Shown: positions 1 to 51,877 of the stretch, one piece after another
How the letters are laid out: every line of letters starts with the position of its first letter
Position numbering within the stretch: the stretch's first letter is position 1
Assembly (NCBI GenBank): GCA_021813905.1
Contig: JAKAJH010000017.1
Location: 1 to 51,877 of the forward strand
Direction: 5' to 3'
From: Bacteroidota bacterium
GTDB taxonomy: Bacteria > Bacteroidota > Ignavibacteria > UBA10030
DNA: 51,877 nucleotides
Notes under the pieces: generated by a model
What the model was told of the DNA's origin: nothing
What the model saw: the letters and a program-made list of their open reading frames with translations, nothing else
Databases searched by the model: none
Made by a program: the position numbers and the translations under genes

Positions 1-410
1 TCGTCTTCGGCGGCGGTGTGGTGGGGAATGCCGCCTGGGGAGTGATGCCGGGCGTCTTCGCGCTCCTGGCTAACGTGTCCCGTGAAGTGGTGAAGGACGT
101 GGAGGATATGGTCGGCGACCGTCAGAAAGGCGCGCGTACGCTGCCGGTCCGCTTCGGTGTCCGCGCAGCGCTGGGGACGGCATCGGCGGCGATCGTGCTG
201 CTCATCGGCTCCACGGTGGTCGCGGCGGCGCATCATATCTACACGGCGCTCTTTCTGTACATTGTCCTGCCGGTGGATGGAGCGCTCCTCTGGGTGGTCA
301 CATCCCTCTGGCGGGATCACTCGCCGTCGGCGCTGGGCCGGTACAGCCGTGTGCTCAAGTACTGCATGGTCGGCGGCATTGCCGCGATCGCGGCGGGGTC
401 GCTCGGATGA
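1..410 (+). CDS. UbiA-family prenyltransferase, 3' part only
   Basis: The gene is open from the left window edge, so only the last 135 or so residues are seen. The visible part carries the second Asp-rich motif of the UbiA superfamily (REVVKDVEDMVGD, then KGARTLPVRFG) followed by three hydrophobic segments, as expected for the C-terminal half of these membrane enzymes. They move a polyprenyl group from its diphosphate to an aromatic or glycerol-phosphate acceptor. The acceptor cannot be told from this fragment; members in this kind of neighbourhood are often annotated as geranylgeranylglycerol-phosphate synthases or menaquinone-pathway enzymes. Its stop overlaps the rnhB start by 4 nt (ATGA), so the two are probably translationally coupled. 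Confidence 0.8.
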   Translation, partial: VFGGGVVGNAAWGVMPGVFALLANVSREVVKDVEDMVGDRQKGARTLPVRFGVRAALGTASAAIVLLIGSTVVAAAHHIYTALFLYIVLPVDGALLWVVTSLWRDHSPSALGRYSRVLKYCMVGGIAAIAAGSLG

Positions 411-1099
411 CCGTGCCGACACTCGACATTGAGCGGGCGATCTGGAACGACGGTGTCGAACCGATCGCCGGCGTGGATGAGGCCGGGCGGGGTCCGCTGG
501 CCGGACCCGTGGTGGCTGCGGCTGTGGTGTTTCCGCGTGACGTGACGATCCCGGGCGTCAACGATTCCAAGAAGCTGCGGGAGCGGGATCGGGAGGAGCT
601 CTTCGATGCGATCCGAGCCGCGGCGTCCTGCGTCGGTGTCGGGATTGTCGACCACGAGACCATCGATCGCGTGAACATCCTGCAGGCGACGGTGCGTGCC
701 ATGCACCAGGCCATCGACGCGCTCACGGTGCCGCCGGCGTTTCTCCTCGTGGACGGCAACTACTTCCGGCACGAGCGGCTGAAGTTTCGCACGGTCGTGG
801 ACGGCGACGCGCTTTCGTTCACCATTGCGGCGGCATCGGTCATCGCCAAAGTGACACGGGACCGACTGATGCGGGAGTATGACCGCGAATTTCCGGAGTA
901 CGGATTCATCCGGCACAAAGGGTACGGCACGCCGGAGCATCTGGCGGCCATCCGCCGGTACGGATTGTGCACGATCCATCGGCGGTCGTTCCGCATGCCT
1001 TGCGAGGCAGAAGGGATTTCCGTACGTTCATCGCATGAACACCCGCAGCATGAAGGAACGGGGGAGCGCGGGAGAACGGATCGCGGCAGCCTTTCTTGA
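407..1099 (+). CDS. rnhB: Ribonuclease HII
   Basis: RNase HII cleaves the RNA strand of RNA/DNA hybrids and starts removal of single ribonucleotides from DNA. The family signature GVDEAGRGPLAGPV lies at residues 22-35, with D24 and E25 as metal ligands; a third acidic residue lies in the LLVDGN region and the late HKGYGTPEH block is present. The catalytic domain ends near 'IHRRSFR'. The frame then runs about 30 residues further in low-complexity, charged sequence that overlaps the start of yraN by 65 nt, so the protein is longer than the usual 200 or so residues. The start overlaps the upstream prenyltransferase stop. Identity is certain; the biological C-terminus is less so. Confidence 0.95.
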   Translation: MTVPTLDIERAIWNDGVEPIAGVDEAGRGPLAGPVVAAAVVFPRDVTIPGVNDSKKLRERDREELFDAIRAAASCVGVGIVDHETIDRVNILQATVRAMHQAIDALTVPPAFLLVDGNYFRHERLKFRTVVDGDALSFTIAAASVIAKVTRDRLMREYDREFPEYGFIRHKGYGTPEHLAAIRRYGLCTIHRRSFRMPCEAEGISVRSSHEHPQHEGTGERGRTDRGSLS

Positions 1100-1394
1100 A
1101 CGGAACGGTTTCCGCATCCTGGAGCACAACTACCGCTACGGCCCGGGGGAGATTGACCTGATCGCGGACGACGCCGGTGAACTGGTGTTCGTCGAAGTGA
1201 AGCTGCGACGGAGCCGTGCGTACGGGCCGCCCGAAGACGCCATCACGACGTGGAAGCAGCGGACGCTCCGCCGGACCGCCGAAGGGTACCTCTTCCAGCA
1301 TCGCATCGAGGATCGGCCGTGCCGGTTCGACGTCGTGGCGATCGAAGGGCAGGGTGCCGCGATGGAGATCCGCCATTTACGCAACGCATTTTGA
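1035..1394 (+). CDS. yraN: YraN/UPF0102 family nuclease-like protein
   Basis: This 119-residue protein belongs to the YraN (UPF0102) family, which has the restriction-endonuclease-like fold; its cellular role is poorly defined. Visible signatures are GSAGERIAAAFLERNGF, then GPGEIDLIADD and VFVEVKLRRS. These form the E...D...ExK arrangement of PD-(D/E)XK nucleases. The frame is open further upstream inside rnhB, but homology starts only at 'MKERGSAGE'. ATG at 1035 or 1050 is therefore the likely start, and neither has a strong ribosome-binding site. yraN next to rnhB is a common bacterial gene pair. Confidence is high for the family and low for the exact start. Confidence 0.9.
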   Translation: MNTRSMKERGSAGERIAAAFLERNGFRILEHNYRYGPGEIDLIADDAGELVFVEVKLRRSRAYGPPEDAITTWKQRTLRRTAEGYLFQHRIEDRPCRFDVVAIEGQGAAMEIRHLRNAF

Positions 1395-1427
1395 GACCGC
1401 GTATCCAGGAAACTCGCAGACCGCCCG

Positions 1428-2846
1428 ATGAAAGTTTTCGCCTCCCACGCCGCGCTGTACACGGACTATTATGAGCTTACGATGGCCCAGGGCTACTGGC
1501 TCTCGGGCAGCGCCGGCACACACGCCTGCTTCGACTACTTCTTCCGCGAGAATCCCTTCAACGGCGGCTATGTGATCTTTGCGGGATTGAGCGACCTTCT
1601 CGACATTCTCGCAAAGCTCCGCTTCGAGAACGAAGAGATCGATTATCTCGCGTCGCTCGGCTTCAAGGCGGAATTCCTTCAATATCTGCGTGACTTTCGA
1701 TTCCGGGGAACGGTGCATTCGGTGCGGGAGGGCGAGCTGGTCTTTCCGCTCGAGCCGATCGTTCGCGTCGAAGGGAACCTCATCGAAACACAGCTCATCG
1801 AGACGCTGCTGCTGAACCTGCTCAACTTCGAATCGCTCATCGCCACCAAGGCGTCGCGCATCCGCATCGCGGCGGGGAACCGGCGCGTGGTGGATTTCGG
1901 CCTGCGGCGGGCGCAGGGACTCGGCGGCGTGCATGCCAGCAAAGCCGCCATCATCGGGGGATTGGATGCGACGTCGAATGTCTATGCGGCGTTCCATTAC
2001 GGTCTGCCGCCGTCCGGAACGCAGGCGCACTCCTGGATCCAGACATTCGGCGACGAGCTGGCGGCATTCCGGAAGTTCGCCGAGATTTATCCGGATCGGT
2101 CCTTTCTGCTGGTCGACACGTACAACACACTCAAAAGCGGCGTCCCCAACGCGATCACGGTGGCGAAGGAACTCGAGCGCGCCGGGCATCGGCTTCTGGG
2201 CATCCGCCTGGACAGCGGCGATCTTGCGTACCTGAGCAAAAAGGCGCGCGTCATGCTCGACGAGGCCGGACTTCCCGGCGTGCAGATTGTCGTCTCCAAT
2301 CAGCTCGATGAGTATCTTATCCGGAGCCTGATCCAGCAGGGAGCGCCCGTCGACGCATTCGGCGTCGGCACCCGGCTCGTGACGGCCATGGATTCTCCGG
2401 CGCTGGACGGCGTGTACAAGCTAAGCGTGGTCGGCCGGAATCCGACGCTGAAGTTCTCGGACAACTTCACCAAGACCACGCTGCCCGGTCGGAAGAAGAT
2501 CCGACGGTATCTGAATGCGAACGGGACATTCGATTCCGACGGGATCCTCCTGCAGGAGGAATCGGACGTCGAGAGTCTCACGCATCCGTACTTTCCGGAG
2601 CAGCATCGGAGCGTGCGCGAGTACCGGTCGGAAGAAGTTCTCGTGAAGGTGGTGGACGGCGGAGAACTGGTCCAACCGCTGCCGACGCCCGCGGCGAGCG
2701 CGGCGTACGCGCGAGCGCGGCTTGGGATGCTCGCGCCGGAATACACGCGCTTTGAGCACCCGCACCAGTACAAAGTGGGGATCAGCCGCGAACTGCGAAA
2801 CCTGCGTACGCGACTCTTCGATGAGATGCAATCGACGTTACGGTAG
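1428..2846 (+). CDS. pncB: Nicotinate phosphoribosyltransferase
   Basis: A cytoplasmic enzyme of 472 residues that joins nicotinate to PRPP, with ATP, to give nicotinate mononucleotide in the Preiss-Handler NAD salvage route. The N-terminus [14 protein letters not shown] is the family hallmark. The core motifs [11 protein letters not shown] and [10 protein letters not shown] and the phosphate-binding [15 protein letters not shown] are all present, and the length is normal for the bacterial short form. It lies 9 nt before pncA, whose product makes its substrate, so the two form a salvage operon. The ATG at 1428 starts directly before the conserved N-terminus. Confidence 0.96.
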
Positions 2847-2855
2847 GAGGATGGG

Positions 2856-3398
2856 ATGAAGGCGCTGCTGGTGGTGGACGTGCAGAATGATTTCTGTCCG
2901 GGCGGGGCGCTTGCCGTGCCGAACGGTGACAAGGTCGTGCCGGTGATCAACGCGCTGATGGATCACTTACCGCTGGTCGTCGCCTCCAAGGACTGGCATC
3001 CGTTGCGTTCGATGCATTTCACCAGGTGGCCGGTGCACTGCGTGCACAACACTCCGGGGGCCGATTTCCATCCCGGCATCGAAAGCGTGAAGATCAAGCA
3101 GGTGTTCTTGAAGGGGACGAAGGACAAGGACGACGGCTATTCGGCCTTTGAGGCCACCAATGTCGACCTCACGTCGTACCTGCGCGAGCGGAGCGTGACG
3201 GAACTGTACGTTGCGGGACTGGCGACCGACTACTGCGTGAAAGCGTCAGCCGTCGATGCCGTGAAGCACGGGTTCAAAACCTTCGTCATCACGGACGCCG
3301 TTGCGGCGGTAAACGTCAGGCCGGGAGATGGGGAAGAAGCACTGGAGGAGTTGAAGAAGGCGGGAGTCTCTTTAATCCGGTCGGAAGACGTGCGCTGA
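2856..3398 (+). CDS. pncA: Nicotinamidase
   Basis: Hydrolyses nicotinamide to nicotinate and ammonia, feeding PncB encoded just upstream. The isochorismatase-fold protein has 180 residues. The catalytic triad is visible as D8 (VVDVQNDFCPGG), a Lys in the FLKGTKDKDDGYSAF stretch, and Cys in GLATDYCV. The metal-site Asp/His lies in SKDWHP, followed by WPVHCV. A strong AGGAGG sits 5 nt before the ATG at 2856; another ATG at 2851 gives only a two-codon frame and is not the start. The loop after DWHP is slightly shorter than in E. coli PncA. Confidence 0.96.
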   Translation: MKALLVVDVQNDFCPGGALAVPNGDKVVPVINALMDHLPLVVASKDWHPLRSMHFTRWPVHCVHNTPGADFHPGIESVKIKQVFLKGTKDKDDGYSAFEATNVDLTSYLRERSVTELYVAGLATDYCVKASAVDAVKHGFKTFVITDAVAAVNVRPGDGEEALEELKKAGVSLIRSEDVR

Positions 3399-3645
3399 TT
3401 CATGGCCGCGTACGCTTGTTCCGTCTGTCTCTTTGCCCCGCCGGTGTCTTCGTTCGCACAATCCGTTCAGGATCGACGGCGGGACGAGCGGCCATGGGGG
3501 AGGGATGGGAAATTGTCGATTGGCCGCAGACGACGCCAGGGCATTGCTCCGAGGAACGCGTTCTCGATGTCCGATTTTCCCGATCACAATCCTTTCACAC
3601 TCTTCACCCATCGATTGCAGTATCCGGAACGACCTCGGTATTGAT

Positions 3646-5850
3646 ATGATCAGTTTCCCGGTTGCACGTTCCCTCTCCACTCTCTTGCTGATCGCACTCC
3701 TCGCAGCCTCCTCCGTTCTTCACGGACAGAATCAGTTTACCGCAGTCGTCGCTGACAGCGCGAGCGGAAAACCGGTTGTGGGTGCGAACGCGATCGTCCG
3801 TGGCACCGTGCTGGGCGGGGTCACCGACACGCTCGGCCGTGTGACCATCACGGGAATTCCCGACGGTGCGCACACGATTGCCGTCTCCTGCGTCGGCTAC
3901 AGGAGCCGTGTGTTGCCGTACGACTTCCCTCTGGCCCCTGCGGCGCAGCCGGTGACTGTTCTCCTGGGCCAGGAGGCCATTGAACTTGGCGCGGTCACGG
4001 TGACGACGACGAGAACAAGTTATCACCTGTACGACGTTCCCGTCCGCATTGAAGTCAAAGGAGAAGAGGATATCGGTGAGACGATGATCGATCATCCGTC
4101 GAACATCTCGGAACTCTTTCTCGAATCGACGGGTATCCAGGTGCTTCAGACGTCACCCATCTCGAACTCTGTCAGCATAAAGCTTCAGGGACTGGATGGA
4201 AGCTACACGCAGATACTGAAGGACGGTTTCCCCTTGTATGGCGGCCTTTCGGCCGGACTCAGCGTGACGCAGATTCCGCCGCTGGACCTTCGCCGCGTGG
4301 AAATCGTCAAAGGTCCGTCATCGTCATTGTACGGAGCCGGGGCGATGGCGGGCATCATCAATCTCATTTCAAAGACACCCGCGGAGAATGCACGACTCAT
4401 GCTGCTTCTCAACGGCACCAGCGCTCGAGGCGTGGACGGAGGGCTGTTCTATTCGGGGCGAAAGAACAATGTGGGATATACCGTGCTGATGAACGGTACC
4501 GCAAACGCCGCGTACGATGCCGATCGGACCGGTTTTTCGGACATCCCGAGAACAGAGCTGTTCACGATCAATCCCAAAGTCTTCTACGACCTCAGTGACA
4601 ACACGAGAATCGTCTTCGGACTGTCCACGACCTCCGAGAATACGACGAGCGGGGATATGACGGCGTTGAGCGAAGGGACGAGCCTTTCCCATCCGTACAT
4701 CGAACGGACAAAGTCGAATCGGTCGTACACGCAACTGGATTTGGCCACCGAGGGGGGCTCCACCTCGATCGATTTCAAGAACAGCATCGGATACTTCCAC
4801 TTGAACAGGTCGCTGATGTCAGACCGTTTCGACGGAACGCAGTGGTCCACTTACTCTGAGTTGTCCGCCCAGATGGTGTCGGGTGAGCACACCTTGACCG
4901 GAGGAGTGAATCTGACGACGGACAGATTCCTCGAGGATCCGGCCGACAGCGTGGACCGGAGCTACACTCAATGGACCGCCGGGCTTTTTGGGCAGGACGA
5001 TTGGAAACTGGCAGCGCCTCTCACTGTGGAAACGGGACTACGAATCGATTGGGAAAACCGGAATGGTCTGCATGCGGTTCCGCGGATCGCCGCGATCTAT
5101 CATGTCACCGACAAATTGGGATTACGAGTGGGCGCCGGACTCGGATATAAAGTCCCGACAATCTTCTCGGACCAGTCCGATCCGAGCGCTCTCTACCGGC
5201 TTGAACCGATCCACAGCGACGTGCGGGTGGAGAGTTCAGTCGGCGGGGAGTTCGACGTTGCCTACAATACGATTGCTCTTGGTGCAATGACCCTTGCCCT
5301 GAATCAGGCATTCTTCTCCACGAGGGTTGACGATCCTCTCGTTCCGGTCCCTGAGAACGCTTCAGCGCCGGCCAATGGCAGAATTGCCCTGATCAATGCG
5401 AAGGGGTACCTGTATACCGCCGGGGCCGAAACGGACATCAAGCTGACGTACGACGAACTGGAAGCCTTCGTGGGCTATACGTATACCCATGCGCGGGGAA
5501 AAAGTCCGGAACGGGATGGAGCACTCGTCCTGACGCCGACACACAATGTCGTGATGGACGTTCTCTTTGATATGGAAGGCGCCGGCGAGGGTGGAGTGGA
5601 ATTGCGCTACACCAGTCCTCAGCTTCTGAACGATGGCACCCGAACGCCCGGCTTTTGGGTTCTGGATTGTCTGTTCCAGACGACGTTCTCTCACGTCACG
5701 TTCTTTGTCGCCGTCGAGAACGCCCTGGATCTGAAAGAAGCGAACTACACTCCGGTGTTTTCCGGCACCAGCGCTAACCCGCGCTTCAACGATGTCTGGG
5801 CGCCGCTTGAAGGTCGGATCGTGAACGGCGGAGTGAAGTTTCAGATGTGA
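3646..5850 (+). CDS. TonB-dependent outer-membrane receptor
   Basis: A gated outer-membrane importer of 734 residues. The start is placed at 3646 because a signal peptide begins there (MISFPVARSLSTLLLIALLAA ending near VLHGQ); the 71 upstream in-frame codons look non-coding. Order of domains: signal peptide; a carboxypeptidase-regulatory-like beta-sandwich (about 25-110; DSASGKPVVGANAIV), typical of Bacteroidota-type receptors; the plug (about 125-250; GIQVLQTSPISNSVSIKLQG, RRVEIVKGPSSSLYGAGAMAG); then the 22-strand barrel. The substrate is not evident; siderophore, cobalamin and peptide receptors share this layout. It ends in Met rather than the usual aromatic residue. No cobalamin-riboswitch boxes were seen in the 247 nt upstream. 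Energy would come from a Ton complex such as the one at 19.9-22.4 kb. Confidence 0.9.
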   Translation: MISFPVARSLSTLLLIALLAASSVLHGQNQFTAVVADSASGKPVVGANAIVRGTVLGGVTDTLGRVTITGIPDGAHTIAVSCVGYRSRVLPYDFPLAPAAQPVTVLLGQEAIELGAVTVTTTRTSYHLYDVPVRIEVKGEEDIGETMIDHPSNISELFLESTGIQVLQTSPISNSVSIKLQGLDGSYTQILKDGFPLYGGLSAGLSVTQIPPLDLRRVEIVKGPSSSLYGAGAMAGIINLISKTPAENARLMLLLNGTSARGVDGGLFYSGRKNNVGYTVLMNGTANAAYDADRTGFSDIPRTELFTINPKVFYDLSDNTRIVFGLSTTSENTTSGDMTALSEGTSLSHPYIERTKSNRSYTQLDLATEGGSTSIDFKNSIGYFHLNRSLMSDRFDGTQWSTYSELSAQMVSGEHTLTGGVNLTTDRFLEDPADSVDRSYTQWTAGLFGQDDWKLAAPLTVETGLRIDWENRNGLHAVPRIAAIYHVTDKLGLRVGAGLGYKVPTIFSDQSDPSALYRLEPIHSDVRVESSVGGEFDVAYNTIALGAMTLALNQAFFSTRVDDPLVPVPENASAPANGRIALINAKGYLYTAGAETDIKLTYDELEAFVGYTYTHARGKSPERDGALVLTPTHNVVMDVLFDMEGAGEGGVELRYTSPQLLNDGTRTPGFWVLDCLFQTTFSHVTFFVAVENALDLKEANYTPVFSGTSANPRFNDVWAPLEGRIVNGGVKFQM

Positions 5851-6112
5851 CCCTGGCGGTTCGAACGCCGTGGGAAGAACGAGCAGGCGACTTCCTGCCG
5901 TGTCTTTCGATCCGAGAGTGACCTTTGAGCGTCGTTCCGACGGAGGACGGTTGGAGCGAGAATCGGGTCCGGAACAGAATTGTCACCCACGCACCGCCGC
6001 ACTCACACACGTACGCACGTACCCTCGTACTTGAATTTCCCCCAAATTCTCGCTAAACATCCCTCCGTGCGGTCGGGGATATCTCCGGACAACCACAGGT
6101 GTGGGAGCTTTC
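5851..6112. other. Intergenic region before cstA with AC-rich block
   Basis: No gene seen. Positions 5984-6030 hold an AC-rich stretch whose CACCCACGCAC (5984-5994) is the exact reverse complement of GTGCGTGGGTG in the repeat at 43877-43887. A copy of the octamer-like site GAATTTCCCC (6033-6042) matches one of the sites that crowd before the sigma54 promoter at 19441. The cstA promoter must lie here but is not obvious. Confidence 0.4.
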
Positions 6113-7966
6113 ATGAATGCTATGCCGCTTCTGATCGTCGCTCTCGCCGTCTTCGCGCTGGCCTACCGATTCTACTTCGGTTTTATCGCCGCTAAAGTCG
6201 CCGTCCTGAACGATCGATTCACTCCACCGTCGAAACGGCTGTATGACGGGCAAAACTACATGCCGATGGGCAAGTGGATCCTCTTCGGCCACCACTTCGC
6301 CGCCATCGCCGGCGCGGGTCCGCTCGTCGGACCGGTCCTCGCCGCTCAGTTCGGCTACTTCCCGGGCTTCGCGTGGATGGTCGTCGGCGCCGTCATGGCG
6401 GGAGCTGTTCACGACTTCGTCATCCTTGTCGCCTCCATCCGGCACGATGGCAAGTCGCTCGCCGAGATCGCCAAGGCCGAAGTGAGCCGTCTGAGCGGCA
6501 CGACGGCCTCCATCGCGATCCTGCTCATCATCATCGTCGCCCTTGCCGGACTCGGCCTCGTGGTGGTCAATGCGCTGTCGGAAAGTTCTTGGGGCACGTT
6601 TACCATCGCCTGCACCATCCCGATCGCGCTGGCCATGGGCGTGTGGATGTTCCGCATTCGCAAGGGAAAGACCGCGGAAGCCACGGTGGTCGGCGTGATC
6701 CTGCTGAGTCTGGCCGTGATCTACGGCCGGTACATCCCCGATTCCCCGTTCGCGTCGTGGTTCACGTTCGATCACAAGACACTCACGATCCTCATGGCTG
6801 CCTACGGCTTTCTGGCTTCCGTGCTGCCGGTGTGGCTGCTGCTCTCCCCCCGGGATTACCTGAGTTCCATTATGAAGCTCGGCGTTGTGGCATTGCTGGC
6901 GGTCGGGATCATTGTGGTGGCACCGACCTTGAAGATGCCCGCGTTTACGTCGTTCGTTCATGGCGGCGGACCGATCATTCCGGGCACGCTCTTCCCGTAT
7001 CTCTTTATTACGATCGCCTGCGGCGCGATCTCGGGATTCCACTCGCTCGTCAGTTCCGGCACCACGCCGAAGATGCTCATGACCGAGTCGCACGTCCGGT
7101 TCATCGCGGCCGGCGCCATGCTGGCGGAAGGGATCGTAAGCGTGCTGGCGCTCATCGCCGCGTGCAGCCTGCTGCCGCTGGATTACTACCTGATCAATGT
7201 GCCGGTGGAAAGATTCCAGGCGGTGCTGCCGCAACTGCAGCAGATGGGATTCACCCAATCCAACATCCAGCAGCTCTCGATGGAGGTGGGAGAGAAGATC
7301 ATCGGTCGTACGGGCGGCGCGGTGTCGCTGGCGGTTGGAATGGCGCAGATCTTCTCCGCGATTCCCGGCCTTACGGCACTGATGTCCTACTGGTACCACT
7401 TTGCCATCATGTTCGAAGCGCTGTTCATCCTCACGACGATCGATGCCGGCACCCGCATCGGGCGGTTTGTGCTGCAGGAAATGCTCGGAAAGGTGTACGC
7501 CCCCTTTGGTCGCACCGACTGGCTCCCGGGCAACCTGCTCGCGAGTTTTGTCATTGTGTTCGCCTGGGCCTACTTTATCTATACCGGCAGCGTTGCGACG
7601 ATCTGGCCGATGTTCGGCACGGCCAATCAGCTTCTGGCCGCGGTGGCGCTGACCATCGGCACCTCCTATATCATCAATCGGGGGCGGGCGCGATATGCGT
7701 GGGTGACCGTCGTCCCGCTGCTCTTCGTCGGCGTGACGACGCTGTCGGCAGGTTGGCTCAACGTCCGGAACATCTACCTTCCCCAGATCGCGAACGGGCA
7801 GACGATGGTGCAGGGGATGATCAACGCGTCGCTGACCGTGCTCATCATGGCCTGTGTGGTCGTAATCTTCTTCGATGCGGTACCGAAATGGGTGCAATCG
7901 ATCCGTGGCAAACGGCCGGTCGTGGCTGACGTTCCTCCGGAAGGAGAAGCGGCCATCGCAAAATGA
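6113..7966 (+). CDS. cstA: CstA-family peptide/pyruvate transporter (carbon starvation protein A)
   Basis: An inner-membrane transporter of 617 residues with about 16 hydrophobic segments. CstA proteins take up peptides and, in some species, pyruvate under carbon limitation. Signature blocks are [58 protein letters not shown] and [20 protein letters not shown] at 6113 is preferred over the in-frame GTG at 6101 because GGGAG sits just before it. The gene stands alone and is closed by the hairpin at 7985. Identity is secure; the substrate (peptide or pyruvate) is not decided by sequence. Confidence 0.93.
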
Positions 7967-7984
7967 AGAGATGCGCGGAAGAAC

Positions 7985-8016
7985 AAAAAAGGCCCGGCGA
8001 TGAACCGGGCCTTTGT
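7985..8016. terminator. Bidirectional intrinsic terminator
   Basis: A perfect 10-bp stem, AAAGGCCCGG / CCGGGCCTTT, with a 7-nt loop lies between the convergent cstA and T9SS-cargo genes. It is T-rich on both sides when read on either strand, so it can end both transcripts. Confidence 0.9.
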
Positions 8017-8056
8017 ATGATGAGGGGTGCAGCATGAACCGGGGGGAGGACCCGGA

Positions 8057-8812
8057 TCATTTCATGAGCGTCATCTTCCGGATGGAGACTTCGTCGCCCA
8101 CCTGGAGGCGCGCAAAATAGGTGCCGGAGGCGAGGCGGAGGCCTTCGGCCGAGCTGTTCCATGCAATCTCGTACGTTCCGGCGTTCTGGAACTGTTCCAC
8201 GAGCCGGTTCACTTCCCGTCCCGTCATATCAAACACCGTCAGGTGCACTTGCCCCGGATCGTGCAGCGTGTACGTGATCCGCGTGGACGGGTTGAACGGA
8301 TTCGGATAGTTCTGACCGAGCGACGAACGGCGCATATCCGAACCTCCGACGGCCAGCGGTCCCGTGGTCCAGTCAGCGCCGTGGATCGTGACGCCCAGGC
8401 TGTCGGCGGACGGACCGGCCACCATCACGTTGGCCAGCGTGGCCCGGAGATCGGTCGCGCCGTCGTTTGCGGTGAAGCGAACCCGCACCAGTGATCCGCT
8501 GCCGGCTGAAAACGCCGTCTGCGTCTGACCCAGGATCACCACATTGTATGTCGAGTCGTTGACCCGATGGGAAGCCACAATCCATTCTGCTCCGACGGTC
8601 CGATCCGTCCGGTCAAGCGACTCCAGACGAACGTCGGACGAAGAACGCACCGAGAACTGTATCCCTCCGACGACTTCCTGGTTGTCCATCAGCACGTCGA
8701 GCGTGCTCAGCGATGAACGCACCACGGAGAGCTTGTTCTGAGCAGCCAGCGGCGCGATGCAGAACGCTGCCGCCAGGATCAGGTTCGCTATCAGTGTGGT
8801 TGTCGGTTTCAT
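8057..8812 (-). CDS. Secreted protein with type IX sorting domain
   Basis: A 251-residue exported protein. A signal peptide (MKPTTTLIANLILAAAFCIA, cleavage near LAAQ) is followed by a domain of about 130 residues resembling a cohesin-type beta sandwich (VGGIQFSVRSS, LVRVRFTAN). A Por/type IX C-terminal sorting domain follows, with NYPNPFNPSTRITYTL, VFDMTGREV, GTYEIAWN and SGTYFARLQ, ending RKMTLMK. Such proteins cross the outer membrane by the T9SS and are released or anchored at the surface. Start 8812 was chosen because the signal peptide begins there; a GTG at 8848 would add 12 charged residues. Function beyond secretion is unknown. Confidence 0.85.
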   Translation of the reverse strand: MKPTTTLIANLILAAAFCIAPLAAQNKLSVVRSSLSTLDVLMDNQEVVGGIQFSVRSSSDVRLESLDRTDRTVGAEWIVASHRVNDSTYNVVILGQTQTAFSAGSGSLVRVRFTANDGATDLRATLANVMVAGPSADSLGVTIHGADWTTGPLAVGGSDMRRSSLGQNYPNPFNPSTRITYTLHDPGQVHLTVFDMTGREVNRLVEQFQNAGTYEIAWNSSAEGLRLASGTYFARLQVGDEVSIRKMTLMK

Positions 8813-9159
8813 GTCAGTCGGGCTTTCGGGTCCTGCCCTTTCCTTCACCGTTCATGCCAGCATGCCACTCCGATCACCCCGGCTCTATAAGTCTTTATCC
8901 TTCAATGCCTTGTGAATCTTCGTGGCTCTCGCCCGAGGGCGCTCCTGAATTGTAACTTCTACACGCCCTGTGTGATTCGCGGAACAGGGCACTTGAAACA
9001 TGCATGTTGTGAATCGATAGGGAGGAATCGGCTTTGTAGAATCTGCAGGGGTTCAATCAACGCCGAGGGGTGAATCAGGCGGCGATGGCCATCCGGAGTT
9101 GCGGCACTTCACTTGATGAGATCGTGTGAATGAGGATCGTTCTCACTGGGAGGTGACGC
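8813..9159. promoter_or_regulatory. Intergenic control region with repeated TGTGAATC octamers
   Basis: The 347 nt between the divergent T9SS-cargo and hybrid-kinase genes hold no ORF worth naming. On the plus strand an octamer recurs: TGTGAATC at 8911 and 9008, TGTGATTC at 8971, GGTGAATC at 9069 and TGTGAATG at 9125. Most are spaced close to 60 nt apart. They could be binding sites, but nothing proves this. A strong ribosome-binding site (GGAGGTGA) for the kinase closes the region. Confidence 0.4.
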
Positions 9160-11181
9160 ATGGAAAGTGCCGGAGCTGCAAATATTTTCCAGTTTTCTCA
9201 ACCGATCTCGGACCGCATGGTGGGCCTGCCTGCATCCGCACGAGCGGTGCCGTCACCGGTCGAGGAGCCGTCCGTTCTTCACAACGCGCTCCACTCGATC
9301 TGGGAGAACGCCAACGAAGGCATGCGGCTGACCGATCAGACCGGCGCCATCGTGGCGGTGAACCCGGCGTTTTGCGCATTGGTTGGCATGAAAGAGCCGG
9401 ACTTGGTCGGACAGCACTATTCGGTGATCTACCAGGCAGGGGAGGTGGCGGAACAACTGCGACTTGCGTACGAGACAAAATTCCGGAGCGGCAGCATCCG
9501 CACCCGATACGAGAAGGCATACACACTTCACTCGGGCAAGATACTGGAGGTGGAGGTCGTCACCTCGTTCGTTGATGCGGATGACGGTGCGCGCTATCTG
9601 CTGGCGCAGTTCCGGGACATCTCCGGACAGCGCCTGACGCAGAAAGCCCTCGTGGACAGCGAGGCGAAGTACCGCCGGCTGTTTGCGAATTCGGTCCAGC
9701 CGATGTTCGAAAGCAGTATCGAAGGCAAGATCATCAACGCCAATCGCGCGATGCTCAAATTGCTCGGCTACGACACGATGCTCGAACTCGCCGAGCTGGA
9801 CATCGAGCGCGACATTTATGCGAGTCGCGAAGATCGCGATCTGGTGGTCGAAGCCCTGAAGCTCCGGGGCTATATCACCAATACGGAACTGAAGCTGCGT
9901 CGGCGGAACGGAAAGATCATCACCGTGATCGAACATGCCCGTGCCGTGCTCGACGTCCACGGAACCGTGATCGGCTTCGAAGGCATTCTGGAGGACGTCA
10001 CAGCACGGAAGGCCATGGAGCACAAGATTCAGCAGTATCTCGGCGCGCTGGAGGAGTCGAAGAAAGCGCTCGCCGAGCTCAATGCGCAGAAAGACAAGCT
10101 CTTCTCGATCCTCTCGCACGACCTTCGCTCGCCGTTCAGCAGCATCCTGGGGTTCTGCGACCTCCTTCGCACCGATTCCGGCGAACTCACGGAGAAGGAG
10201 CGCCGCGAGTTCCTCGGCTACATCGAGGATGCCGCACGGGACCAGCTCGATCTCGTCAATCAGCTGCTCGACTGGTCACGGCTGGAGACAGGGCGTATCC
10301 GAATGGAGATGCGGGACGTGGATGTGAAGGCGGTTGCGGAAAAGAGCGTCACGTCGCTGCTCGGTCTCGCCCGGCAGAAAGGCGTGGCGCTGGACAATGC
10401 TCTGCCCGACGGTGTCATCGTGCGCGGAGACGCGTCGCTGCTATATCAGGTCTTCAGCAACCTGATTGGCAACGCCCTCAAGTTCACGCCGGAGGGAGGC
10501 ACCATCAGCATCGCTCTGGAACGGGGGAAGGATGGGGACCCGGTGGTCGCGGTGCACGATACCGGCGTCGGCATTCCGCCGTCCGATAAGGCGAAGCTGT
10601 TCAAAGTGGAAGAAAAGTATACGCGCAAAGGCCTGCGGGGAGAGAAGGGAACGGGGCTGGGCCTGCCCGTCGTGCACGAGATCATGCAGAAGCACAACGC
10701 GGAGATCTCCGTGGAGAGTGAGGTGGGAACGGGCACGACCTTCTACCTTCGCTTCCCGACCGTTCAGCCGGCCGCCGGACTTTCCGTGCTCATCGCGGAC
10801 GACGAGCCGGCGGTACGTGTGCTGCATTCCCGCTTCGTACGCAAGTGGCTGCCGACGGCGACGATCCTCAGTGCGCAGGATGGCCGCGAAGCGCTGGACC
10901 TCGCCCGTGCGCACCACCCCGCCGTCGTGCTGACCGATTACGACATGCCGGAAATCGACGGGTTCGATCTCATCCGGCTTCTGCGTGAGGATCCGGCGAC
11001 CAAAGGGATCCCCGTGGTCGTCATCACGGGGCACGACTCGCATGCGAGTCACGAGGCGCTGCTGCTGAGCGGGGCGGCGGACATCCTTCAGAAGCCGGTC
11101 ACGCCGGATCGGGTGGGGGAACTGCTGTGGGCACTCTCGCTGCCGGTTCAGGCCGGAACGCCGGCTACGGCAGCATCGTGA
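9160..11181 (+). CDS. PAS-PAS hybrid histidine kinase with C-terminal receiver
   Basis: A 673-residue signalling protein with no clear membrane segment, so probably cytoplasmic. Order: PAS about 45-160 (ANEGMRLTDQTGAIVAVNPAF), PAS/PAC about 165-290, a short coiled linker, HisKA with phospho-His H320 (FSILSHDLRSPF), HATPase about 415-530 (N box LIGNALKFTPEGG, G boxes DTGVGIP and GTGLGLPV), and a receiver about 545-660 with phospho-Asp D593 (VLTDYDMPEIDG) and the distal Lys in LQKPV. The receiver has no output domain, so phosphate is probably passed on to a partner that is not in this window. ATG 9160 follows GGAGGTGA. Its stop overlaps the convergent gene on the minus strand by 17 nt. Confidence 0.92.
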   Translation: MESAGAANIFQFSQPISDRMVGLPASARAVPSPVEEPSVLHNALHSIWENANEGMRLTDQTGAIVAVNPAFCALVGMKEPDLVGQHYSVIYQAGEVAEQLRLAYETKFRSGSIRTRYEKAYTLHSGKILEVEVVTSFVDADDGARYLLAQFRDISGQRLTQKALVDSEAKYRRLFANSVQPMFESSIEGKIINANRAMLKLLGYDTMLELAELDIERDIYASREDRDLVVEALKLRGYITNTELKLRRRNGKIITVIEHARAVLDVHGTVIGFEGILEDVTARKAMEHKIQQYLGALEESKKALAELNAQKDKLFSILSHDLRSPFSSILGFCDLLRTDSGELTEKERREFLGYIEDAARDQLDLVNQLLDWSRLETGRIRMEMRDVDVKAVAEKSVTSLLGLARQKGVALDNALPDGVIVRGDASLLYQVFSNLIGNALKFTPEGGTISIALERGKDGDPVVAVHDTGVGIPPSDKAKLFKVEEKYTRKGLRGEKGTGLGLPVVHEIMQKHNAEISVESEVGTGTTFYLRFPTVQPAAGLSVLIADDEPAVRVLHSRFVRKWLPTATILSAQDGREALDLARAHHPAVVLTDYDMPEIDGFDLIRLLREDPATKGIPVVVITGHDSHASHEALLLSGAADILQKPVTPDRVGELLWALSLPVQAGTPATAAS

Positions 11182-11857
11182 GGTTCAGTGCGGGAAGCGC
11201 AAGGGCGTACAGGGCCCAGAGCGTGAAGCCGATACTGACGGGGATGGACAGATTGTCGTCGATGTGGATGGATGCCGCTTCGACCACCGCGCCGATCGCC
11301 GCTGCCACGGCGCCGATTGCATATTCCGCCGGCAGGCACTGAACCTTCGGCGCCACCAGCACGACCACCATCGCTGACACGAAGAACGCCAGCGATCCTT
11401 CCAGACTTTTTCCCAGGAACCGGTGTTTGCCGAATCGCCGTCCGATCAGCGCGGACGTCGTGTCCGAAATGATGAGGATGGCGAAGGCGTTGATGGCGAT
11501 GAGCTTGGGGAAGATCAGAATGCTCAGCGTTGCGGCGATGAGGACGTTCGATGCGCCGTTCAGGCGGCGGCGTCCGTTCTCCTGCTCGTGGCGGCGGAGG
11601 AGCCATCCGAACCACCGATAGAACCAGCGGGAGACAGCCGGGATGGAGTAGCGGCTGAGGTCCACGGCGATGAACGCCGCTGTCAGCGGAATCAGGATCG
11701 TGAGCGCCGTGGAACGGCTGATGAATGAATAGATGACGGGGATGGACAACGAACACAGGTGGATCGCCTTGCGGACGAGTTCCGACCGGTAATTGATCGT
11801 TGCCGCACGGTGCAGGGTGTACAGGTCGTCACCGGGGTTCAGCGGTACTTCCGTCAT
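11165..11857 (-). CDS. CTP-dependent polyprenol/phytol/diacylglycerol kinase-like membrane protein
   Basis: An integral membrane protein of 230 residues with about seven hydrophobic segments, related to the SEC59/DGK1/VTE5 group. These CTP-dependent kinases phosphorylate lipid alcohols and are often annotated as phosphatidate cytidylyltransferases. Support: the RKAIHL motif near the N-terminus, then DTTSALIGRRFGKHRFLGKSLEGS and a late VEAASIHIDDNLSIPV, which are the family's polar landmarks. The start at 11857 lies 13 nt after the ftsH stop, so it is probably the last gene of the tilS-hpt-ftsH transcript. The substrate cannot be deduced; recycling of prenyl or phytyl alcohols is one possibility. 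Confidence 0.75.
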   Translation of the reverse strand: MTEVPLNPGDDLYTLHRAATINYRSELVRKAIHLCSLSIPVIYSFISRSTALTILIPLTAAFIAVDLSRYSIPAVSRWFYRWFGWLLRRHEQENGRRRLNGASNVLIAATLSILIFPKLIAINAFAILIISDTTSALIGRRFGKHRFLGKSLEGSLAFFVSAMVVVLVAPKVQCLPAEYAIGAVAAAIGAVVEAASIHIDDNLSIPVSIGFTLWALYALALPALNLTMLP

Positions 11858-11870
11858 GCGGCAACCGGAG

Positions 11871-13949
11871 TCAGGCCGGATTCTTCGGCGGTTCGACAAC
11901 GGTGCCGGACGGCTCGGTCGTCGGCTTGAGAGCGCTGCGGCGGTCCACCGGAGGCAGCTCTTCGCCGCGGATGACGCGGTCGATCTCGTCGGAATCCAGG
12001 ATCTCGCGCTCCAGGAGTGCATTCGAAAGGCGATGAACAATCGCGATGTTGGTCCGCAGGATCCGCTCTGCCTGCTTCATGGCGGTGGAGACGATCTTCT
12101 TCACTTCCGCGTCGATCGCGATCTGCGTGTGTTCGCTGAAGTTGCGCGAGCGGGTGATCTCCCGCCCCAGAAACAGTTCTTCCTCTTTGGCTCCATAAGC
12201 GAGCGGTCCGAGCTTCTCGCTCATTCCCCATTCGCATACCATCTTGCGCGCGATCTCGGTGGCCCGCTCGATGTCGTTGCCGGCGCCGGTCGTGAACTGA
12301 TTGAACACGATCTTCTCCGCGGCGCGTCCGCCGAGCGCGTACGTGATCATCGCTTCGAGGTACAGCTTCGAGTACGTGTGCTTCTCGTCGATCGGCAGGT
12401 ACGTCGTCACACCGAGCGCGCGTCCGCGCGGAATGATGGTGACCTTGTGCACGGGGTCCGCCTCGGGGAGGAACTTTGCCACGAGCACGTGGCCGGATTC
12501 GTGGTACGCGGTGACCTTCTTCTCGCGGTCGGAGATGAGCATGCTCTTGCGCTCCATGCCCATCATCACTTTGTCTTTCGCTTCTTCGAAGTGTCGCATG
12601 GAAACGGCCGTGCTGTTCTGGCGGGCCGCCAGCAGCGCCGCTTCGTTCACGAGATTCGCGATGTCCGCGCCCGCGAGGCCCGGCGTTCCTTTTGCCAGCG
12701 TGTCGAGCCGAACGTCCTCGCTCAGCGGGATGTTCTTCGTGTGCACCTTGAAGATGCCTTCGCGCCCCTTCACATCGGGGCGATCCACCACGATCTGCCG
12801 GTCGAACCGGCCCGGGCGCAGCAGCGCGGGATCCAGCACATCAGGCCGGTTGGTGGCCGCGATGATGATCACGCCGGTGTTCTGCTCAAAGCCGTCCATC
12901 TCCACGAGCAGCTGGTTCAGCGTCTGCTCGCGCTCGTCGTGTCCGCCGCCGAGACCCGCGCCCCGGTGCCGGCCCACCGCGTCGATCTCATCGATGAAGA
13001 TGATGCACGGCGCATTCCGCTTGCCCTGCTCGAACAGATCCCGCACGCGGCTGGCGCCCACACCCACGAACATCTCCACGAAGTCCGCACCGCTGATCGA
13101 GAAGAACGGTACGGCCGCCTCGCCCGCGACGGCCCGCGCCAGCAGTGTCTTGCCCGTGCCCGGAGGGCCCAGCAGCAGCACGCCCTTGGGGATCTTGCCG
13201 CCCAGCCGCTGGAACTTGGTCGGCTCCTTCAGGAACTCGATGATCTCCTGCAGCTCGATCTTGGCTTCATCCGCGCCGGCCACATCGTGGAAGGTGACGT
13301 GCTGCATCCCCTCGGTCAGGAGCTTCGCGCGGCTTTTGCCGAACGAGAAGAGTCCTTTCGTTCCGGCGCCGCCTCCGGCGCCCGCCTGCATCCGGCGGAA
13401 GATCACCAGCCAGATCCCGAGCAGCAGGATCCACGGCAGGATGCTGATGGCGGCGTTCAGCCAGGTGTTGTCTTCCTTCGTGACGCGGAATTTCAGTCCT
13501 TTGGCCGACCAGCTGTTGATGAGATTCTCATCCAGGTTGGTGTACGGCAGCGTCAGCATGATGCGGGTGGCGTTATGCGCGGACTTCCCGCTGATCGTCT
13601 GCACATCCATCGGTGCCGTCAGCTTGCCGTGGAAATCGAACACGTTGTAGCCCGTGATCCGGATCTCCGCGTCACTGAACTTGTTGTCATTCAGCAGAGT
13701 CTGGAACGTCGTGAAGCTGACCTCGTATTCCGTCTCCTCGTTCGTCCGGAATGCCCACATGATGAGGAAGACGGCCATGATGATGGCCACCCAGCTCAGG
13801 ATTACGCGGCCAAATTTTCCCCACGGGGAGTCCTCTTCGCGCAGCGGGCGGGGCGCCTTGCGCGGAATGCGCGGCGGTGTCGGACGCTTCCGCGGTGTGC
13901 CCGGACGCTGCTGGTCGTCCCGATTGTCGTTTTGCTGATTCTGCTCCAT
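11871..13949 (-). CDS. ftsH: ATP-dependent zinc metalloprotease FtsH
   Basis: A membrane-anchored AAA+ protease of 692 residues that degrades damaged membrane proteins and short-lived regulators. Order: a Pro/Arg-rich cytoplasmic N-tail, first membrane helix about 48-67, a periplasmic domain, second helix about 168-186, then the AAA module with Walker A GPPGTGKT (261-268), Walker [13 protein letters not shown] region [20 protein letters not shown], and the zinc site HESGH (483-487). ATG 13949 was chosen because AAGGAG lies 8 nt before it; an upstream GTG at 13958 would sit against the ribosome-binding site. It follows hpt by 27 nt, a widespread gene order. Confidence 0.98.
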
Positions 13950-13976
13950 GCCGTACACTCCTTGAACGCACCGTTG

Positions 13977-14540
13977 TCAGCGCGTTCCCCCAGTGTCTGT
14001 CGTCTTCGCCAGTCTGTAAATCGTGCGTAAATTACGAACTTTTTGGGCGTAGTCCAAGCCATAGCCGATAACGAAATCCGGCGGGATCTCGAATCCCACA
14101 TAATCGATGGGGAAGTCGATCTTGGGCAGGCCTTTCTTGACCAGCAATGAAACAAACCGGAGCGACGCCGGGTTCTCGCGGAGGATGATCTTGCGGATGA
14201 AATCGACCGAGAGGCCCGAATCCACAATATCTTCCACGACCAGAATGTCGCGCCCGGTCACCTGACAGTTCAGGTCCTTCAGCATGCGCACCTGCCCCGA
14301 CGAGATCTTCGCGTCGCCGTAGCTGGAAAGCTTGAAGAAATCGATCTCGCAGTCGACCGTGACGGATCGGACGAGGTCGGACAAGAAGATGAACGCCCCG
14401 TTGAGAACGCCGATGAAGATGGGGACACGCCCGCGATAGTCCTCGTTGATGCGTGCGGCGAGCTCACGCACTTTCTGCTGGATCTGCTCTTCCGTGATGA
14501 AGGGCTCGAATACGTCGCCGTTGAACTGCAGCGTGCTCAT
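13977..14540 (-). CDS. hpt: Hypoxanthine phosphoribosyltransferase
   Basis: A 187-residue purine salvage enzyme that converts hypoxanthine or guanine plus PRPP to IMP or GMP in the cytoplasm. The PRPP loop is clear (DILVVEDIVDSGLS), as are the N-terminal pyrophosphate loop (FIGVLNGAFIFLSDL) and the flexible-loop SSYGDAKISSG. The late VGFEIPPDFVIGYGLDY contacts the purine. Its ATG overlaps the tilS stop by 4 nt (ATGA), showing translational coupling. tilS-hpt-ftsH is a conserved bacterial cluster. Confidence 0.97.
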   Translation of the reverse strand: MSTLQFNGDVFEPFITEEQIQQKVRELAARINEDYRGRVPIFIGVLNGAFIFLSDLVRSVTVDCEIDFFKLSSYGDAKISSGQVRMLKDLNCQVTGRDILVVEDIVDSGLSVDFIRKIILRENPASLRFVSLLVKKGLPKIDFPIDYVGFEIPPDFVIGYGLDYAQKVRNLRTIYRLAKTTDTGGTR

Positions 14541-15946
14541 GGGTTTTGTTCCGTTCCTTCCGGGTAGTACGTCAACCGAACGACACGGGTCGTGTGATCG
14601 GTCAGTTTGAATCGATCGTCGAGTCGCTGGCCGCAGACCCAGAGGATGCTCCCTCCGGCTTCCAGCACCGGGATGTGCTGCTTCTCCCGGCGCGGCAGTT
14701 TTCGATCGACAAAGAAGTCGCTCAATTTCTTGCGTCCCCGCATGCCCAGCGGCACGAACCAGTCGCCGGCTTTCCAGGTGCGGACGCGCAGCGGTCCGCG
14801 GAGCCGGTCGGCGTCGACATACTCCGTTCCCGGCCGGGCGACCAGCGCGGCGGGACGGGGTCCCGGGTCGCTGACCGCAATGGAGAATCCCGGGAAGCGA
14901 TTGGTGCGCCCCGCGATGACCGGGTACGAAAAATCCGCCGCGGGTGTCGTGGACCGGATGGAAAGCGAGTCATGTTCCCGTTCGACCACGCGGGATCCGG
15001 AGAGCATAACCCGCCTGCCGGCCTGTCCGCCGATGACGCGTTCCAGGGCGCGGACCTTCTGTTCCGTCGGGTCGACGCCGACAGTGTCAAGCAGACGGAG
15101 CAACAGGTGTTCCCGTACAAGCCAATCCAGTCGATCCCATCGAACCAGCGAAAGTGAAAGATCGTGTCCGACGGATCTCCGGACCCGGGCGCGCCATGCC
15201 CTGTCCACGCGCTTCTCAAGGCGCGCAACCACGCGCGTCATCGTTTCGGCGACCGTGGTGAGATCCCGGATGATCGACGAGCGGCGGGATGACTGAAGGG
15301 CAGGAAGCACGCGCAGCCGGAGCAGGTTGCGGGCGTACTTCAGTGATCGGTTGGAGGAATCTTCCCGGAAAAGAATGCGGCGGTTCCGGGCGAACGCGGC
15401 GATCTGCGCCCGTGAGGCGAACAGCAGCGGGCGGATGATGTGACCGGTCAAGCGCACCGGCGGAATGCCGGCGAGTCCGCGCAATCCGGTGCCGCGCAGA
15501 ATGTTGAGCAGAACGGTCTCGGCGTTGTCGTCGGCGTTGTGAGCGACCGCGACGGCGTCAGCACCGACCGAGTGGCGCGCCTCGTCGAACCACGCGTAGC
15601 GCAACCGGCGTGCCGCCACCTGACGCGAGATGCGCCGGGCACGTACGGTCTCGAGGGTCGGCAAGCGGCGGGAGAAGAAAGGAACGCCGAGCGCGGCTGA
15701 GGCCGACTGAACGAACTTCTCGTCGGCATCCGACTCGTCACCCCGCAGCTGATGGTTGGCGTGAACGACCGCAAGGCGAACGGCGTGACGCGATGCCACA
15801 GCATGGAAAAGATGGAGCAGCACCATGGAATCCACACCGCCGCTGACGGCGATCAGGACGGTCTGGCCCCGTTTCACCATGCGCGATGCGCGCAGGTGTC
15901 GGTCAAACGCTCGAACGAACTGTGCCGGAGTGCCGGTCGCTGCCAT
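14537..15946 (-). CDS. tilS: tRNA(Ile)-lysidine synthetase
   Basis: Uses ATP and lysine to convert C34 of tRNA-Ile2 (anticodon CAU) to lysidine, so that it reads AUA. The N-terminal PP-loop ATPase motif is IAVSGGVDSMVLLHL, followed by VVHANHQLRGDESD and AVAHNADDNAETVLLN. The C-terminal part keeps the TilS substrate-binding region (FVPLGMRGRKKLSDFFVDRKLPRREK). ATG 15946 gives 469 residues, normal for long-form TilS. An in-frame GTG at 15970 falls inside a perfect palindrome and is less likely. No Shine-Dalgarno sequence precedes the ATG. It is the first gene of the minus-strand cluster. Confidence 0.95.
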   Translation of the reverse strand: MAATGTPAQFVRAFDRHLRASRMVKRGQTVLIAVSGGVDSMVLLHLFHAVASRHAVRLAVVHANHQLRGDESDADEKFVQSASAALGVPFFSRRLPTLETVRARRISRQVAARRLRYAWFDEARHSVGADAVAVAHNADDNAETVLLNILRGTGLRGLAGIPPVRLTGHIIRPLLFASRAQIAAFARNRRILFREDSSNRSLKYARNLLRLRVLPALQSSRRSSIIRDLTTVAETMTRVVARLEKRVDRAWRARVRRSVGHDLSLSLVRWDRLDWLVREHLLLRLLDTVGVDPTEQKVRALERVIGGQAGRRVMLSGSRVVEREHDSLSIRSTTPAADFSYPVIAGRTNRFPGFSIAVSDPGPRPAALVARPGTEYVDADRLRGPLRVRTWKAGDWFVPLGMRGRKKLSDFFVDRKLPRREKQHIPVLEAGGSILWVCGQRLDDRFKLTDHTTRVVRLTYYPEGTEQNP

Positions 15947-15957
15947 CCAAAACAAAA

Positions 15958-15978
15958 CTTGACCCGTCACGGGTCAAG
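15958..15978. promoter_or_regulatory. Perfect 21-nt palindrome before tilS
   Basis: Arms CTTGACCCGT and ACGGGTCAAG flank a single central base, 12 nt before the tilS ATG. Read on the minus strand the hairpin is followed by TTTTGTTTT, so it has the shape of an intrinsic terminator sitting in the tilS leader. It could instead be an operator serving the divergent tilS and kinase genes. Confidence 0.6.
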
Positions 15979-16065
15979 ATCAAGAGTGAGAGGATACGCT
16001 CGTTTCGGACAAAAAGTACTCATTTTTGCCGGCAGAGGCAAGGCGACGGTCATCCCGCGCTCACC

Positions 16066-16096
16066 TTGCCTTTCCCTCGAAAATCCGGTACGTTTT
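16066..16096 (+). promoter_or_regulatory. Candidate Bacteroidota-type promoter of the kinase gene
   Basis: TTGC at 16066-16069, a 19-nt spacer and TACGTTTT at 16089-16096 resemble the -33/-7 pair (TTG, TAnnTTTG) known in Bacteroidota. If used, transcription would start at or very near the ATG at 16103, giving a leaderless or almost leaderless mRNA. No ribosome-binding site is seen there. Confidence 0.4.
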
Positions 16097-16102
16097 ACGG
16101 CC

Positions 16103-17950
16103 ATGCGAAGCCTTCGGTACAAGATCGGTGCAAGCTACTTCATCCTCGTCCTCGTCGGACTCGGAACCAGTGTCTTCGCGTTGTTCGCGTTCACGCAGCT
16201 GCGCGGCACGGTGGAGTCGCTGCTGCAGGGTGCGGTCGAGCGCACGGTGGCGGCGGAACATCTCGTGCGCGCCGTGGACCGTCAGGAGATCGCCCAGACG
16301 ACTGCCCTCATCGACCTCGAAGACCGTGAACTCTACCAGGCGTATTTCAACGACGGACGGGACGATTTTCTCCGGTGGTACGAACAGGCGCGTACGCAGG
16401 CGACCTCGCCGCATCCCACGATTCTCGACAGCCTCCTCGGGACGTATCGGACGTACCTCATGGCCTCGGACTCGCTGTTCGGCCTCATGAACCGTCCCGG
16501 AAAAGTGGACATTGCGAAGCGGTTCCAGAAGTACATCGTGCGACCCATCGCGGAACAGCTCAAGAACCAGTGCTTCCAGTTTCTCGAGGCCAATCAGGCT
16601 GCCATGGTCCGGGCGGAATCGACGGTCCGGTCCACGACCTTCAGCGCCACCCTCGCGCTGATCCTGGCGGCTCTGGCCTCCATCATCATCAGCCTCGTCG
16701 CCAGTATTCAGTTCACGCGGACGATCATCAAGCCCGCCGAGCGTCTGACCGATTCGGTGCGGCGCATCAGCCTCGGGCACATGCAGCAGAAGATCGACGT
16801 GACCACCGATGACGAGATCGGCGTGCTGAGCACGGAATTCAATAAGATGACCGAGCGCCTGCGCATGTACGAGCAGATGAACATCCAGCAGCTGATCGCC
16901 GAGAAGAGCAAGTCGGAAACGATCGTGGCGAACATCGCCGACCCGATGCTTGTGACGGATGCGCAGAACCGCCTGGTGCTGATGAATCAGGCGGCGGCGC
17001 GCGTGCTGAGTCTGGAACGGACCGACTGGCAGGGACGACCGCTGCGGGAGGTGCTGCGGGACGAACGCTGGGCCGGCGTTCTGGAAGCGAACGGCGTCGC
17101 TGAATCCGAGCGGGAGCACCGGGAACCGCTGCTGCTGACCGTGCAGAACGGATCCACCTCCTACTTCCGTCCGCGCCAGGCACGCATCGAGGACGAGGAC
17201 GGTGAACTGCAGGGCTGCGTCACGCTGCTGCAGGATGTCACCCGCTTCAAGGATCTGGACCGGATGAAGTCCGAGTTCGTGGCGACCGTGTCCCACGAGT
17301 TGCGCACGCCGCTGACGTCGCTCAGCATGGGCATCGACATCCTGTCGAAGGAAGTGATCGCACCCGTCACGGACCGCCAGCGCGAAATCCTTCTCGCCGC
17401 GAAGGATGATTGCGAACGCCTGCGCAAGCTGGTGAAGGATTTGCTCGACCTTTCGAAACTGGAATCGGGCCGGTACGAGCTGAAGAAAGAACGCATCGCC
17501 CCGGCACAGCTGATCGCCGATGCGCTCCGGCCGCTCACACTGCCGTTCCAGGAGAAGCAGATCGCGCTGCAGTCGGACGTTCCGGACGATCTCCCCTGGA
17601 TCGTGGGTGACAGTCAGCAGTTGTCGTGGGTGGTGACGAATCTGCTCACGAACGCGCTGCGGTTCACCGACGCCGGCGGCACCGTGCGTCTCGCGGCAAC
17701 GCGCCGGGGAGAAGAGCTGGCCGTCGCCGTCAGCGATACCGGCCACGGCATTCCGCCCGAATCGAAGGAGATGATTTTCGAGAAGTTTGTGCAGATCAAA
17801 GGCGCCACCGAATCGACGCCCGGCAGCGTCGGCCTGGGATTATCCATTGCGCGCGAAGTCGTCGAAGCGCACAGCGGACGCATCTGGGTGGACAGCACTG
17901 TCGGCGTCGGCAGCACCTTCACGTTCACGCTACCGCTGGGAAAGGACTGA
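16103..17950 (+). CDS. Membrane sensor histidine kinase (HAMP-PAS-HisKA-HATPase)
   Basis: A 615-residue inner-membrane sensor. Membrane helix 1 lies at about 10-32, a helical periplasmic domain of about 145 residues follows, helix 2 at about 178-205, then HAMP (FTRTIIKPAERLTDSVRRIS), PAS about 270-380, HisKA with H398 (FVATVSHELRTPLTSL), and HATPase (NLLTNALRFTDAGG, DTGHGIPPESK, GLGLSIAREV). ATG 16103 is chosen because it opens the first membrane segment; 117 open codons upstream are antisense to tilS and not credible. It lies 3 nt before the gene for an NtrC-type regulator, so the two form a cognate pair. The periplasmic sensor domain is of no class I recognise. Confidence 0.93.
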   Translation: MRSLRYKIGASYFILVLVGLGTSVFALFAFTQLRGTVESLLQGAVERTVAAEHLVRAVDRQEIAQTTALIDLEDRELYQAYFNDGRDDFLRWYEQARTQATSPHPTILDSLLGTYRTYLMASDSLFGLMNRPGKVDIAKRFQKYIVRPIAEQLKNQCFQFLEANQAAMVRAESTVRSTTFSATLALILAALASIIISLVASIQFTRTIIKPAERLTDSVRRISLGHMQQKIDVTTDDEIGVLSTEFNKMTERLRMYEQMNIQQLIAEKSKSETIVANIADPMLVTDAQNRLVLMNQAAARVLSLERTDWQGRPLREVLRDERWAGVLEANGVAESEREHREPLLLTVQNGSTSYFRPRQARIEDEDGELQGCVTLLQDVTRFKDLDRMKSEFVATVSHELRTPLTSLSMGIDILSKEVIAPVTDRQREILLAAKDDCERLRKLVKDLLDLSKLESGRYELKKERIAPAQLIADALRPLTLPFQEKQIALQSDVPDDLPWIVGDSQQLSWVVTNLLTNALRFTDAGGTVRLAATRRGEELAVAVSDTGHGIPPESKEMIFEKFVQIKGATESTPGSVGLGLSIAREVVEAHSGRIWVDSTVGVGSTFTFTLPLGKD

Positions 17951-17953
17951 CGC

Positions 17954-19276
17954 GTGGAAGAACGCCAGCCCGCTGTGCTCGTCGTGGATGACGAGCGGAA
18001 CATTCTGAATACGATCGGGATCTGTCTCGAATCGATCGGCGTCGCACCGCTGCTGTGCAGCAAACCGCAGGATGTCATCGGTCTGCTGAAAGAGCACCGG
18101 TTCGATCTCGCCTTTGTGGACCTGAAGATGGCTCCGCTGGACGGCATGGAAGTGCTGGAGCAGATCAGACGATTTTCACCCGATACAACCGTGGTGATCA
18201 TGACCGCGCACGGTTCGATCGACAGCGCCGTCGCCGCCGTAAAGAAGGGCGCGTACGACTACCTGCAAAAGCCGTTCTCGTTCGATGAGCTGAAGCTGTT
18301 TGCGCAAAAGGTCCTGGAGCACCACGAGCTTGCCCGCGAAGTGCGTCTGCTGCGCGCGCAGGTGTCCCGGCAGCAGGAAGAGCGCGAGATCATCACCCGC
18401 AACCGCGCGATGCTCGAGCAGCTGGATCTGGCCGGTCGCGTGGCGGACAGCACGATGAGCGTGCTCATCGAAGGCGAGAGCGGGACGGGCAAAGAGCTGG
18501 TGGCCGAGTACATCCATCGCCAGGGATCCCGCGCGGAGAAGCCGTTCGTGAAGGTCAACTGCGCGGCCATCCCGGAACAGCTGCTGGAGAGCGAGCTCTT
18601 CGGACATGTCAAAGGGGCGTTCACCGGCGCTCTGCGCGATCGGCAGGGACGCTTCGAGATGGCGGACGGCGGCACAATCTTTCTCGACGAGATCGGCGAG
18701 CTGTCGCCGTCGATCCAGGCAAAGCTGCTGCGCGTGTTGCAGAGCAAGGACTTCGAGCGGATTGGTGAGAACGTCACGCGCACAGTCGATGTCCGCGTCA
18801 TCGCGGCGACGAACCGGAATCTGGATGAGGCGCTGAAGGAGGGATCGTTCCGCGAGGATCTGTTCTACCGGCTGAACGGCCTGCGGATCAAGCTGCCGCC
18901 GTTGCGCGAGCGGCCGGAGGACATTCCGCTCCTCGTTCAGCACTTCGTCATCAAGACGTCGAAGGAAAATCCCGTCGACGTATCGCCCGAGGCCGACCGG
19001 TTGCTGCGCGGATATCGGTGGAGCGGAAACGTCCGGGAACTGGAGAACGTGGTGGAGCGCGCCGTGCTTCTGGCGGCGGCCGGCCTGATCGGTCCGGAGC
19101 ATCTGCCCGACGAAGTGCGAACGGCGGGGCAGGTTCAGGCGCTCTCGCTCGAGGAAGTGGAGCGCGCGCAGATCAAGAAGGTGCTGCAGTTCGCGCACGA
19201 TTATGATGAAGCGGCGCGGATCCTCGGCATCGACCGCAAGACGCTGTTGAACAAGCGGAAGCGCTACGATCTCTGA
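17954..19276 (+). CDS. Sigma54-activating response regulator (NtrC family)
   Basis: A 440-residue transcription activator. The receiver (1-125) has phospho-Asp D56 ([14 protein letters not shown]) and Lys in YLQKPFS. The AAA+ domain (about 140-375) has Walker A GESGTGKE, the sigma54-contacting GAFTGA loop ([10 protein letters not shown]), Walker [12 protein letters not shown] and the Arg-finger region. A Fis-type helix-turn-helix follows ([20 protein letters not shown]). The GTG start at 17954 directly follows the kinase stop. It should be phosphorylated by the upstream kinase and act at sigma54 promoters; a well-spaced -24/-12 element lies 165 nt after its stop, ahead of the STAS-Ton gene run. 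Confidence 0.95.
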
Positions 19277-19286
19277 CGCGAATTCG

Positions 19287-19433
19287 GCGGGGAAAAATTC
19301 CCCGCGCCGTAAGTTGTTTGCTCGAATTGTATTACGTCCAACTCCTTTCCACTGTTGAAAATCCCCGCACCGAATTTCCCCACGCAAGGGTGTCGACGCA
19401 CGAATATCCCATGATTTCGTCGAAAATTCCCGG
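19287..19433. promoter_or_regulatory. Array of GAAWWTYCCC sites upstream of the sigma54 promoter
   Basis: Five related sites lie in 147 nt: the palindrome GCGGGGAAAAATTCCCCGC (19287-19305), GAAAATCCCC (from 19357), GAATTTCCCC (from 19372), GAATATCCC (from 19402) and GAAAATTCCC (from 19422). They sit 10-150 nt upstream of the -24 element, where enhancer sites of NtrC-type activators are found. The first also forms a hairpin after the regulator gene, but it has no T-run and so is not a good terminator. Confidence 0.55.
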
Positions 19434-19440
19434 TTGATTC

Positions 19441-19456
19441 TGGTACCGGGTTTGCG
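19441..19456 (+). promoter_or_regulatory. Candidate sigma54 (-24/-12) promoter
   Basis: TGGTACCGGGTTTGCG fits the sigma54 consensus TGGCAC-N5-TTGC: the GG and GC dinucleotides have the obligatory spacing, and the one mismatch is T for C at the fourth base. Transcription would start near 19467, leaving a 65-nt leader before the STAS gene. The gene just upstream encodes a GAFTGA-type sigma54 activator. Confidence 0.6.
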
Positions 19457-19532
19457 GAGAAGTGACTCAGAACCGGCAGAGAGTCGTCCCATCAACAGGC
19501 TCCGATCCATCAACACTCAGATTGAGGAACGC

Positions 19533-19880
19533 ATGGCCACCAAGCTTACGACGCTCAATAATCTCGAGATCGCGGTTCTCGAGCCCCGTGGATCGCTCAT
19601 CGGGGGAGAGGAAACAGACGAATTAAAGACAAAGGCGCGCGACCTGATCGAGCAGGGAAACAAGAAACTGGTGCTTGACCTCGGCGGCGTCACGTACATC
19701 AACAGCTCGGGCATCGGCGCGCTGGTCAGCGTGCACACGATGTATCAGAAAGCCCAGGGCAAGATCAAGCTGTGCAATGTGGCGAAGGGTGTGCAGAACG
19801 TATTTGTGATCACGAAGCTCACGAGCGTCTTCGAGGTCGAAGAGGACCGTGAGCAGGCTGTGAAGACATTCAAAGCGTAA
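19533..19880 (+). CDS. STAS-domain protein (anti-sigma-factor antagonist type)
   Basis: A single-domain cytoplasmic protein of 115 residues. The SpoIIAA-like core is clear: GSLIGGEETDELKTKARDLI, LVLDLGGVTYINSSGIGALV with the Ser normally phosphorylated by a partner anti-sigma kinase, and the late KLCNVAKGVQNVFVITKL. No anti-sigma kinase or phosphatase gene is nearby. ATG 19533 is preferred; 33 upstream codons carry the promoter region. As first gene after the sigma54 promoter and 44 nt before exbB, it is probably co-transcribed with the Ton genes. That is unusual for this family and may mean it controls the complex or a distant sigma factor. Confidence 0.88.
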   Translation: MATKLTTLNNLEIAVLEPRGSLIGGEETDELKTKARDLIEQGNKKLVLDLGGVTYINSSGIGALVSVHTMYQKAQGKIKLCNVAKGVQNVFVITKLTSVFEVEEDREQAVKTFKA

Positions 19881-19924
19881 CCGGGGAACCGGTTCCATTT
19901 CAACCCTCAACAGGAGAACGTCTC

Positions 19925-20662
19925 ATGAAGACCTCTGTGTTCAACACCATCGTACTGGTCGTCGCCTTCGCGGTCGGCTACGCGATCTACGAGTACATGC
20001 TGCCGAAGTTCATCAAGGACGGCGGTCCGTTGGTCATTTCGCTGATCGCGCTGGTGATCATGCTGGTGGCAGTGATTGCCGAGCGGTATCTGTCGCTGCG
20101 CAAGGCGCAGGGCAAAGGGAATATCCCCCTGTTCCTGAAGAACGTGCAGCAGTCCGTCACCGCCGGCGACATCGATGGCGCGATCGCCCTGTGCGACAAG
20201 CAGCGCGGTTCGATGGCGAACGTCATCCGCTCCGGTCTGGACGGCTACAAGATGCTCGTGTCGCAGGGTGATGTCGAAGGCCAGAAACAGATGATGGAAG
20301 AGATCCAACGGTCGATTGAAGAGGCGACGATGCTGGAAGTGCCCCTGCTCGAGCGCAACCTCGTCATGATGTCCACGATCGCCTCCATCGGCACCATGGT
20401 CGGTCTGCTGGGCACGGTGGTCGGAATGATCCGTTCGTTCCAGGCCATGTCGCGCGCCGGCGCCCCGGATGCCGTCCAGCTCGCGCTCGGTATTTCCGAA
20501 GCCCTGATCAACACGGCGGGCGGTCTCGTCGCCGGTATCGGCGGGATCGTGGCCTACAATTTCTTCGTCACGAAAATCGACAACTTCACCTACATGATCG
20601 ACGAAGCCAGCTACGCCATCATTCAGTCGCTCGTTTCGCGCAAGCCGTCCAAGTCCCGGTAA
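19925..20662 (+). CDS. exbB: ExbB/TolQ/MotA-type proton channel
   Basis: A 245-residue inner-membrane protein that, with ExbD, uses the proton gradient to energise TonB. Hydrophobic segments lie at about 8-25, 36-54, 145-168 and 188-210. The conserved block SIGTMVGLLGTVVGMIRSFQ and the later INTAGGLVAGIGGIVAYNFF mark the channel helices. The extra N-terminal helix, compared with E. coli ExbB, is common in Bacteroidota. AGGAG lies 7 nt before ATG 19925. It is followed at once by two exbD genes and tonB. Confidence 0.93.
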   Translation: MKTSVFNTIVLVVAFAVGYAIYEYMLPKFIKDGGPLVISLIALVIMLVAVIAERYLSLRKAQGKGNIPLFLKNVQQSVTAGDIDGAIALCDKQRGSMANVIRSGLDGYKMLVSQGDVEGQKQMMEEIQRSIEEATMLEVPLLERNLVMMSTIASIGTMVGLLGTVVGMIRSFQAMSRAGAPDAVQLALGISEALINTAGGLVAGIGGIVAYNFFVTKIDNFTYMIDEASYAIIQSLVSRKPSKSR

Positions 20663-20683
20663 TCCCGAAGGAGGGACCCCGCA

Positions 20684-21151
20684 ATGGCGAAGCACAAAAA
20701 AGGACGCGTCAATATCAGGATCGACATGACGCCGATGGTGGACGTCACGATGCTGCTGCTGACGTTCTTCATGATGACGACGCAGTTCAAACCGCCCGAG
20801 GAAGTCGAGGTGGTGCTGCCGCTGTCGCACTCCGAGTTCAAACTCCCGGAGTCGGACATCATGATGATCTACGTCAACAAAGAGGGCAAGATCTACCTCG
20901 GCGTTGACTCCCAGAACCTCATGGAACGGCTGTTCGGCAAGGAGAACCGCTACAAGCGGGCGGTGGAACTGAACAAGGACGCGCTGGGCAACATTCTGAT
21001 CCAGGCGCGCATCAACAATCCGCGGCTCCGCACCGTGATCAAGGGGGACAAAGGCGCTCCCTACGGCCCGATGGAAGATGTGATGGATGTGCTCCAGAAG
21101 GCGAAGATCACGCGGTTCAATCTTGTCACAGACCTTGATAAAGGAGCCTGA
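20684..21151 (+). CDS. exbD: ExbD-family biopolymer transport protein, first copy
   Basis: A 155-residue single-pass protein: a short basic cytoplasmic N-tail, one membrane helix and a periplasmic domain. The proton-carrying Asp is D20 in IDMTPMVDVTMLLLTFFM. The periplasmic part contains the typical 'VIKGDKGAPYGPMEDVMDVL' run. AAGGAGG precedes ATG 20684. It lies 21 nt after exbB and 2 nt before a second exbD, so the stator may contain an ExbD heterodimer. Confidence 0.92.
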   Translation: MAKHKKGRVNIRIDMTPMVDVTMLLLTFFMMTTQFKPPEEVEVVLPLSHSEFKLPESDIMMIYVNKEGKIYLGVDSQNLMERLFGKENRYKRAVELNKDALGNILIQARINNPRLRTVIKGDKGAPYGPMEDVMDVLQKAKITRFNLVTDLDKGA

Positions 21152-21153
21152 CG

Positions 21154-21645
21154 ATGGCTGCAGTCGAAACCGGACAACCTCGTGCGGCTCAAAAAGGAAA
21201 GCGCAAGAAGCGCCGGGTGGGCGTTCGCATCGACATGACGCCCATGGTCGACGTGTGTATGCTGCTGCTGACCTTTTTCATGCTCACGACGGTCTTCAAC
21301 AAGCCGCAGACGATGGAACTGAACCTGCCGCCGGACGACAAAGTCCAGGTGGAGGTCCAGGAATCCGCGCTGCTCACTCTGCGCGTGGACAAAGATTTCC
21401 AGATCTACTGGAATCAGGGAAGCGATCCGAAACTGCAGAAGGTGGCCTTCAAGGACCTTCGCAGCTTCCTGACGGAGCGTCTGCGCAACAATCCGAAACT
21501 CATCACGCTGGTGAAAGTTGACCGGGATGCCACCTATGAGAACATGGTGGACGTGATGGATGAACTGAATCTTGCCAACATCACCCGCTTCAGCCTGGCG
21601 CCGATGCAGGACGCCGACAAGAAGCTGATGGCGAAGGCAGGATAA
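21154..21645 (+). CDS. exbD: ExbD-family biopolymer transport protein, second copy
   Basis: A 163-residue paralogue of the preceding ExbD. It has a longer and more basic N-tail (QKGKRKKRRVGVRIDMTP), the proton-carrying Asp at D33 (MVDVCMLLLTFFML) and a different periplasmic domain ending in NITRFSLAPMQDADKK. Two diverged exbD genes in tandem are usual in Bacteroidota Ton and gliding-type loci. It is separated from tonB by 10 nt. Confidence 0.92.
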   Translation: MAAVETGQPRAAQKGKRKKRRVGVRIDMTPMVDVCMLLLTFFMLTTVFNKPQTMELNLPPDDKVQVEVQESALLTLRVDKDFQIYWNQGSDPKLQKVAFKDLRSFLTERLRNNPKLITLVKVDRDATYENMVDVMDELNLANITRFSLAPMQDADKKLMAKAG

Positions 21646-21655
21646 GGAGGCGATG

Positions 21656-22393
21656 ATGGCAGACGGTATGGTCGTCCCCTATCAGACCCATGGCTACGGT
21701 GCAGTCGAACTGAAGGCCGTTGCGCAGAAGTACATGGCGTACGGCCTGGTGTTCTCGACGCTGCTGAGCTTCTCCACGATCGGTTCCTACTACGGAATCG
21801 GCTATCTCACGGAAGAAGACGAGCCGGTGCACATGGTGCGCATTCTGAAGTACACAGACCTCGGCCCGCCTCCGTCGCTGACCGACCAGGCGGCTCCCGC
21901 CGTCGCGGTCTCCGGTCCGGCGGTGAAGCCGAGTATCGGTATCCCCGTCCCGGTTCCCGATGCGGAAGTCAGCCCGGACCAGACGATCGCCACGCAGACC
22001 GAACTGAGCGCGCAGTCGGCGCCGGTCGAAGGCCCCGGTTCGGGCAGCGGCGGCGCACAGATCGAGCAGGACCTGAAAATCGACGATGACGGTCCGCCGC
22101 CTGACTTCGTGCCGTACGAAAAGGAACCGACGATCGTCAAGCGCGTCGAACCGAAATATCCCGACATCGCGCTCCGCGCCGGTCTCGAAGGCAACGTCTT
22201 CGTGAAGGTGTGGGTCGACAAGGAAGGGAAAGTGCGCAAGGTCGTCATCCTGAAGAGCGATGCGGAGATCTTCAACCAGGCAGCGGAAGATGCGGCAAAG
22301 CAGTGGATCTTTACCCCGGCGGTCATGCAAAAAGGCCCCGTGTCGGTGTGGGTGTCGATCCCGTTCCGTTTCCGGTTGAGCGGCAACAAATAG
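21656..22393 (+). CDS. tonB: TonB energy-transducing protein
   Basis: A 245-residue protein that spans the periplasm and pulls on the plug of outer-membrane receptors. A cytoplasmic N-part of about 25 residues precedes the membrane helix (about 28-50; YMAYGLVFSTLLSFSTIGSY). A Pro-rich linker follows (SGPAVKPSIGIPVPVPD). The C-terminal TonB domain reads VEPKYPDIALRAGLEGNVFV, VWVDKEGKVRKVVILKS, AAKQWIFTPA and ends in FRFRL. The long unstructured N-part before the helix is odd for TonB. ATG 21656 has AAGGAGG at a good distance; ATG 21653 is possible. It could energise the receptor at 3.6 kb. Confidence 0.92.
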   Translation: MADGMVVPYQTHGYGAVELKAVAQKYMAYGLVFSTLLSFSTIGSYYGIGYLTEEDEPVHMVRILKYTDLGPPPSLTDQAAPAVAVSGPAVKPSIGIPVPVPDAEVSPDQTIATQTELSAQSAPVEGPGSGSGGAQIEQDLKIDDDGPPPDFVPYEKEPTIVKRVEPKYPDIALRAGLEGNVFVKVWVDKEGKVRKVVILKSDAEIFNQAAEDAAKQWIFTPAVMQKGPVSVWVSIPFRFRLSGNK

Positions 22394-22491
22394 GCTGTGC
22401 ATGCAAGCTGCCAGGCGCTGGTGGAACGCATGCGCTCGCGCATGGCGCTCAACAGCCCTGACAGCTTGTGTGTTTTTCAGGGTTCGTGACT

Positions 22492-22743
22492 ATGATCCAT
22501 CGAACACAACGAAGCCCGCAGGCGACCATCTCCATGCTTCTCGGCTACACCGTCTCGGCCGTCTCGCTGGTCTTCGGTATTCTTCTTCTGACCGGGTGGC
22601 TCCTGCATTTCACGATGCCGGACCAGTTTCGCGTCACGTTCGGCGTGGTGCTGCTGCTGATGGGGATCTACCGGTTCGTCCTGACGCGCACAAAGGCAAA
22701 ACAATGGGCCGACGAACAACAGGAATCGGAATCGCCGCGCTGA
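22492..22743 (+). CDS. Small two-helix membrane protein
   Basis: An 83-residue protein with two hydrophobic helices (about 13-35 and 42-60) and a charged C-tail (TRTKAKQWADEQQESESPR). I recognise no family. It sits between tonB and the PstS-like gene, starts 98 nt after tonB and overlaps the next gene by 40 nt, so it belongs to the same transcript. ATG 22492 has an AGGG 9 nt before it; a GTG at 22468 is possible. A role as an accessory of the Ton complex is inference from position only. Confidence 0.7.
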   Translation: MIHRTQRSPQATISMLLGYTVSAVSLVFGILLLTGWLLHFTMPDQFRVTFGVVLLLMGIYRFVLTRTKAKQWADEQQESESPR

Positions 22744-23624
22744 TTACCGCCGCGCTGGCGGTGGTCCCGGGATGTCAGCGGAAAGAAGCGACCGCCACCT
22801 CGGGTGCGACGACCATCCTGGCCAGTCACCCGCTGGACTCGCTGGTGCGTGAAGAAGCGGCGCAGTATGTGAGCCTGTACCCGCAGGTACAGCTCGCCGT
22901 GCGGGCGGTGGAAACGCGGGAAGCCGTCGTCGATCTCCTGAACGGCGGCACGAGCGTCATCGCGATCGACCGGCCGCTGAACGACGAGGAGCGCGACGTC
23001 GCGGCACAGGCCGGCCTGAACCTCACCGTCAATGCATTCGCGCATGACGGACTGGCGGTGATCGTCCATCGCCTGAATCCGGTCCGTCAGATGACGGTCG
23101 AGTCGGTACGCCGGATCGTGACACGCGAGGCGACGGCGTGGGCGGCGATCCCGGACGCGCGCTGGGACCGGGCGATCGAGCTGGCGCTCAGCGATGTCAA
23201 CTCGGGTCCGCCGGAATTGCTCCAGCGAACCTTCTTCCATCTGCCACGGGCGCCGGAACCGACGACGCGTGTCGGAACGCAGGAGCAGGCGCTCGCGTAC
23301 GTCGCGGCGCATCCCGCCGCTGTCACATTCGTTTCCATGACGCATCTCGATCAACTCTCATCCGATCTTCGCATCGTGCCGATCGAGTCGACGGATTCCA
23401 CGGCGACCGACCGTTTCGTCCTCCCGTCGCAGATGAATGTCTATCAGTCTCTTTACCCGTTTCATTATTCTTTGTATCTTGTGCTCGCCGAATCCAAAGC
23501 CGCGGTGGGTGCGGGCTTCAGCACCTTTGTGATCAAGACCGTCGAGGGCCAGAAACTGGTGCAGAAAGCAGGGCTCGTGCCGGTCAACATCCCGAACCGC
23601 GTGATCCAGTTAAACCCGGAGTAA
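22704..23624 (+). CDS. PstS-like substrate-binding lipoprotein
   Basis: A 306-residue lipoprotein of the type 2 periplasmic-binding fold. A signal peptide with lipobox (VVPGC, Cys at about 24) is followed by a PstS-like domain: ILASHPLDSLVREEAAQYV, VDLLNGGTSVIAIDRPLNDEE, NAFAHDGLAVIVHRLNPV and TVESVRRIVTREATAWAAI. The last two are the usual PstS 'Ala/Gly-x-Asp...Val-Asn-Pro' and 'Gly-x-Trp' regions in changed form, so the ligand may not be phosphate. No ABC permease genes are near. PstS-like genes following exbD-tonB are known in Bacteroidota, with unproved function. The start overlaps the upstream small gene. Confidence 0.82.
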   Translation: MGRRTTGIGIAALITAALAVVPGCQRKEATATSGATTILASHPLDSLVREEAAQYVSLYPQVQLAVRAVETREAVVDLLNGGTSVIAIDRPLNDEERDVAAQAGLNLTVNAFAHDGLAVIVHRLNPVRQMTVESVRRIVTREATAWAAIPDARWDRAIELALSDVNSGPPELLQRTFFHLPRAPEPTTRVGTQEQALAYVAAHPAAVTFVSMTHLDQLSSDLRIVPIESTDSTATDRFVLPSQMNVYQSLYPFHYSLYLVLAESKAAVGAGFSTFVIKTVEGQKLVQKAGLVPVNIPNRVIQLNPE

Positions 23625-23631
23625 GTGCCCA

Positions 23632-25299
23632 ATGAAGAGAACCCTACCGTTCCTTGCCGCCTGTCTCCTCCTGGTCGGAGCCGAAGCGCCCGGTCAATCG
23701 AAGGTTGATTTTGCCAACGGTCTTCTCAAAGAAGGAAAGGTCCGCGAAGCTATCGGGATCCTGCAGGCCCAGCTGGCGGACTACTCACGCGACGCGAAGG
23801 CATGGTTCAGTCTGGCGCAGGCATACCAGGCCCTCCATCGGATGGATTCGGTCGAGTTCGCCGCATCGAAAGCGGTGACGTACGATGACGAGATGCAGGA
23901 TGCCTACGTCCTCCTCTCGTCGGCACAACTGGCGCAAAAGAAGACTTCTGACGCCTACGCGAGCGCACGAGCCGGAATCCGGGCAAAGAAGCAGGAATAT
24001 CCGCCGCTGCTGATCCAGCTGGGCCAGGTGCTGCTGGCGGCCGATTCCGCCGATGCAGCGCTGGTGGCATTCACGCGCGCCCGGGAGATCCAGCCGGACA
24101 ACCCGGTGGTCTACGAAGGACTCGGCGACGCGTACGCGAAGCAGGGCGTGGGGCCGCTGGCGATCACGCAGTATGAACGGTCGCTCGAGATCGATTCGCT
24201 GCAGCCGGCGCTGTGGTACAAGCTGGCAAATCTGAACATCAAGGAGCGCCGGTACACGGACGGCGCCCACGCGTTCCTCCGCCTGCTGGAGCAGCAGCCG
24301 GCGAACGATTCCGCACGGCTCGAGCTGGCGAATCTGTACTATCGTGCGCGCCAGTTCGTCAACTGCGCGAAGACGCTGAAGGAGTACTTCGGGACGCACA
24401 AGAATGTGGACAAGGAAATCCGCTCCATGTACATGGAGTCGCTCTTCCTGAGCCGCCAATACAAGGAAGCGCTCCCGCTCGCGCAGCAATTCCTGAAAGA
24501 AGATCCGAACTCCCGTCTGGCCACGCGGATCGTGGCGCTGGCGTCCATCGATCAGAAGCAGTACGACGCGGCGGTCGACGCCTACACGAAACTCAAGACG
24601 CTCGATACCCTGGATGTGAACGACTACCGGCGTCTGGCGTTTGCCTATCGCCAGACCAAGCGCGATTCGTTGGCGGCGCTGACCCTGGAAGAGGCAATCC
24701 AGAAGGACAGCACGCAGGAGGCGCTGTACAATGAGGCCGGTGCCCTGTGGATGACGCTGCGCCAGTGGAAAGGGGCGGCGGCGATGTTCGAGAAGCGTAT
24801 CCAGCTCGATACCAGCGCGATCGCGGCATACATCAATTACGGTTCGTGCGTCATGCAGATGGAGGACTACGAGACGGCCGCGAAGGCGTTCCAGAAAGCC
24901 ATCGCGCTGAACCCGCAGTACCCGCCGGCCTATATCCGCCTTGCGTCATGCTACTTCCAGCTCAAGCAGTACGATCAGGGTCGGACGGTGGCGGAGAAGG
25001 CCGTGGAGGTCGTGGACACCGCGAAGGTCAAGTACCGGCTCGAACTGGCGGATGCCAACCGGATGATTGGACTGGCCTACCTGCTGGACAAGAAGTGGGA
25101 GGATGGTGTGAAAGCGCTGCGCGAATCGCTGAAGTACAAGGATGACGACGCGCAGACCTGGCTCCTGCTCGGGCAGGGGCTGCAGAATATGCAGAAGAAC
25201 AAGGATGCTTATGATGCTTATGTCCGCGCGCTGAAGATCGACCCCAACAATGAGGGCGCGAAGAAGGGGCGGGACACTCTGAAACCACTTGTTGAATAA
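23632..25299 (+). CDS. Exported TPR-repeat protein
   Basis: A 555-residue protein with a signal peptide (MKRTLPFLAACLLLVGAEAP, cleavage near APGQ) and about a dozen tetratricopeptide repeats covering almost the whole mature chain (for example DAKAWFSLAQAYQALHRMDS and YPPAYIRLASCYFQLKQYDQ). It is likely a periplasmic scaffold. It starts 7 nt after the PstS-like gene. The order exbB-exbD-exbD-tonB-PstS-like-TPR recurs in Bacteroidota, which suggests the TPR protein is part of the same envelope assembly; its partners are not known. Confidence 0.9.
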   Translation: MKRTLPFLAACLLLVGAEAPGQSKVDFANGLLKEGKVREAIGILQAQLADYSRDAKAWFSLAQAYQALHRMDSVEFAASKAVTYDDEMQDAYVLLSSAQLAQKKTSDAYASARAGIRAKKQEYPPLLIQLGQVLLAADSADAALVAFTRAREIQPDNPVVYEGLGDAYAKQGVGPLAITQYERSLEIDSLQPALWYKLANLNIKERRYTDGAHAFLRLLEQQPANDSARLELANLYYRARQFVNCAKTLKEYFGTHKNVDKEIRSMYMESLFLSRQYKEALPLAQQFLKEDPNSRLATRIVALASIDQKQYDAAVDAYTKLKTLDTLDVNDYRRLAFAYRQTKRDSLAALTLEEAIQKDSTQEALYNEAGALWMTLRQWKGAAAMFEKRIQLDTSAIAAYINYGSCVMQMEDYETAAKAFQKAIALNPQYPPAYIRLASCYFQLKQYDQGRTVAEKAVEVVDTAKVKYRLELADANRMIGLAYLLDKKWEDGVKALRESLKYKDDDAQTWLLLGQGLQNMQKNKDAYDAYVRALKIDPNNEGAKKGRDTLKPLVE

Positions 25300-25312
25300 G
25301 GAACAGGAATCC

Positions 25313-25432
25313 ATGGAGCAGAATCAGCCAACTCCCGAGAAGCCGCCGGTCGGTTTCTATGTGTTCATCGGTCTTGTGGGCTTCATCTCGCTGCTGGTCG
25401 CGGGATACCTGGTGTATTCCTACTTCGTCTAG
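25313..25432 (+). CDS. 39-residue single-helix membrane protein
   Basis: A small ORF encodes a polar, Pro-rich head (MEQNQPTPEKPPVG) and one strong membrane helix (FYVFIGLVGFISLLVAGYLV) with a short C-tail YSYFV. It starts 13 nt after the TPR gene, with GGAACAGG at a suitable distance before the ATG, and ends 45 nt before the next gene. The composition and the position in a tight operon argue that it is a real small membrane protein. I know no homologue. Confidence 0.6.
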   Translation: MEQNQPTPEKPPVGFYVFIGLVGFISLLVAGYLVYSYFV

Positions 25433-25477
25433 CCCTGTCTTCTCAATGAAGCGTTCACCTCACTGAAAGGAATCATC

Positions 25478-26482
25478 ATGAGGAATATCAGCGTCGCCGT
25501 GCTGCTTGCCGTGTTCGCACTCCTGCAGGGGTGCAAACCCAAAGCGAGTGCGACGGTGTCGGAATGGGATCAGTTCCAGGACCCGTATTTCAAGGTGACC
25601 TTCAGCTACCCGAAGGGATGGGTGGTGGTGAAAGATACCCGCAAGGTCTCCGTGTTCTCGTCCGCGGAAACGATGGACAAGTTCTTCGACTTCGATGAAC
25701 GGAAGAAGGACGGCGTGAAGATCGAGATTGCCGCCGAAAAGAGCGACTCGATGCAGGACTACGTGAAGTACATCCAGAGCTATAAGGACGATCGCGCCGC
25801 CGCCGGATTCACGGTGAAGGAGATCGAGCAGGCGAAGATCGACGGTCAGCCCGCCGCCATGTTCACCTACAGCGGCAACTACAACGAAGCGACGAAGGTG
25901 ACGGCCATCCGCATTGCCACGCTGAAGGATTCGACCATCTACTCCGTGGAATTCGCCGGCCTGAACGCCGCGTTCGATCAGTACCGTTTCGTCCTGGATA
26001 GTGTCCTCGCGACGCTCGTCCTGCCGAGACCGGTGATCATCCCGAAGGGCGTCGATCCGTCGCTCCCGCTCGAACAAACCGAGAAGTTCTCCAACGCGAT
26101 CCTCGAACTGCAGTATCCGGCCAACTTCAGCCCGTCGGAAATGCCGAAGAAAGGCGAGGTCGAGTTCTCGATGCGGCTGATGGGATACCGCCAGGATTGC
26201 ACGATGGATATCGACGTGCGGCCGGCGAAGAAGCTGACGGTCGAGAAGGTGGCCGATCAGAACGTCAAGATCTACAAGCCGACGTCACGCGGTACCGCCA
26301 CGCTGAGCGGCGAGAAGGCGATCTACTTCGACTACTCCGTCGTAAAGGGCGTCAACAGCCGCGTGTATTTCGCCGTGAAGAACGACAAGATCTACCGTGT
26401 CACGATGAACTACTACACGCCGATGAAGAGCTCTTTCCTTCCGGCGTTCGAAAAGGTCGTGGCCTCCATTCGCGTCAAGTAA
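25478..26482 (+). CDS. PsbP/DUF1795-like lipoprotein
   Basis: A 334-residue lipoprotein: signal peptide with lipobox (FALLQGC, Cys at about 19), then two apparent copies of a PsbP-like domain. The first spans about 30-180 (DPYFKVTFSYPKGWVVV, KVSVFSSAE, VTAIRIATLKDSTIYSVEF) and the second about 200-334 (LELQYPANFSPSE, IYRVTMNYYTPMKSSFLPAF). In such proteins the domain usually serves as a stability or assembly factor in the periplasm; no enzyme residues are evident. It is the last gene of the STAS-Ton run and is followed by a terminator. AAAGGA precedes ATG 25478. Confidence 0.75.
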   Translation: MRNISVAVLLAVFALLQGCKPKASATVSEWDQFQDPYFKVTFSYPKGWVVVKDTRKVSVFSSAETMDKFFDFDERKKDGVKIEIAAEKSDSMQDYVKYIQSYKDDRAAAGFTVKEIEQAKIDGQPAAMFTYSGNYNEATKVTAIRIATLKDSTIYSVEFAGLNAAFDQYRFVLDSVLATLVLPRPVIIPKGVDPSLPLEQTEKFSNAILELQYPANFSPSEMPKKGEVEFSMRLMGYRQDCTMDIDVRPAKKLTVEKVADQNVKIYKPTSRGTATLSGEKAIYFDYSVVKGVNSRVYFAVKNDKIYRVTMNYYTPMKSSFLPAFEKVVASIRVK

Positions 26483-26508
26483 CGATCGATCCGGATGTAC
26501 GGTGTGAG

Positions 26509-26550
26509 CGAGGGACTGTCGCACAGCGCGGCAGTCCCTCGTTTCGTTTT
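26509..26550 (+). terminator. Intrinsic terminator of the STAS-Ton operon
   Basis: A perfect 10-bp stem, CGAGGGACTG / CAGTCCCTCG, with a 13-nt loop is followed by TTTCGTTTT, 27 nt after the lipoprotein stop. It ends the transcript that would start at 19467. Confidence 0.88.
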
Positions 26551-26631
26551 CCGCCGCTCCTGATCGTCGGTGCCGGGCACGCGCTTCTTCCGCCGAAATC
26601 CGCCCTGCGCGACAGGCCAAGGATTTTCAGG

Positions 26632-26660
26632 ATTGACTCAGAAACAAAACAGTGCTATAC
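26632..26660 (+). promoter_or_regulatory. Sigma70-type promoter of the APC-USP permease gene
   Basis: TTGACT (26632-26637), a 17-nt spacer and TATACT (26655-26660) form a near-consensus promoter. It lies between the upstream terminator and the permease start, with a predicted leader of about 110 nt. Confidence 0.7.
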
Positions 26661-26779
26661 TATCCGCCGTTGTCTTCGGTCGCCGTGGTCGCTGACGGAA
26701 CCCCGGCGTGCGTGTTGTCCACGGATCATCTGACTTGCCCCCGGAAGGCCAAACCACAGCATCACGCCCGCACGGCGTG

Positions 26780-28492
26780 ATGGAATATGCCACCAGCCGT
26801 CCCCGTGTGTTAGGATGGCTGCGAAGTGCCGCAATCCTTGACGGCGATTGGGGAACCAGCGTCGCCTATGTCATGGGACTGGGCTTCGCGCTCGCCGGCT
26901 ACTCCAGCTTCTATCATCTCTCCTTCATGCTGGCCCTTACCACGCTGGTGGCGGCCAATTATATCACGATCTGCCGTCTGTATCCCAACGGCGGAGGCGT
27001 GTACAGCTCGGTCTACCATCGCTCGCCGTTCCTCGCCGTCATCGGCGCATTGCTGCTGGCGGCGGACTACGTCGTGACCATGGCCCTCTCCGTGCTCGAC
27101 GCCTGCCATTACCTGAATCTTCCCTCTCCGGAGCTCTGGGCCATCGGGATCATCGCCGCGATGGGGATCCTCAACTGGTTCGGGCCGAAACACTCCGGCG
27201 GCCTGGCCCTCCTGATCTCCATCTTCACGCTGGCGACCCTTCTGACGATCGCGGTCGCATCGGCACCGGCGGCGGTCACGCAGGCGCATATCGTCCCGCC
27301 GACGGGCGGCTTCATTTCGAACTGGGGGATCTTCATCGGATTCATCCTGTCGCTGTCCGGCATCGAAGCGATCTCGAACATGACCGGCCTGATGAAGGAT
27401 CCGGCGCGGGATTCCCGGCGCGCCATCCTGAGCGTGCTGACCAAGGTCGTGCTGATCAACCTCGTCCTCGGACTGGCGATGCTTGCGGTCACGGGACTGG
27501 TTCCCGGCCAGCATCGTGAGGACATGCTGCGGTTTCTCGGTGAGCACTACGTCGGCCCGTGGTTCGGCTGGTTCGTGGCGGCCTCGTTGGGCGTTCTTCT
27601 GATCTCCGCCGGAAACACGGCGCTGAACGGGCTCATTTCCATCCAGTTCCTGATGGCCGTGGACCGTGAACTCCCAAGCTCCCTGCGAAAGCTCAACAAA
27701 CACGGGATGCCCATCATCCCGCTCGTGGCGACCACCCTGGCGCCGATCATCGTCCTCATCGTGATCCACGACGTCGAAAAGCTGTCGCATCTCTACGCCA
27801 TCGGACTGGTGGGCGCGATGACCATCAACATGGGATCGACCGCCACTGACCGCTCCGTCAGCATGAAGCCGTACGTGAAAGTGCTGATGATCATCTCGGC
27901 CGTGATCCTGTTTCTCATCGAGATCTCGATCGGATTGGAGAAGCACGCGGCGACGATGTTCGCGGCCATCATACTGGCGATCGGACTCTCTGCCCGGGCC
28001 GTGGCTCGCCGTGCCATCGTGCCGGTGCCGGCGCCTGCCGAGGTCACACCGGCCGCCATCCCGTCCCGCAAGCGCCGGAGAACGTACATCCCCGAGGCCA
28101 AGTACCTGCTGGCGATCAAGGATGTGAATGACCGCATGCTGAAGTTCGCCATCGAGGAAGCGCGTCAGCGCAAGGCCCTGCTCTTCGTCCTTCGCGTCAA
28201 GGAGATCCTCGTGGGAGCGCTGCCCGAACGGCTTGAGATGCGGCTGAACGGGGCGGAGGAGCATATCGAGAAGGTCTGTTCCGAAGCCGGCATCGACTAC
28301 CAGATCATTTCCATCCCCAGCTACGAGGTCGGATACACGATCGCCGAACAGGCCGCGACGTTCGGCGTGGATCGCGTCATCATTGGAGCCACGCGGCGTG
28401 GTTTGCTGGAAAACGTCCTTCGCGGCAGCGTGATGCGATCGCTCAGCGCGTTGCTGCCCGAAGATGTTCAACTCGTCATCTTCGGCGGTTAG
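26780..28492 (+). CDS. APC-family permease fused to a universal-stress domain
   Basis: A 570-residue protein. The first 430 or so residues carry about 12 membrane helices of the amino acid-polyamine-organocation superfamily (VAYVMGLGFALAGYSSFYHL, MLALTTLVAANYITICRLYP, SLSGIEAISNMTGLMKDPAR). The C-terminal 130 are a cytoplasmic UspA-like domain (KYLLAIKDVNDRMLKFAIEE, ending FGVDRVIIGATRRGLLENVL and GSVMRSLSALLPEDVQLVI) with the G-x2-G-x9-G(S/T) nucleotide-binding pattern (GATRRGLLENVLRGS). The fusion suggests control of transport by a nucleotide. ATG 26780 is chosen as just before the conserved part; GTG 26708 would add 24 residues. The substrate is unknown. Confidence 0.85.
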   Translation: MEYATSRPRVLGWLRSAAILDGDWGTSVAYVMGLGFALAGYSSFYHLSFMLALTTLVAANYITICRLYPNGGGVYSSVYHRSPFLAVIGALLLAADYVVTMALSVLDACHYLNLPSPELWAIGIIAAMGILNWFGPKHSGGLALLISIFTLATLLTIAVASAPAAVTQAHIVPPTGGFISNWGIFIGFILSLSGIEAISNMTGLMKDPARDSRRAILSVLTKVVLINLVLGLAMLAVTGLVPGQHREDMLRFLGEHYVGPWFGWFVAASLGVLLISAGNTALNGLISIQFLMAVDRELPSSLRKLNKHGMPIIPLVATTLAPIIVLIVIHDVEKLSHLYAIGLVGAMTINMGSTATDRSVSMKPYVKVLMIISAVILFLIEISIGLEKHAATMFAAIILAIGLSARAVARRAIVPVPAPAEVTPAAIPSRKRRRTYIPEAKYLLAIKDVNDRMLKFAIEEARQRKALLFVLRVKEILVGALPERLEMRLNGAEEHIEKVCSEAGIDYQIISIPSYEVGYTIAEQAATFGVDRVIIGATRRGLLENVLRGSVMRSLSALLPEDVQLVIFGG

Positions 28493-28594
28493 AACCGGTG
28501 ACGGTACGACGCCCCCGGAGCTGTGCCGTGCGTCCCGCGATGCGGCGGTTCCGCGTTCCCGCCGTCCCCCCTTTACACACCTCAGGAGTGAGCC

Positions 28595-30109
28595 GTGATC
28601 CAACAGCTCTTTCGCCGGAAAAATCTTGACCAGATCACGCACGATGCGGAGACTTCCACCGACGGTCATCTGAAGCGCTCGCTCGGCGCGCTCGATCTGA
28701 TCTCGCTGGGCATCGGAGCGATCATCGGAACAGGGATCTTCGCCATCATCGGTACGGCGGCGGCGGGCGGCGCCGGGCATCTGGGAGCCGGACCGGGAGT
28801 GTCGCTCTCGTTCATCATCACGGCGGTTGCCTGCGCGTTCAGCGCACTGGCATACGCAGAGTTCGCGTCGCTGGTGCCCATCGCGGGGAGCGCATACACC
28901 TACTCCTATGCAACGCTGGGGGAACTCATCGCGTGGATCATCGGATGGGATCTGATCATCGAATATGCGGTCGGCAACGTGGCGGTGGCGATCGCCTGGG
29001 CAGCGTACTTCCATCAGCTGTTCAGCGGTCTCGGCATCCACATTCCCGCCTGGCTGGCGGTGGACTATCGCAGTGCGCACCAGGCGGCGCAGGCGATCGT
29101 TGCCGCGGGAGGACGGATCCCGCTTGACCTCGCGCTGCCGTTCGAGGCGTGGCAGACGGCGCCGGTGCTGTTCGGTGTGCGGGTCATCTTCAATTTCCTG
29201 GCGGCGGCCATCGTTGCGGCGGTGACGTGGCTGCTCGTCATCGGCATCAAGGAATCGGCCCGCGCGAACAACGTCATGGTCGCGCTGAAGGTCATCATTC
29301 TGCTCTTCTTTATCGGAGTCGGCGCATTCTACGTCAAGCCGGAGAACTGGAGTCCGTTCATGCCGAACGGATTCGCGGGCGTGTGGACGGGGGCCAGCCT
29401 GATCTTCTTCGCGTTCATCGGATTCGACGCGATCTCGACGGCGGCGGAGGAATGCCGCAATCCCGGCCGCGACATGCCCATCGGAATCATCGGGTCGCTG
29501 ATCGTTGCCACCGTGATCTACGTGGCGACCGCGGCGGTCCTCACCGGCATCGAGCCGTGGTATCAGCTGGGAGTCGCGGACCCGTTGGCGGCGGTCTTCG
29601 CCCGGATGGGAATGAACTGGGCGGCGGGCATCATCTCGCTGGGGGCGATCATTTCGATGACGGCGGTGTTGCTCGTGTTTCAGCTGGGCCAGCCACGCAT
29701 CTTCTTCTCGATGTCGCGTGACGGGCTCCTGCCGAAATACTTTGCCCGGGTCCATCCCCGGTACCAGACCCCCCATGTCACCACGATCTGGACGGGCGTC
29801 GTCGTGGCTGCCGTCGCCGCCGTGGCGAACATCAATGAGATCGTGGAGCTGACGAACATCGGAACGCTCTTTGCGTTCGTGCTCGTGTGCGCCGGCGTGA
29901 TCATTCTCCGGTACACCGACCCGGACCGGCCGCGCGTCTTCCGTACGCCGCTGGTCCCGTGGGTGCCGCTGCTGGGCATCGCCATGTGCATCTACCTCAT
30001 GTTCGGTCTTCCGCCGATCACCTGGGCCCGCTTCGGCATCTGGCTGCTGGTGGGGATGGCGGTGTACTTCGGTTACGGATTCAGGAGGAGCAAGCTGCGG
30101 TCGGCATGA
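28595..30109 (+). CDS. APC-family cationic amino-acid-type permease
   Basis: A 504-residue inner-membrane transporter with about 12-13 helices, closest in character to the CAT/YfnA group. The N-terminal landmark is LKRSLGALDLISLGIGAIIG, then GTGIFAIIGTAA, SAYTYSYATLGELIAWIIGW, FFAFIGFDAISTAAEECRNP and a late FFSMSRDGLLPKYFARVHP. The substrate is probably an amino acid; which one is not evident. The GTG start at 28595 follows CAGGAG. It lies 102 nt after the APC-USP gene, and a third APC gene follows the IVP gene. Confidence 0.9.
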   Translation: MIQQLFRRKNLDQITHDAETSTDGHLKRSLGALDLISLGIGAIIGTGIFAIIGTAAAGGAGHLGAGPGVSLSFIITAVACAFSALAYAEFASLVPIAGSAYTYSYATLGELIAWIIGWDLIIEYAVGNVAVAIAWAAYFHQLFSGLGIHIPAWLAVDYRSAHQAAQAIVAAGGRIPLDLALPFEAWQTAPVLFGVRVIFNFLAAAIVAAVTWLLVIGIKESARANNVMVALKVIILLFFIGVGAFYVKPENWSPFMPNGFAGVWTGASLIFFAFIGFDAISTAAEECRNPGRDMPIGIIGSLIVATVIYVATAAVLTGIEPWYQLGVADPLAAVFARMGMNWAAGIISLGAIISMTAVLLVFQLGQPRIFFSMSRDGLLPKYFARVHPRYQTPHVTTIWTGVVVAAVAAVANINEIVELTNIGTLFAFVLVCAGVIILRYTDPDRPRVFRTPLVPWVPLLGIAMCIYLMFGLPPITWARFGIWLLVGMAVYFGYGFRRSKLRSA

Positions 30110-30118
30110 CCATTTGCC

Positions 30119-30152
30119 GGTGTGTTGGTGCGTCAGTGAGTGGGTGGATGGG
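30119..30152. repeat. GT-rich left flank of the IVP gene
   Basis: A GT-rich stretch containing GCGTCAGTGAGTGGGTG (30130-30146). This matches GTGTCAGTGCGTGGGTG at 43871-43887 in 15 of 17 positions, so it is a recurring sequence and not simple bias. An AC-rich counterpart lies beyond the gene at 30661. Confidence 0.55.
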
Positions 30153-30230
30153 ACTCGACCGGCGTGCATCGGCTCCGGCAGCCTTCTGAACTCCTCACAG
30201 GTGAATCATGAAACGAATCAAGGGGGACGT

Positions 30231-30623
30231 ATGGAGGTTTCAGAGAACTTTGCAAGGGCGCGCGTGTTCACAGAGTTGCGCGTGTATCGCGAGGCGTTTG
30301 ATCATGCGATGGTGATATTTGAACTGTCCAGGAATTTCCCGGCGTGCGAGCGCTACTCGTTGACCGATCAGTTTCGCCGGTCCGCCCGGTCTGTTTGTTC
30401 AAACATTGCCGAAGCGTGGGGGAAGAGAAAGTATCCGGCTGCGTTCGCCAGCAAACTTGTGGATGCACTCAGCGAGGCAGAAGAGACGATCGTCTGGATC
30501 GATTTTTCCCGGGCGTGCGGCTACATGACGGAGTTCGATGCGAAGAAGCTTCGGGAGGCATACAGAATTATTGCGGCGCAACTCGTTGTCATGATTCATT
30601 CTCCGGAACGATGGCGAGTCTGA
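30231..30623 (+). CDS. Four-helix-bundle protein of the 23S rRNA intervening-sequence (IVP/S23) family
   Basis: A 130-residue basic, helical protein. The typical pattern is FTELRVYREAFDHAMVIFEL near the start, then YSLTDQFRRSARSVCSNIAE and AWGKRKYPAAFASKLVDALS with the conserved late ETIVWIDF. The family was first seen inside 23S rRNA intervening sequences and is common as stand-alone genes; the related Avd protein serves diversity-generating retroelements, but no reverse transcriptase is here. Molecular function is unknown; nucleic-acid binding is suspected. ATG 30231 follows AGGGGGA. It interrupts a row of APC permease genes and is bounded by GT/AC-rich inverted repeats, as if inserted. Confidence 0.85.
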   Translation: MEVSENFARARVFTELRVYREAFDHAMVIFELSRNFPACERYSLTDQFRRSARSVCSNIAEAWGKRKYPAAFASKLVDALSEAEETIVWIDFSRACGYMTEFDAKKLREAYRIIAAQLVVMIHSPERWRV

Positions 30624-30660
30624 ACCGGCCGGCGATACGGGCCCAGTTGACGAGAGTAAC

Positions 30661-30694
30661 TCCCACACACTCACCCACCCACACACCCATTCAC
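30661..30694. repeat. AC-rich right flank of the IVP gene
   Basis: An AC-rich stretch (CCCACACACTCACCCACCC and onward) is an imperfect inverted counterpart of the GT-rich block at 30119. The same kind of AC-rich right end occurs at 44225-44263. It ends 20 nt before the next permease gene and may separate it from its old promoter. Confidence 0.5.
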
Positions 30695-30713
30695 TTCCGT
30701 TCAGGACCTTCCC

Positions 30714-32111
30714 ATGCCCACTGACTCCCCCAAACTCCTCCGCGTCCTCGGGCTTCGCGAGGGCATTGCCATCCACATGGGTGTGATGATCGGATCCGGC
30801 ATTTTCCTGGTGCCGGCCACGATCGCGGGGCATCTGCAGGCGATGGGACCGATCATGGCGGTGTGGATCGTGGCGGGATTGCTGACGCTCTTCGGCGCGC
30901 TGACGCTGGCGGAGCTGAGCGCGGTGCTTCCGGAGGCGGGAGGGCCGTACATCTACCTGCGGCACAGTTTCGGACGGATCTGGGGATTCTTGTTCAGCTG
31001 GAACGACTTCTTCATCAACAAGGCCGGTTCCGCGGCGGCGATCGCAGTGGCATTTGCGACCTATCTCGGCTACTTCATTCCGGCGCTTCATCCCTCGAAT
31101 GTCTTCTTCCGCACGACGCTCGGCGTCTTCGGCGCGCCGTTCGAGGTGTCGTTCGGGTGGGTGCAGCTGGTGGCGGTAGTCACCATCGGCGTGGTCACGG
31201 CGATCAACGTGCGCGGCGTGCTCTTCGGCGGATGGGTCATGAACATCTTCACCACCGCCAAGGTGGCGGCGCTGCTGGCGATCATCATTGCCGCGATCTT
31301 CGCGACCGGCGGGAGCACCGCGAACTTTCTTCCCTGGTGGCCGGACTCCTGGAGCGGATCGATGACGTCGGCGTTCGGACTTGCAATGATCTCGGCGCTC
31401 TGGGCGTATGACGGCTGGATCGATGTGACGCTGGCCGCGGGCGAGTTCCGCAATCCGCAGCGGACGGTGCCGCTGTCCCTGATTCTCGGGACGTTCGCCG
31501 TCATCGCGTTGTACCTGGCCGCGAATCTCGCGTACGCCTGGCTGATCCCGCTCAGCGCGATGCCCGGCTCGCCGCGGATCGCGGCGGATGTCGCGCAGGT
31601 CGCGTTCGGTCCGATCGGCGCGTCGCTGGTGGCGATCGGCATCATGTGCTCGACGTTCGGGGCCACCAACGGAATGCTGCTCGGCGGACCGCGATCGATC
31701 TACGCCGCCGGTGCGGACGGCGCGTTCTCTCCGAAGTTCGGCGCCGTGCATCCGCGGTATCACACGCCCGCGACCGCCATCATCACGCTCGGTGTCTGGG
31801 GCGCGATCCTGACCCTCAGCGGCACGTACGATCAGATCACGTCGTACGTGGTGTTCGGATCGTGGGGATTCTACGCGCTCACGGCGCTCAGCGTCATCGT
31901 GCTGCGTCGCCGGATGCCGGACGCGCCGCGCCCGTACAAAGCGTGGGGCTATCCGTACGCGACGCTGCTGTTCGTGGCGATCGCCGGATGGTTCCTGTGG
32001 AACACGCTCGTCAACGACACGCGCAACGCGGTGATCGGCATCGTCCTGCTGCTGATCTCGTTGCCGTTCTATTTCTTCCAGACCTCCCGCCGCCGGCGTC
32101 CGTCGATTTAG
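30714..32111 (+). CDS. APC-family amino-acid permease (LAT-like)
   Basis: A 465-residue membrane transporter with 12 helices resembling the L-type (LAT) amino-acid exchanger group. It starts LLRVLGLREGIAIHMGVMIG with the helix-1 break GSGIFLVP, followed by LSAVLPEAGGPYIYLRHSFG, FSWNDFFINKAGSAAAIAVA, FGLAMISALWAYDGWIDVTL and SPKFGAVHPRYHTPA. The substrate is not decided. It is the third APC gene in this 5.4-kb stretch; the IVP cassette lies between it and the second. No strong ribosome-binding site precedes ATG 30714. Confidence 0.88.
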   Translation: MPTDSPKLLRVLGLREGIAIHMGVMIGSGIFLVPATIAGHLQAMGPIMAVWIVAGLLTLFGALTLAELSAVLPEAGGPYIYLRHSFGRIWGFLFSWNDFFINKAGSAAAIAVAFATYLGYFIPALHPSNVFFRTTLGVFGAPFEVSFGWVQLVAVVTIGVVTAINVRGVLFGGWVMNIFTTAKVAALLAIIIAAIFATGGSTANFLPWWPDSWSGSMTSAFGLAMISALWAYDGWIDVTLAAGEFRNPQRTVPLSLILGTFAVIALYLAANLAYAWLIPLSAMPGSPRIAADVAQVAFGPIGASLVAIGIMCSTFGATNGMLLGGPRSIYAAGADGAFSPKFGAVHPRYHTPATAIITLGVWGAILTLSGTYDQITSYVVFGSWGFYALTALSVIVLRRRMPDAPRPYKAWGYPYATLLFVAIAGWFLWNTLVNDTRNAVIGIVLLLISLPFYFFQTSRRRRPSI

Positions 32112-32232
32112 GTTTTAACTCTGACCACTTCCTCGTATATTATCCGGCAGGGACCGGGAGAGCGTCGGCCGGTGTCCCGCCTGCAATGCGTCATCGGTTT
32201 CCGCATCAACCCCCTCGAAAGGCGTCGGCTTC

Positions 32233-33168
32233 GTGCATTCAGTGCTGTGGTGGATCGGCTTCAACGTCTTCATCCTCGGCCTGCTGACCATCGATCTGGT
32301 GGTGTTCAGCCGGCGCCCGCACGCCATTCGGATCCGGGAGGCGTTCATCTGGAGCGGCGTCTGGATCGCCACCGCGCTGGCATTCAATGTCGGGGTGTAT
32401 TTCTGGTTCGGTCACCACGCGGCGCTGCAGTTCCTCACCGGGTACCTGATCGAGAAATCCCTCAGCGTTGACAATCTCTTCGTCTTCCTTCTGCTGTTTA
32501 CGTACTTCAAGGTCCCGGCGAAGTACCAGCATGAGGTCCTCTACTGGGGAATCATCGGCGCGCTGATTCTCCGCGGCACCCTCATCATCCTCGGCGCGGC
32601 GCTGATTCAGCGGTTCAGCTGGATCCTGGATGTGTTCGGGCTGTTCCTCGTGATCACCGGCATCCGCATGGCGTTTGACAAAGGAGCGGAGGATGTCCAT
32701 CCGGAACGGAATATCGTCGTCAAGTTCTTCCGGCGGTTGTTCCCGGTGACCCCCGACTTTCACGAGCAGAAGTTCTTCGTCCGGATCGATGGGAAGCGCT
32801 CCGCGACACTCCTGTTCATCGTCCTCCTTGTCGTGGAAAGCACGGATCTGGTCTTTGCCGTCGATTCCATCCCGGCGGTCTTTGCGGTCACCCGGGATCC
32901 GTTCATCGTATACACTTCGAATGTCTTCGCGATCCTCGGACTGCGGTCGCTGTACTTCGCACTCGCCGGCATGATGAACATGTTCTACTACCTCCGCCAC
33001 GGACTGGCGGTGGTGCTCACGTTCATCGGCCTCAAGATGATCGCGGAACGGTTCGTCGATGTCCCCATTCTGATCGCCCTGGGCGTCGTCGCCGGCGTGC
33101 TGACAACCGCGGTGATCGCTTCGATCGTCCGCGCCCGTCGGCTGGGCGGCACCGGAAACGCCGGATAG
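32233..33168 (+). CDS. TerC-family membrane protein
   Basis: A 311-residue inner-membrane protein of the TerC/Alx family with about nine helices. Members are linked to tellurite resistance and to manganese efflux or metal loading of exported proteins. The metal-binding acidic motifs are EKSLSVDNLFVFLLLFTYFK (first half) and VVESTDLVFAVDSIPAVFAV (second half), with YTSNVFAILGLRSLYFAL between helices. The start is GTG 32233, just before the first helix. The 121-nt leader has no recognisable yybP-ykoY manganese riboswitch. Confidence 0.92.
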   Translation: MHSVLWWIGFNVFILGLLTIDLVVFSRRPHAIRIREAFIWSGVWIATALAFNVGVYFWFGHHAALQFLTGYLIEKSLSVDNLFVFLLLFTYFKVPAKYQHEVLYWGIIGALILRGTLIILGAALIQRFSWILDVFGLFLVITGIRMAFDKGAEDVHPERNIVVKFFRRLFPVTPDFHEQKFFVRIDGKRSATLLFIVLLVVESTDLVFAVDSIPAVFAVTRDPFIVYTSNVFAILGLRSLYFALAGMMNMFYYLRHGLAVVLTFIGLKMIAERFVDVPILIALGVVAGVLTTAVIASIVRARRLGGTGNAG

Positions 33169-33331
33169 CACGGCTCGCTCCATTCCGCGCCGCGCGCGCA
33201 CGCAGATCTGGCACCGCAACCCGTCGGGACGTATGCCGCTCCCCGCGGGTGCCCGATTCGTACTAAATAGTGCCGGAATGTCACCCGGCGTCACATCTTC
33301 ATCACCGCCACCATTCGCCGCTCACGCTCCT

Positions 33332-34279
33332 ATGACCGGTTCACTGCGTTCGTTCTTCGCTATAGTCTTCCTGGGCCTTGTCACCTCCCGGCTCAATGCG
33401 CAAAGCGATTTACTCTATGGGGTATTCCCCTGGCAGTGGAATGCCTCCGTCACGGGGAGCATCTCCAACATCAGCCTGAGCCACTGGGCGGACGGAGGGG
33501 ACGAATACAGCTATGTGGCGGGATTGAAGTTCGCGATCGATCCCTCGTGGAGCGACGGGCGGTGGAGCTTCATCGGTTCGTGGGACGGTCGATTCGCGAC
33601 CTTCGGTGGAAAATCCCTGCCCCCGCGGAAGACGGAGGACCGACTCGAGCTCAACGGGAAGATCGGACGCGTCATCTGGTCAACGGACTCGCGGAGCCTC
33701 TCGCTCCATGTCACCGCGTTCGTCAATCTGCTGACGCAGTTCCTGCCCGACTACGATTTCATCGGGGACCCGAAGGGAACGCATTACATCAGCAATTTCA
33801 TGGCGCCCGGCTACGTGACGGACGGACTCGGTCTCGACCTCCGGAGCGACAGCCTGAACCTGTCGGTCACGATCACACCGATCGCGTCAAAGCAGACATT
33901 GGTGCTCGACCGGGGGATCGACGTGACGTACTTCGGGGTCGATCCCGGCCGCCGGACGGAGAGCAGCCTCGGCGCGTATGCGCGCATCACCTTCGCCCAT
34001 GATATTTTCGAGCGCACGAGGTTCAACGTGAAAACCATCCTCTTTTCAGACTACTCCGAGCGATCCACGGTGGATCTCTCGGGATTCGCGGAGTTGGATT
34101 TTCGTGTCACCGACTACCTCACGGTGTTCACGTCGTTGCAGATCCTCAACGACGACGACATGAAGATCCGGTTGTATGCAGACCTTGACGGCGACGGGTC
34201 GAGCGATGACTTTGCGGGGATCGGCCATGGCATTCAACTGTATGGCCAGCTCGGCGTGGGCGTGACGGTCAGTTTCTAG
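33332..34279 (+). CDS. Exported DUF3078-like protein
   Basis: A 315-residue protein with a signal peptide (MTGSLRSFFAIVFLGLVTS, cleavage near RLNAQ). An all-beta mature part follows in which strands alternate with Asp/Ser-rich turns, ending in the barrel-like LYGQLGVGVTVSF. The layout (WNASVTGSISNISLSHWADG near the start, then repeated amphipathic strands) fits DUF3078 proteins of Bacteroidota, which are probably outer-membrane barrels. Function is unknown. ATG 33332 opens the signal peptide; 33 upstream codons are ignored. Confidence 0.72.
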   Translation: MTGSLRSFFAIVFLGLVTSRLNAQSDLLYGVFPWQWNASVTGSISNISLSHWADGGDEYSYVAGLKFAIDPSWSDGRWSFIGSWDGRFATFGGKSLPPRKTEDRLELNGKIGRVIWSTDSRSLSLHVTAFVNLLTQFLPDYDFIGDPKGTHYISNFMAPGYVTDGLGLDLRSDSLNLSVTITPIASKQTLVLDRGIDVTYFGVDPGRRTESSLGAYARITFAHDIFERTRFNVKTILFSDYSERSTVDLSGFAELDFRVTDYLTVFTSLQILNDDDMKIRLYADLDGDGSSDDFAGIGHGIQLYGQLGVGVTVSF

Positions 34280-34333
34280 CGGTACCCGCTTCTCCTCATT
34301 CTCTCATTTCTCACATCAACGGAGTCGTCAGTC

Positions 34334-35611
34334 ATGAGACAGCATCGTCGAGCGTCAGTCTTCTTGTCGTTTCTTCTCCTCGGCACCATCCCGGGCATCG
34401 GTGCCGCCGCCGAGCGGCCTGCCACCGTCGGGATCTCCGTCGTATCGGCCCCGTGGTCGGCGCCGGCTCTTCTCCGCTCCACGGCCACCGATCATCTTCA
34501 GCGGGACGTGACGACCTTTGACAACACACTGAACATCTACATCACGAATGGCAAGAAGCTGGACAGTGATCTTCAGTTGGTGCTGAAAGGGCTCGACCTG
34601 ATCAACACGATGGCGACGAATCTGAAGAAGCTGGATGATGCGCTCACGTCCGCCGAGAAGCTGATCAAATATGCGCAGGCCGTCCCGCAGACGGAGGAAG
34701 CGGCGAACAAGCTGGCCCACGGGATGGAGAGCATTCACCCGCCGGTCACCAAAGCCAGCAAGGCGATCAACGACTTCAACGACAAGATCACACCGACGCG
34801 ACAGAAACTGGAGACGTTCGACGACAGGTTGCAGAAGAGCATTGCGGCCGCCGAGCGGTTCGAGCGGGATCTCAACACGTACAACGCCGATATTCAGAAG
34901 GCCCAGCAGTGCATCAGCAGTTTGCCCGATGGCTCGATGAAATCCGACCTTCAGACGCGGATCGACCAACTCGCGCGACAGTCGGACAAGCGGGTGGTCG
35001 ATGCCAACAAGCTCCTTCAGGGGATCCTGAAAACGATCGATGCCATCGATGAGAAGATCACCAAGGATGTCAGCAAGCTGTTCCAGCCGATCGACGACAT
35101 GGAGTCGGATATTGCCCGCGTCCTGAAAGACCTGACGGCGATCCTCAATCCGCTCCAGGATCTGAAGGCGGTGTTCGACAAGTCATTCAGCGTCAGCTTC
35201 CCGTATCCCGCGCCTACGTGGAAGCATCCGTTCCGGATGAAGCATTACACGCTGGATATCGGGTTCGACATCATCATCCGCGGTGAAGCGGCGATCAAAA
35301 AGGAGATCGAGCAGCTCCTGAAAAAGGATTTGTACAAAGCGGCGGAGGTGTTCGGACTGGATAAGCTGATTGACGACCTCGAGCGCCAGGGCAAGAAGGC
35401 GCTCGATCCGGTGCTGAAGGAGCTGCATCTCGACATCAACATGGATATCTCGGGCATCGGACAGTTGCCGCAGGATCTGAACGATCTCCGCACCGCCCTG
35501 GACGGTCTGGTTCCTTCTCTGGACGTTGATTTGAAGCCCTTGGACGACGCCTTCAAGGGAATCGAAGACGATATCAGGGAAATGAAGAACATCTACCAGA
35601 ACTGCAAGTAG
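34334..35611 (+). CDS. Exported coiled-coil protein of unknown function
   Basis: A 425-residue protein with a signal peptide (MRQHRRASVFLSFLLLGTIP, cleavage near IGAAA) and then almost entirely alpha-helical, heptad-rich sequence (about 55-300 and 335-425). These are mostly Asp/Lys/Leu patterns such as LVLKGLDLINTMATNLKKLD and IDEKITKDVSKLFQPIDDME. A short Pro/aromatic section (FSVSFPYPAPTWKHPFRMKH) breaks the helices. I recognise no family. It follows the DUF3078-like gene by 54 nt and is closed by a terminator, so the two may form an envelope operon. Confidence 0.75.
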   Translation: MRQHRRASVFLSFLLLGTIPGIGAAAERPATVGISVVSAPWSAPALLRSTATDHLQRDVTTFDNTLNIYITNGKKLDSDLQLVLKGLDLINTMATNLKKLDDALTSAEKLIKYAQAVPQTEEAANKLAHGMESIHPPVTKASKAINDFNDKITPTRQKLETFDDRLQKSIAAAERFERDLNTYNADIQKAQQCISSLPDGSMKSDLQTRIDQLARQSDKRVVDANKLLQGILKTIDAIDEKITKDVSKLFQPIDDMESDIARVLKDLTAILNPLQDLKAVFDKSFSVSFPYPAPTWKHPFRMKHYTLDIGFDIIIRGEAAIKKEIEQLLKKDLYKAAEVFGLDKLIDDLERQGKKALDPVLKELHLDINMDISGIGQLPQDLNDLRTALDGLVPSLDVDLKPLDDAFKGIEDDIREMKNIYQNCK

Positions 35612-35636
35612 ATCGCGGTCGAACCGTCGTGCATCG

Positions 35637-35671
35637 AAGACCTCCGGCGTTGATTCGTCGGAGGTCTTTTT
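35637..35671 (+). terminator. Intrinsic terminator after the coiled-coil gene
   Basis: Stem AAGACCTCCG / CGGAGGTCTT with a 12-nt loop, followed by a T-run. It lies 25 nt after the stop codon and in front of the convergent hemerythrin gene. Confidence 0.9.
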
Positions 35672-35695
35672 GCTTCGGGCGGGGCGATGTGGTCG

Positions 35696-36205
35696 TCAGC
35701 CGGCCGCGAGTGCGTCGAAGTCGAAGCCGGCCCGGGCAAGCGCGCGCCGTATCGCATCGATGACCTTTTCGGGGTCCTGATACGGATGCGGGGGAACAGG
35801 GGGAAACTGCATCACCTGCGCGTAGGTTGCGTCGGCGTCCAGCCCGTCGACCGTCTCGATGACCCGGTACATCCCTTCCGGTCCTTCCTCCAGCTCGTCG
35901 TGCCGTGACAGAACCCCGCGCAGGGCGCGAACCAGGGCGGGGGTGGGAAAGGGGACGAGCAGTGCGGCGATGGCGCCGTGGTCGAGGCGGATGCGCGCCG
36001 CGAGGGCGTACGGTGTGCCGCCGTTGAGGCGCTGGTACGCGGGCAGGAGGATCTTCTCTTCAAGTCCGATGTGCCGCAGCAGTCCCGCGCGGAACTGATC
36101 GTACGCGTGCAGATCGATCGGGCCTCCGCTGCCGGTAGCCGTGTCGAGCAATCCCCCGAGACGCCGATGATCCAGTTCAAAGTATTCCTGAAGGCGACCG
36201 TTCAT
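35696..36205 (-). CDS. Hemerythrin HHE-domain protein
   Basis: A 169-residue cytoplasmic protein of the hemerythrin/HHE cation-binding family, which hold a di-iron centre and take part in oxygen or NO sensing and iron-sulfur repair. Ligand-type motifs in order: FELDHRRLGGLL, LLRHIGLEEKILLPAY, IRLDHGAIAALLV and LSRHDELEEGPEGMYRV. The last 40 residues (VPPHPYQDPEKVIDAIRRAL) are less typical. ATG 36205 directly precedes the conserved first helix; much longer upstream codons are open but unconvincing. It is divergent from the DksA/TraR-type gene, from which it is separated by 249 nt. Confidence 0.85.
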   Translation of the reverse strand: MNGRLQEYFELDHRRLGGLLDTATGSGGPIDLHAYDQFRAGLLRHIGLEEKILLPAYQRLNGGTPYALAARIRLDHGAIAALLVPFPTPALVRALRGVLSRHDELEEGPEGMYRVIETVDGLDADATYAQVMQFPPVPPHPYQDPEKVIDAIRRALARAGFDFDALAAG

Positions 36206-36454
36206 GCGATGCGTTTGGCGCGGCTCTTCATTTGGGGAGAACTCCGGCGCAGCCGATGCGCTGCCGGTCCTTTTCGGGCGGATGAAAAGCCGGCAGGGAG
36301 AGAGACACGTCGGTTTCCGTGCCTTTTGTGAACAATGAACGCCGTCGGATGATTCCGCGGGGGAACCGTCTCTTCCGGACATGAGTAAACCGAAGCACAT
36401 CCGGCGTGTCTGACAGATGATCGGGAGGCGATCACGCACGGTCCGGGATGGAGT

Positions 36455-36811
36455 ATGAATGCACACGGTATGAACCTGATGAAGCGTTCCCTGATGGGAG
36501 AGCTGGATGCCAGTTTTCAGCACTGCTATCGTGAGCACCTGAGCGAGGTGATCAACGACCTGCGGCTGCATTTTGTGAACATTTCCCCCGATCCGAGTCC
36601 TGACGAGGTATTCACGGTCATCCGCCGGATCCGGCTGCTGGACCATATGCCGGAAACAGAGGGACGCGACCTCCGCGAGACGCTCGAACGCATGGCCAAC
36701 GGCACGTACGGCATTTGTGCCCGGTGCGGGCGCGAGATCGACGCGGCGCTCCTCGCTCAGCAACCCACATCGGCCATCTGCGGAGGATGCGCCGACCGGA
36801 ACGCCGCCTGA
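36455..36811 (+). CDS. DksA/TraR-type zinc-finger protein
   Basis: A 118-residue protein ending in the four-Cys zinc finger of the DksA/TraR family (GICARCGREIDAALLA, then ICGGC). The N-terminal 80 residues are helical (LSEVINDLRLHF, RDLRETLERMANGTYG) but shorter than the DksA coiled coil. The fold suggests an RNA-polymerase secondary-channel binder acting in the stringent or stress response, though many short members are uncharacterised. ATG 36455 has only a weak GGGATGGAG before it; ATG 36470 or 36479 is possible. Confidence 0.8.
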   Translation: MNAHGMNLMKRSLMGELDASFQHCYREHLSEVINDLRLHFVNISPDPSPDEVFTVIRRIRLLDHMPETEGRDLRETLERMANGTYGICARCGREIDAALLAQQPTSAICGGCADRNAA

Positions 36812-36827
36812 CATCCCCCACGATCTC

Positions 36828-36857
36828 TTGACATCAAGTTGACAGAACGGTGACACC
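36828..36857. promoter_or_regulatory. Triple 11-bp direct repeat, Pho-box-like
   Basis: TTGACA at 36828, TTGACA at 36839 and GTGACA at 36850 recur at exactly 11-bp steps. On the minus strand this reads TGTCAC-N5-TGTCAA-N5-TGTCAA, which resembles PhoB/OmpR-type boxes (TGTCA units every 11 bp). It lies just upstream of a beta-barrel gene promoter. Confidence 0.5.
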
Positions 36858-36875
36858 CCGCCGTCTGTGCCGTGG

Positions 36876-36883
36876 TATCTTTG
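36876..36883 (+). promoter_or_regulatory. Bacteroidota-type -7 element
   Basis: TATCTTTG fits the TAnnTTTG -7 consensus of Bacteroidota promoters. The spacing places the third repeat unit (GTGACA, 36850-36855) 20 nt upstream, in the -33 position. The leader to ATG 36927 would be about 37 nt and contains GGAGGA. Confidence 0.5.
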
Positions 36884-36926
36884 TTCCGCAGTCTCAATCC
36901 ATCAATCATGCACTGCGGAGGACACC

Positions 36927-37550
36927 ATGGCACGCATCGTTGGACTTCTCTCCATCATCGCACTGGCTTTGAGCCCCGCCGCGAACGCCCAGCTGGCGGC
37001 CGGCACGTGGGAGTTGTCTGTTTCGGGGACGGCGGGCTCCGTTTCCGAGACGTATTCCTCGTCCGGGAGCGGCGCATCGCACACCAGCGACGCACAGGGA
37101 TACCTGACCCTGTATCTTCGTCCCGCGCTCTTCCTGACCGAGGGATTGTCATTCGAACCCGAGGTCGTGTGGACCGCCATTGAGAATAATCCGCCCGCTT
37201 TCAGCTTTGCAGGAAATCTCAGCTACACCTACCGGGCACCGGACGCGGTGGCCGGTCCGTTTGTGCTGATCGGTTACGGATTCGGCAATACCGTTCCGCT
37301 CACGCAGCGGGCACTGGGGCGGCTGAGCGACAAGATGGACATTTCGCTTCTGAACGTGGGCGGTGGGGCGAAATTCTTCCTCGGCGAGCGGATCGCGCTT
37401 CGGACGGAATACCGTTATCAGCGCTACGGATACAAGTACGACTCTGTGAACCTGATGTACATGAACGGTTCATACGAGTACCAGACCGTCACGCGTGAGA
37501 TCGTCTGGAATTTCCACTCGGTCATCCTTGGTGTTTCGGTGTTCCTGTGA
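36927..37550 (+). CDS. Small outer-membrane beta-barrel protein
   Basis: A 207-residue protein with a signal peptide (MARIVGLLSIIALALSPAANA) and amphipathic strands typical of eight- to ten-stranded barrels: YLTLYLRPALFLTEGLSFEP, GPFVLIGYGFGN and ALRTEYRYQRYGYKY, ending IVWNFHSVILGVSVFL with a C-terminal hydrophobic residue after Phe. It is similar in style to OmpA-like or opacity-type barrels; the ligand is unknown. ATG 36927 follows CGGAGGACACC. The triple TGTCA-type repeat upstream suggests control by an OmpR/PhoB-class regulator, perhaps by phosphate. Confidence 0.78.
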   Translation: MARIVGLLSIIALALSPAANAQLAAGTWELSVSGTAGSVSETYSSSGSGASHTSDAQGYLTLYLRPALFLTEGLSFEPEVVWTAIENNPPAFSFAGNLSYTYRAPDAVAGPFVLIGYGFGNTVPLTQRALGRLSDKMDISLLNVGGGAKFFLGERIALRTEYRYQRYGYKYDSVNLMYMNGSYEYQTVTREIVWNFHSVILGVSVFL

Positions 37551-37760
37551 GGGAGGATGTGGCGATACTTCGATCGGGAGGCGCCCGCCCCTGGCGTTGC
37601 GCTCACGAATGCGTCCGATTTCCTGCGGAGAGATGCACGATCCTTCGAAGAATCCACTCGGGGATCATGCATCGACGCGGGGACAAGCATCCGAGCATTT
37701 GGATCGCAGGTGAAACGTCGACGGCGTACCTTCTTAACCCCAACGGACCGCCGCGCGCTG

Positions 37761-37797
37761 AAAAACGAGCAGGCCCCGTGATGCTCCGCGGGGCCTG
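37761..37797 (-). terminator. Intrinsic terminator of the minus-strand esterase gene
   Basis: Stem CAGGCCCCG / CGGGGCCTG with a 10-nt loop. Read on the minus strand it is followed by TGCTCGTTTTT. It lies 35 nt past the esterase stop. The rest of the 281-nt gap from the barrel gene holds nothing I can name. Confidence 0.85.
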
Positions 37798-37831
37798 TGG
37801 ACACCATCCTCCAGCCGGTGACGCCGTCCGG

Positions 37832-40078
37832 CTACCGGACCAGGAGCAGCTTCCGTGTTTGAACATCGTTGCCCGCCTGAAGCCGGTAGAAATACACGCC
37901 GGACGCAAGCCCTCGCGCGTCGAATGTGACCTCATGGAGGCCCGCCTCCTGCGTCCCGTTGATCAGCTCGGCGATCTTCCGGCCGAGCACCGAATAAACG
38001 GTGAGCAGGACATGCGAGCGCCGGGCCAGCGTGAACCGGATGCTTGTCGACGGATTGAACGGATTGGGGAAGTTCTGCTCGAGCCGAAATGCGCCGGGGA
38101 TCGCCCCGTCGACGTGAACGCCGGTGAGCGGTGTGTAGTACTTCAGGCGCACATTGTCCAGATAGAGGAATCCGGTCGTGGTTTTGCCCAGCACATTATC
38201 GCCCGCCAGCTGGATCTCGATCCGACGAAGGGTGAGCGGATACGTCGGAGCGGAGACGGCGGTCAGCGGAGTCAGTCCGGTCATGGGCGTATTCACCATG
38301 CTGAAATTCACGCTGTCGCTCAGATACTTTCTGCCGTAGGCGCGGAACGGGACCGAGTCGGCATCGGTGAACCGATAGAACACGCGGTGCCTCCGGCCGT
38401 CGGTCTTCGCGTCAATATAGATGGAATCCGGCAATCCGTAGATGAGCCGATCCTGGCTCAGGTAGATCATGGGCGTCGGTTTTGCCGGGTCGTACGTCAT
38501 CGAGTAATCCAGTCGCAGGGATGCGGTGCCTGCGGAAGCCTGATTCGTCGCCAGCGTGGCGACCAGCGTGTCCAGGCTGACGCCGCTGAACGACCAGCCA
38601 TTCAGACTCTCGAACGACTCGAAACTGACGAATCCGGTCGCGCTCTCGACATGGATGACGCATGAATCGCTGAAGCCGTGGAGCGTGCCGACGACGGTGG
38701 TCGTGCCGTTGGCGCGGGCGGTAAAGAGACCCGCGGCGTCGACTGTCCCGACGGCCGGGTTCGATGAGGTCAGCGCGAATCGCGTCATCGGAATGTCGTG
38801 CCACAGCGAATCGGCGTCGTACGTATCGATGGTCAGTCGGAGTGTGCGGAGAGTGTCGGTCACGGTCGTGTGCGGCCGCATGACGAAGTACGCGAAGTCG
38901 TAGGTACGGATGAAGCAGGAATCCGTGGTGCCGCCAAACTGTGCGTACACGAATCCGCTGTCGGCGTGGTCGGACGGCGTGAAGACGCCGAAAGGCGCGA
39001 TCGTGCCGACCCGGGCATCGCAGGAATACTGGATGTATGATTGAGGCAGAATGATCCGGTTTCCCGACGGATCGAGCGCGGTCGTCTGAAACGTGTAGTC
39101 ATCGTACCGGAAGAGCCGAAGCGACGACAGCGGCAAGTCCATCGACGAGAAATCCTGCGGGACGGAAGCGGACAGGACCATGAGCGTGTAGAAGAAGTTC
39201 GCGCTGAACACGCGGAGGCTGTCCTCATTCCCGCCGTGTCCCATGAGGGGGAAGAACGACGCCTGATCGTAGATGCCCTGCTGCATCGCCATCCGCGACA
39301 CTCTCACGCCGCCGTAGAGGAGGATCTCGAAATCAGTGGAGACGCCGCTGTCGGGAGGAACGACCGTGTCCAGCAATCCATGGAAGTTCGCGACCGGCGT
39401 GGCGTCGCCGGCGTCGATCCAGGCCGGATCGACGATCGCTCCGCAGTAGTTGACGATGCCCTTGATCGCCGTGGAATAGCCCGGGGTTCCGCTCGTTCCC
39501 TCGATATCTCCCCATTTCGCCTGATCGACGTCCGGGGGAATTTCGCTCTCGTTCCAGTAGGCATAGTGCACGGCAATCATCGAACCGGCCGAGGAGCCCT
39601 CGAGGAAGATCCTGGACGTGTCGATGCGATAATCCGCGGCCTTCGAGCGAAGAAAGCGGACGGCGGCTTTCGTATCCTGAACGCCCCGCAACAGTGATTC
39701 GAGGATGGTGCGCACGCCTTTCGGCGATTCGATGCCGAGCCGGTAATTGATGGTGACGGCGACATAGCCGCGTTGGGCGAAGTCGGTGCAGAACAGGCTC
39801 ATGTTGGTCTTGTCGCCGCTGATGAGGCTGCCGCCGTGGATGAAGATGACCAGCGGACGCAGCGCGGCGGTGTCATTCTGGGGTTCATACAGATCCAGCG
39901 ACAACGTCGCCGTCGATCCGTCGATGTTCAGGCCGCTGCCGAACGGAATGTCCGACGTCGTGGTCACAGCGGGGAAGACGATGTCTTTGTAGCGCGTTTG
40001 AGCGTCGGCCGGTCGGGCGAAGAGGACGGCGAGCAGAACGGCCAGTGTGCGGAACGGGCGTGCGGTGATCGATTCCAT
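37832..40078 (-). CDS. T9SS-secreted carboxylesterase-like protein
   Basis: A 748-residue secreted protein. Signal peptide (cleavage near ARPADA); an alpha/beta-hydrolase domain about 40-300 of the carboxylesterase type B sort with oxyanion motif HGGS, nucleophile elbow EGSSAGS and VPPDSGVSTD; a bacterial Ig-like section about 400-475 (MTRFALTSSNPAVGTVDAAG, LFTARANGTTTVVGTL); a beta-rich domain resembling a carbohydrate-binding module; and a Por/type IX sorting domain (NFPNPFNPSTSIRFTL ... VYFYRLQAGNDVQTRKLLLV). It probably hydrolyses an ester outside the cell. The catalytic His is likely in the LMGHGG region. The start ATG 40078 is preceded by GGAG. Confidence 0.87.
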   Translation of the reverse strand: MESITARPFRTLAVLLAVLFARPADAQTRYKDIVFPAVTTTSDIPFGSGLNIDGSTATLSLDLYEPQNDTAALRPLVIFIHGGSLISGDKTNMSLFCTDFAQRGYVAVTINYRLGIESPKGVRTILESLLRGVQDTKAAVRFLRSKAADYRIDTSRIFLEGSSAGSMIAVHYAYWNESEIPPDVDQAKWGDIEGTSGTPGYSTAIKGIVNYCGAIVDPAWIDAGDATPVANFHGLLDTVVPPDSGVSTDFEILLYGGVRVSRMAMQQGIYDQASFFPLMGHGGNEDSLRVFSANFFYTLMVLSASVPQDFSSMDLPLSSLRLFRYDDYTFQTTALDPSGNRIILPQSYIQYSCDARVGTIAPFGVFTPSDHADSGFVYAQFGGTTDSCFIRTYDFAYFVMRPHTTVTDTLRTLRLTIDTYDADSLWHDIPMTRFALTSSNPAVGTVDAAGLFTARANGTTTVVGTLHGFSDSCVIHVESATGFVSFESFESLNGWSFSGVSLDTLVATLATNQASAGTASLRLDYSMTYDPAKPTPMIYLSQDRLIYGLPDSIYIDAKTDGRRHRVFYRFTDADSVPFRAYGRKYLSDSVNFSMVNTPMTGLTPLTAVSAPTYPLTLRRIEIQLAGDNVLGKTTTGFLYLDNVRLKYYTPLTGVHVDGAIPGAFRLEQNFPNPFNPSTSIRFTLARRSHVLLTVYSVLGRKIAELINGTQEAGLHEVTFDARGLASGVYFYRLQAGNDVQTRKLLLVR

Positions 40079-40367
40079 TGCGGAGTCTCCTCTGACCGGC
40101 GCAGCGTGTGTTTTCGGTGGTGAAGGTCGGTGGCTGTCCGGACCGCGTTCCTGCTCCGGCGCTCGGACAACCCGGGCATAATGTGGGATTTGGATCGACG
40201 AATGTCAACTCATGCCGACCGGATGCTGCCGCGGGAGCGGCGTCGCATTGCGGAACGGTCAGGAAGTTGCGATCGTGCCGGACGAGGGAGGGTGATGCCG
40301 TGCGTCGGACCGTGTCCACCGCCCGCACACCGGAGCCTGGCGGGATCGTCGCCGCGATCGGGAGACG

Positions 40368-41144
40368 TCAGGTACTCAGGAGAAACGCGTAATCGGTCCG
40401 GATGTATTCCACGATCTTTTCGGCGATCACCCGGTGCCCTTCTTTGTTCGGATGGATCCCGTCTTTGCAGATCAGATTCGTATAGTCCTCGCGGTGGAGG
40501 AACGCGGAGCGGATATCGATCAGTCTCGTCTTTGTCCGCTCGGCCACGCGGAGGATCGCCGCGTTATAGCGCTCATGCCACGAGTAGATATGAGAGATGT
40601 CGCCGATGAACCGGATGATATTCTGCCGGGCCTGTTCCTCATTGCGGCTGATCCAGCTGAGGTATTTGCCGGGATCCAGGGGAGGGAGGGAGACGAGCAC
40701 CGGCACGATATTCAAGGAGCGCAGTCTTTCGACGAGGCCCGTGAGCTTTTCGGTGAACGTTGAATAGTCGGTTTTGGGCTGGAACTCCTTCGACGGATCG
40801 CGTGCGATCTCTTCCCACGTGAAATCACAGTCGTTGCCGCCGAATTCGATCAGGACGATGTCCGGTTTGCGCTTCAGGACGTCGTTCTGGATGCGCTCCA
40901 TCCCTTCGATGATCGTGCTGCCGTACTTGGCCGCGTTGAACACCACGCCTTTGATCCGATCGCGGACGAGATTGGTGAAGTTTTCGAGCAGGAGCGCGTA
41001 CGAATTCTTCTCATCGTCGAAGACGATGCCCCGCGCGATGGAATCTCCCATCACGACCACGGTATAGCCGTCCTTCCGGAGGAAGCTCTCGGAGACCGGT
41101 TCTCCGGCGGGATCTTTGTGGATACTTGAATTGCCGATGCTCAT
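40368..41144 (-). CDS. SGNH/GDSL-type hydrolase
   Basis: A 258-residue hydrolase of the SGNH fold. Block I is VVVMGDSIARG (nucleophile Ser), block II Gly lies in the VFNAAKYGSTIIEG region, block III is IEFGGNDCDF (Asn) and block V is DGIHPNKEGH (Asp and His). There is no signal peptide, so it is cytoplasmic or exported by another route. Such enzymes act on lipids, acetylated sugars or thioesters; the substrate is open. It is the last gene of host-like base composition before the A/T-richer section begins. Confidence 0.9.
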   Translation of the reverse strand: MSIGNSSIHKDPAGEPVSESFLRKDGYTVVVMGDSIARGIVFDDEKNSYALLLENFTNLVRDRIKGVVFNAAKYGSTIIEGMERIQNDVLKRKPDIVLIEFGGNDCDFTWEEIARDPSKEFQPKTDYSTFTEKLTGLVERLRSLNIVPVLVSLPPLDPGKYLSWISRNEEQARQNIIRFIGDISHIYSWHERYNAAILRVAERTKTRLIDIRSAFLHREDYTNLICKDGIHPNKEGHRVIAEKIVEYIRTDYAFLLST

Positions 41145-41505
41145 GATCTCTGCCTGTCCGTTATGCTGTTATAAATGTATACGATTTCCTTGGCAAAGAT
41201 GCACATTCCTGAAAAGAACGCCCTTCCCGTTCATCATTCGTCGCGCAAACAGACGTCTCCGGCCATGGAGAACGCCCACAAAACGCGACGGCCCGTCTTG
41301 CGACGAGCCGTGCTGTACTGAACTGAACAAGAGCCCACTGCTTCACGCAGGGAGCCTCATCATTTACTCAATTACCCCATTCCCCCATTCTCCAATCTTC
41401 AATAAAGTCTTGCTCTCGTGAGAGTTGCAGGTCTGCGTTGCTGTTACGAATATCATTTGAGAAGTAAATCCATGATGTCTCCCAAAAGCAGGCATAAATG
41501 CGGCG
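41145..41505. other. Gene-free stretch at the edge of the A/T-richer section
   Basis: No credible gene. The base composition turns A/T-rich here. Around 41360-41400 lies a C-rich run (TACCCCATTCCCCCATTCTCC) that resembles CCCCAATCCCCCAATTCC at 44215-44231. The promoter of the SGNH hydrolase must lie near the left end but was not identified. Confidence 0.4.
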
Positions 41506-41542
41506 TATACATATTGTAATTACAATTTACAATATGTATATT
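41506..41542. promoter_or_regulatory. Palindromic operator overlapping a promoter
   Basis: Arms TATACATATTGTAA (41506-41519) and TTACAATATGTATA (41527-41540) form a perfect 14-bp inverted repeat with a 7-nt centre, and ATTGTAATTACAAT (41514-41527) is a second palindrome inside it. A promoter is embedded: TTGTAA (41514), a 17-nt spacer and TATATT (41537-41542). It ends 25 nt before the ATPase start, so a repressor bound here would block transcription. Confidence 0.65.
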
Positions 41543-41567
41543 GCATTGGACAGCCAAGGTGATCCCC

Positions 41568-42752
41568 GTGAACTATATCCGACGATCCATCGAATCCCTC
41601 ATTATTGAAGCAGCCGCGCATTTCCCTGTCATACTCCTTACCGGACCCCGGCAGTCAGGAAAGTCAACAACACTCCAGAGACTCTTTCCATCGCATGAGT
41701 ATATCACATTTGACGATGCCGTGATACGTGCCCAGGCCGAGAAAGATGCTGCCCTTTTTCTTTCCGATCATCCTGCACCGGTGATCTTTGATGAGATTCA
41801 ATATGTTCCCCATCTCCTCTCCGGAATCAAGATGGAGGTCGATCGTTCTAAAAAACGAGGATCATATGTTTTGACCGGATCACAGGCGTTCTCATTGATG
41901 GAAGGTGTGACCGAATCACTTGCAGGACGAGTGGCGCTCTTTGAACTTCTGCCGTTTTCCTACACGGAACTTCCAGCGGTGAAAACAATGAATGAGGACA
42001 AAGCCTTTGAGGACATAATTCGAGGGTTCTTTCCTGCAACGGTGGCACAACATGTCCCGCCGGCCATGTTCTATGGGTCGTATATTCAGACGTATTTGGA
42101 ACGTGATGTCCGGAATATGCACGCGGTTGGTGACCTTCGCGCCTTCCAACAGTTGATTGAAGTGTTAGCGGCTAATGTGGGACAAATATTGAATCTTTCG
42201 AAAATCGGCGCCTTGGTCGGGATTTCACATCCAACAGTAAGCAAATGGATTTCAGTCCTTGAGGCATCAAGGCTTGTCTATTTGCTGCGGCCGTATGCTC
42301 GCAATCTCCGAAAAAGAGTTGTGAAGAGTCCAAAACTCTATTTTACAGATACCGGTATGATTGCTCATATTTTGAGGGAGGCAAATCCCCGCGCACTTCG
42401 GAGCGGTGTAATGGGGGGCGCCATCTTCGAGAACACTGTGATCATGGATCTGGTGAAGGCAAACTACGGCAACGGCTCACCATGGCAGTTCTATTTTTAT
42501 CGAGACAACAATGGCGTCGAAGCGGATATTATTCTCGTTCGCGGAAGCCAACACATACCGGTAGAGATCAAGCTGAGCAGAACCCCGACAGATCAAATGA
42601 TCTCCGGCATCAAAACAGTCAAAAATACTCTTCGCGCAGAACGGGCGTATTTGCTGAGTTCTCGTCCAGACTCGTTGACTATGTCTGAAGGAATAAAGGC
42701 CGTGCATTGGTATCGGTTTGTGAGAGACAATAAGGCCTTCTTTGTACCATGA
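41568..42752 (+). CDS. AAA_14/DUF4143 ATPase
   Basis: A 394-residue protein of the widespread AAA_14-DUF4143 family. Walker A is GPRQSGKS (26-33) and Walker B is VIFDEIQYVP; sensor region YVLTGSQAFSLMEGVTESLA; the C-terminal DUF4143 half includes a helix-turn-helix-like ISHPTVSKWISVLEASRLVY and a nuclease-like EADIILVRG ... VEIKLS tail. Cellular function is not established; members are frequent in mobile and defence-rich DNA. GTG 41568 is chosen because AAGGTGAT lies 5 nt before it. The A/T-richer base use and the palindromic promoter mark it as acquired. Confidence 0.88.
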   Translation: MNYIRRSIESLIIEAAAHFPVILLTGPRQSGKSTTLQRLFPSHEYITFDDAVIRAQAEKDAALFLSDHPAPVIFDEIQYVPHLLSGIKMEVDRSKKRGSYVLTGSQAFSLMEGVTESLAGRVALFELLPFSYTELPAVKTMNEDKAFEDIIRGFFPATVAQHVPPAMFYGSYIQTYLERDVRNMHAVGDLRAFQQLIEVLAANVGQILNLSKIGALVGISHPTVSKWISVLEASRLVYLLRPYARNLRKRVVKSPKLYFTDTGMIAHILREANPRALRSGVMGGAIFENTVIMDLVKANYGNGSPWQFYFYRDNNGVEADIILVRGSQHIPVEIKLSRTPTDQMISGIKTVKNTLRAERAYLLSSRPDSLTMSEGIKAVHWYRFVRDNKAFFVP

Positions 42753-42838
42753 AGAGAATCGACAGCAACAAAGTACTGCAATTGAACAGCGATCGGGCGA
42801 AGCGGTTCAGGCAAGCGCTCCGGAAACTGGACCTGTAA
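42749..42838 (+). CDS. Possible 29-residue peptide coupled to the ATPase gene
   Basis: An ATG overlaps the ATPase stop by 4 nt (ATGA) and opens a 29-codon frame, basic and helical in character (KRIDSNKVLQLNSDRAKRF, then RQALRKLDL). The ATGA coupling is the only reason to list it; it may be the stub of a lost gene. Confidence 0.22.
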   Translation: MKRIDSNKVLQLNSDRAKRFRQALRKLDL

Positions 42839-43069
42839 GTAGTTTTGTGTTTGTGAGCCATACGTTCGGTACTGCTCCCCGTATCTTGGTCTATCGCGGA
42901 TATTGGTTTTGTGAGTATAGGTACTTGCCGCGGTGGACAGAGATAAGTTTGCTCCATGTTTCACCGATGGATTTGTGGTCGCCGGACGGATGGTTCTGCC
43001 GAAATCTCGAGGGCGTAGGAAGGTCCTGCCCGTTTCGTCACACTCCCCTCTGGTGATAGAGTCTGGTCG
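42839..43069. other. Gene-poor stretch between ATPase and recombinase remnant
   Basis: No recognisable gene. Short frames are open on both strands but none matches a family or has a ribosome-binding site. It may be decayed coding sequence belonging to the recombinase whose C-terminus follows. Confidence 0.3.
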
Positions 43070-43645
43070 TTGAGCGCTATCTATCTGGACCGAACGATGG
43101 CGCTCGAAGCCCTTGAGGCAAAGATCCGTGAATTGAGCACGCGAAGAGAGAATCTCCTCGATGCCATAGAAGGCGGTGGCAATATCCCGAGCCTGGCGGC
43201 CCGTGTGGAGAAGCTCGATCGGGAAATTGCGGCTCTTGAGCAGAAGAAGCAGGAACAACAAAAGATCCTGACGCTGCCGGCCCAGATCACAGACGTCGCG
43301 GAAGAAGCAAGCGTGTTCCTTGAGAGGTATCGGCTGGAATTCGATGCTCTTCCGTTGGAGGAGCAACGGCTGATGCTCCGGAAGGTGATTGTCGGCATCC
43401 GCGTCGACCCGATCGCCAGAACTGTCGATCTGGTTGTTGCCAGAGTCCCATTGGTGGACAAGGCTCTGACTTCTCGGATTAGTACAACTGACTACAGCTT
43501 CTCAGGGGGCGGTGTAGCCAATTCTGCGCAACTCGCATCAAAGCGACTCTGCGCAAAAACGAAGAATCCCGCACGAAAGCACGGGATTCTGTGGGCTAAT
43601 TCTGTAGCGGGGGAGGGATTCGAACCCACGACCTGCGGATTATGA
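43070..43645 (+). pseudogene. Large serine recombinase, C-terminal remnant
   Basis: The frame encodes the C-terminal coiled-coil and end region typical of large serine recombinases: ALEALEAKIRELSTRRENLL, DAIEGGGNIPSLAARVEKLD, and the closing LEEQRLMLRKVIVGIRVDPI then ARTVDLVV. The catalytic resolvase domain and zinc ribbon are absent; the frame is closed by a TAG at 43016 and what lies before it is not similar. After about residue 130 the frame runs into unrelated sequence and into the tRNA gene. So this is a broken gene. It points to a past insertion next to the tRNA. Confidence 0.65.
43554..43590 (-). terminator. Intrinsic terminator of the tRNA gene
   Basis: On the minus strand, stem AGAATCCCG / CGGGATTCT with a 10-nt loop is followed by TCGTTTTT. 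It lies 15 nt past the tRNA 3' end. Confidence 0.8.
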
Positions 43646-43678
43646 TTCCGACGCTCTAACCGACTGAGCTACCCCGCC
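43605..43678 (-). tRNA. tRNA with anticodon CAT (elongator Met, possibly Ile2)
   Basis: A 74-nt cloverleaf on the minus strand: acceptor GGCGGGG / CCCCGCT with discriminator A, D arm GCTC...GAGC, anticodon loop ATCATAA (CAT) and T loop TTCGAAT. CCA is not encoded. The overall sequence resembles elongator tRNA-Met of related bacteria; a CAT anticodon would also fit tRNA-Ile2, the substrate of TilS. Two stem positions are mismatched (T-C at 27-43, T-T at 50-64) and the first acceptor pair is G-T, so some decay is possible. Its 5' end is repeated in the tandem units to the right. Confidence 0.85.
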
Positions 43679-43816
43679 AGCAAAGATCGAACACATCAGC
43701 TCAGATGCGAAGCCTCGTCGCTGTCTGACGGGCTGAGCTACCCCGCCAGCAAAGATCGAACACATCAGCTCAGATGCGAAGCCTCGTCGCTGTCTGACGG
43801 GCTGAGCTACCCCGCC
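43664..43816. repeat. 69-bp tandem repeat carrying the tRNA 5' end
   Basis: Two identical 69-bp copies start at 43664 and 43733, and a third of 15 bp at 43802. Each copy begins with CTGAGCTACCCCGCC, which is the first 15 nt of the adjacent tRNA on the minus strand. On that strand a unit starts like the tRNA, has TTCGATC near its 3' side and ends in GCT, so it looks like a degenerate tRNA. The copies lie upstream of the tRNA, where its promoter should be. Confidence 0.85.
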
Positions 43817-43865
43817 GACTGTGGTAACAAGATAACGAAAAATTCCGGATTGGGCAACGAGATAC

Positions 43866-44263
43866 TCTGTGTGTCAGTGCGTGGGTGTGTTGGAATTGCG
43901 AATGACGAATTACGAGAGACCAATTGGATCCTTGCATCTTCGTGATTCCTTCGCCTGCCCCCGCCTGCGGTTTGCCCGCCGAAGGTGGGCAGGCAGGCGC
44001 CGAAGAGAGACCTCCCCGTCAGGCGGGAATTTCGGATTTGCTTCTTCGAATTTCCCCTGTCATCCTGAGCAGCGCTTCTCCGCTGCGAAGGATCCGCTCT
44101 GCTCCTGCTTAGCCTCTCGAGCTTCGCATTTCGTGCTTCCTTCGTAATTCGGATTTGGTTCTTCGGATTTGCCTGTTCGACACTTTGCTTGGGAATGCAT
44201 ACGCCGTTCAATTCCCCAATCCCCCAATTCCACCCACCAACCCACCTACTCACCCACACACTC
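43866..44263. repeat. Non-coding element bounded by GT/AC-rich inverted repeats
   Basis: The left end (GTGTCAGTGCGTGGGTG at 43871, then TTGGAATTG) and right end (CAATTCC at 44225, followed by an AC-rich run to 44263) are inverted copies. The inside holds no gene: GAATTACGA-type motifs, a strong hairpin around GCCTGCC...GGCAGGC (about 43955-44005), and CATCCTGAGCAGCG...CGAAGGATC, a dispersed repeat phrase familiar from many bacterial genomes. The left end matches the block before the IVP gene at 30130 in 15 of 17 bases. So this may be an IVP-type cassette that has lost, or never had, the gene. Confidence 0.6.
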
Positions 44264-44573
44264 GCCTCCCGTCCCTTGCTCTTCTCATACGTTTGCCTTA
44301 CTATAGAACCGGCCCTTCAGCGGAGGCACTGTCGGCGCCGCCAATTCGCCACGACGGGGGTCGCGGACCGGGGAAAGAGAGAAGTGCAGGAGATTCCGAC
44401 GGCCTTTCTGGAATGGTGATGCGTTCCGGAAAGGCCGTTATGCATATGAGGGGGATTGACCGTTCTCAAGAGATGTTGGATTCCACAGGATCAATCATTC
44501 TCGCTAGGGTCAGCATTACGGTACTATCCCAGAATGAGATCGTATCGAGCACTTGTCGCATCGGCATGAGACC
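44264..44573. other. Leader region of the cas operon
   Basis: No gene seen. A TATAGA at 44302 with TTGCTC at 44277 (19-nt spacer) is a weak promoter candidate for cas3. No CRISPR repeats occur here. The base composition is mixed. Confidence 0.3.
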
Positions 44574-46949
44574 ATGAGCATGTATTTTGCGCATAGCGCC
44601 AACAAAGCCGGCAGTTCATCGGAGCCTCTGAAGGAGCATATCCTATGTGTTGCAAAGCGAGCATCTGAATACGGGGAGGTGTTCGACGCCAAACAAGAAG
44701 CGCTAATCGCGGGGTTATGGCACGATCTTGGGAAATACTCGGATCTCTTCACCAGACGATTGAACGGTGAGGTCAGCGGTCTCGATCACTGGACACCTGG
44801 AGCCGTCGCAGCATTGCACATATTCCGAGAGAAGGCGATTGCTGCGGCTTTGGCGATACAGGGGCATCACGTTGGCTTGCAGGAAGGGTTTGGTCCGGCA
44901 ATTCATTCAAGTCTGTCAAACCCGGAAATGTCAGCCCGAATGACAGTAACTGAACTAGACCCGAGAGTTGTAGTCGACCGCTTTCTGGAAGACGGATTCG
45001 TTTGCCCCTCGCCACCCGTAGCATCACTTTACGATTTTAACACGCAACCTGTCGCCGCTATGCTCGATGCAAGGATGCTTTTCTCCGCACTTGTTGATTC
45101 CGACTTCATCGAAACAGAAGCGCATTTTGAGGGCATGCGAGATGGGACCAAGGTCTATCGACAGGCAGGTCAACTACTGCAAGCAGAGCAAGCCCTCACA
45201 ATCATCACAGAGCATCTTACCGAGCTGGAAGGTAAGAATGTGGCATCAAAGAACGTCTCCAACATGCGTAGGGATCTGCTCGACGCCTGCCTGTCCAGTG
45301 CCAGCAAACCGAAAGGCATCTTCACGTTAACTGCTCCTACGGGTGCAGGCAAAACCCTTTCTATGTTGGCATTCGCAATGAAGCATGCGAAGCTTCATTC
45401 GGAAATACGACGCGTCATCATGGTAGTGCCGTTCTTGAGCATCATAGAACAAACAACAAATGTGTATCGCCGGTTGCTGGATAAGGTTTTCGGTGCGCAA
45501 TATGTCTTGGAACATCATAGTCTCGCTGATGTGAGAAGCAAAGATGAAGACATACGAAACTGTGATAACGAAGAGGAGGCTAGGCGAACAGCGCGCTTTC
45601 TAACAGAGAATTGGGATGCGCCCCTTGTTCTTACGACCAGTGTTCAGTTCTTCGAATCTCTGTTTGCTAATCGACCCGCTAGGTGCCGGAAGCTTCATCG
45701 TCTCGCGAAGAGCATTATCTTATTCGATGAAGTGCAGACGCTTCCGCCTCGCATAGCGGTTCCTTCTCTTGCTGCACTATCCCGACTGGTCGAACGATAC
45801 GGTTGTACAGTGGTCTTCTCGACCGCCACTCAACCGGCATTCGACCATTTGCACGACAAGGTGAAATTGTTCGCAGGAATGGGCTGGAGACCCCAGGCCA
45901 TCGTCGAAGAACCTCGACAGATATTCAATCAAGCACGGCGGGTCAGGATTGATTGGCAAATCAAGCAGAGGCGGTCATGGGAATCTCTTGCCGACGAATT
46001 GTCTCTTAATGAGAACTCACGTTCATTGTGTATCGTCAATCTTAAGCGTCATGCAAAGCAGCTTGTGAATGGTCTGCGAGATAGGCTGGGTGCGAGCGGT
46101 CTTTACCACTTATCCACAAACATGTGTCCTGCCCATCGAGAGAACGTCCTGACAGATGTCCGCAAGCGACTCGACTCCTCCGCCTTACCGCCATGCCGAC
46201 TTGTCTCGACTCAGTGTATCGAAGCAGGTGTGGATATGGACTTCCCTGCTGCGTGGCGTGCCTTCGCTCCTCTGGATGCCATAGCGCAAGCCGCGGGACG
46301 ATGTAACCGGGAGGGGAAACTAAGCGGAGAAGGGCGTATGGTCGTCTTTCTTCCTGAGAAGAAAAGCAGTCGGGATTACTTATACCCACCCGGCGGATAC
46401 AAAGAGGCGACAGAAACCACGGAAACGCTGTTCAAGATGAAAGAGAATGAAGCACTTGAAAAAGGGATACCTCTTGAAGATGCGTTCGATATATATGATC
46501 CGGAATTGTTCAACCTGTATTACAGACTCCTTTACGACCTGACGGCGACAACAGATCTCCCCCGGGATTTGGAAGACGCCATACATCGACGCTCCTTCAT
46601 CGATGCAGCGCAACACTATCATGTAATCCCTCAGACAAGTATCAATGTTCTTGTGCCGTATATGGATGTGCCAGCACAGAATTCGACTGGCAAGAGTCTG
46701 TTTGACTCACTTAACGAACGGCTCACGAAAGATGCACGGCTGACACGCGCTTGGATCGTGGATGCGAAACCATTAACGATCAGCATTTACCGTCCGGGAA
46801 AAGCTGATGCCGTTTGGCAGTTTCTCGAACCGGCGCCATTAGGCCGGGGGGAAAAGGCCGACGATTGGTACATCTACGTGAATCCAGATGACTACGATCC
46901 GCTTCTTGGGCTTAACCCTCTGAATACGGTTGACGAATGGTCGGTGTGA
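44574..46949 (+). CDS. cas3: CRISPR-associated nuclease-helicase Cas3 (type I-C)
   Basis: A 791-residue effector nuclease recruited by Cascade to unwind and cut invading DNA. The N-terminal HD nuclease shows LWHDLGKY (H50, D51) and IQGHHVGL. The SF2 helicase part has Walker A APTGAGKT (about 255), motif II ILFDEVQTLPP, motif III VFSTATQPAF and motif VI DAIAQAAGRCNREG. Length and domain order are normal for type I-C Cas3. ATG 44574 has no clear ribosome-binding site, and ATG 44580 is an alternative. It is the first gene of the operon and lies 24 nt before cas5c. No sign of damage. Confidence 0.95.
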   Translation: MSMYFAHSANKAGSSSEPLKEHILCVAKRASEYGEVFDAKQEALIAGLWHDLGKYSDLFTRRLNGEVSGLDHWTPGAVAALHIFREKAIAAALAIQGHHVGLQEGFGPAIHSSLSNPEMSARMTVTELDPRVVVDRFLEDGFVCPSPPVASLYDFNTQPVAAMLDARMLFSALVDSDFIETEAHFEGMRDGTKVYRQAGQLLQAEQALTIITEHLTELEGKNVASKNVSNMRRDLLDACLSSASKPKGIFTLTAPTGAGKTLSMLAFAMKHAKLHSEIRRVIMVVPFLSIIEQTTNVYRRLLDKVFGAQYVLEHHSLADVRSKDEDIRNCDNEEEARRTARFLTENWDAPLVLTTSVQFFESLFANRPARCRKLHRLAKSIILFDEVQTLPPRIAVPSLAALSRLVERYGCTVVFSTATQPAFDHLHDKVKLFAGMGWRPQAIVEEPRQIFNQARRVRIDWQIKQRRSWESLADELSLNENSRSLCIVNLKRHAKQLVNGLRDRLGASGLYHLSTNMCPAHRENVLTDVRKRLDSSALPPCRLVSTQCIEAGVDMDFPAAWRAFAPLDAIAQAAGRCNREGKLSGEGRMVVFLPEKKSSRDYLYPPGGYKEATETTETLFKMKENEALEKGIPLEDAFDIYDPELFNLYYRLLYDLTATTDLPRDLEDAIHRRSFIDAAQHYHVIPQTSINVLVPYMDVPAQNSTGKSLFDSLNERLTKDARLTRAWIVDAKPLTISIYRPGKADAVWQFLEPAPLGRGEKADDWYIYVNPDDYDPLLGLNPLNTVDEWSV

Positions 46950-46973
46950 AGAAAAGAAAGGAGCAAGTCTGAC

Positions 46974-47699
46974 ATGAAGCCGAAACCTCAAGTATTGGAA
47001 GTCTGGGGCGACTTTGCTTGTTTTTCGCGGCCCGAGCTAAAGGTAGAACGCTTCAGTTATCCAATCATTACACCAAGCGCAGCACGTGGCATCTTCGACG
47101 CGATCTATTGTAAGCCAAACAAAGAACTGTTGCAGGCACAATTCCGTTGGCAAATCGTCAGGATCGAAGTGCTCGCTCCGGTCGCCTATATTGCTCTCCG
47201 GCGCAACGAAGTAGGTTCGGTTGCCAGCGTCGCCAATGTCAAACAATGGATTAATGGAACGAGGCGACCTCGACCGCTCATAATCGAGGAGGCCCAGCAA
47301 CGACAAACTATGGCTCTTAAAAATGTGCGTTATCGTTTGACCGGAGAAATTCACCCGTTCCCCGGACACGAAAGCAAGCAGCAAGCGTTAGAAGCACAAT
47401 TCATCCGTCGCGCGACAGGAGGCAAGTGCTTTCATCAACCTTGTTTCGGTTGTCGGGAATTCCCAGCTTACTTCGAGTATATCGAGCATCACGAACAGAG
47501 GCCACAGCCCATCAACTACACGCAAGATTTGGGAATGATGCTTTACGATGTCTTCGATTTAAGGACTCCGAACAATTCATTTGCGCCACCATTTATCAGT
47601 TTGTTCCATGCAGAAGTCCGGGGTGGTGTTTTGGACGTTCCCGCCTACACAAGTGAAAAAGTATTGAAACCTGATTTCGCTGGGAGGAGGAATATCTGA
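46974..47699 (+). CDS. cas5c: Cas5c, type I-C pre-crRNA endoribonuclease
   Basis: A 241-residue RAMP protein that in type I-C replaces Cas6: it cuts pre-crRNA and caps the 5' handle in the Cascade complex. The N-terminal strand VLEVWGDFACFSRPELKVER and YPIITPSAARGIFDAIYCKP are family hallmarks, and a late DLGMMLYDVFDLRTP is present. Y45 and K116 are candidate catalytic residues by position; I cannot assign the full Tyr/Lys/His set with certainty. AAAGGAG precedes ATG 46974. Its stop overlaps the cas8c start by one base. Confidence 0.93.
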   Translation: MKPKPQVLEVWGDFACFSRPELKVERFSYPIITPSAARGIFDAIYCKPNKELLQAQFRWQIVRIEVLAPVAYIALRRNEVGSVASVANVKQWINGTRRPRPLIIEEAQQRQTMALKNVRYRLTGEIHPFPGHESKQQALEAQFIRRATGGKCFHQPCFGCREFPAYFEYIEHHEQRPQPINYTQDLGMMLYDVFDLRTPNNSFAPPFISLFHAEVRGGVLDVPAYTSEKVLKPDFAGRRNI

Positions 47700-49453
47700 T
47701 GCTGAATGAGATCGTAAACTACGGCAAACGGCATAAGATACTTGGCGAAGAAGGCTTCGGGCGAAAGAGGGTGCGTTGGTTGCTGACTTTTTCGTCGGAC
47801 GGGAAGTATCTTGGTATTATTGAACAAACCGAGCCTGGGGCAAAGCCTGGAACTGGTCGGGAATTCTCGAACGTCCCGCACCTCAGATTTGCTGGCGATA
47901 CAACTATGCGACAATTCCTGGTCGACACGGCGCAATACGCGCTTCTATATGGTGTTGCACATGATGACAAGAAGATAATTGCCAAGCATGAGTTCTTCTT
48001 GAAGCTGCTTCTTGACGCCGCAGATGCAGAACCTTTTCTTGCAACAATTGCCAAGGTGCTTTCTGATAAAGGTGTTCGTGACCGCATTTGCAGAGATCTG
48101 GACGAGAAGATTCCCAAGGCGAAGACTTCTGATAATGTGACCTTTGCAGAGATCACTGAATCGAAGCGACGGATCATAGTCGACGATGTGACGTGGCGAT
48201 CATGGTGGCGAGTACATTATCCCACATTATTCAGCAAACGCAAATCAGTTGGCCAAATGCTATGTTTAATAACCGGCGAAATGTGTGATCCGGCTATCAC
48301 TCATCCTAAGATCAAAGGTATAGGCAGAGACGTCGGCGGCAAGGAAGAAACCACCCTTATCGGTTACAATCTCGATGCGTTTTGTTCTTACGGATTGAAG
48401 CAATCTAGAAATGGTGCAGTGACTCCCGAACTTGCCGAGCAATATGCTGCCGCTCTGAACACTCTAATCGCTCGACATTCTTATCGGCTGACAGGGACCA
48501 AGGTCGTCCATTGGTATTCCGGACCTGGTGAAGTACCAGATGAATTGGATCCTCTTTCTTGGCTATGGAAAGAGCCTAATGTAGAATCCAACGAGCGAGT
48601 CGCGCAGTCACAAGCGCAATCCCTTCTCGACTCAATCCGTTCCGGTGATCGTCCCGATATTCTCAATTATCGTTATTACTCCTTGACGCTGTCGGGTTCA
48701 TCGGCGCGTGTCATGGTACGTGATTGGATTGAGGGACAATTCGGTGAGCTTGCGTCGAACATAGATGCTTGGTTCAATCACCTGGCTATCGTCAGAAGAG
48801 AGGGACGTGGGCTAGCCCCGCATCCCAAGTTCCTTGCAGTGCTTGGTGGGCTTGTACGAGAACTGAAAGACGTGCCATCGGCGGTCGAAACTCAAATGTG
48901 GCGCGTGGCCATACGCAATGAATCCATCCCTGAATTCGCTATGGCGGAGGCTCTTGCCCGCACAAAGATTGATATCATTCAGGATGAACCGTTGAATCAT
49001 GCCCGAATGGGATTACTCAAAGCCTATCACATAAGGAAAGGAGATAATGACATGCAGCCCTATTTGAACGAAGACCATCCAAGTCCTGCATATCAGTGCG
49101 GCCGGCTAATGGCGGTCTATGCTGATCTACAGCATGCCGCATTGGGCGATGTTGGCGCCGGTGTTGTTCAGAGATACTATGCTGCGGCCAGCGCTACTCC
49201 AGCGTTAATCCTAGGACGACTAAGTCGGGGTGGTCAGTTTCATCTCAACAAACTCGATGGCGGTCTGGCATTCTGGTACCAACAAAGACTCGTTTCAATC
49301 TGGGGCAAGATCAAGGATGCACCTCCGAAAACGCTAACACTAGCAGAACAGAGCCTCTTTGCCCTCGGCTATTATCAACAAATCGCCGCCCCCAAGAAAA
49401 TGGATAGAAACGAACCTCCCGAAACAGCAAAATCAAGAGGAGAAAGATCATGA
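47699..49453 (+). CDS. cas8c: Cas8c, large subunit of type I-C Cascade (Csd1)
   Basis: A 584-residue Csd1/Cas8c protein that recognises the PAM and target DNA as part of Cascade. Typical blocks are [14 protein letters not shown] at the start, [53 protein letters not shown] and [18 protein letters not shown]-like DYSL region ([20 protein letters not shown]). It is coupled to cas5c by TGATG and to cas7c by a 4-nt overlap. The last 133 codons also encode Cas11c from an internal start at 49052. Confidence 0.94.
49052..49453 (+). CDS. cas11c: Cas11c, small subunit translated from inside cas8c
   Basis: In type I-C systems the small Cascade subunit is made from an internal start in the 3' part of cas8c. 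Here AGGAAAGGAG (49034-49043) lies 8 nt before the in-frame ATG at 49052, a much better ribosome-binding site than most starts in this window. The product would be 133 residues ([20 protein letters not shown] at its start), the size and position known for Cas11c, and largely helical. The sequence support is direct; the function follows from work on other type I-C systems. Confidence 0.82.
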
Positions 49454-50469
49454 GTACGCCTATCGCTAACCGTTATGAGTTTATGTTTCTCTTTGATTGT
49501 CAAAACGGTAACCCCAACGGCGATCCAGACGCTGGCAATGCCCCTCGCATGGACCCTCAGGATATGCACGGACTTGCTTCGGATGTTCACACGAAACGCC
49601 GCATTCGTAACTACGTTCAAATTGCGCGAGGCAACAAACTGGCAAACGGCGCAGAACCCGGTTATGCGATATTCATCGAACATGCTACAAATCTCAACGT
49701 CCCGATTGCACGGGCACACGAGGAAGCAGGAGACAAGAAGATCGTAGGGAAGAAGGGGGCGAATAAGGATGATGTTGCGGAGGCAAGGAAATGGATGTGT
49801 CATAATTTCTACGACGTACGCACGTTTGGTGCCGTAATGAGCACGGGCGCTAATGCGGGTCAAGTGCGCGGTCCCGTTCAGATTGCTTTTTCTCGTTCAG
49901 TTGATCCAATCTTGTCGCTCGACGCCTCCATTACACGCATGGCCATTACAGAGCCTAAAGGCGATCAGGCAAGAATGATGAGTAGTGCAGAACTGCAAGA
50001 GTGGACAGCGGAACAACCGGAAGATAAACTCCGCACTATGGGCAGGAAATCGCTCATTCCTTATGGACTCTATATTGGCAAGGGCTTCATCAGCGCAAAC
50101 CTTGCCGATCCTGCTAACGGCGGAACGGGATTTTCGGAAGACGATCTCAAGTTGCTGTGGGAGGCGATATTGAATATGTACGAGCATGATCGATCAAGCA
50201 GCAAGGGTGTGATGACAGTACACCCGGAACACACTTTTGTCTTCAAGCATGTCGGCACGGATCCCGACAAGGAACAACGCGCACGCCAGTGCAGACTCGG
50301 TTGCGCTCCCGCTCATAAGCTCTTCGATCTGGTAGAGCGCAAAATTCAGCATGTTGAAGCCCCGCGTTCGATCAAAGACTACGGCAAGTTGCCTACACCG
50401 GATGACATCAGATCGGAGTTGCCTGCCGGCGTGGAGGTCTATCAGATGCACGAATTGTCGGTAAAATGA
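49450..50469 (+). CDS. cas7c: Cas7c, backbone subunit of type I-C Cascade (Csd2)
   Basis: A 339-residue RAMP protein that polymerises along the crRNA. The hallmark [20 protein letters not shown] opens the chain, followed by [56 protein letters not shown] and [20 protein letters not shown]. The ATG overlaps the cas8c stop by 4 nt. The 162-nt gap to cas4 that follows has no gene I can support. Confidence 0.96.
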
Positions 50470-50631
50470 CGACACATTCGAAAGTCTGAAATTGCCCCAG
50501 AGCGGCAACAGAAGAATTTCCGATTGAGCTTCTATCAGTCATTCGTGGTGACCCGATTCAATCAACAATCTGGATGCGTGGGGGAATGGCCGCAAACGGG
50601 CTGTTGCTTTGCGAAAGCTTGAAAGACTTGA

Positions 50632-51309
50632 GTGAGTTCTATACAGGAAGACCGCAGCAAAGGGGAAAGCCGCGCTTTCTCCGAAGACGACTTCATCCCG
50701 ATCAGCGCACTGCAGCATTACGTCTTTTGCCCACGTCAATGCGCACTGATCCATGTGGATGGCGCCTGGGCCGAAAACCTGTTCACGGCGCGCGGCCATA
50801 TCCTCCATGAGAAGGTCGATGGCGATACGTACCAAACACGCGGAACTACCAGGATCGTCAGGGGACTGCGCATCCATTCATTCATCTACGGACTAGTGGG
50901 CCGGTGTGATGTCGTGGAATTCGTTGAGGGATCCTCGGCATCCTCCGGCGCGCAGATCGTCAGGCCGGTGGAATTCAAAGCAGGAAAGCCGAAAGACGAT
51001 CTCAGCGACAAGATTCAGCTGTGCGCGCAGGCGTTATGCCTCGAAGAAATGCTGCACGTTGAAGTAAAGCAGGGAGCTTTCTTCTACGCAAAAGTCCGGA
51101 GGCGGAGTGTTGTAGATATCGATGCACATCTCAGAGCAGAAGCCTTCAAAGTCATCGATGCCGTCCGTGAGATCGTTTCCACGAAGACGCTGCCGATGTC
51201 CGCCTTTTCGGAGAAGTGCAGGAGCTGTTCACTCGAAAGCGTGTGCATGCCCAAGGCGCTGAATCCACGGAAACTCCATTCATACCTGAGGGAGCTCTAC
51301 GAGCCGTGA
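50632..51309 (+). CDS. cas4: Cas4 exonuclease
   Basis: A 225-residue RecB-type nuclease with an iron-sulfur cluster that, with Cas1, trims prespacers and checks the PAM during spacer capture. The N-terminal Cys pair lies in YVFCPRQCALIHVDG, nuclease residues in VGRCDVVEFVE, PVEFKAGKPKD and KIQLCAQALCLEEM, and the C-terminal Cys group in CRSCSLESVC. The start is GTG 50632, after a weak ribosome-binding site. It overlaps cas1 by 4 nt. Base use is closer to the host than in cas3-cas7c, and a gap separates it from cas7c. Confidence 0.93.
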   Translation: MSSIQEDRSKGESRAFSEDDFIPISALQHYVFCPRQCALIHVDGAWAENLFTARGHILHEKVDGDTYQTRGTTRIVRGLRIHSFIYGLVGRCDVVEFVEGSSASSGAQIVRPVEFKAGKPKDDLSDKIQLCAQALCLEEMLHVEVKQGAFFYAKVRRRSVVDIDAHLRAEAFKVIDAVREIVSTKTLPMSAFSEKCRSCSLESVCMPKALNPRKLHSYLRELYEP

Positions 51310-51877
51310 GGAAACATCTGAACACACTCTACATCACTTCGGACGAAGCATATCTCTCCAAGGAACGTGAGACCTTCGTTGTTGAGGTAAACCACGAAAA
51401 GGTGTTTCAGGCTCCTATCCACAGCATTGAAAACATTGTATGCTTCGGCTTCAAAGCCCTGACACCAGCGTTGATGGCGTTCTGCGCTGAGAACAACGTG
51501 GGTGTAAGTTACCTTTCGGACCAGGGCTGGTTCCTCGCTCGTGTGTCCGGCCCTCAACACGGAAACGTCCTCCTGCGAAGAGCGCAGTACGGAATTGCCG
51601 AGAGCGAATCGTTGTCGCTTCGAATCGCCCGGCCGATTGTCGCGGCAAAGGTCGCCAATTATCGAAGTCTCCTTCTTCGCCATCAGCGGAACCATCCCTC
51701 GGAATGTGCGCCGGAAGTCACCTCGGCCGCGAACGCGATGGTGGCCCGTCTCGTGGACATCGAGGGATCGCAGAGCCTCGATGAACTTCGCGGCCACGAA
51801 GGCGAGTGCGCGAATATCTATTTCGGTGTGCTCTCCGAGTTGATCACCGACCAGCATGGGACTTTGAGTTTCACCAG
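51306..51877 (+). CDS. cas1: Cas1 integrase (type I-C), cut by the window end
   Basis: The first 190 or so residues of Cas1, which with Cas2 inserts new spacers. The GTG start at 51306 overlaps the cas4 stop by 4 nt. The N-terminal beta domain reads RKHLNTLYITSDEAYLSKER, then NIVCFGFKALTPALMAFCAE and NNVGVSYLSDQGWFLARVSG. The helical domain begins with the catalytic Glu in RGHEGECANIYFGVL. The remainder, cas2 and the CRISPR array are expected beyond the window. Confidence 0.94.
   Translation, partial: MRKHLNTLYITSDEAYLSKERETFVVEVNHEKVFQAPIHSIENIVCFGFKALTPALMAFCAENNVGVSYLSDQGWFLARVSGPQHGNVLLRRAQYGIAESESLSLRIARPIVAAKVANYRSLLLRHQRNHPSECAPEVTSAANAMVARLVDIEGSQSLDELRGHEGECANIYFGVLSELITDQHGTLSFT

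Follow-up and report, generated by a model that had tools for sequence, protein, structure and literature searches.

How a transcription factor can change its DNA code while keeping its targets is an old question. In lambdoid phages, the repressor and the operators of the immunity region are exchanged together by recombination. According to the accessible parts of the published accounts, the sigma54 activator LuxO binds TTGCAW3TGCAA (PMC10162802, PMC10328515), and its helix, according to the residue numbering of an alanine-scanning study, reads V-S-P-S-T-I-Y-R-K-L (P422 to K428), with S423, I425, Y426, R427 and K428 among the residues needed for activity (PMC11407668). As far as the available excerpts go, the sigma54 regulome of Desulfovibrio vulgaris comprises many activators, each acting on few operons via palindromic sites (PMC4641369), the recognition residues of the GntR family co-vary with the bases of the site, with Arg-G, Lys-G and Asn-A preferences (PMC4494728), and sigma54 control of TonB in Flavobacteriia has been called unconfirmed (PMC12316311).

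In this report, we describe a two-component locus in a window of 51,877 nucleotides (the whole stretch of DNA that was analysed), one contig of a genome of 3.08 Mb; among named genomes, Ignavibacteriae/Bacteroidetes MAGs are the closest to it. At a probability of roughly 0.87, we read the locus as a two-component sigma54 switch with two palindromic enhancers, sites that are read by the recognition helix, and an exchangeable linked cassette, a reading in which we infer binding, activation, recombination and the signal; the anatomy, the conservation, the co-variation, the repeated changes and the mosaic flanks can be followed in the sequences themselves. The regulator and a predicted enhancer are thereby assigned to a widespread sigma54-controlled Ton-type operon of Ignavibacteria-like bacteria, and we found no report on this operon's regulator in Ignavibacteria in the open-licence literature. 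The larger finding, as judged from comparison of orthologs, is the linked helix-and-enhancer cassette together with its repeated switching.

The regulator, its operon and the sites between them

All genes of the locus lie on the + strand. A sensor histidine kinase with HAMP, PAS, HisKA and HATPase domains (15752..17950; Pfam on 16100-17947, the true start probably being near 16100) is followed by a response regulator and sigma54 enhancer-binding protein with receiver, Sigma54_activat and Fis-type HTH_8 domains (17954..19276; Pfam and translation). The latter belongs to the NtrC family by its combination of a receiver, an AAA+ Sigma54_activat domain and a Fis-type HTH in one protein, and by the presence of rpoN, the sigma54 gene, in the genome and of a -24/-12 promoter at the target; the GAFTGA loop, which contacts sigma54, and Walker A are both visible in its translation. 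Its best solved relative is 4l4u, NtrC1 of Aquifex, which has the same receiver, AAA+ domain and Fis-type HTH along its entire length. Sequence and ortholog alignment place the recognition helix codons, DRKTLLNK (class RKTLxN), at 19232..19255. The target operon, assigned by Pfam, begins with a STAS-domain protein (19533..19880) and continues with a MotA/TolQ/ExbB proton channel (19925..20662), an ExbD/TolR protein (20684..21151), a second ExbD/TolR (21154..21645), a TonB C-terminal protein (21653..22393), a PstS-like periplasmic binding protein (22401..23624; PBP_like_2, Pfam on 22665-23621) and a TPR protein (23632..25299) that is probably its last gene.

The non-coding stretch between the regulator and STAS genes measures 256 nt and contains the sigma54 promoter element TGGTACCGGGTTTGC (GG-N10-GC; 19441-19455, + strand), recognized by its sequence and the presence of rpoN, which is the only TGGNACN5TTGC match in the window. 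Between the regulator stop (19276) and this element, the first-pass annotation had counted five GAAWWTYCCC sites; one palindrome and four weaker copies are indeed there, but the match is exact in only three of the five, and the palindrome GGGGAAAAATTCCCC starts at 19289, not 19287. This perfect palindrome, putative enhancer site I (19289-19303, no strand), is the sole match in the genome at up to one mismatch, and departs from GAAWWTYCCC in that an additional A/T base separates GAA from TTCCCC. The weaker copies are GAAAATCCCC at 19357-19366, GAATTTCCCC at 19372-19381, GAATATCCC(A) at 19402-19410/11 (+ strand), which misses the motif at the last base, and GAAAATTCCC at 19422-19431 (+ strand); the last two, at 19402 and 19422, are not matched in the intergenic regions of relatives and may be accessory half-sites. 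The annotation's view that the cluster exceeds chance stands, since GAAWWTYCC occurs four times in the intergenic region and none of 5000 dinucleotide shuffles reaches four, a flattering figure because the motif was derived from this same region, so that conservation in relatives is the independent evidence. The exact 10-mer occurs seven times in the window against 0.82 expected. The further proposal that enhancer-binding proteins sit here is carried by the pair, its position and its tracking of the helix in 50 of 50 orthologs, with the correction that the functional unit in relatives is two 13-15-bp palindromes between the regulator, the sigma54 promoter and the STAS gene, not five copies.

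Only site I is a full palindrome in the window, and site II is ambiguous, with 7/12 matches in either of two registers 15 bp apart. One candidate, GTTGAAAATCCCC (19354..19366, + strand), has its centre at 19360, 81 bp before TGG, the same distance as in L008 of the same genus; the other, the right half TTCCCC in GCACCGAATTTCCCC (19367..19381, + strand), has its centre at 19374, 78 bp from site I, a spacing as in relatives. Each thus preserves one conserved distance, and the left arm is missing in both.

We propose a model in which the kinase would phosphorylate the response regulator encoded by the adjacent gene, and dimers of the regulator would bind the pair of 13-15-bp palindromes, of which site I is perfect in the window while site II is degenerate and accompanied by extra half-sites. 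The bound regulator would assemble into an AAA+ ring, and this ring would open the sigma54 promoter from which the STAS-TolQ-ExbD-ExbD-TonB-PstS-TPR operon is transcribed. The site would be read by the Fis-type recognition helix, TTGCA-N3-TGCAA by the PATLWR type, GTTGC-N5-GCAAC by RATLWK and GGGGAA-N3-TTCCCC by RKTL(L/F)N, and the linked cassette could be exchanged in one recombination event with regulation unbroken.

Site class, helix class and their joint change

A regulator ortholog at 57% identity or more was present in 41 of the 61 genomes searched; 52 of the 98 genomes in the order, and 23 of the 32 in the family, have one at 55% or more. STAS and TolQ lie downstream of the regulator in nearly all readable relatives. 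The comparison of orthologous intergenic regions that the first-pass annotation had suggested revealed the palindrome pair, usually 74-79 bp apart, in each of the 50 non-duplicate orthologs with conserved synteny, the window's own genome among them; this count leaves out same-genome duplicates or identical C-termini and loci without downstream STAS; L029 was retained as a separate genome, L156 and L161 were removed, and site-pair scoring excluded loci L081-L121. Within the GGGGAA class, 10 of 11 members have a spacing of 74-78 bp; in the GTTGC class it is 75-78 in 5 of 5, and in the TTGCA class 75-79 in 32 of 34. Of the two that deviate, one is probably L051, for which scoring over a different stretch gives 76. 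A sigma54-like element is present in 47 of the 50 orthologs, with none where expected in three. The -12 dinucleotide of these 47 promoters is GC in 31, GA in 10, GT in 5 and GG in 1 (non-GC in 16 of 47); the non-GC loci include L002-L007, L009, L024, L026, L028 and L030, and are mostly GA in the L002-L007 genus.

Loci without STAS present a mixed picture: L050, L054 and L154 have TTGCA pairs, L017 (whose contig ends early) has a weak pair, and most of the others (L041, L055, L057, L059, L060, L062, L063, L066, L067 and L069-L080) score near shuffles, the low shuffle counts of L055 (TTGCA model, 5/200, gap 94) and L072 (GGGGAA model, 4/200, gap 80) being due to chance or otherwise. The Calditrichia-like MAGs L050 and L054 combine an ATLWR helix with a TTGCA pair and have no STAS; by gene names assigned by eye, the sites are followed by TolQ/ExbD/TonB-like genes in L054 and a TonB-like gene in L050, and the circuit may therefore extend to Calditrichota.

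Site class matches helix class in all 50 non-duplicate STAS-bearing orthologs. The RKTL(L/F)N helix goes with GGGGAA-N3-TTCCCC sites (n=11), the PATLWR-type helix with TTGCA-N3-TGCAA sites in 34 of 34 orthologs, the half-site being (C/A)TTGCA, and the RATLWK helix with GTTGC-N5-GCAAC sites (n=5); the outer G is found in 95% of RATLWK-class half-sites versus 8% in the PATLWR class. Ten of the 11 RKTLxN pairs were reached by 0/200 shuffles, the weak exception being L014, whose RKTLLN helix is accompanied by weak GGGGAA-like sites reached by 19/200, and all 32 ATLW pairs were reached by at most 5/200, 29 of them by none. Among loci obtained after the rule was seen (L153-L163), nine were STAS-bearing and seven of these non-duplicate, and all had the predicted class, which was the majority class only. 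In the window, the target promoter has sites of the GGGGAA type and no LuxO-type TTGCA-N3-TGCAA, and TTGCAWWWTGCAA at up to one mismatch is at control level in the window's genome, G000 (2 versus 2). Because pair and position recur in 50 of 50 orthologs and the sequence tracks the recognition helix, the window's sites are very probably enhancers of the adjacent 17954 regulator, driving STAS-TolQ-ExbD-ExbD-TonB.

A tree of 56 regulators, built without the last 48 residues and therefore without the DNA-binding domain, requires at least four helix-class changes (bootstraps 4 to 4): one falls at the base of the clade with RKTLxN helices or close to it, L014 gained its class separately, and RATLWK appears in two nested rows, L004, whose sister is L002, and L006, whose sister is L007. 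In four of four independent pairs, the sites changed with the helix in the same direction (sign test p 0.125, the pairs being too few for 0.05). Two pairs of close relatives show where the difference lies. Between L042 and L043, longer copies of L002 and L004, identity reaches 93% for the regulator and 94% for STAS, but it is 57% over the final 63 nt of the regulator gene and 48% in the intergenic region, which is 238 nt long in one and 308 nt in the other; L003 and L006 have flanks of 87 and 82% identity, but 56 and 47% in the last 63 nt and the intergenic region. In contrast, same-class pairs with flanks of 88-96% (L019/L020, L025/L029 and L027/L031) retain 82-91% intergenic identity. The break in identity starts at the recognition helix and stops at the ribosome-binding site, and since helix codons and enhancers usually lie within ~350 nt, they would form a linked specificity cassette.

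Because helix and intergenic region are only ~50% alike between flanks of 82-94% identity, the pattern fits recombination that exchanged the segment with the helix, both enhancers and the promoter as one linked cassette, apparently twice, as judged from two related MAG pairs. We lean towards the broader view that helix, two enhancers and promoter constitute a specificity cassette exchanged between species, such that orthologs of one genus toggle between the LuxO-like code TTGCA and an unrelated one, GGGGAA, with no change in kinase, AAA+ domain or target operon. The best-surviving alternative, to which we accord a distinctly smaller though real share of belief, is that helix and sites changed by stepwise compensatory point mutation. 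The RATLWK helix with GTTGC sites is a plausible intermediate of such a path, and the intergenic parts of the L004 and L006 cassettes are just 53% alike, which also does not point to a single recent donor. However, stepwise change does not readily account for the collapse of identity and the difference in length between L042 and L043 when same-class pairs stay alike, nor for breaks that fall sharply at the helix on one side and the ribosome-binding site on the other, and we therefore prefer cassette exchange. No donor of either swapped cassette turned up among the relatives sampled, and cassette exchange of such a kind is not reported in the open-licence literature that we could find. Insulation from same-helix paralogs was rejected as the cause of switching, since no such paralog occurs among the other activators of G000 whose C-termini could be read (11 of 12). 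Natural near-identical pairs that differ only in a few-hundred-bp segment carrying helix and sites make the swap directly testable, and through such pairs the reading code of the Fis-type helix (positions P/R, A/K, W/L and R/K/N) becomes accessible.

Assignment of the sites and extent of the regulon

It is improbable that the sites belong to some regulator other than the adjacent one. Twelve more proteins of the genome are similar over the sigma54-activator region, and binding by the adjacent regulator is itself deduced from sequence; nevertheless, the sites co-vary with the helix of the adjacent regulator through at least four changes, an ATLW or RKTL(L/F)NK helix occurs in none of those 11 readable C-termini (L132 was unread), and the palindrome is found once in the genome at up to one mismatch. 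Slightly less credible still is a reading in which the palindrome terminates transcription of the regulator gene and the remaining copies are AT-rich words that arose by chance. The palindrome does begin 12 nt past the stop codon and could form a stem of about -14.7 kcal/mol, but a terminator scan gave no site there, no T-run terminator is present, most relatives have a TTGCA-type palindrome instead, and a second copy whose class tracks the recognition helix lies ~77 bp off. An extra exbD lies between the regulator and the STAS promoter in L005, and a tonB-like gene in L008; in both, the palindromes remain with the promoter, after the inserted gene. The terminator reading was rejected on the scan, the TTGCA type in relatives and the promoter linkage in L005 and L008.

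The first-pass annotation had also proposed a genome-wide count of the motif and a link to cstA. The GAAWWTYCCC 10-mer has 77 copies in the 3.08 Mb genome, and a rough test of codon usage places 54 of the 70 outside the window in DNA that is probably coding (the test called 129 of 152 known coding positions correctly, and also called one of four presumed intergenic stretches, 8200-8900, mostly coding), whereas the full palindrome occurs once at up to one mismatch. None of the 16 non-coding copies outside the window has a sigma54 element within 300 nt. Thus, the loose 10-mer is mostly background and the cluster is the special part, and the 10-mer was rejected as a regulon marker. When up to three mismatches are allowed, 141 places in G000 match the palindrome, and the 14 weaker ones inspected (L196-L209, 2-3 mismatches) have no sigma54 element within 300 nt in the reading direction.

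The extra exact copy at 6033 exists and lies before the gene at 6101, which is cstA, although the same word, GAATTTCCCC, also occurs at 44048, intergenic and near tRNA-like sequence. Co-regulation of cstA and other GAATTTCCCC-bearing genes is the least believable of the readings considered, since the exact copy at 6033 is a half-site lacking the left arm, the window's cstA upstream region has no sigma54 element, GAAWWTYCC is found in none of 18 other cstA upstream regions, and the non-coding 10-mer copies elsewhere lack a nearby sigma54 element; membership of cstA in the regulon is accordingly not upheld. Among those 18 regions, the shorter half TATCCCC occurs in one (L177, with only 84 nt readable) and a sigma54-like match at -278 in one (L182). 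Directly upstream of cstA is a TonB-dependent receptor gene (3433-5850); the window thus contains both this receptor gene and the TonB operon. Around the 44048 copy, part of the tRNA-like sequence (~43600-43680) is apparently repeated twice in tandem just downstream (43690-43815), and the intergenic stretch 44020-44160, which contains this GAATTTCCCC, has recurring words like TTCGGATTTG / TTCGAATTTCCCC and CATCCTGAGCAGCG, perhaps a dispersed repeat.

Comparison with known systems

The closest likeness is to LuxO, as far as the available parts of its accounts extend. Both are response-regulator sigma54 activators; V-S-P-S-T-I-Y-R-K-L of LuxO is in register with I-D-P-A-T-L-W-R-K-R of relatives, so that P-S-T-I-Y-R-K resembles P-A-T-L-W-R-K; and TTGCAW3TGCAA, which came from alignment of the relatives alone, coincides with the published LuxO site, the same 13-bp palindrome often standing in two copies upstream of a sigma54 promoter (qrr, Vibrio). 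In contrast, LuxO controls small-RNA genes from sites 14-30 bp apart in V. fluvialis, whereas the sites of this circuit usually lie 74-79 bp apart before a STAS/Ton operon and are of the GGGGAA type in the window's lineage. The regulator's neighbours here are a membrane kinase and a Ton operon, and orthology with LuxO is not claimed. The Desulfovibrio vulgaris regulome is similar in that activators act on few operons through palindromic sites, but its account, in the portion accessible, does not contain co-variation of helix and site among orthologs or exchange of a linked cassette (PMC4641369). The GntR work concerns another factor family and, in its available text, correlation rather than exchange (PMC4494728). 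Its Arg-G, Lys-G and Asn-A preferences fit the R/K/N helix with GGGGAA. Compared with lambdoid phages, where repressor and operators move together, the exchange here would involve a chromosomal two-component regulator, and of this no more than the helix end, along with its enhancers.
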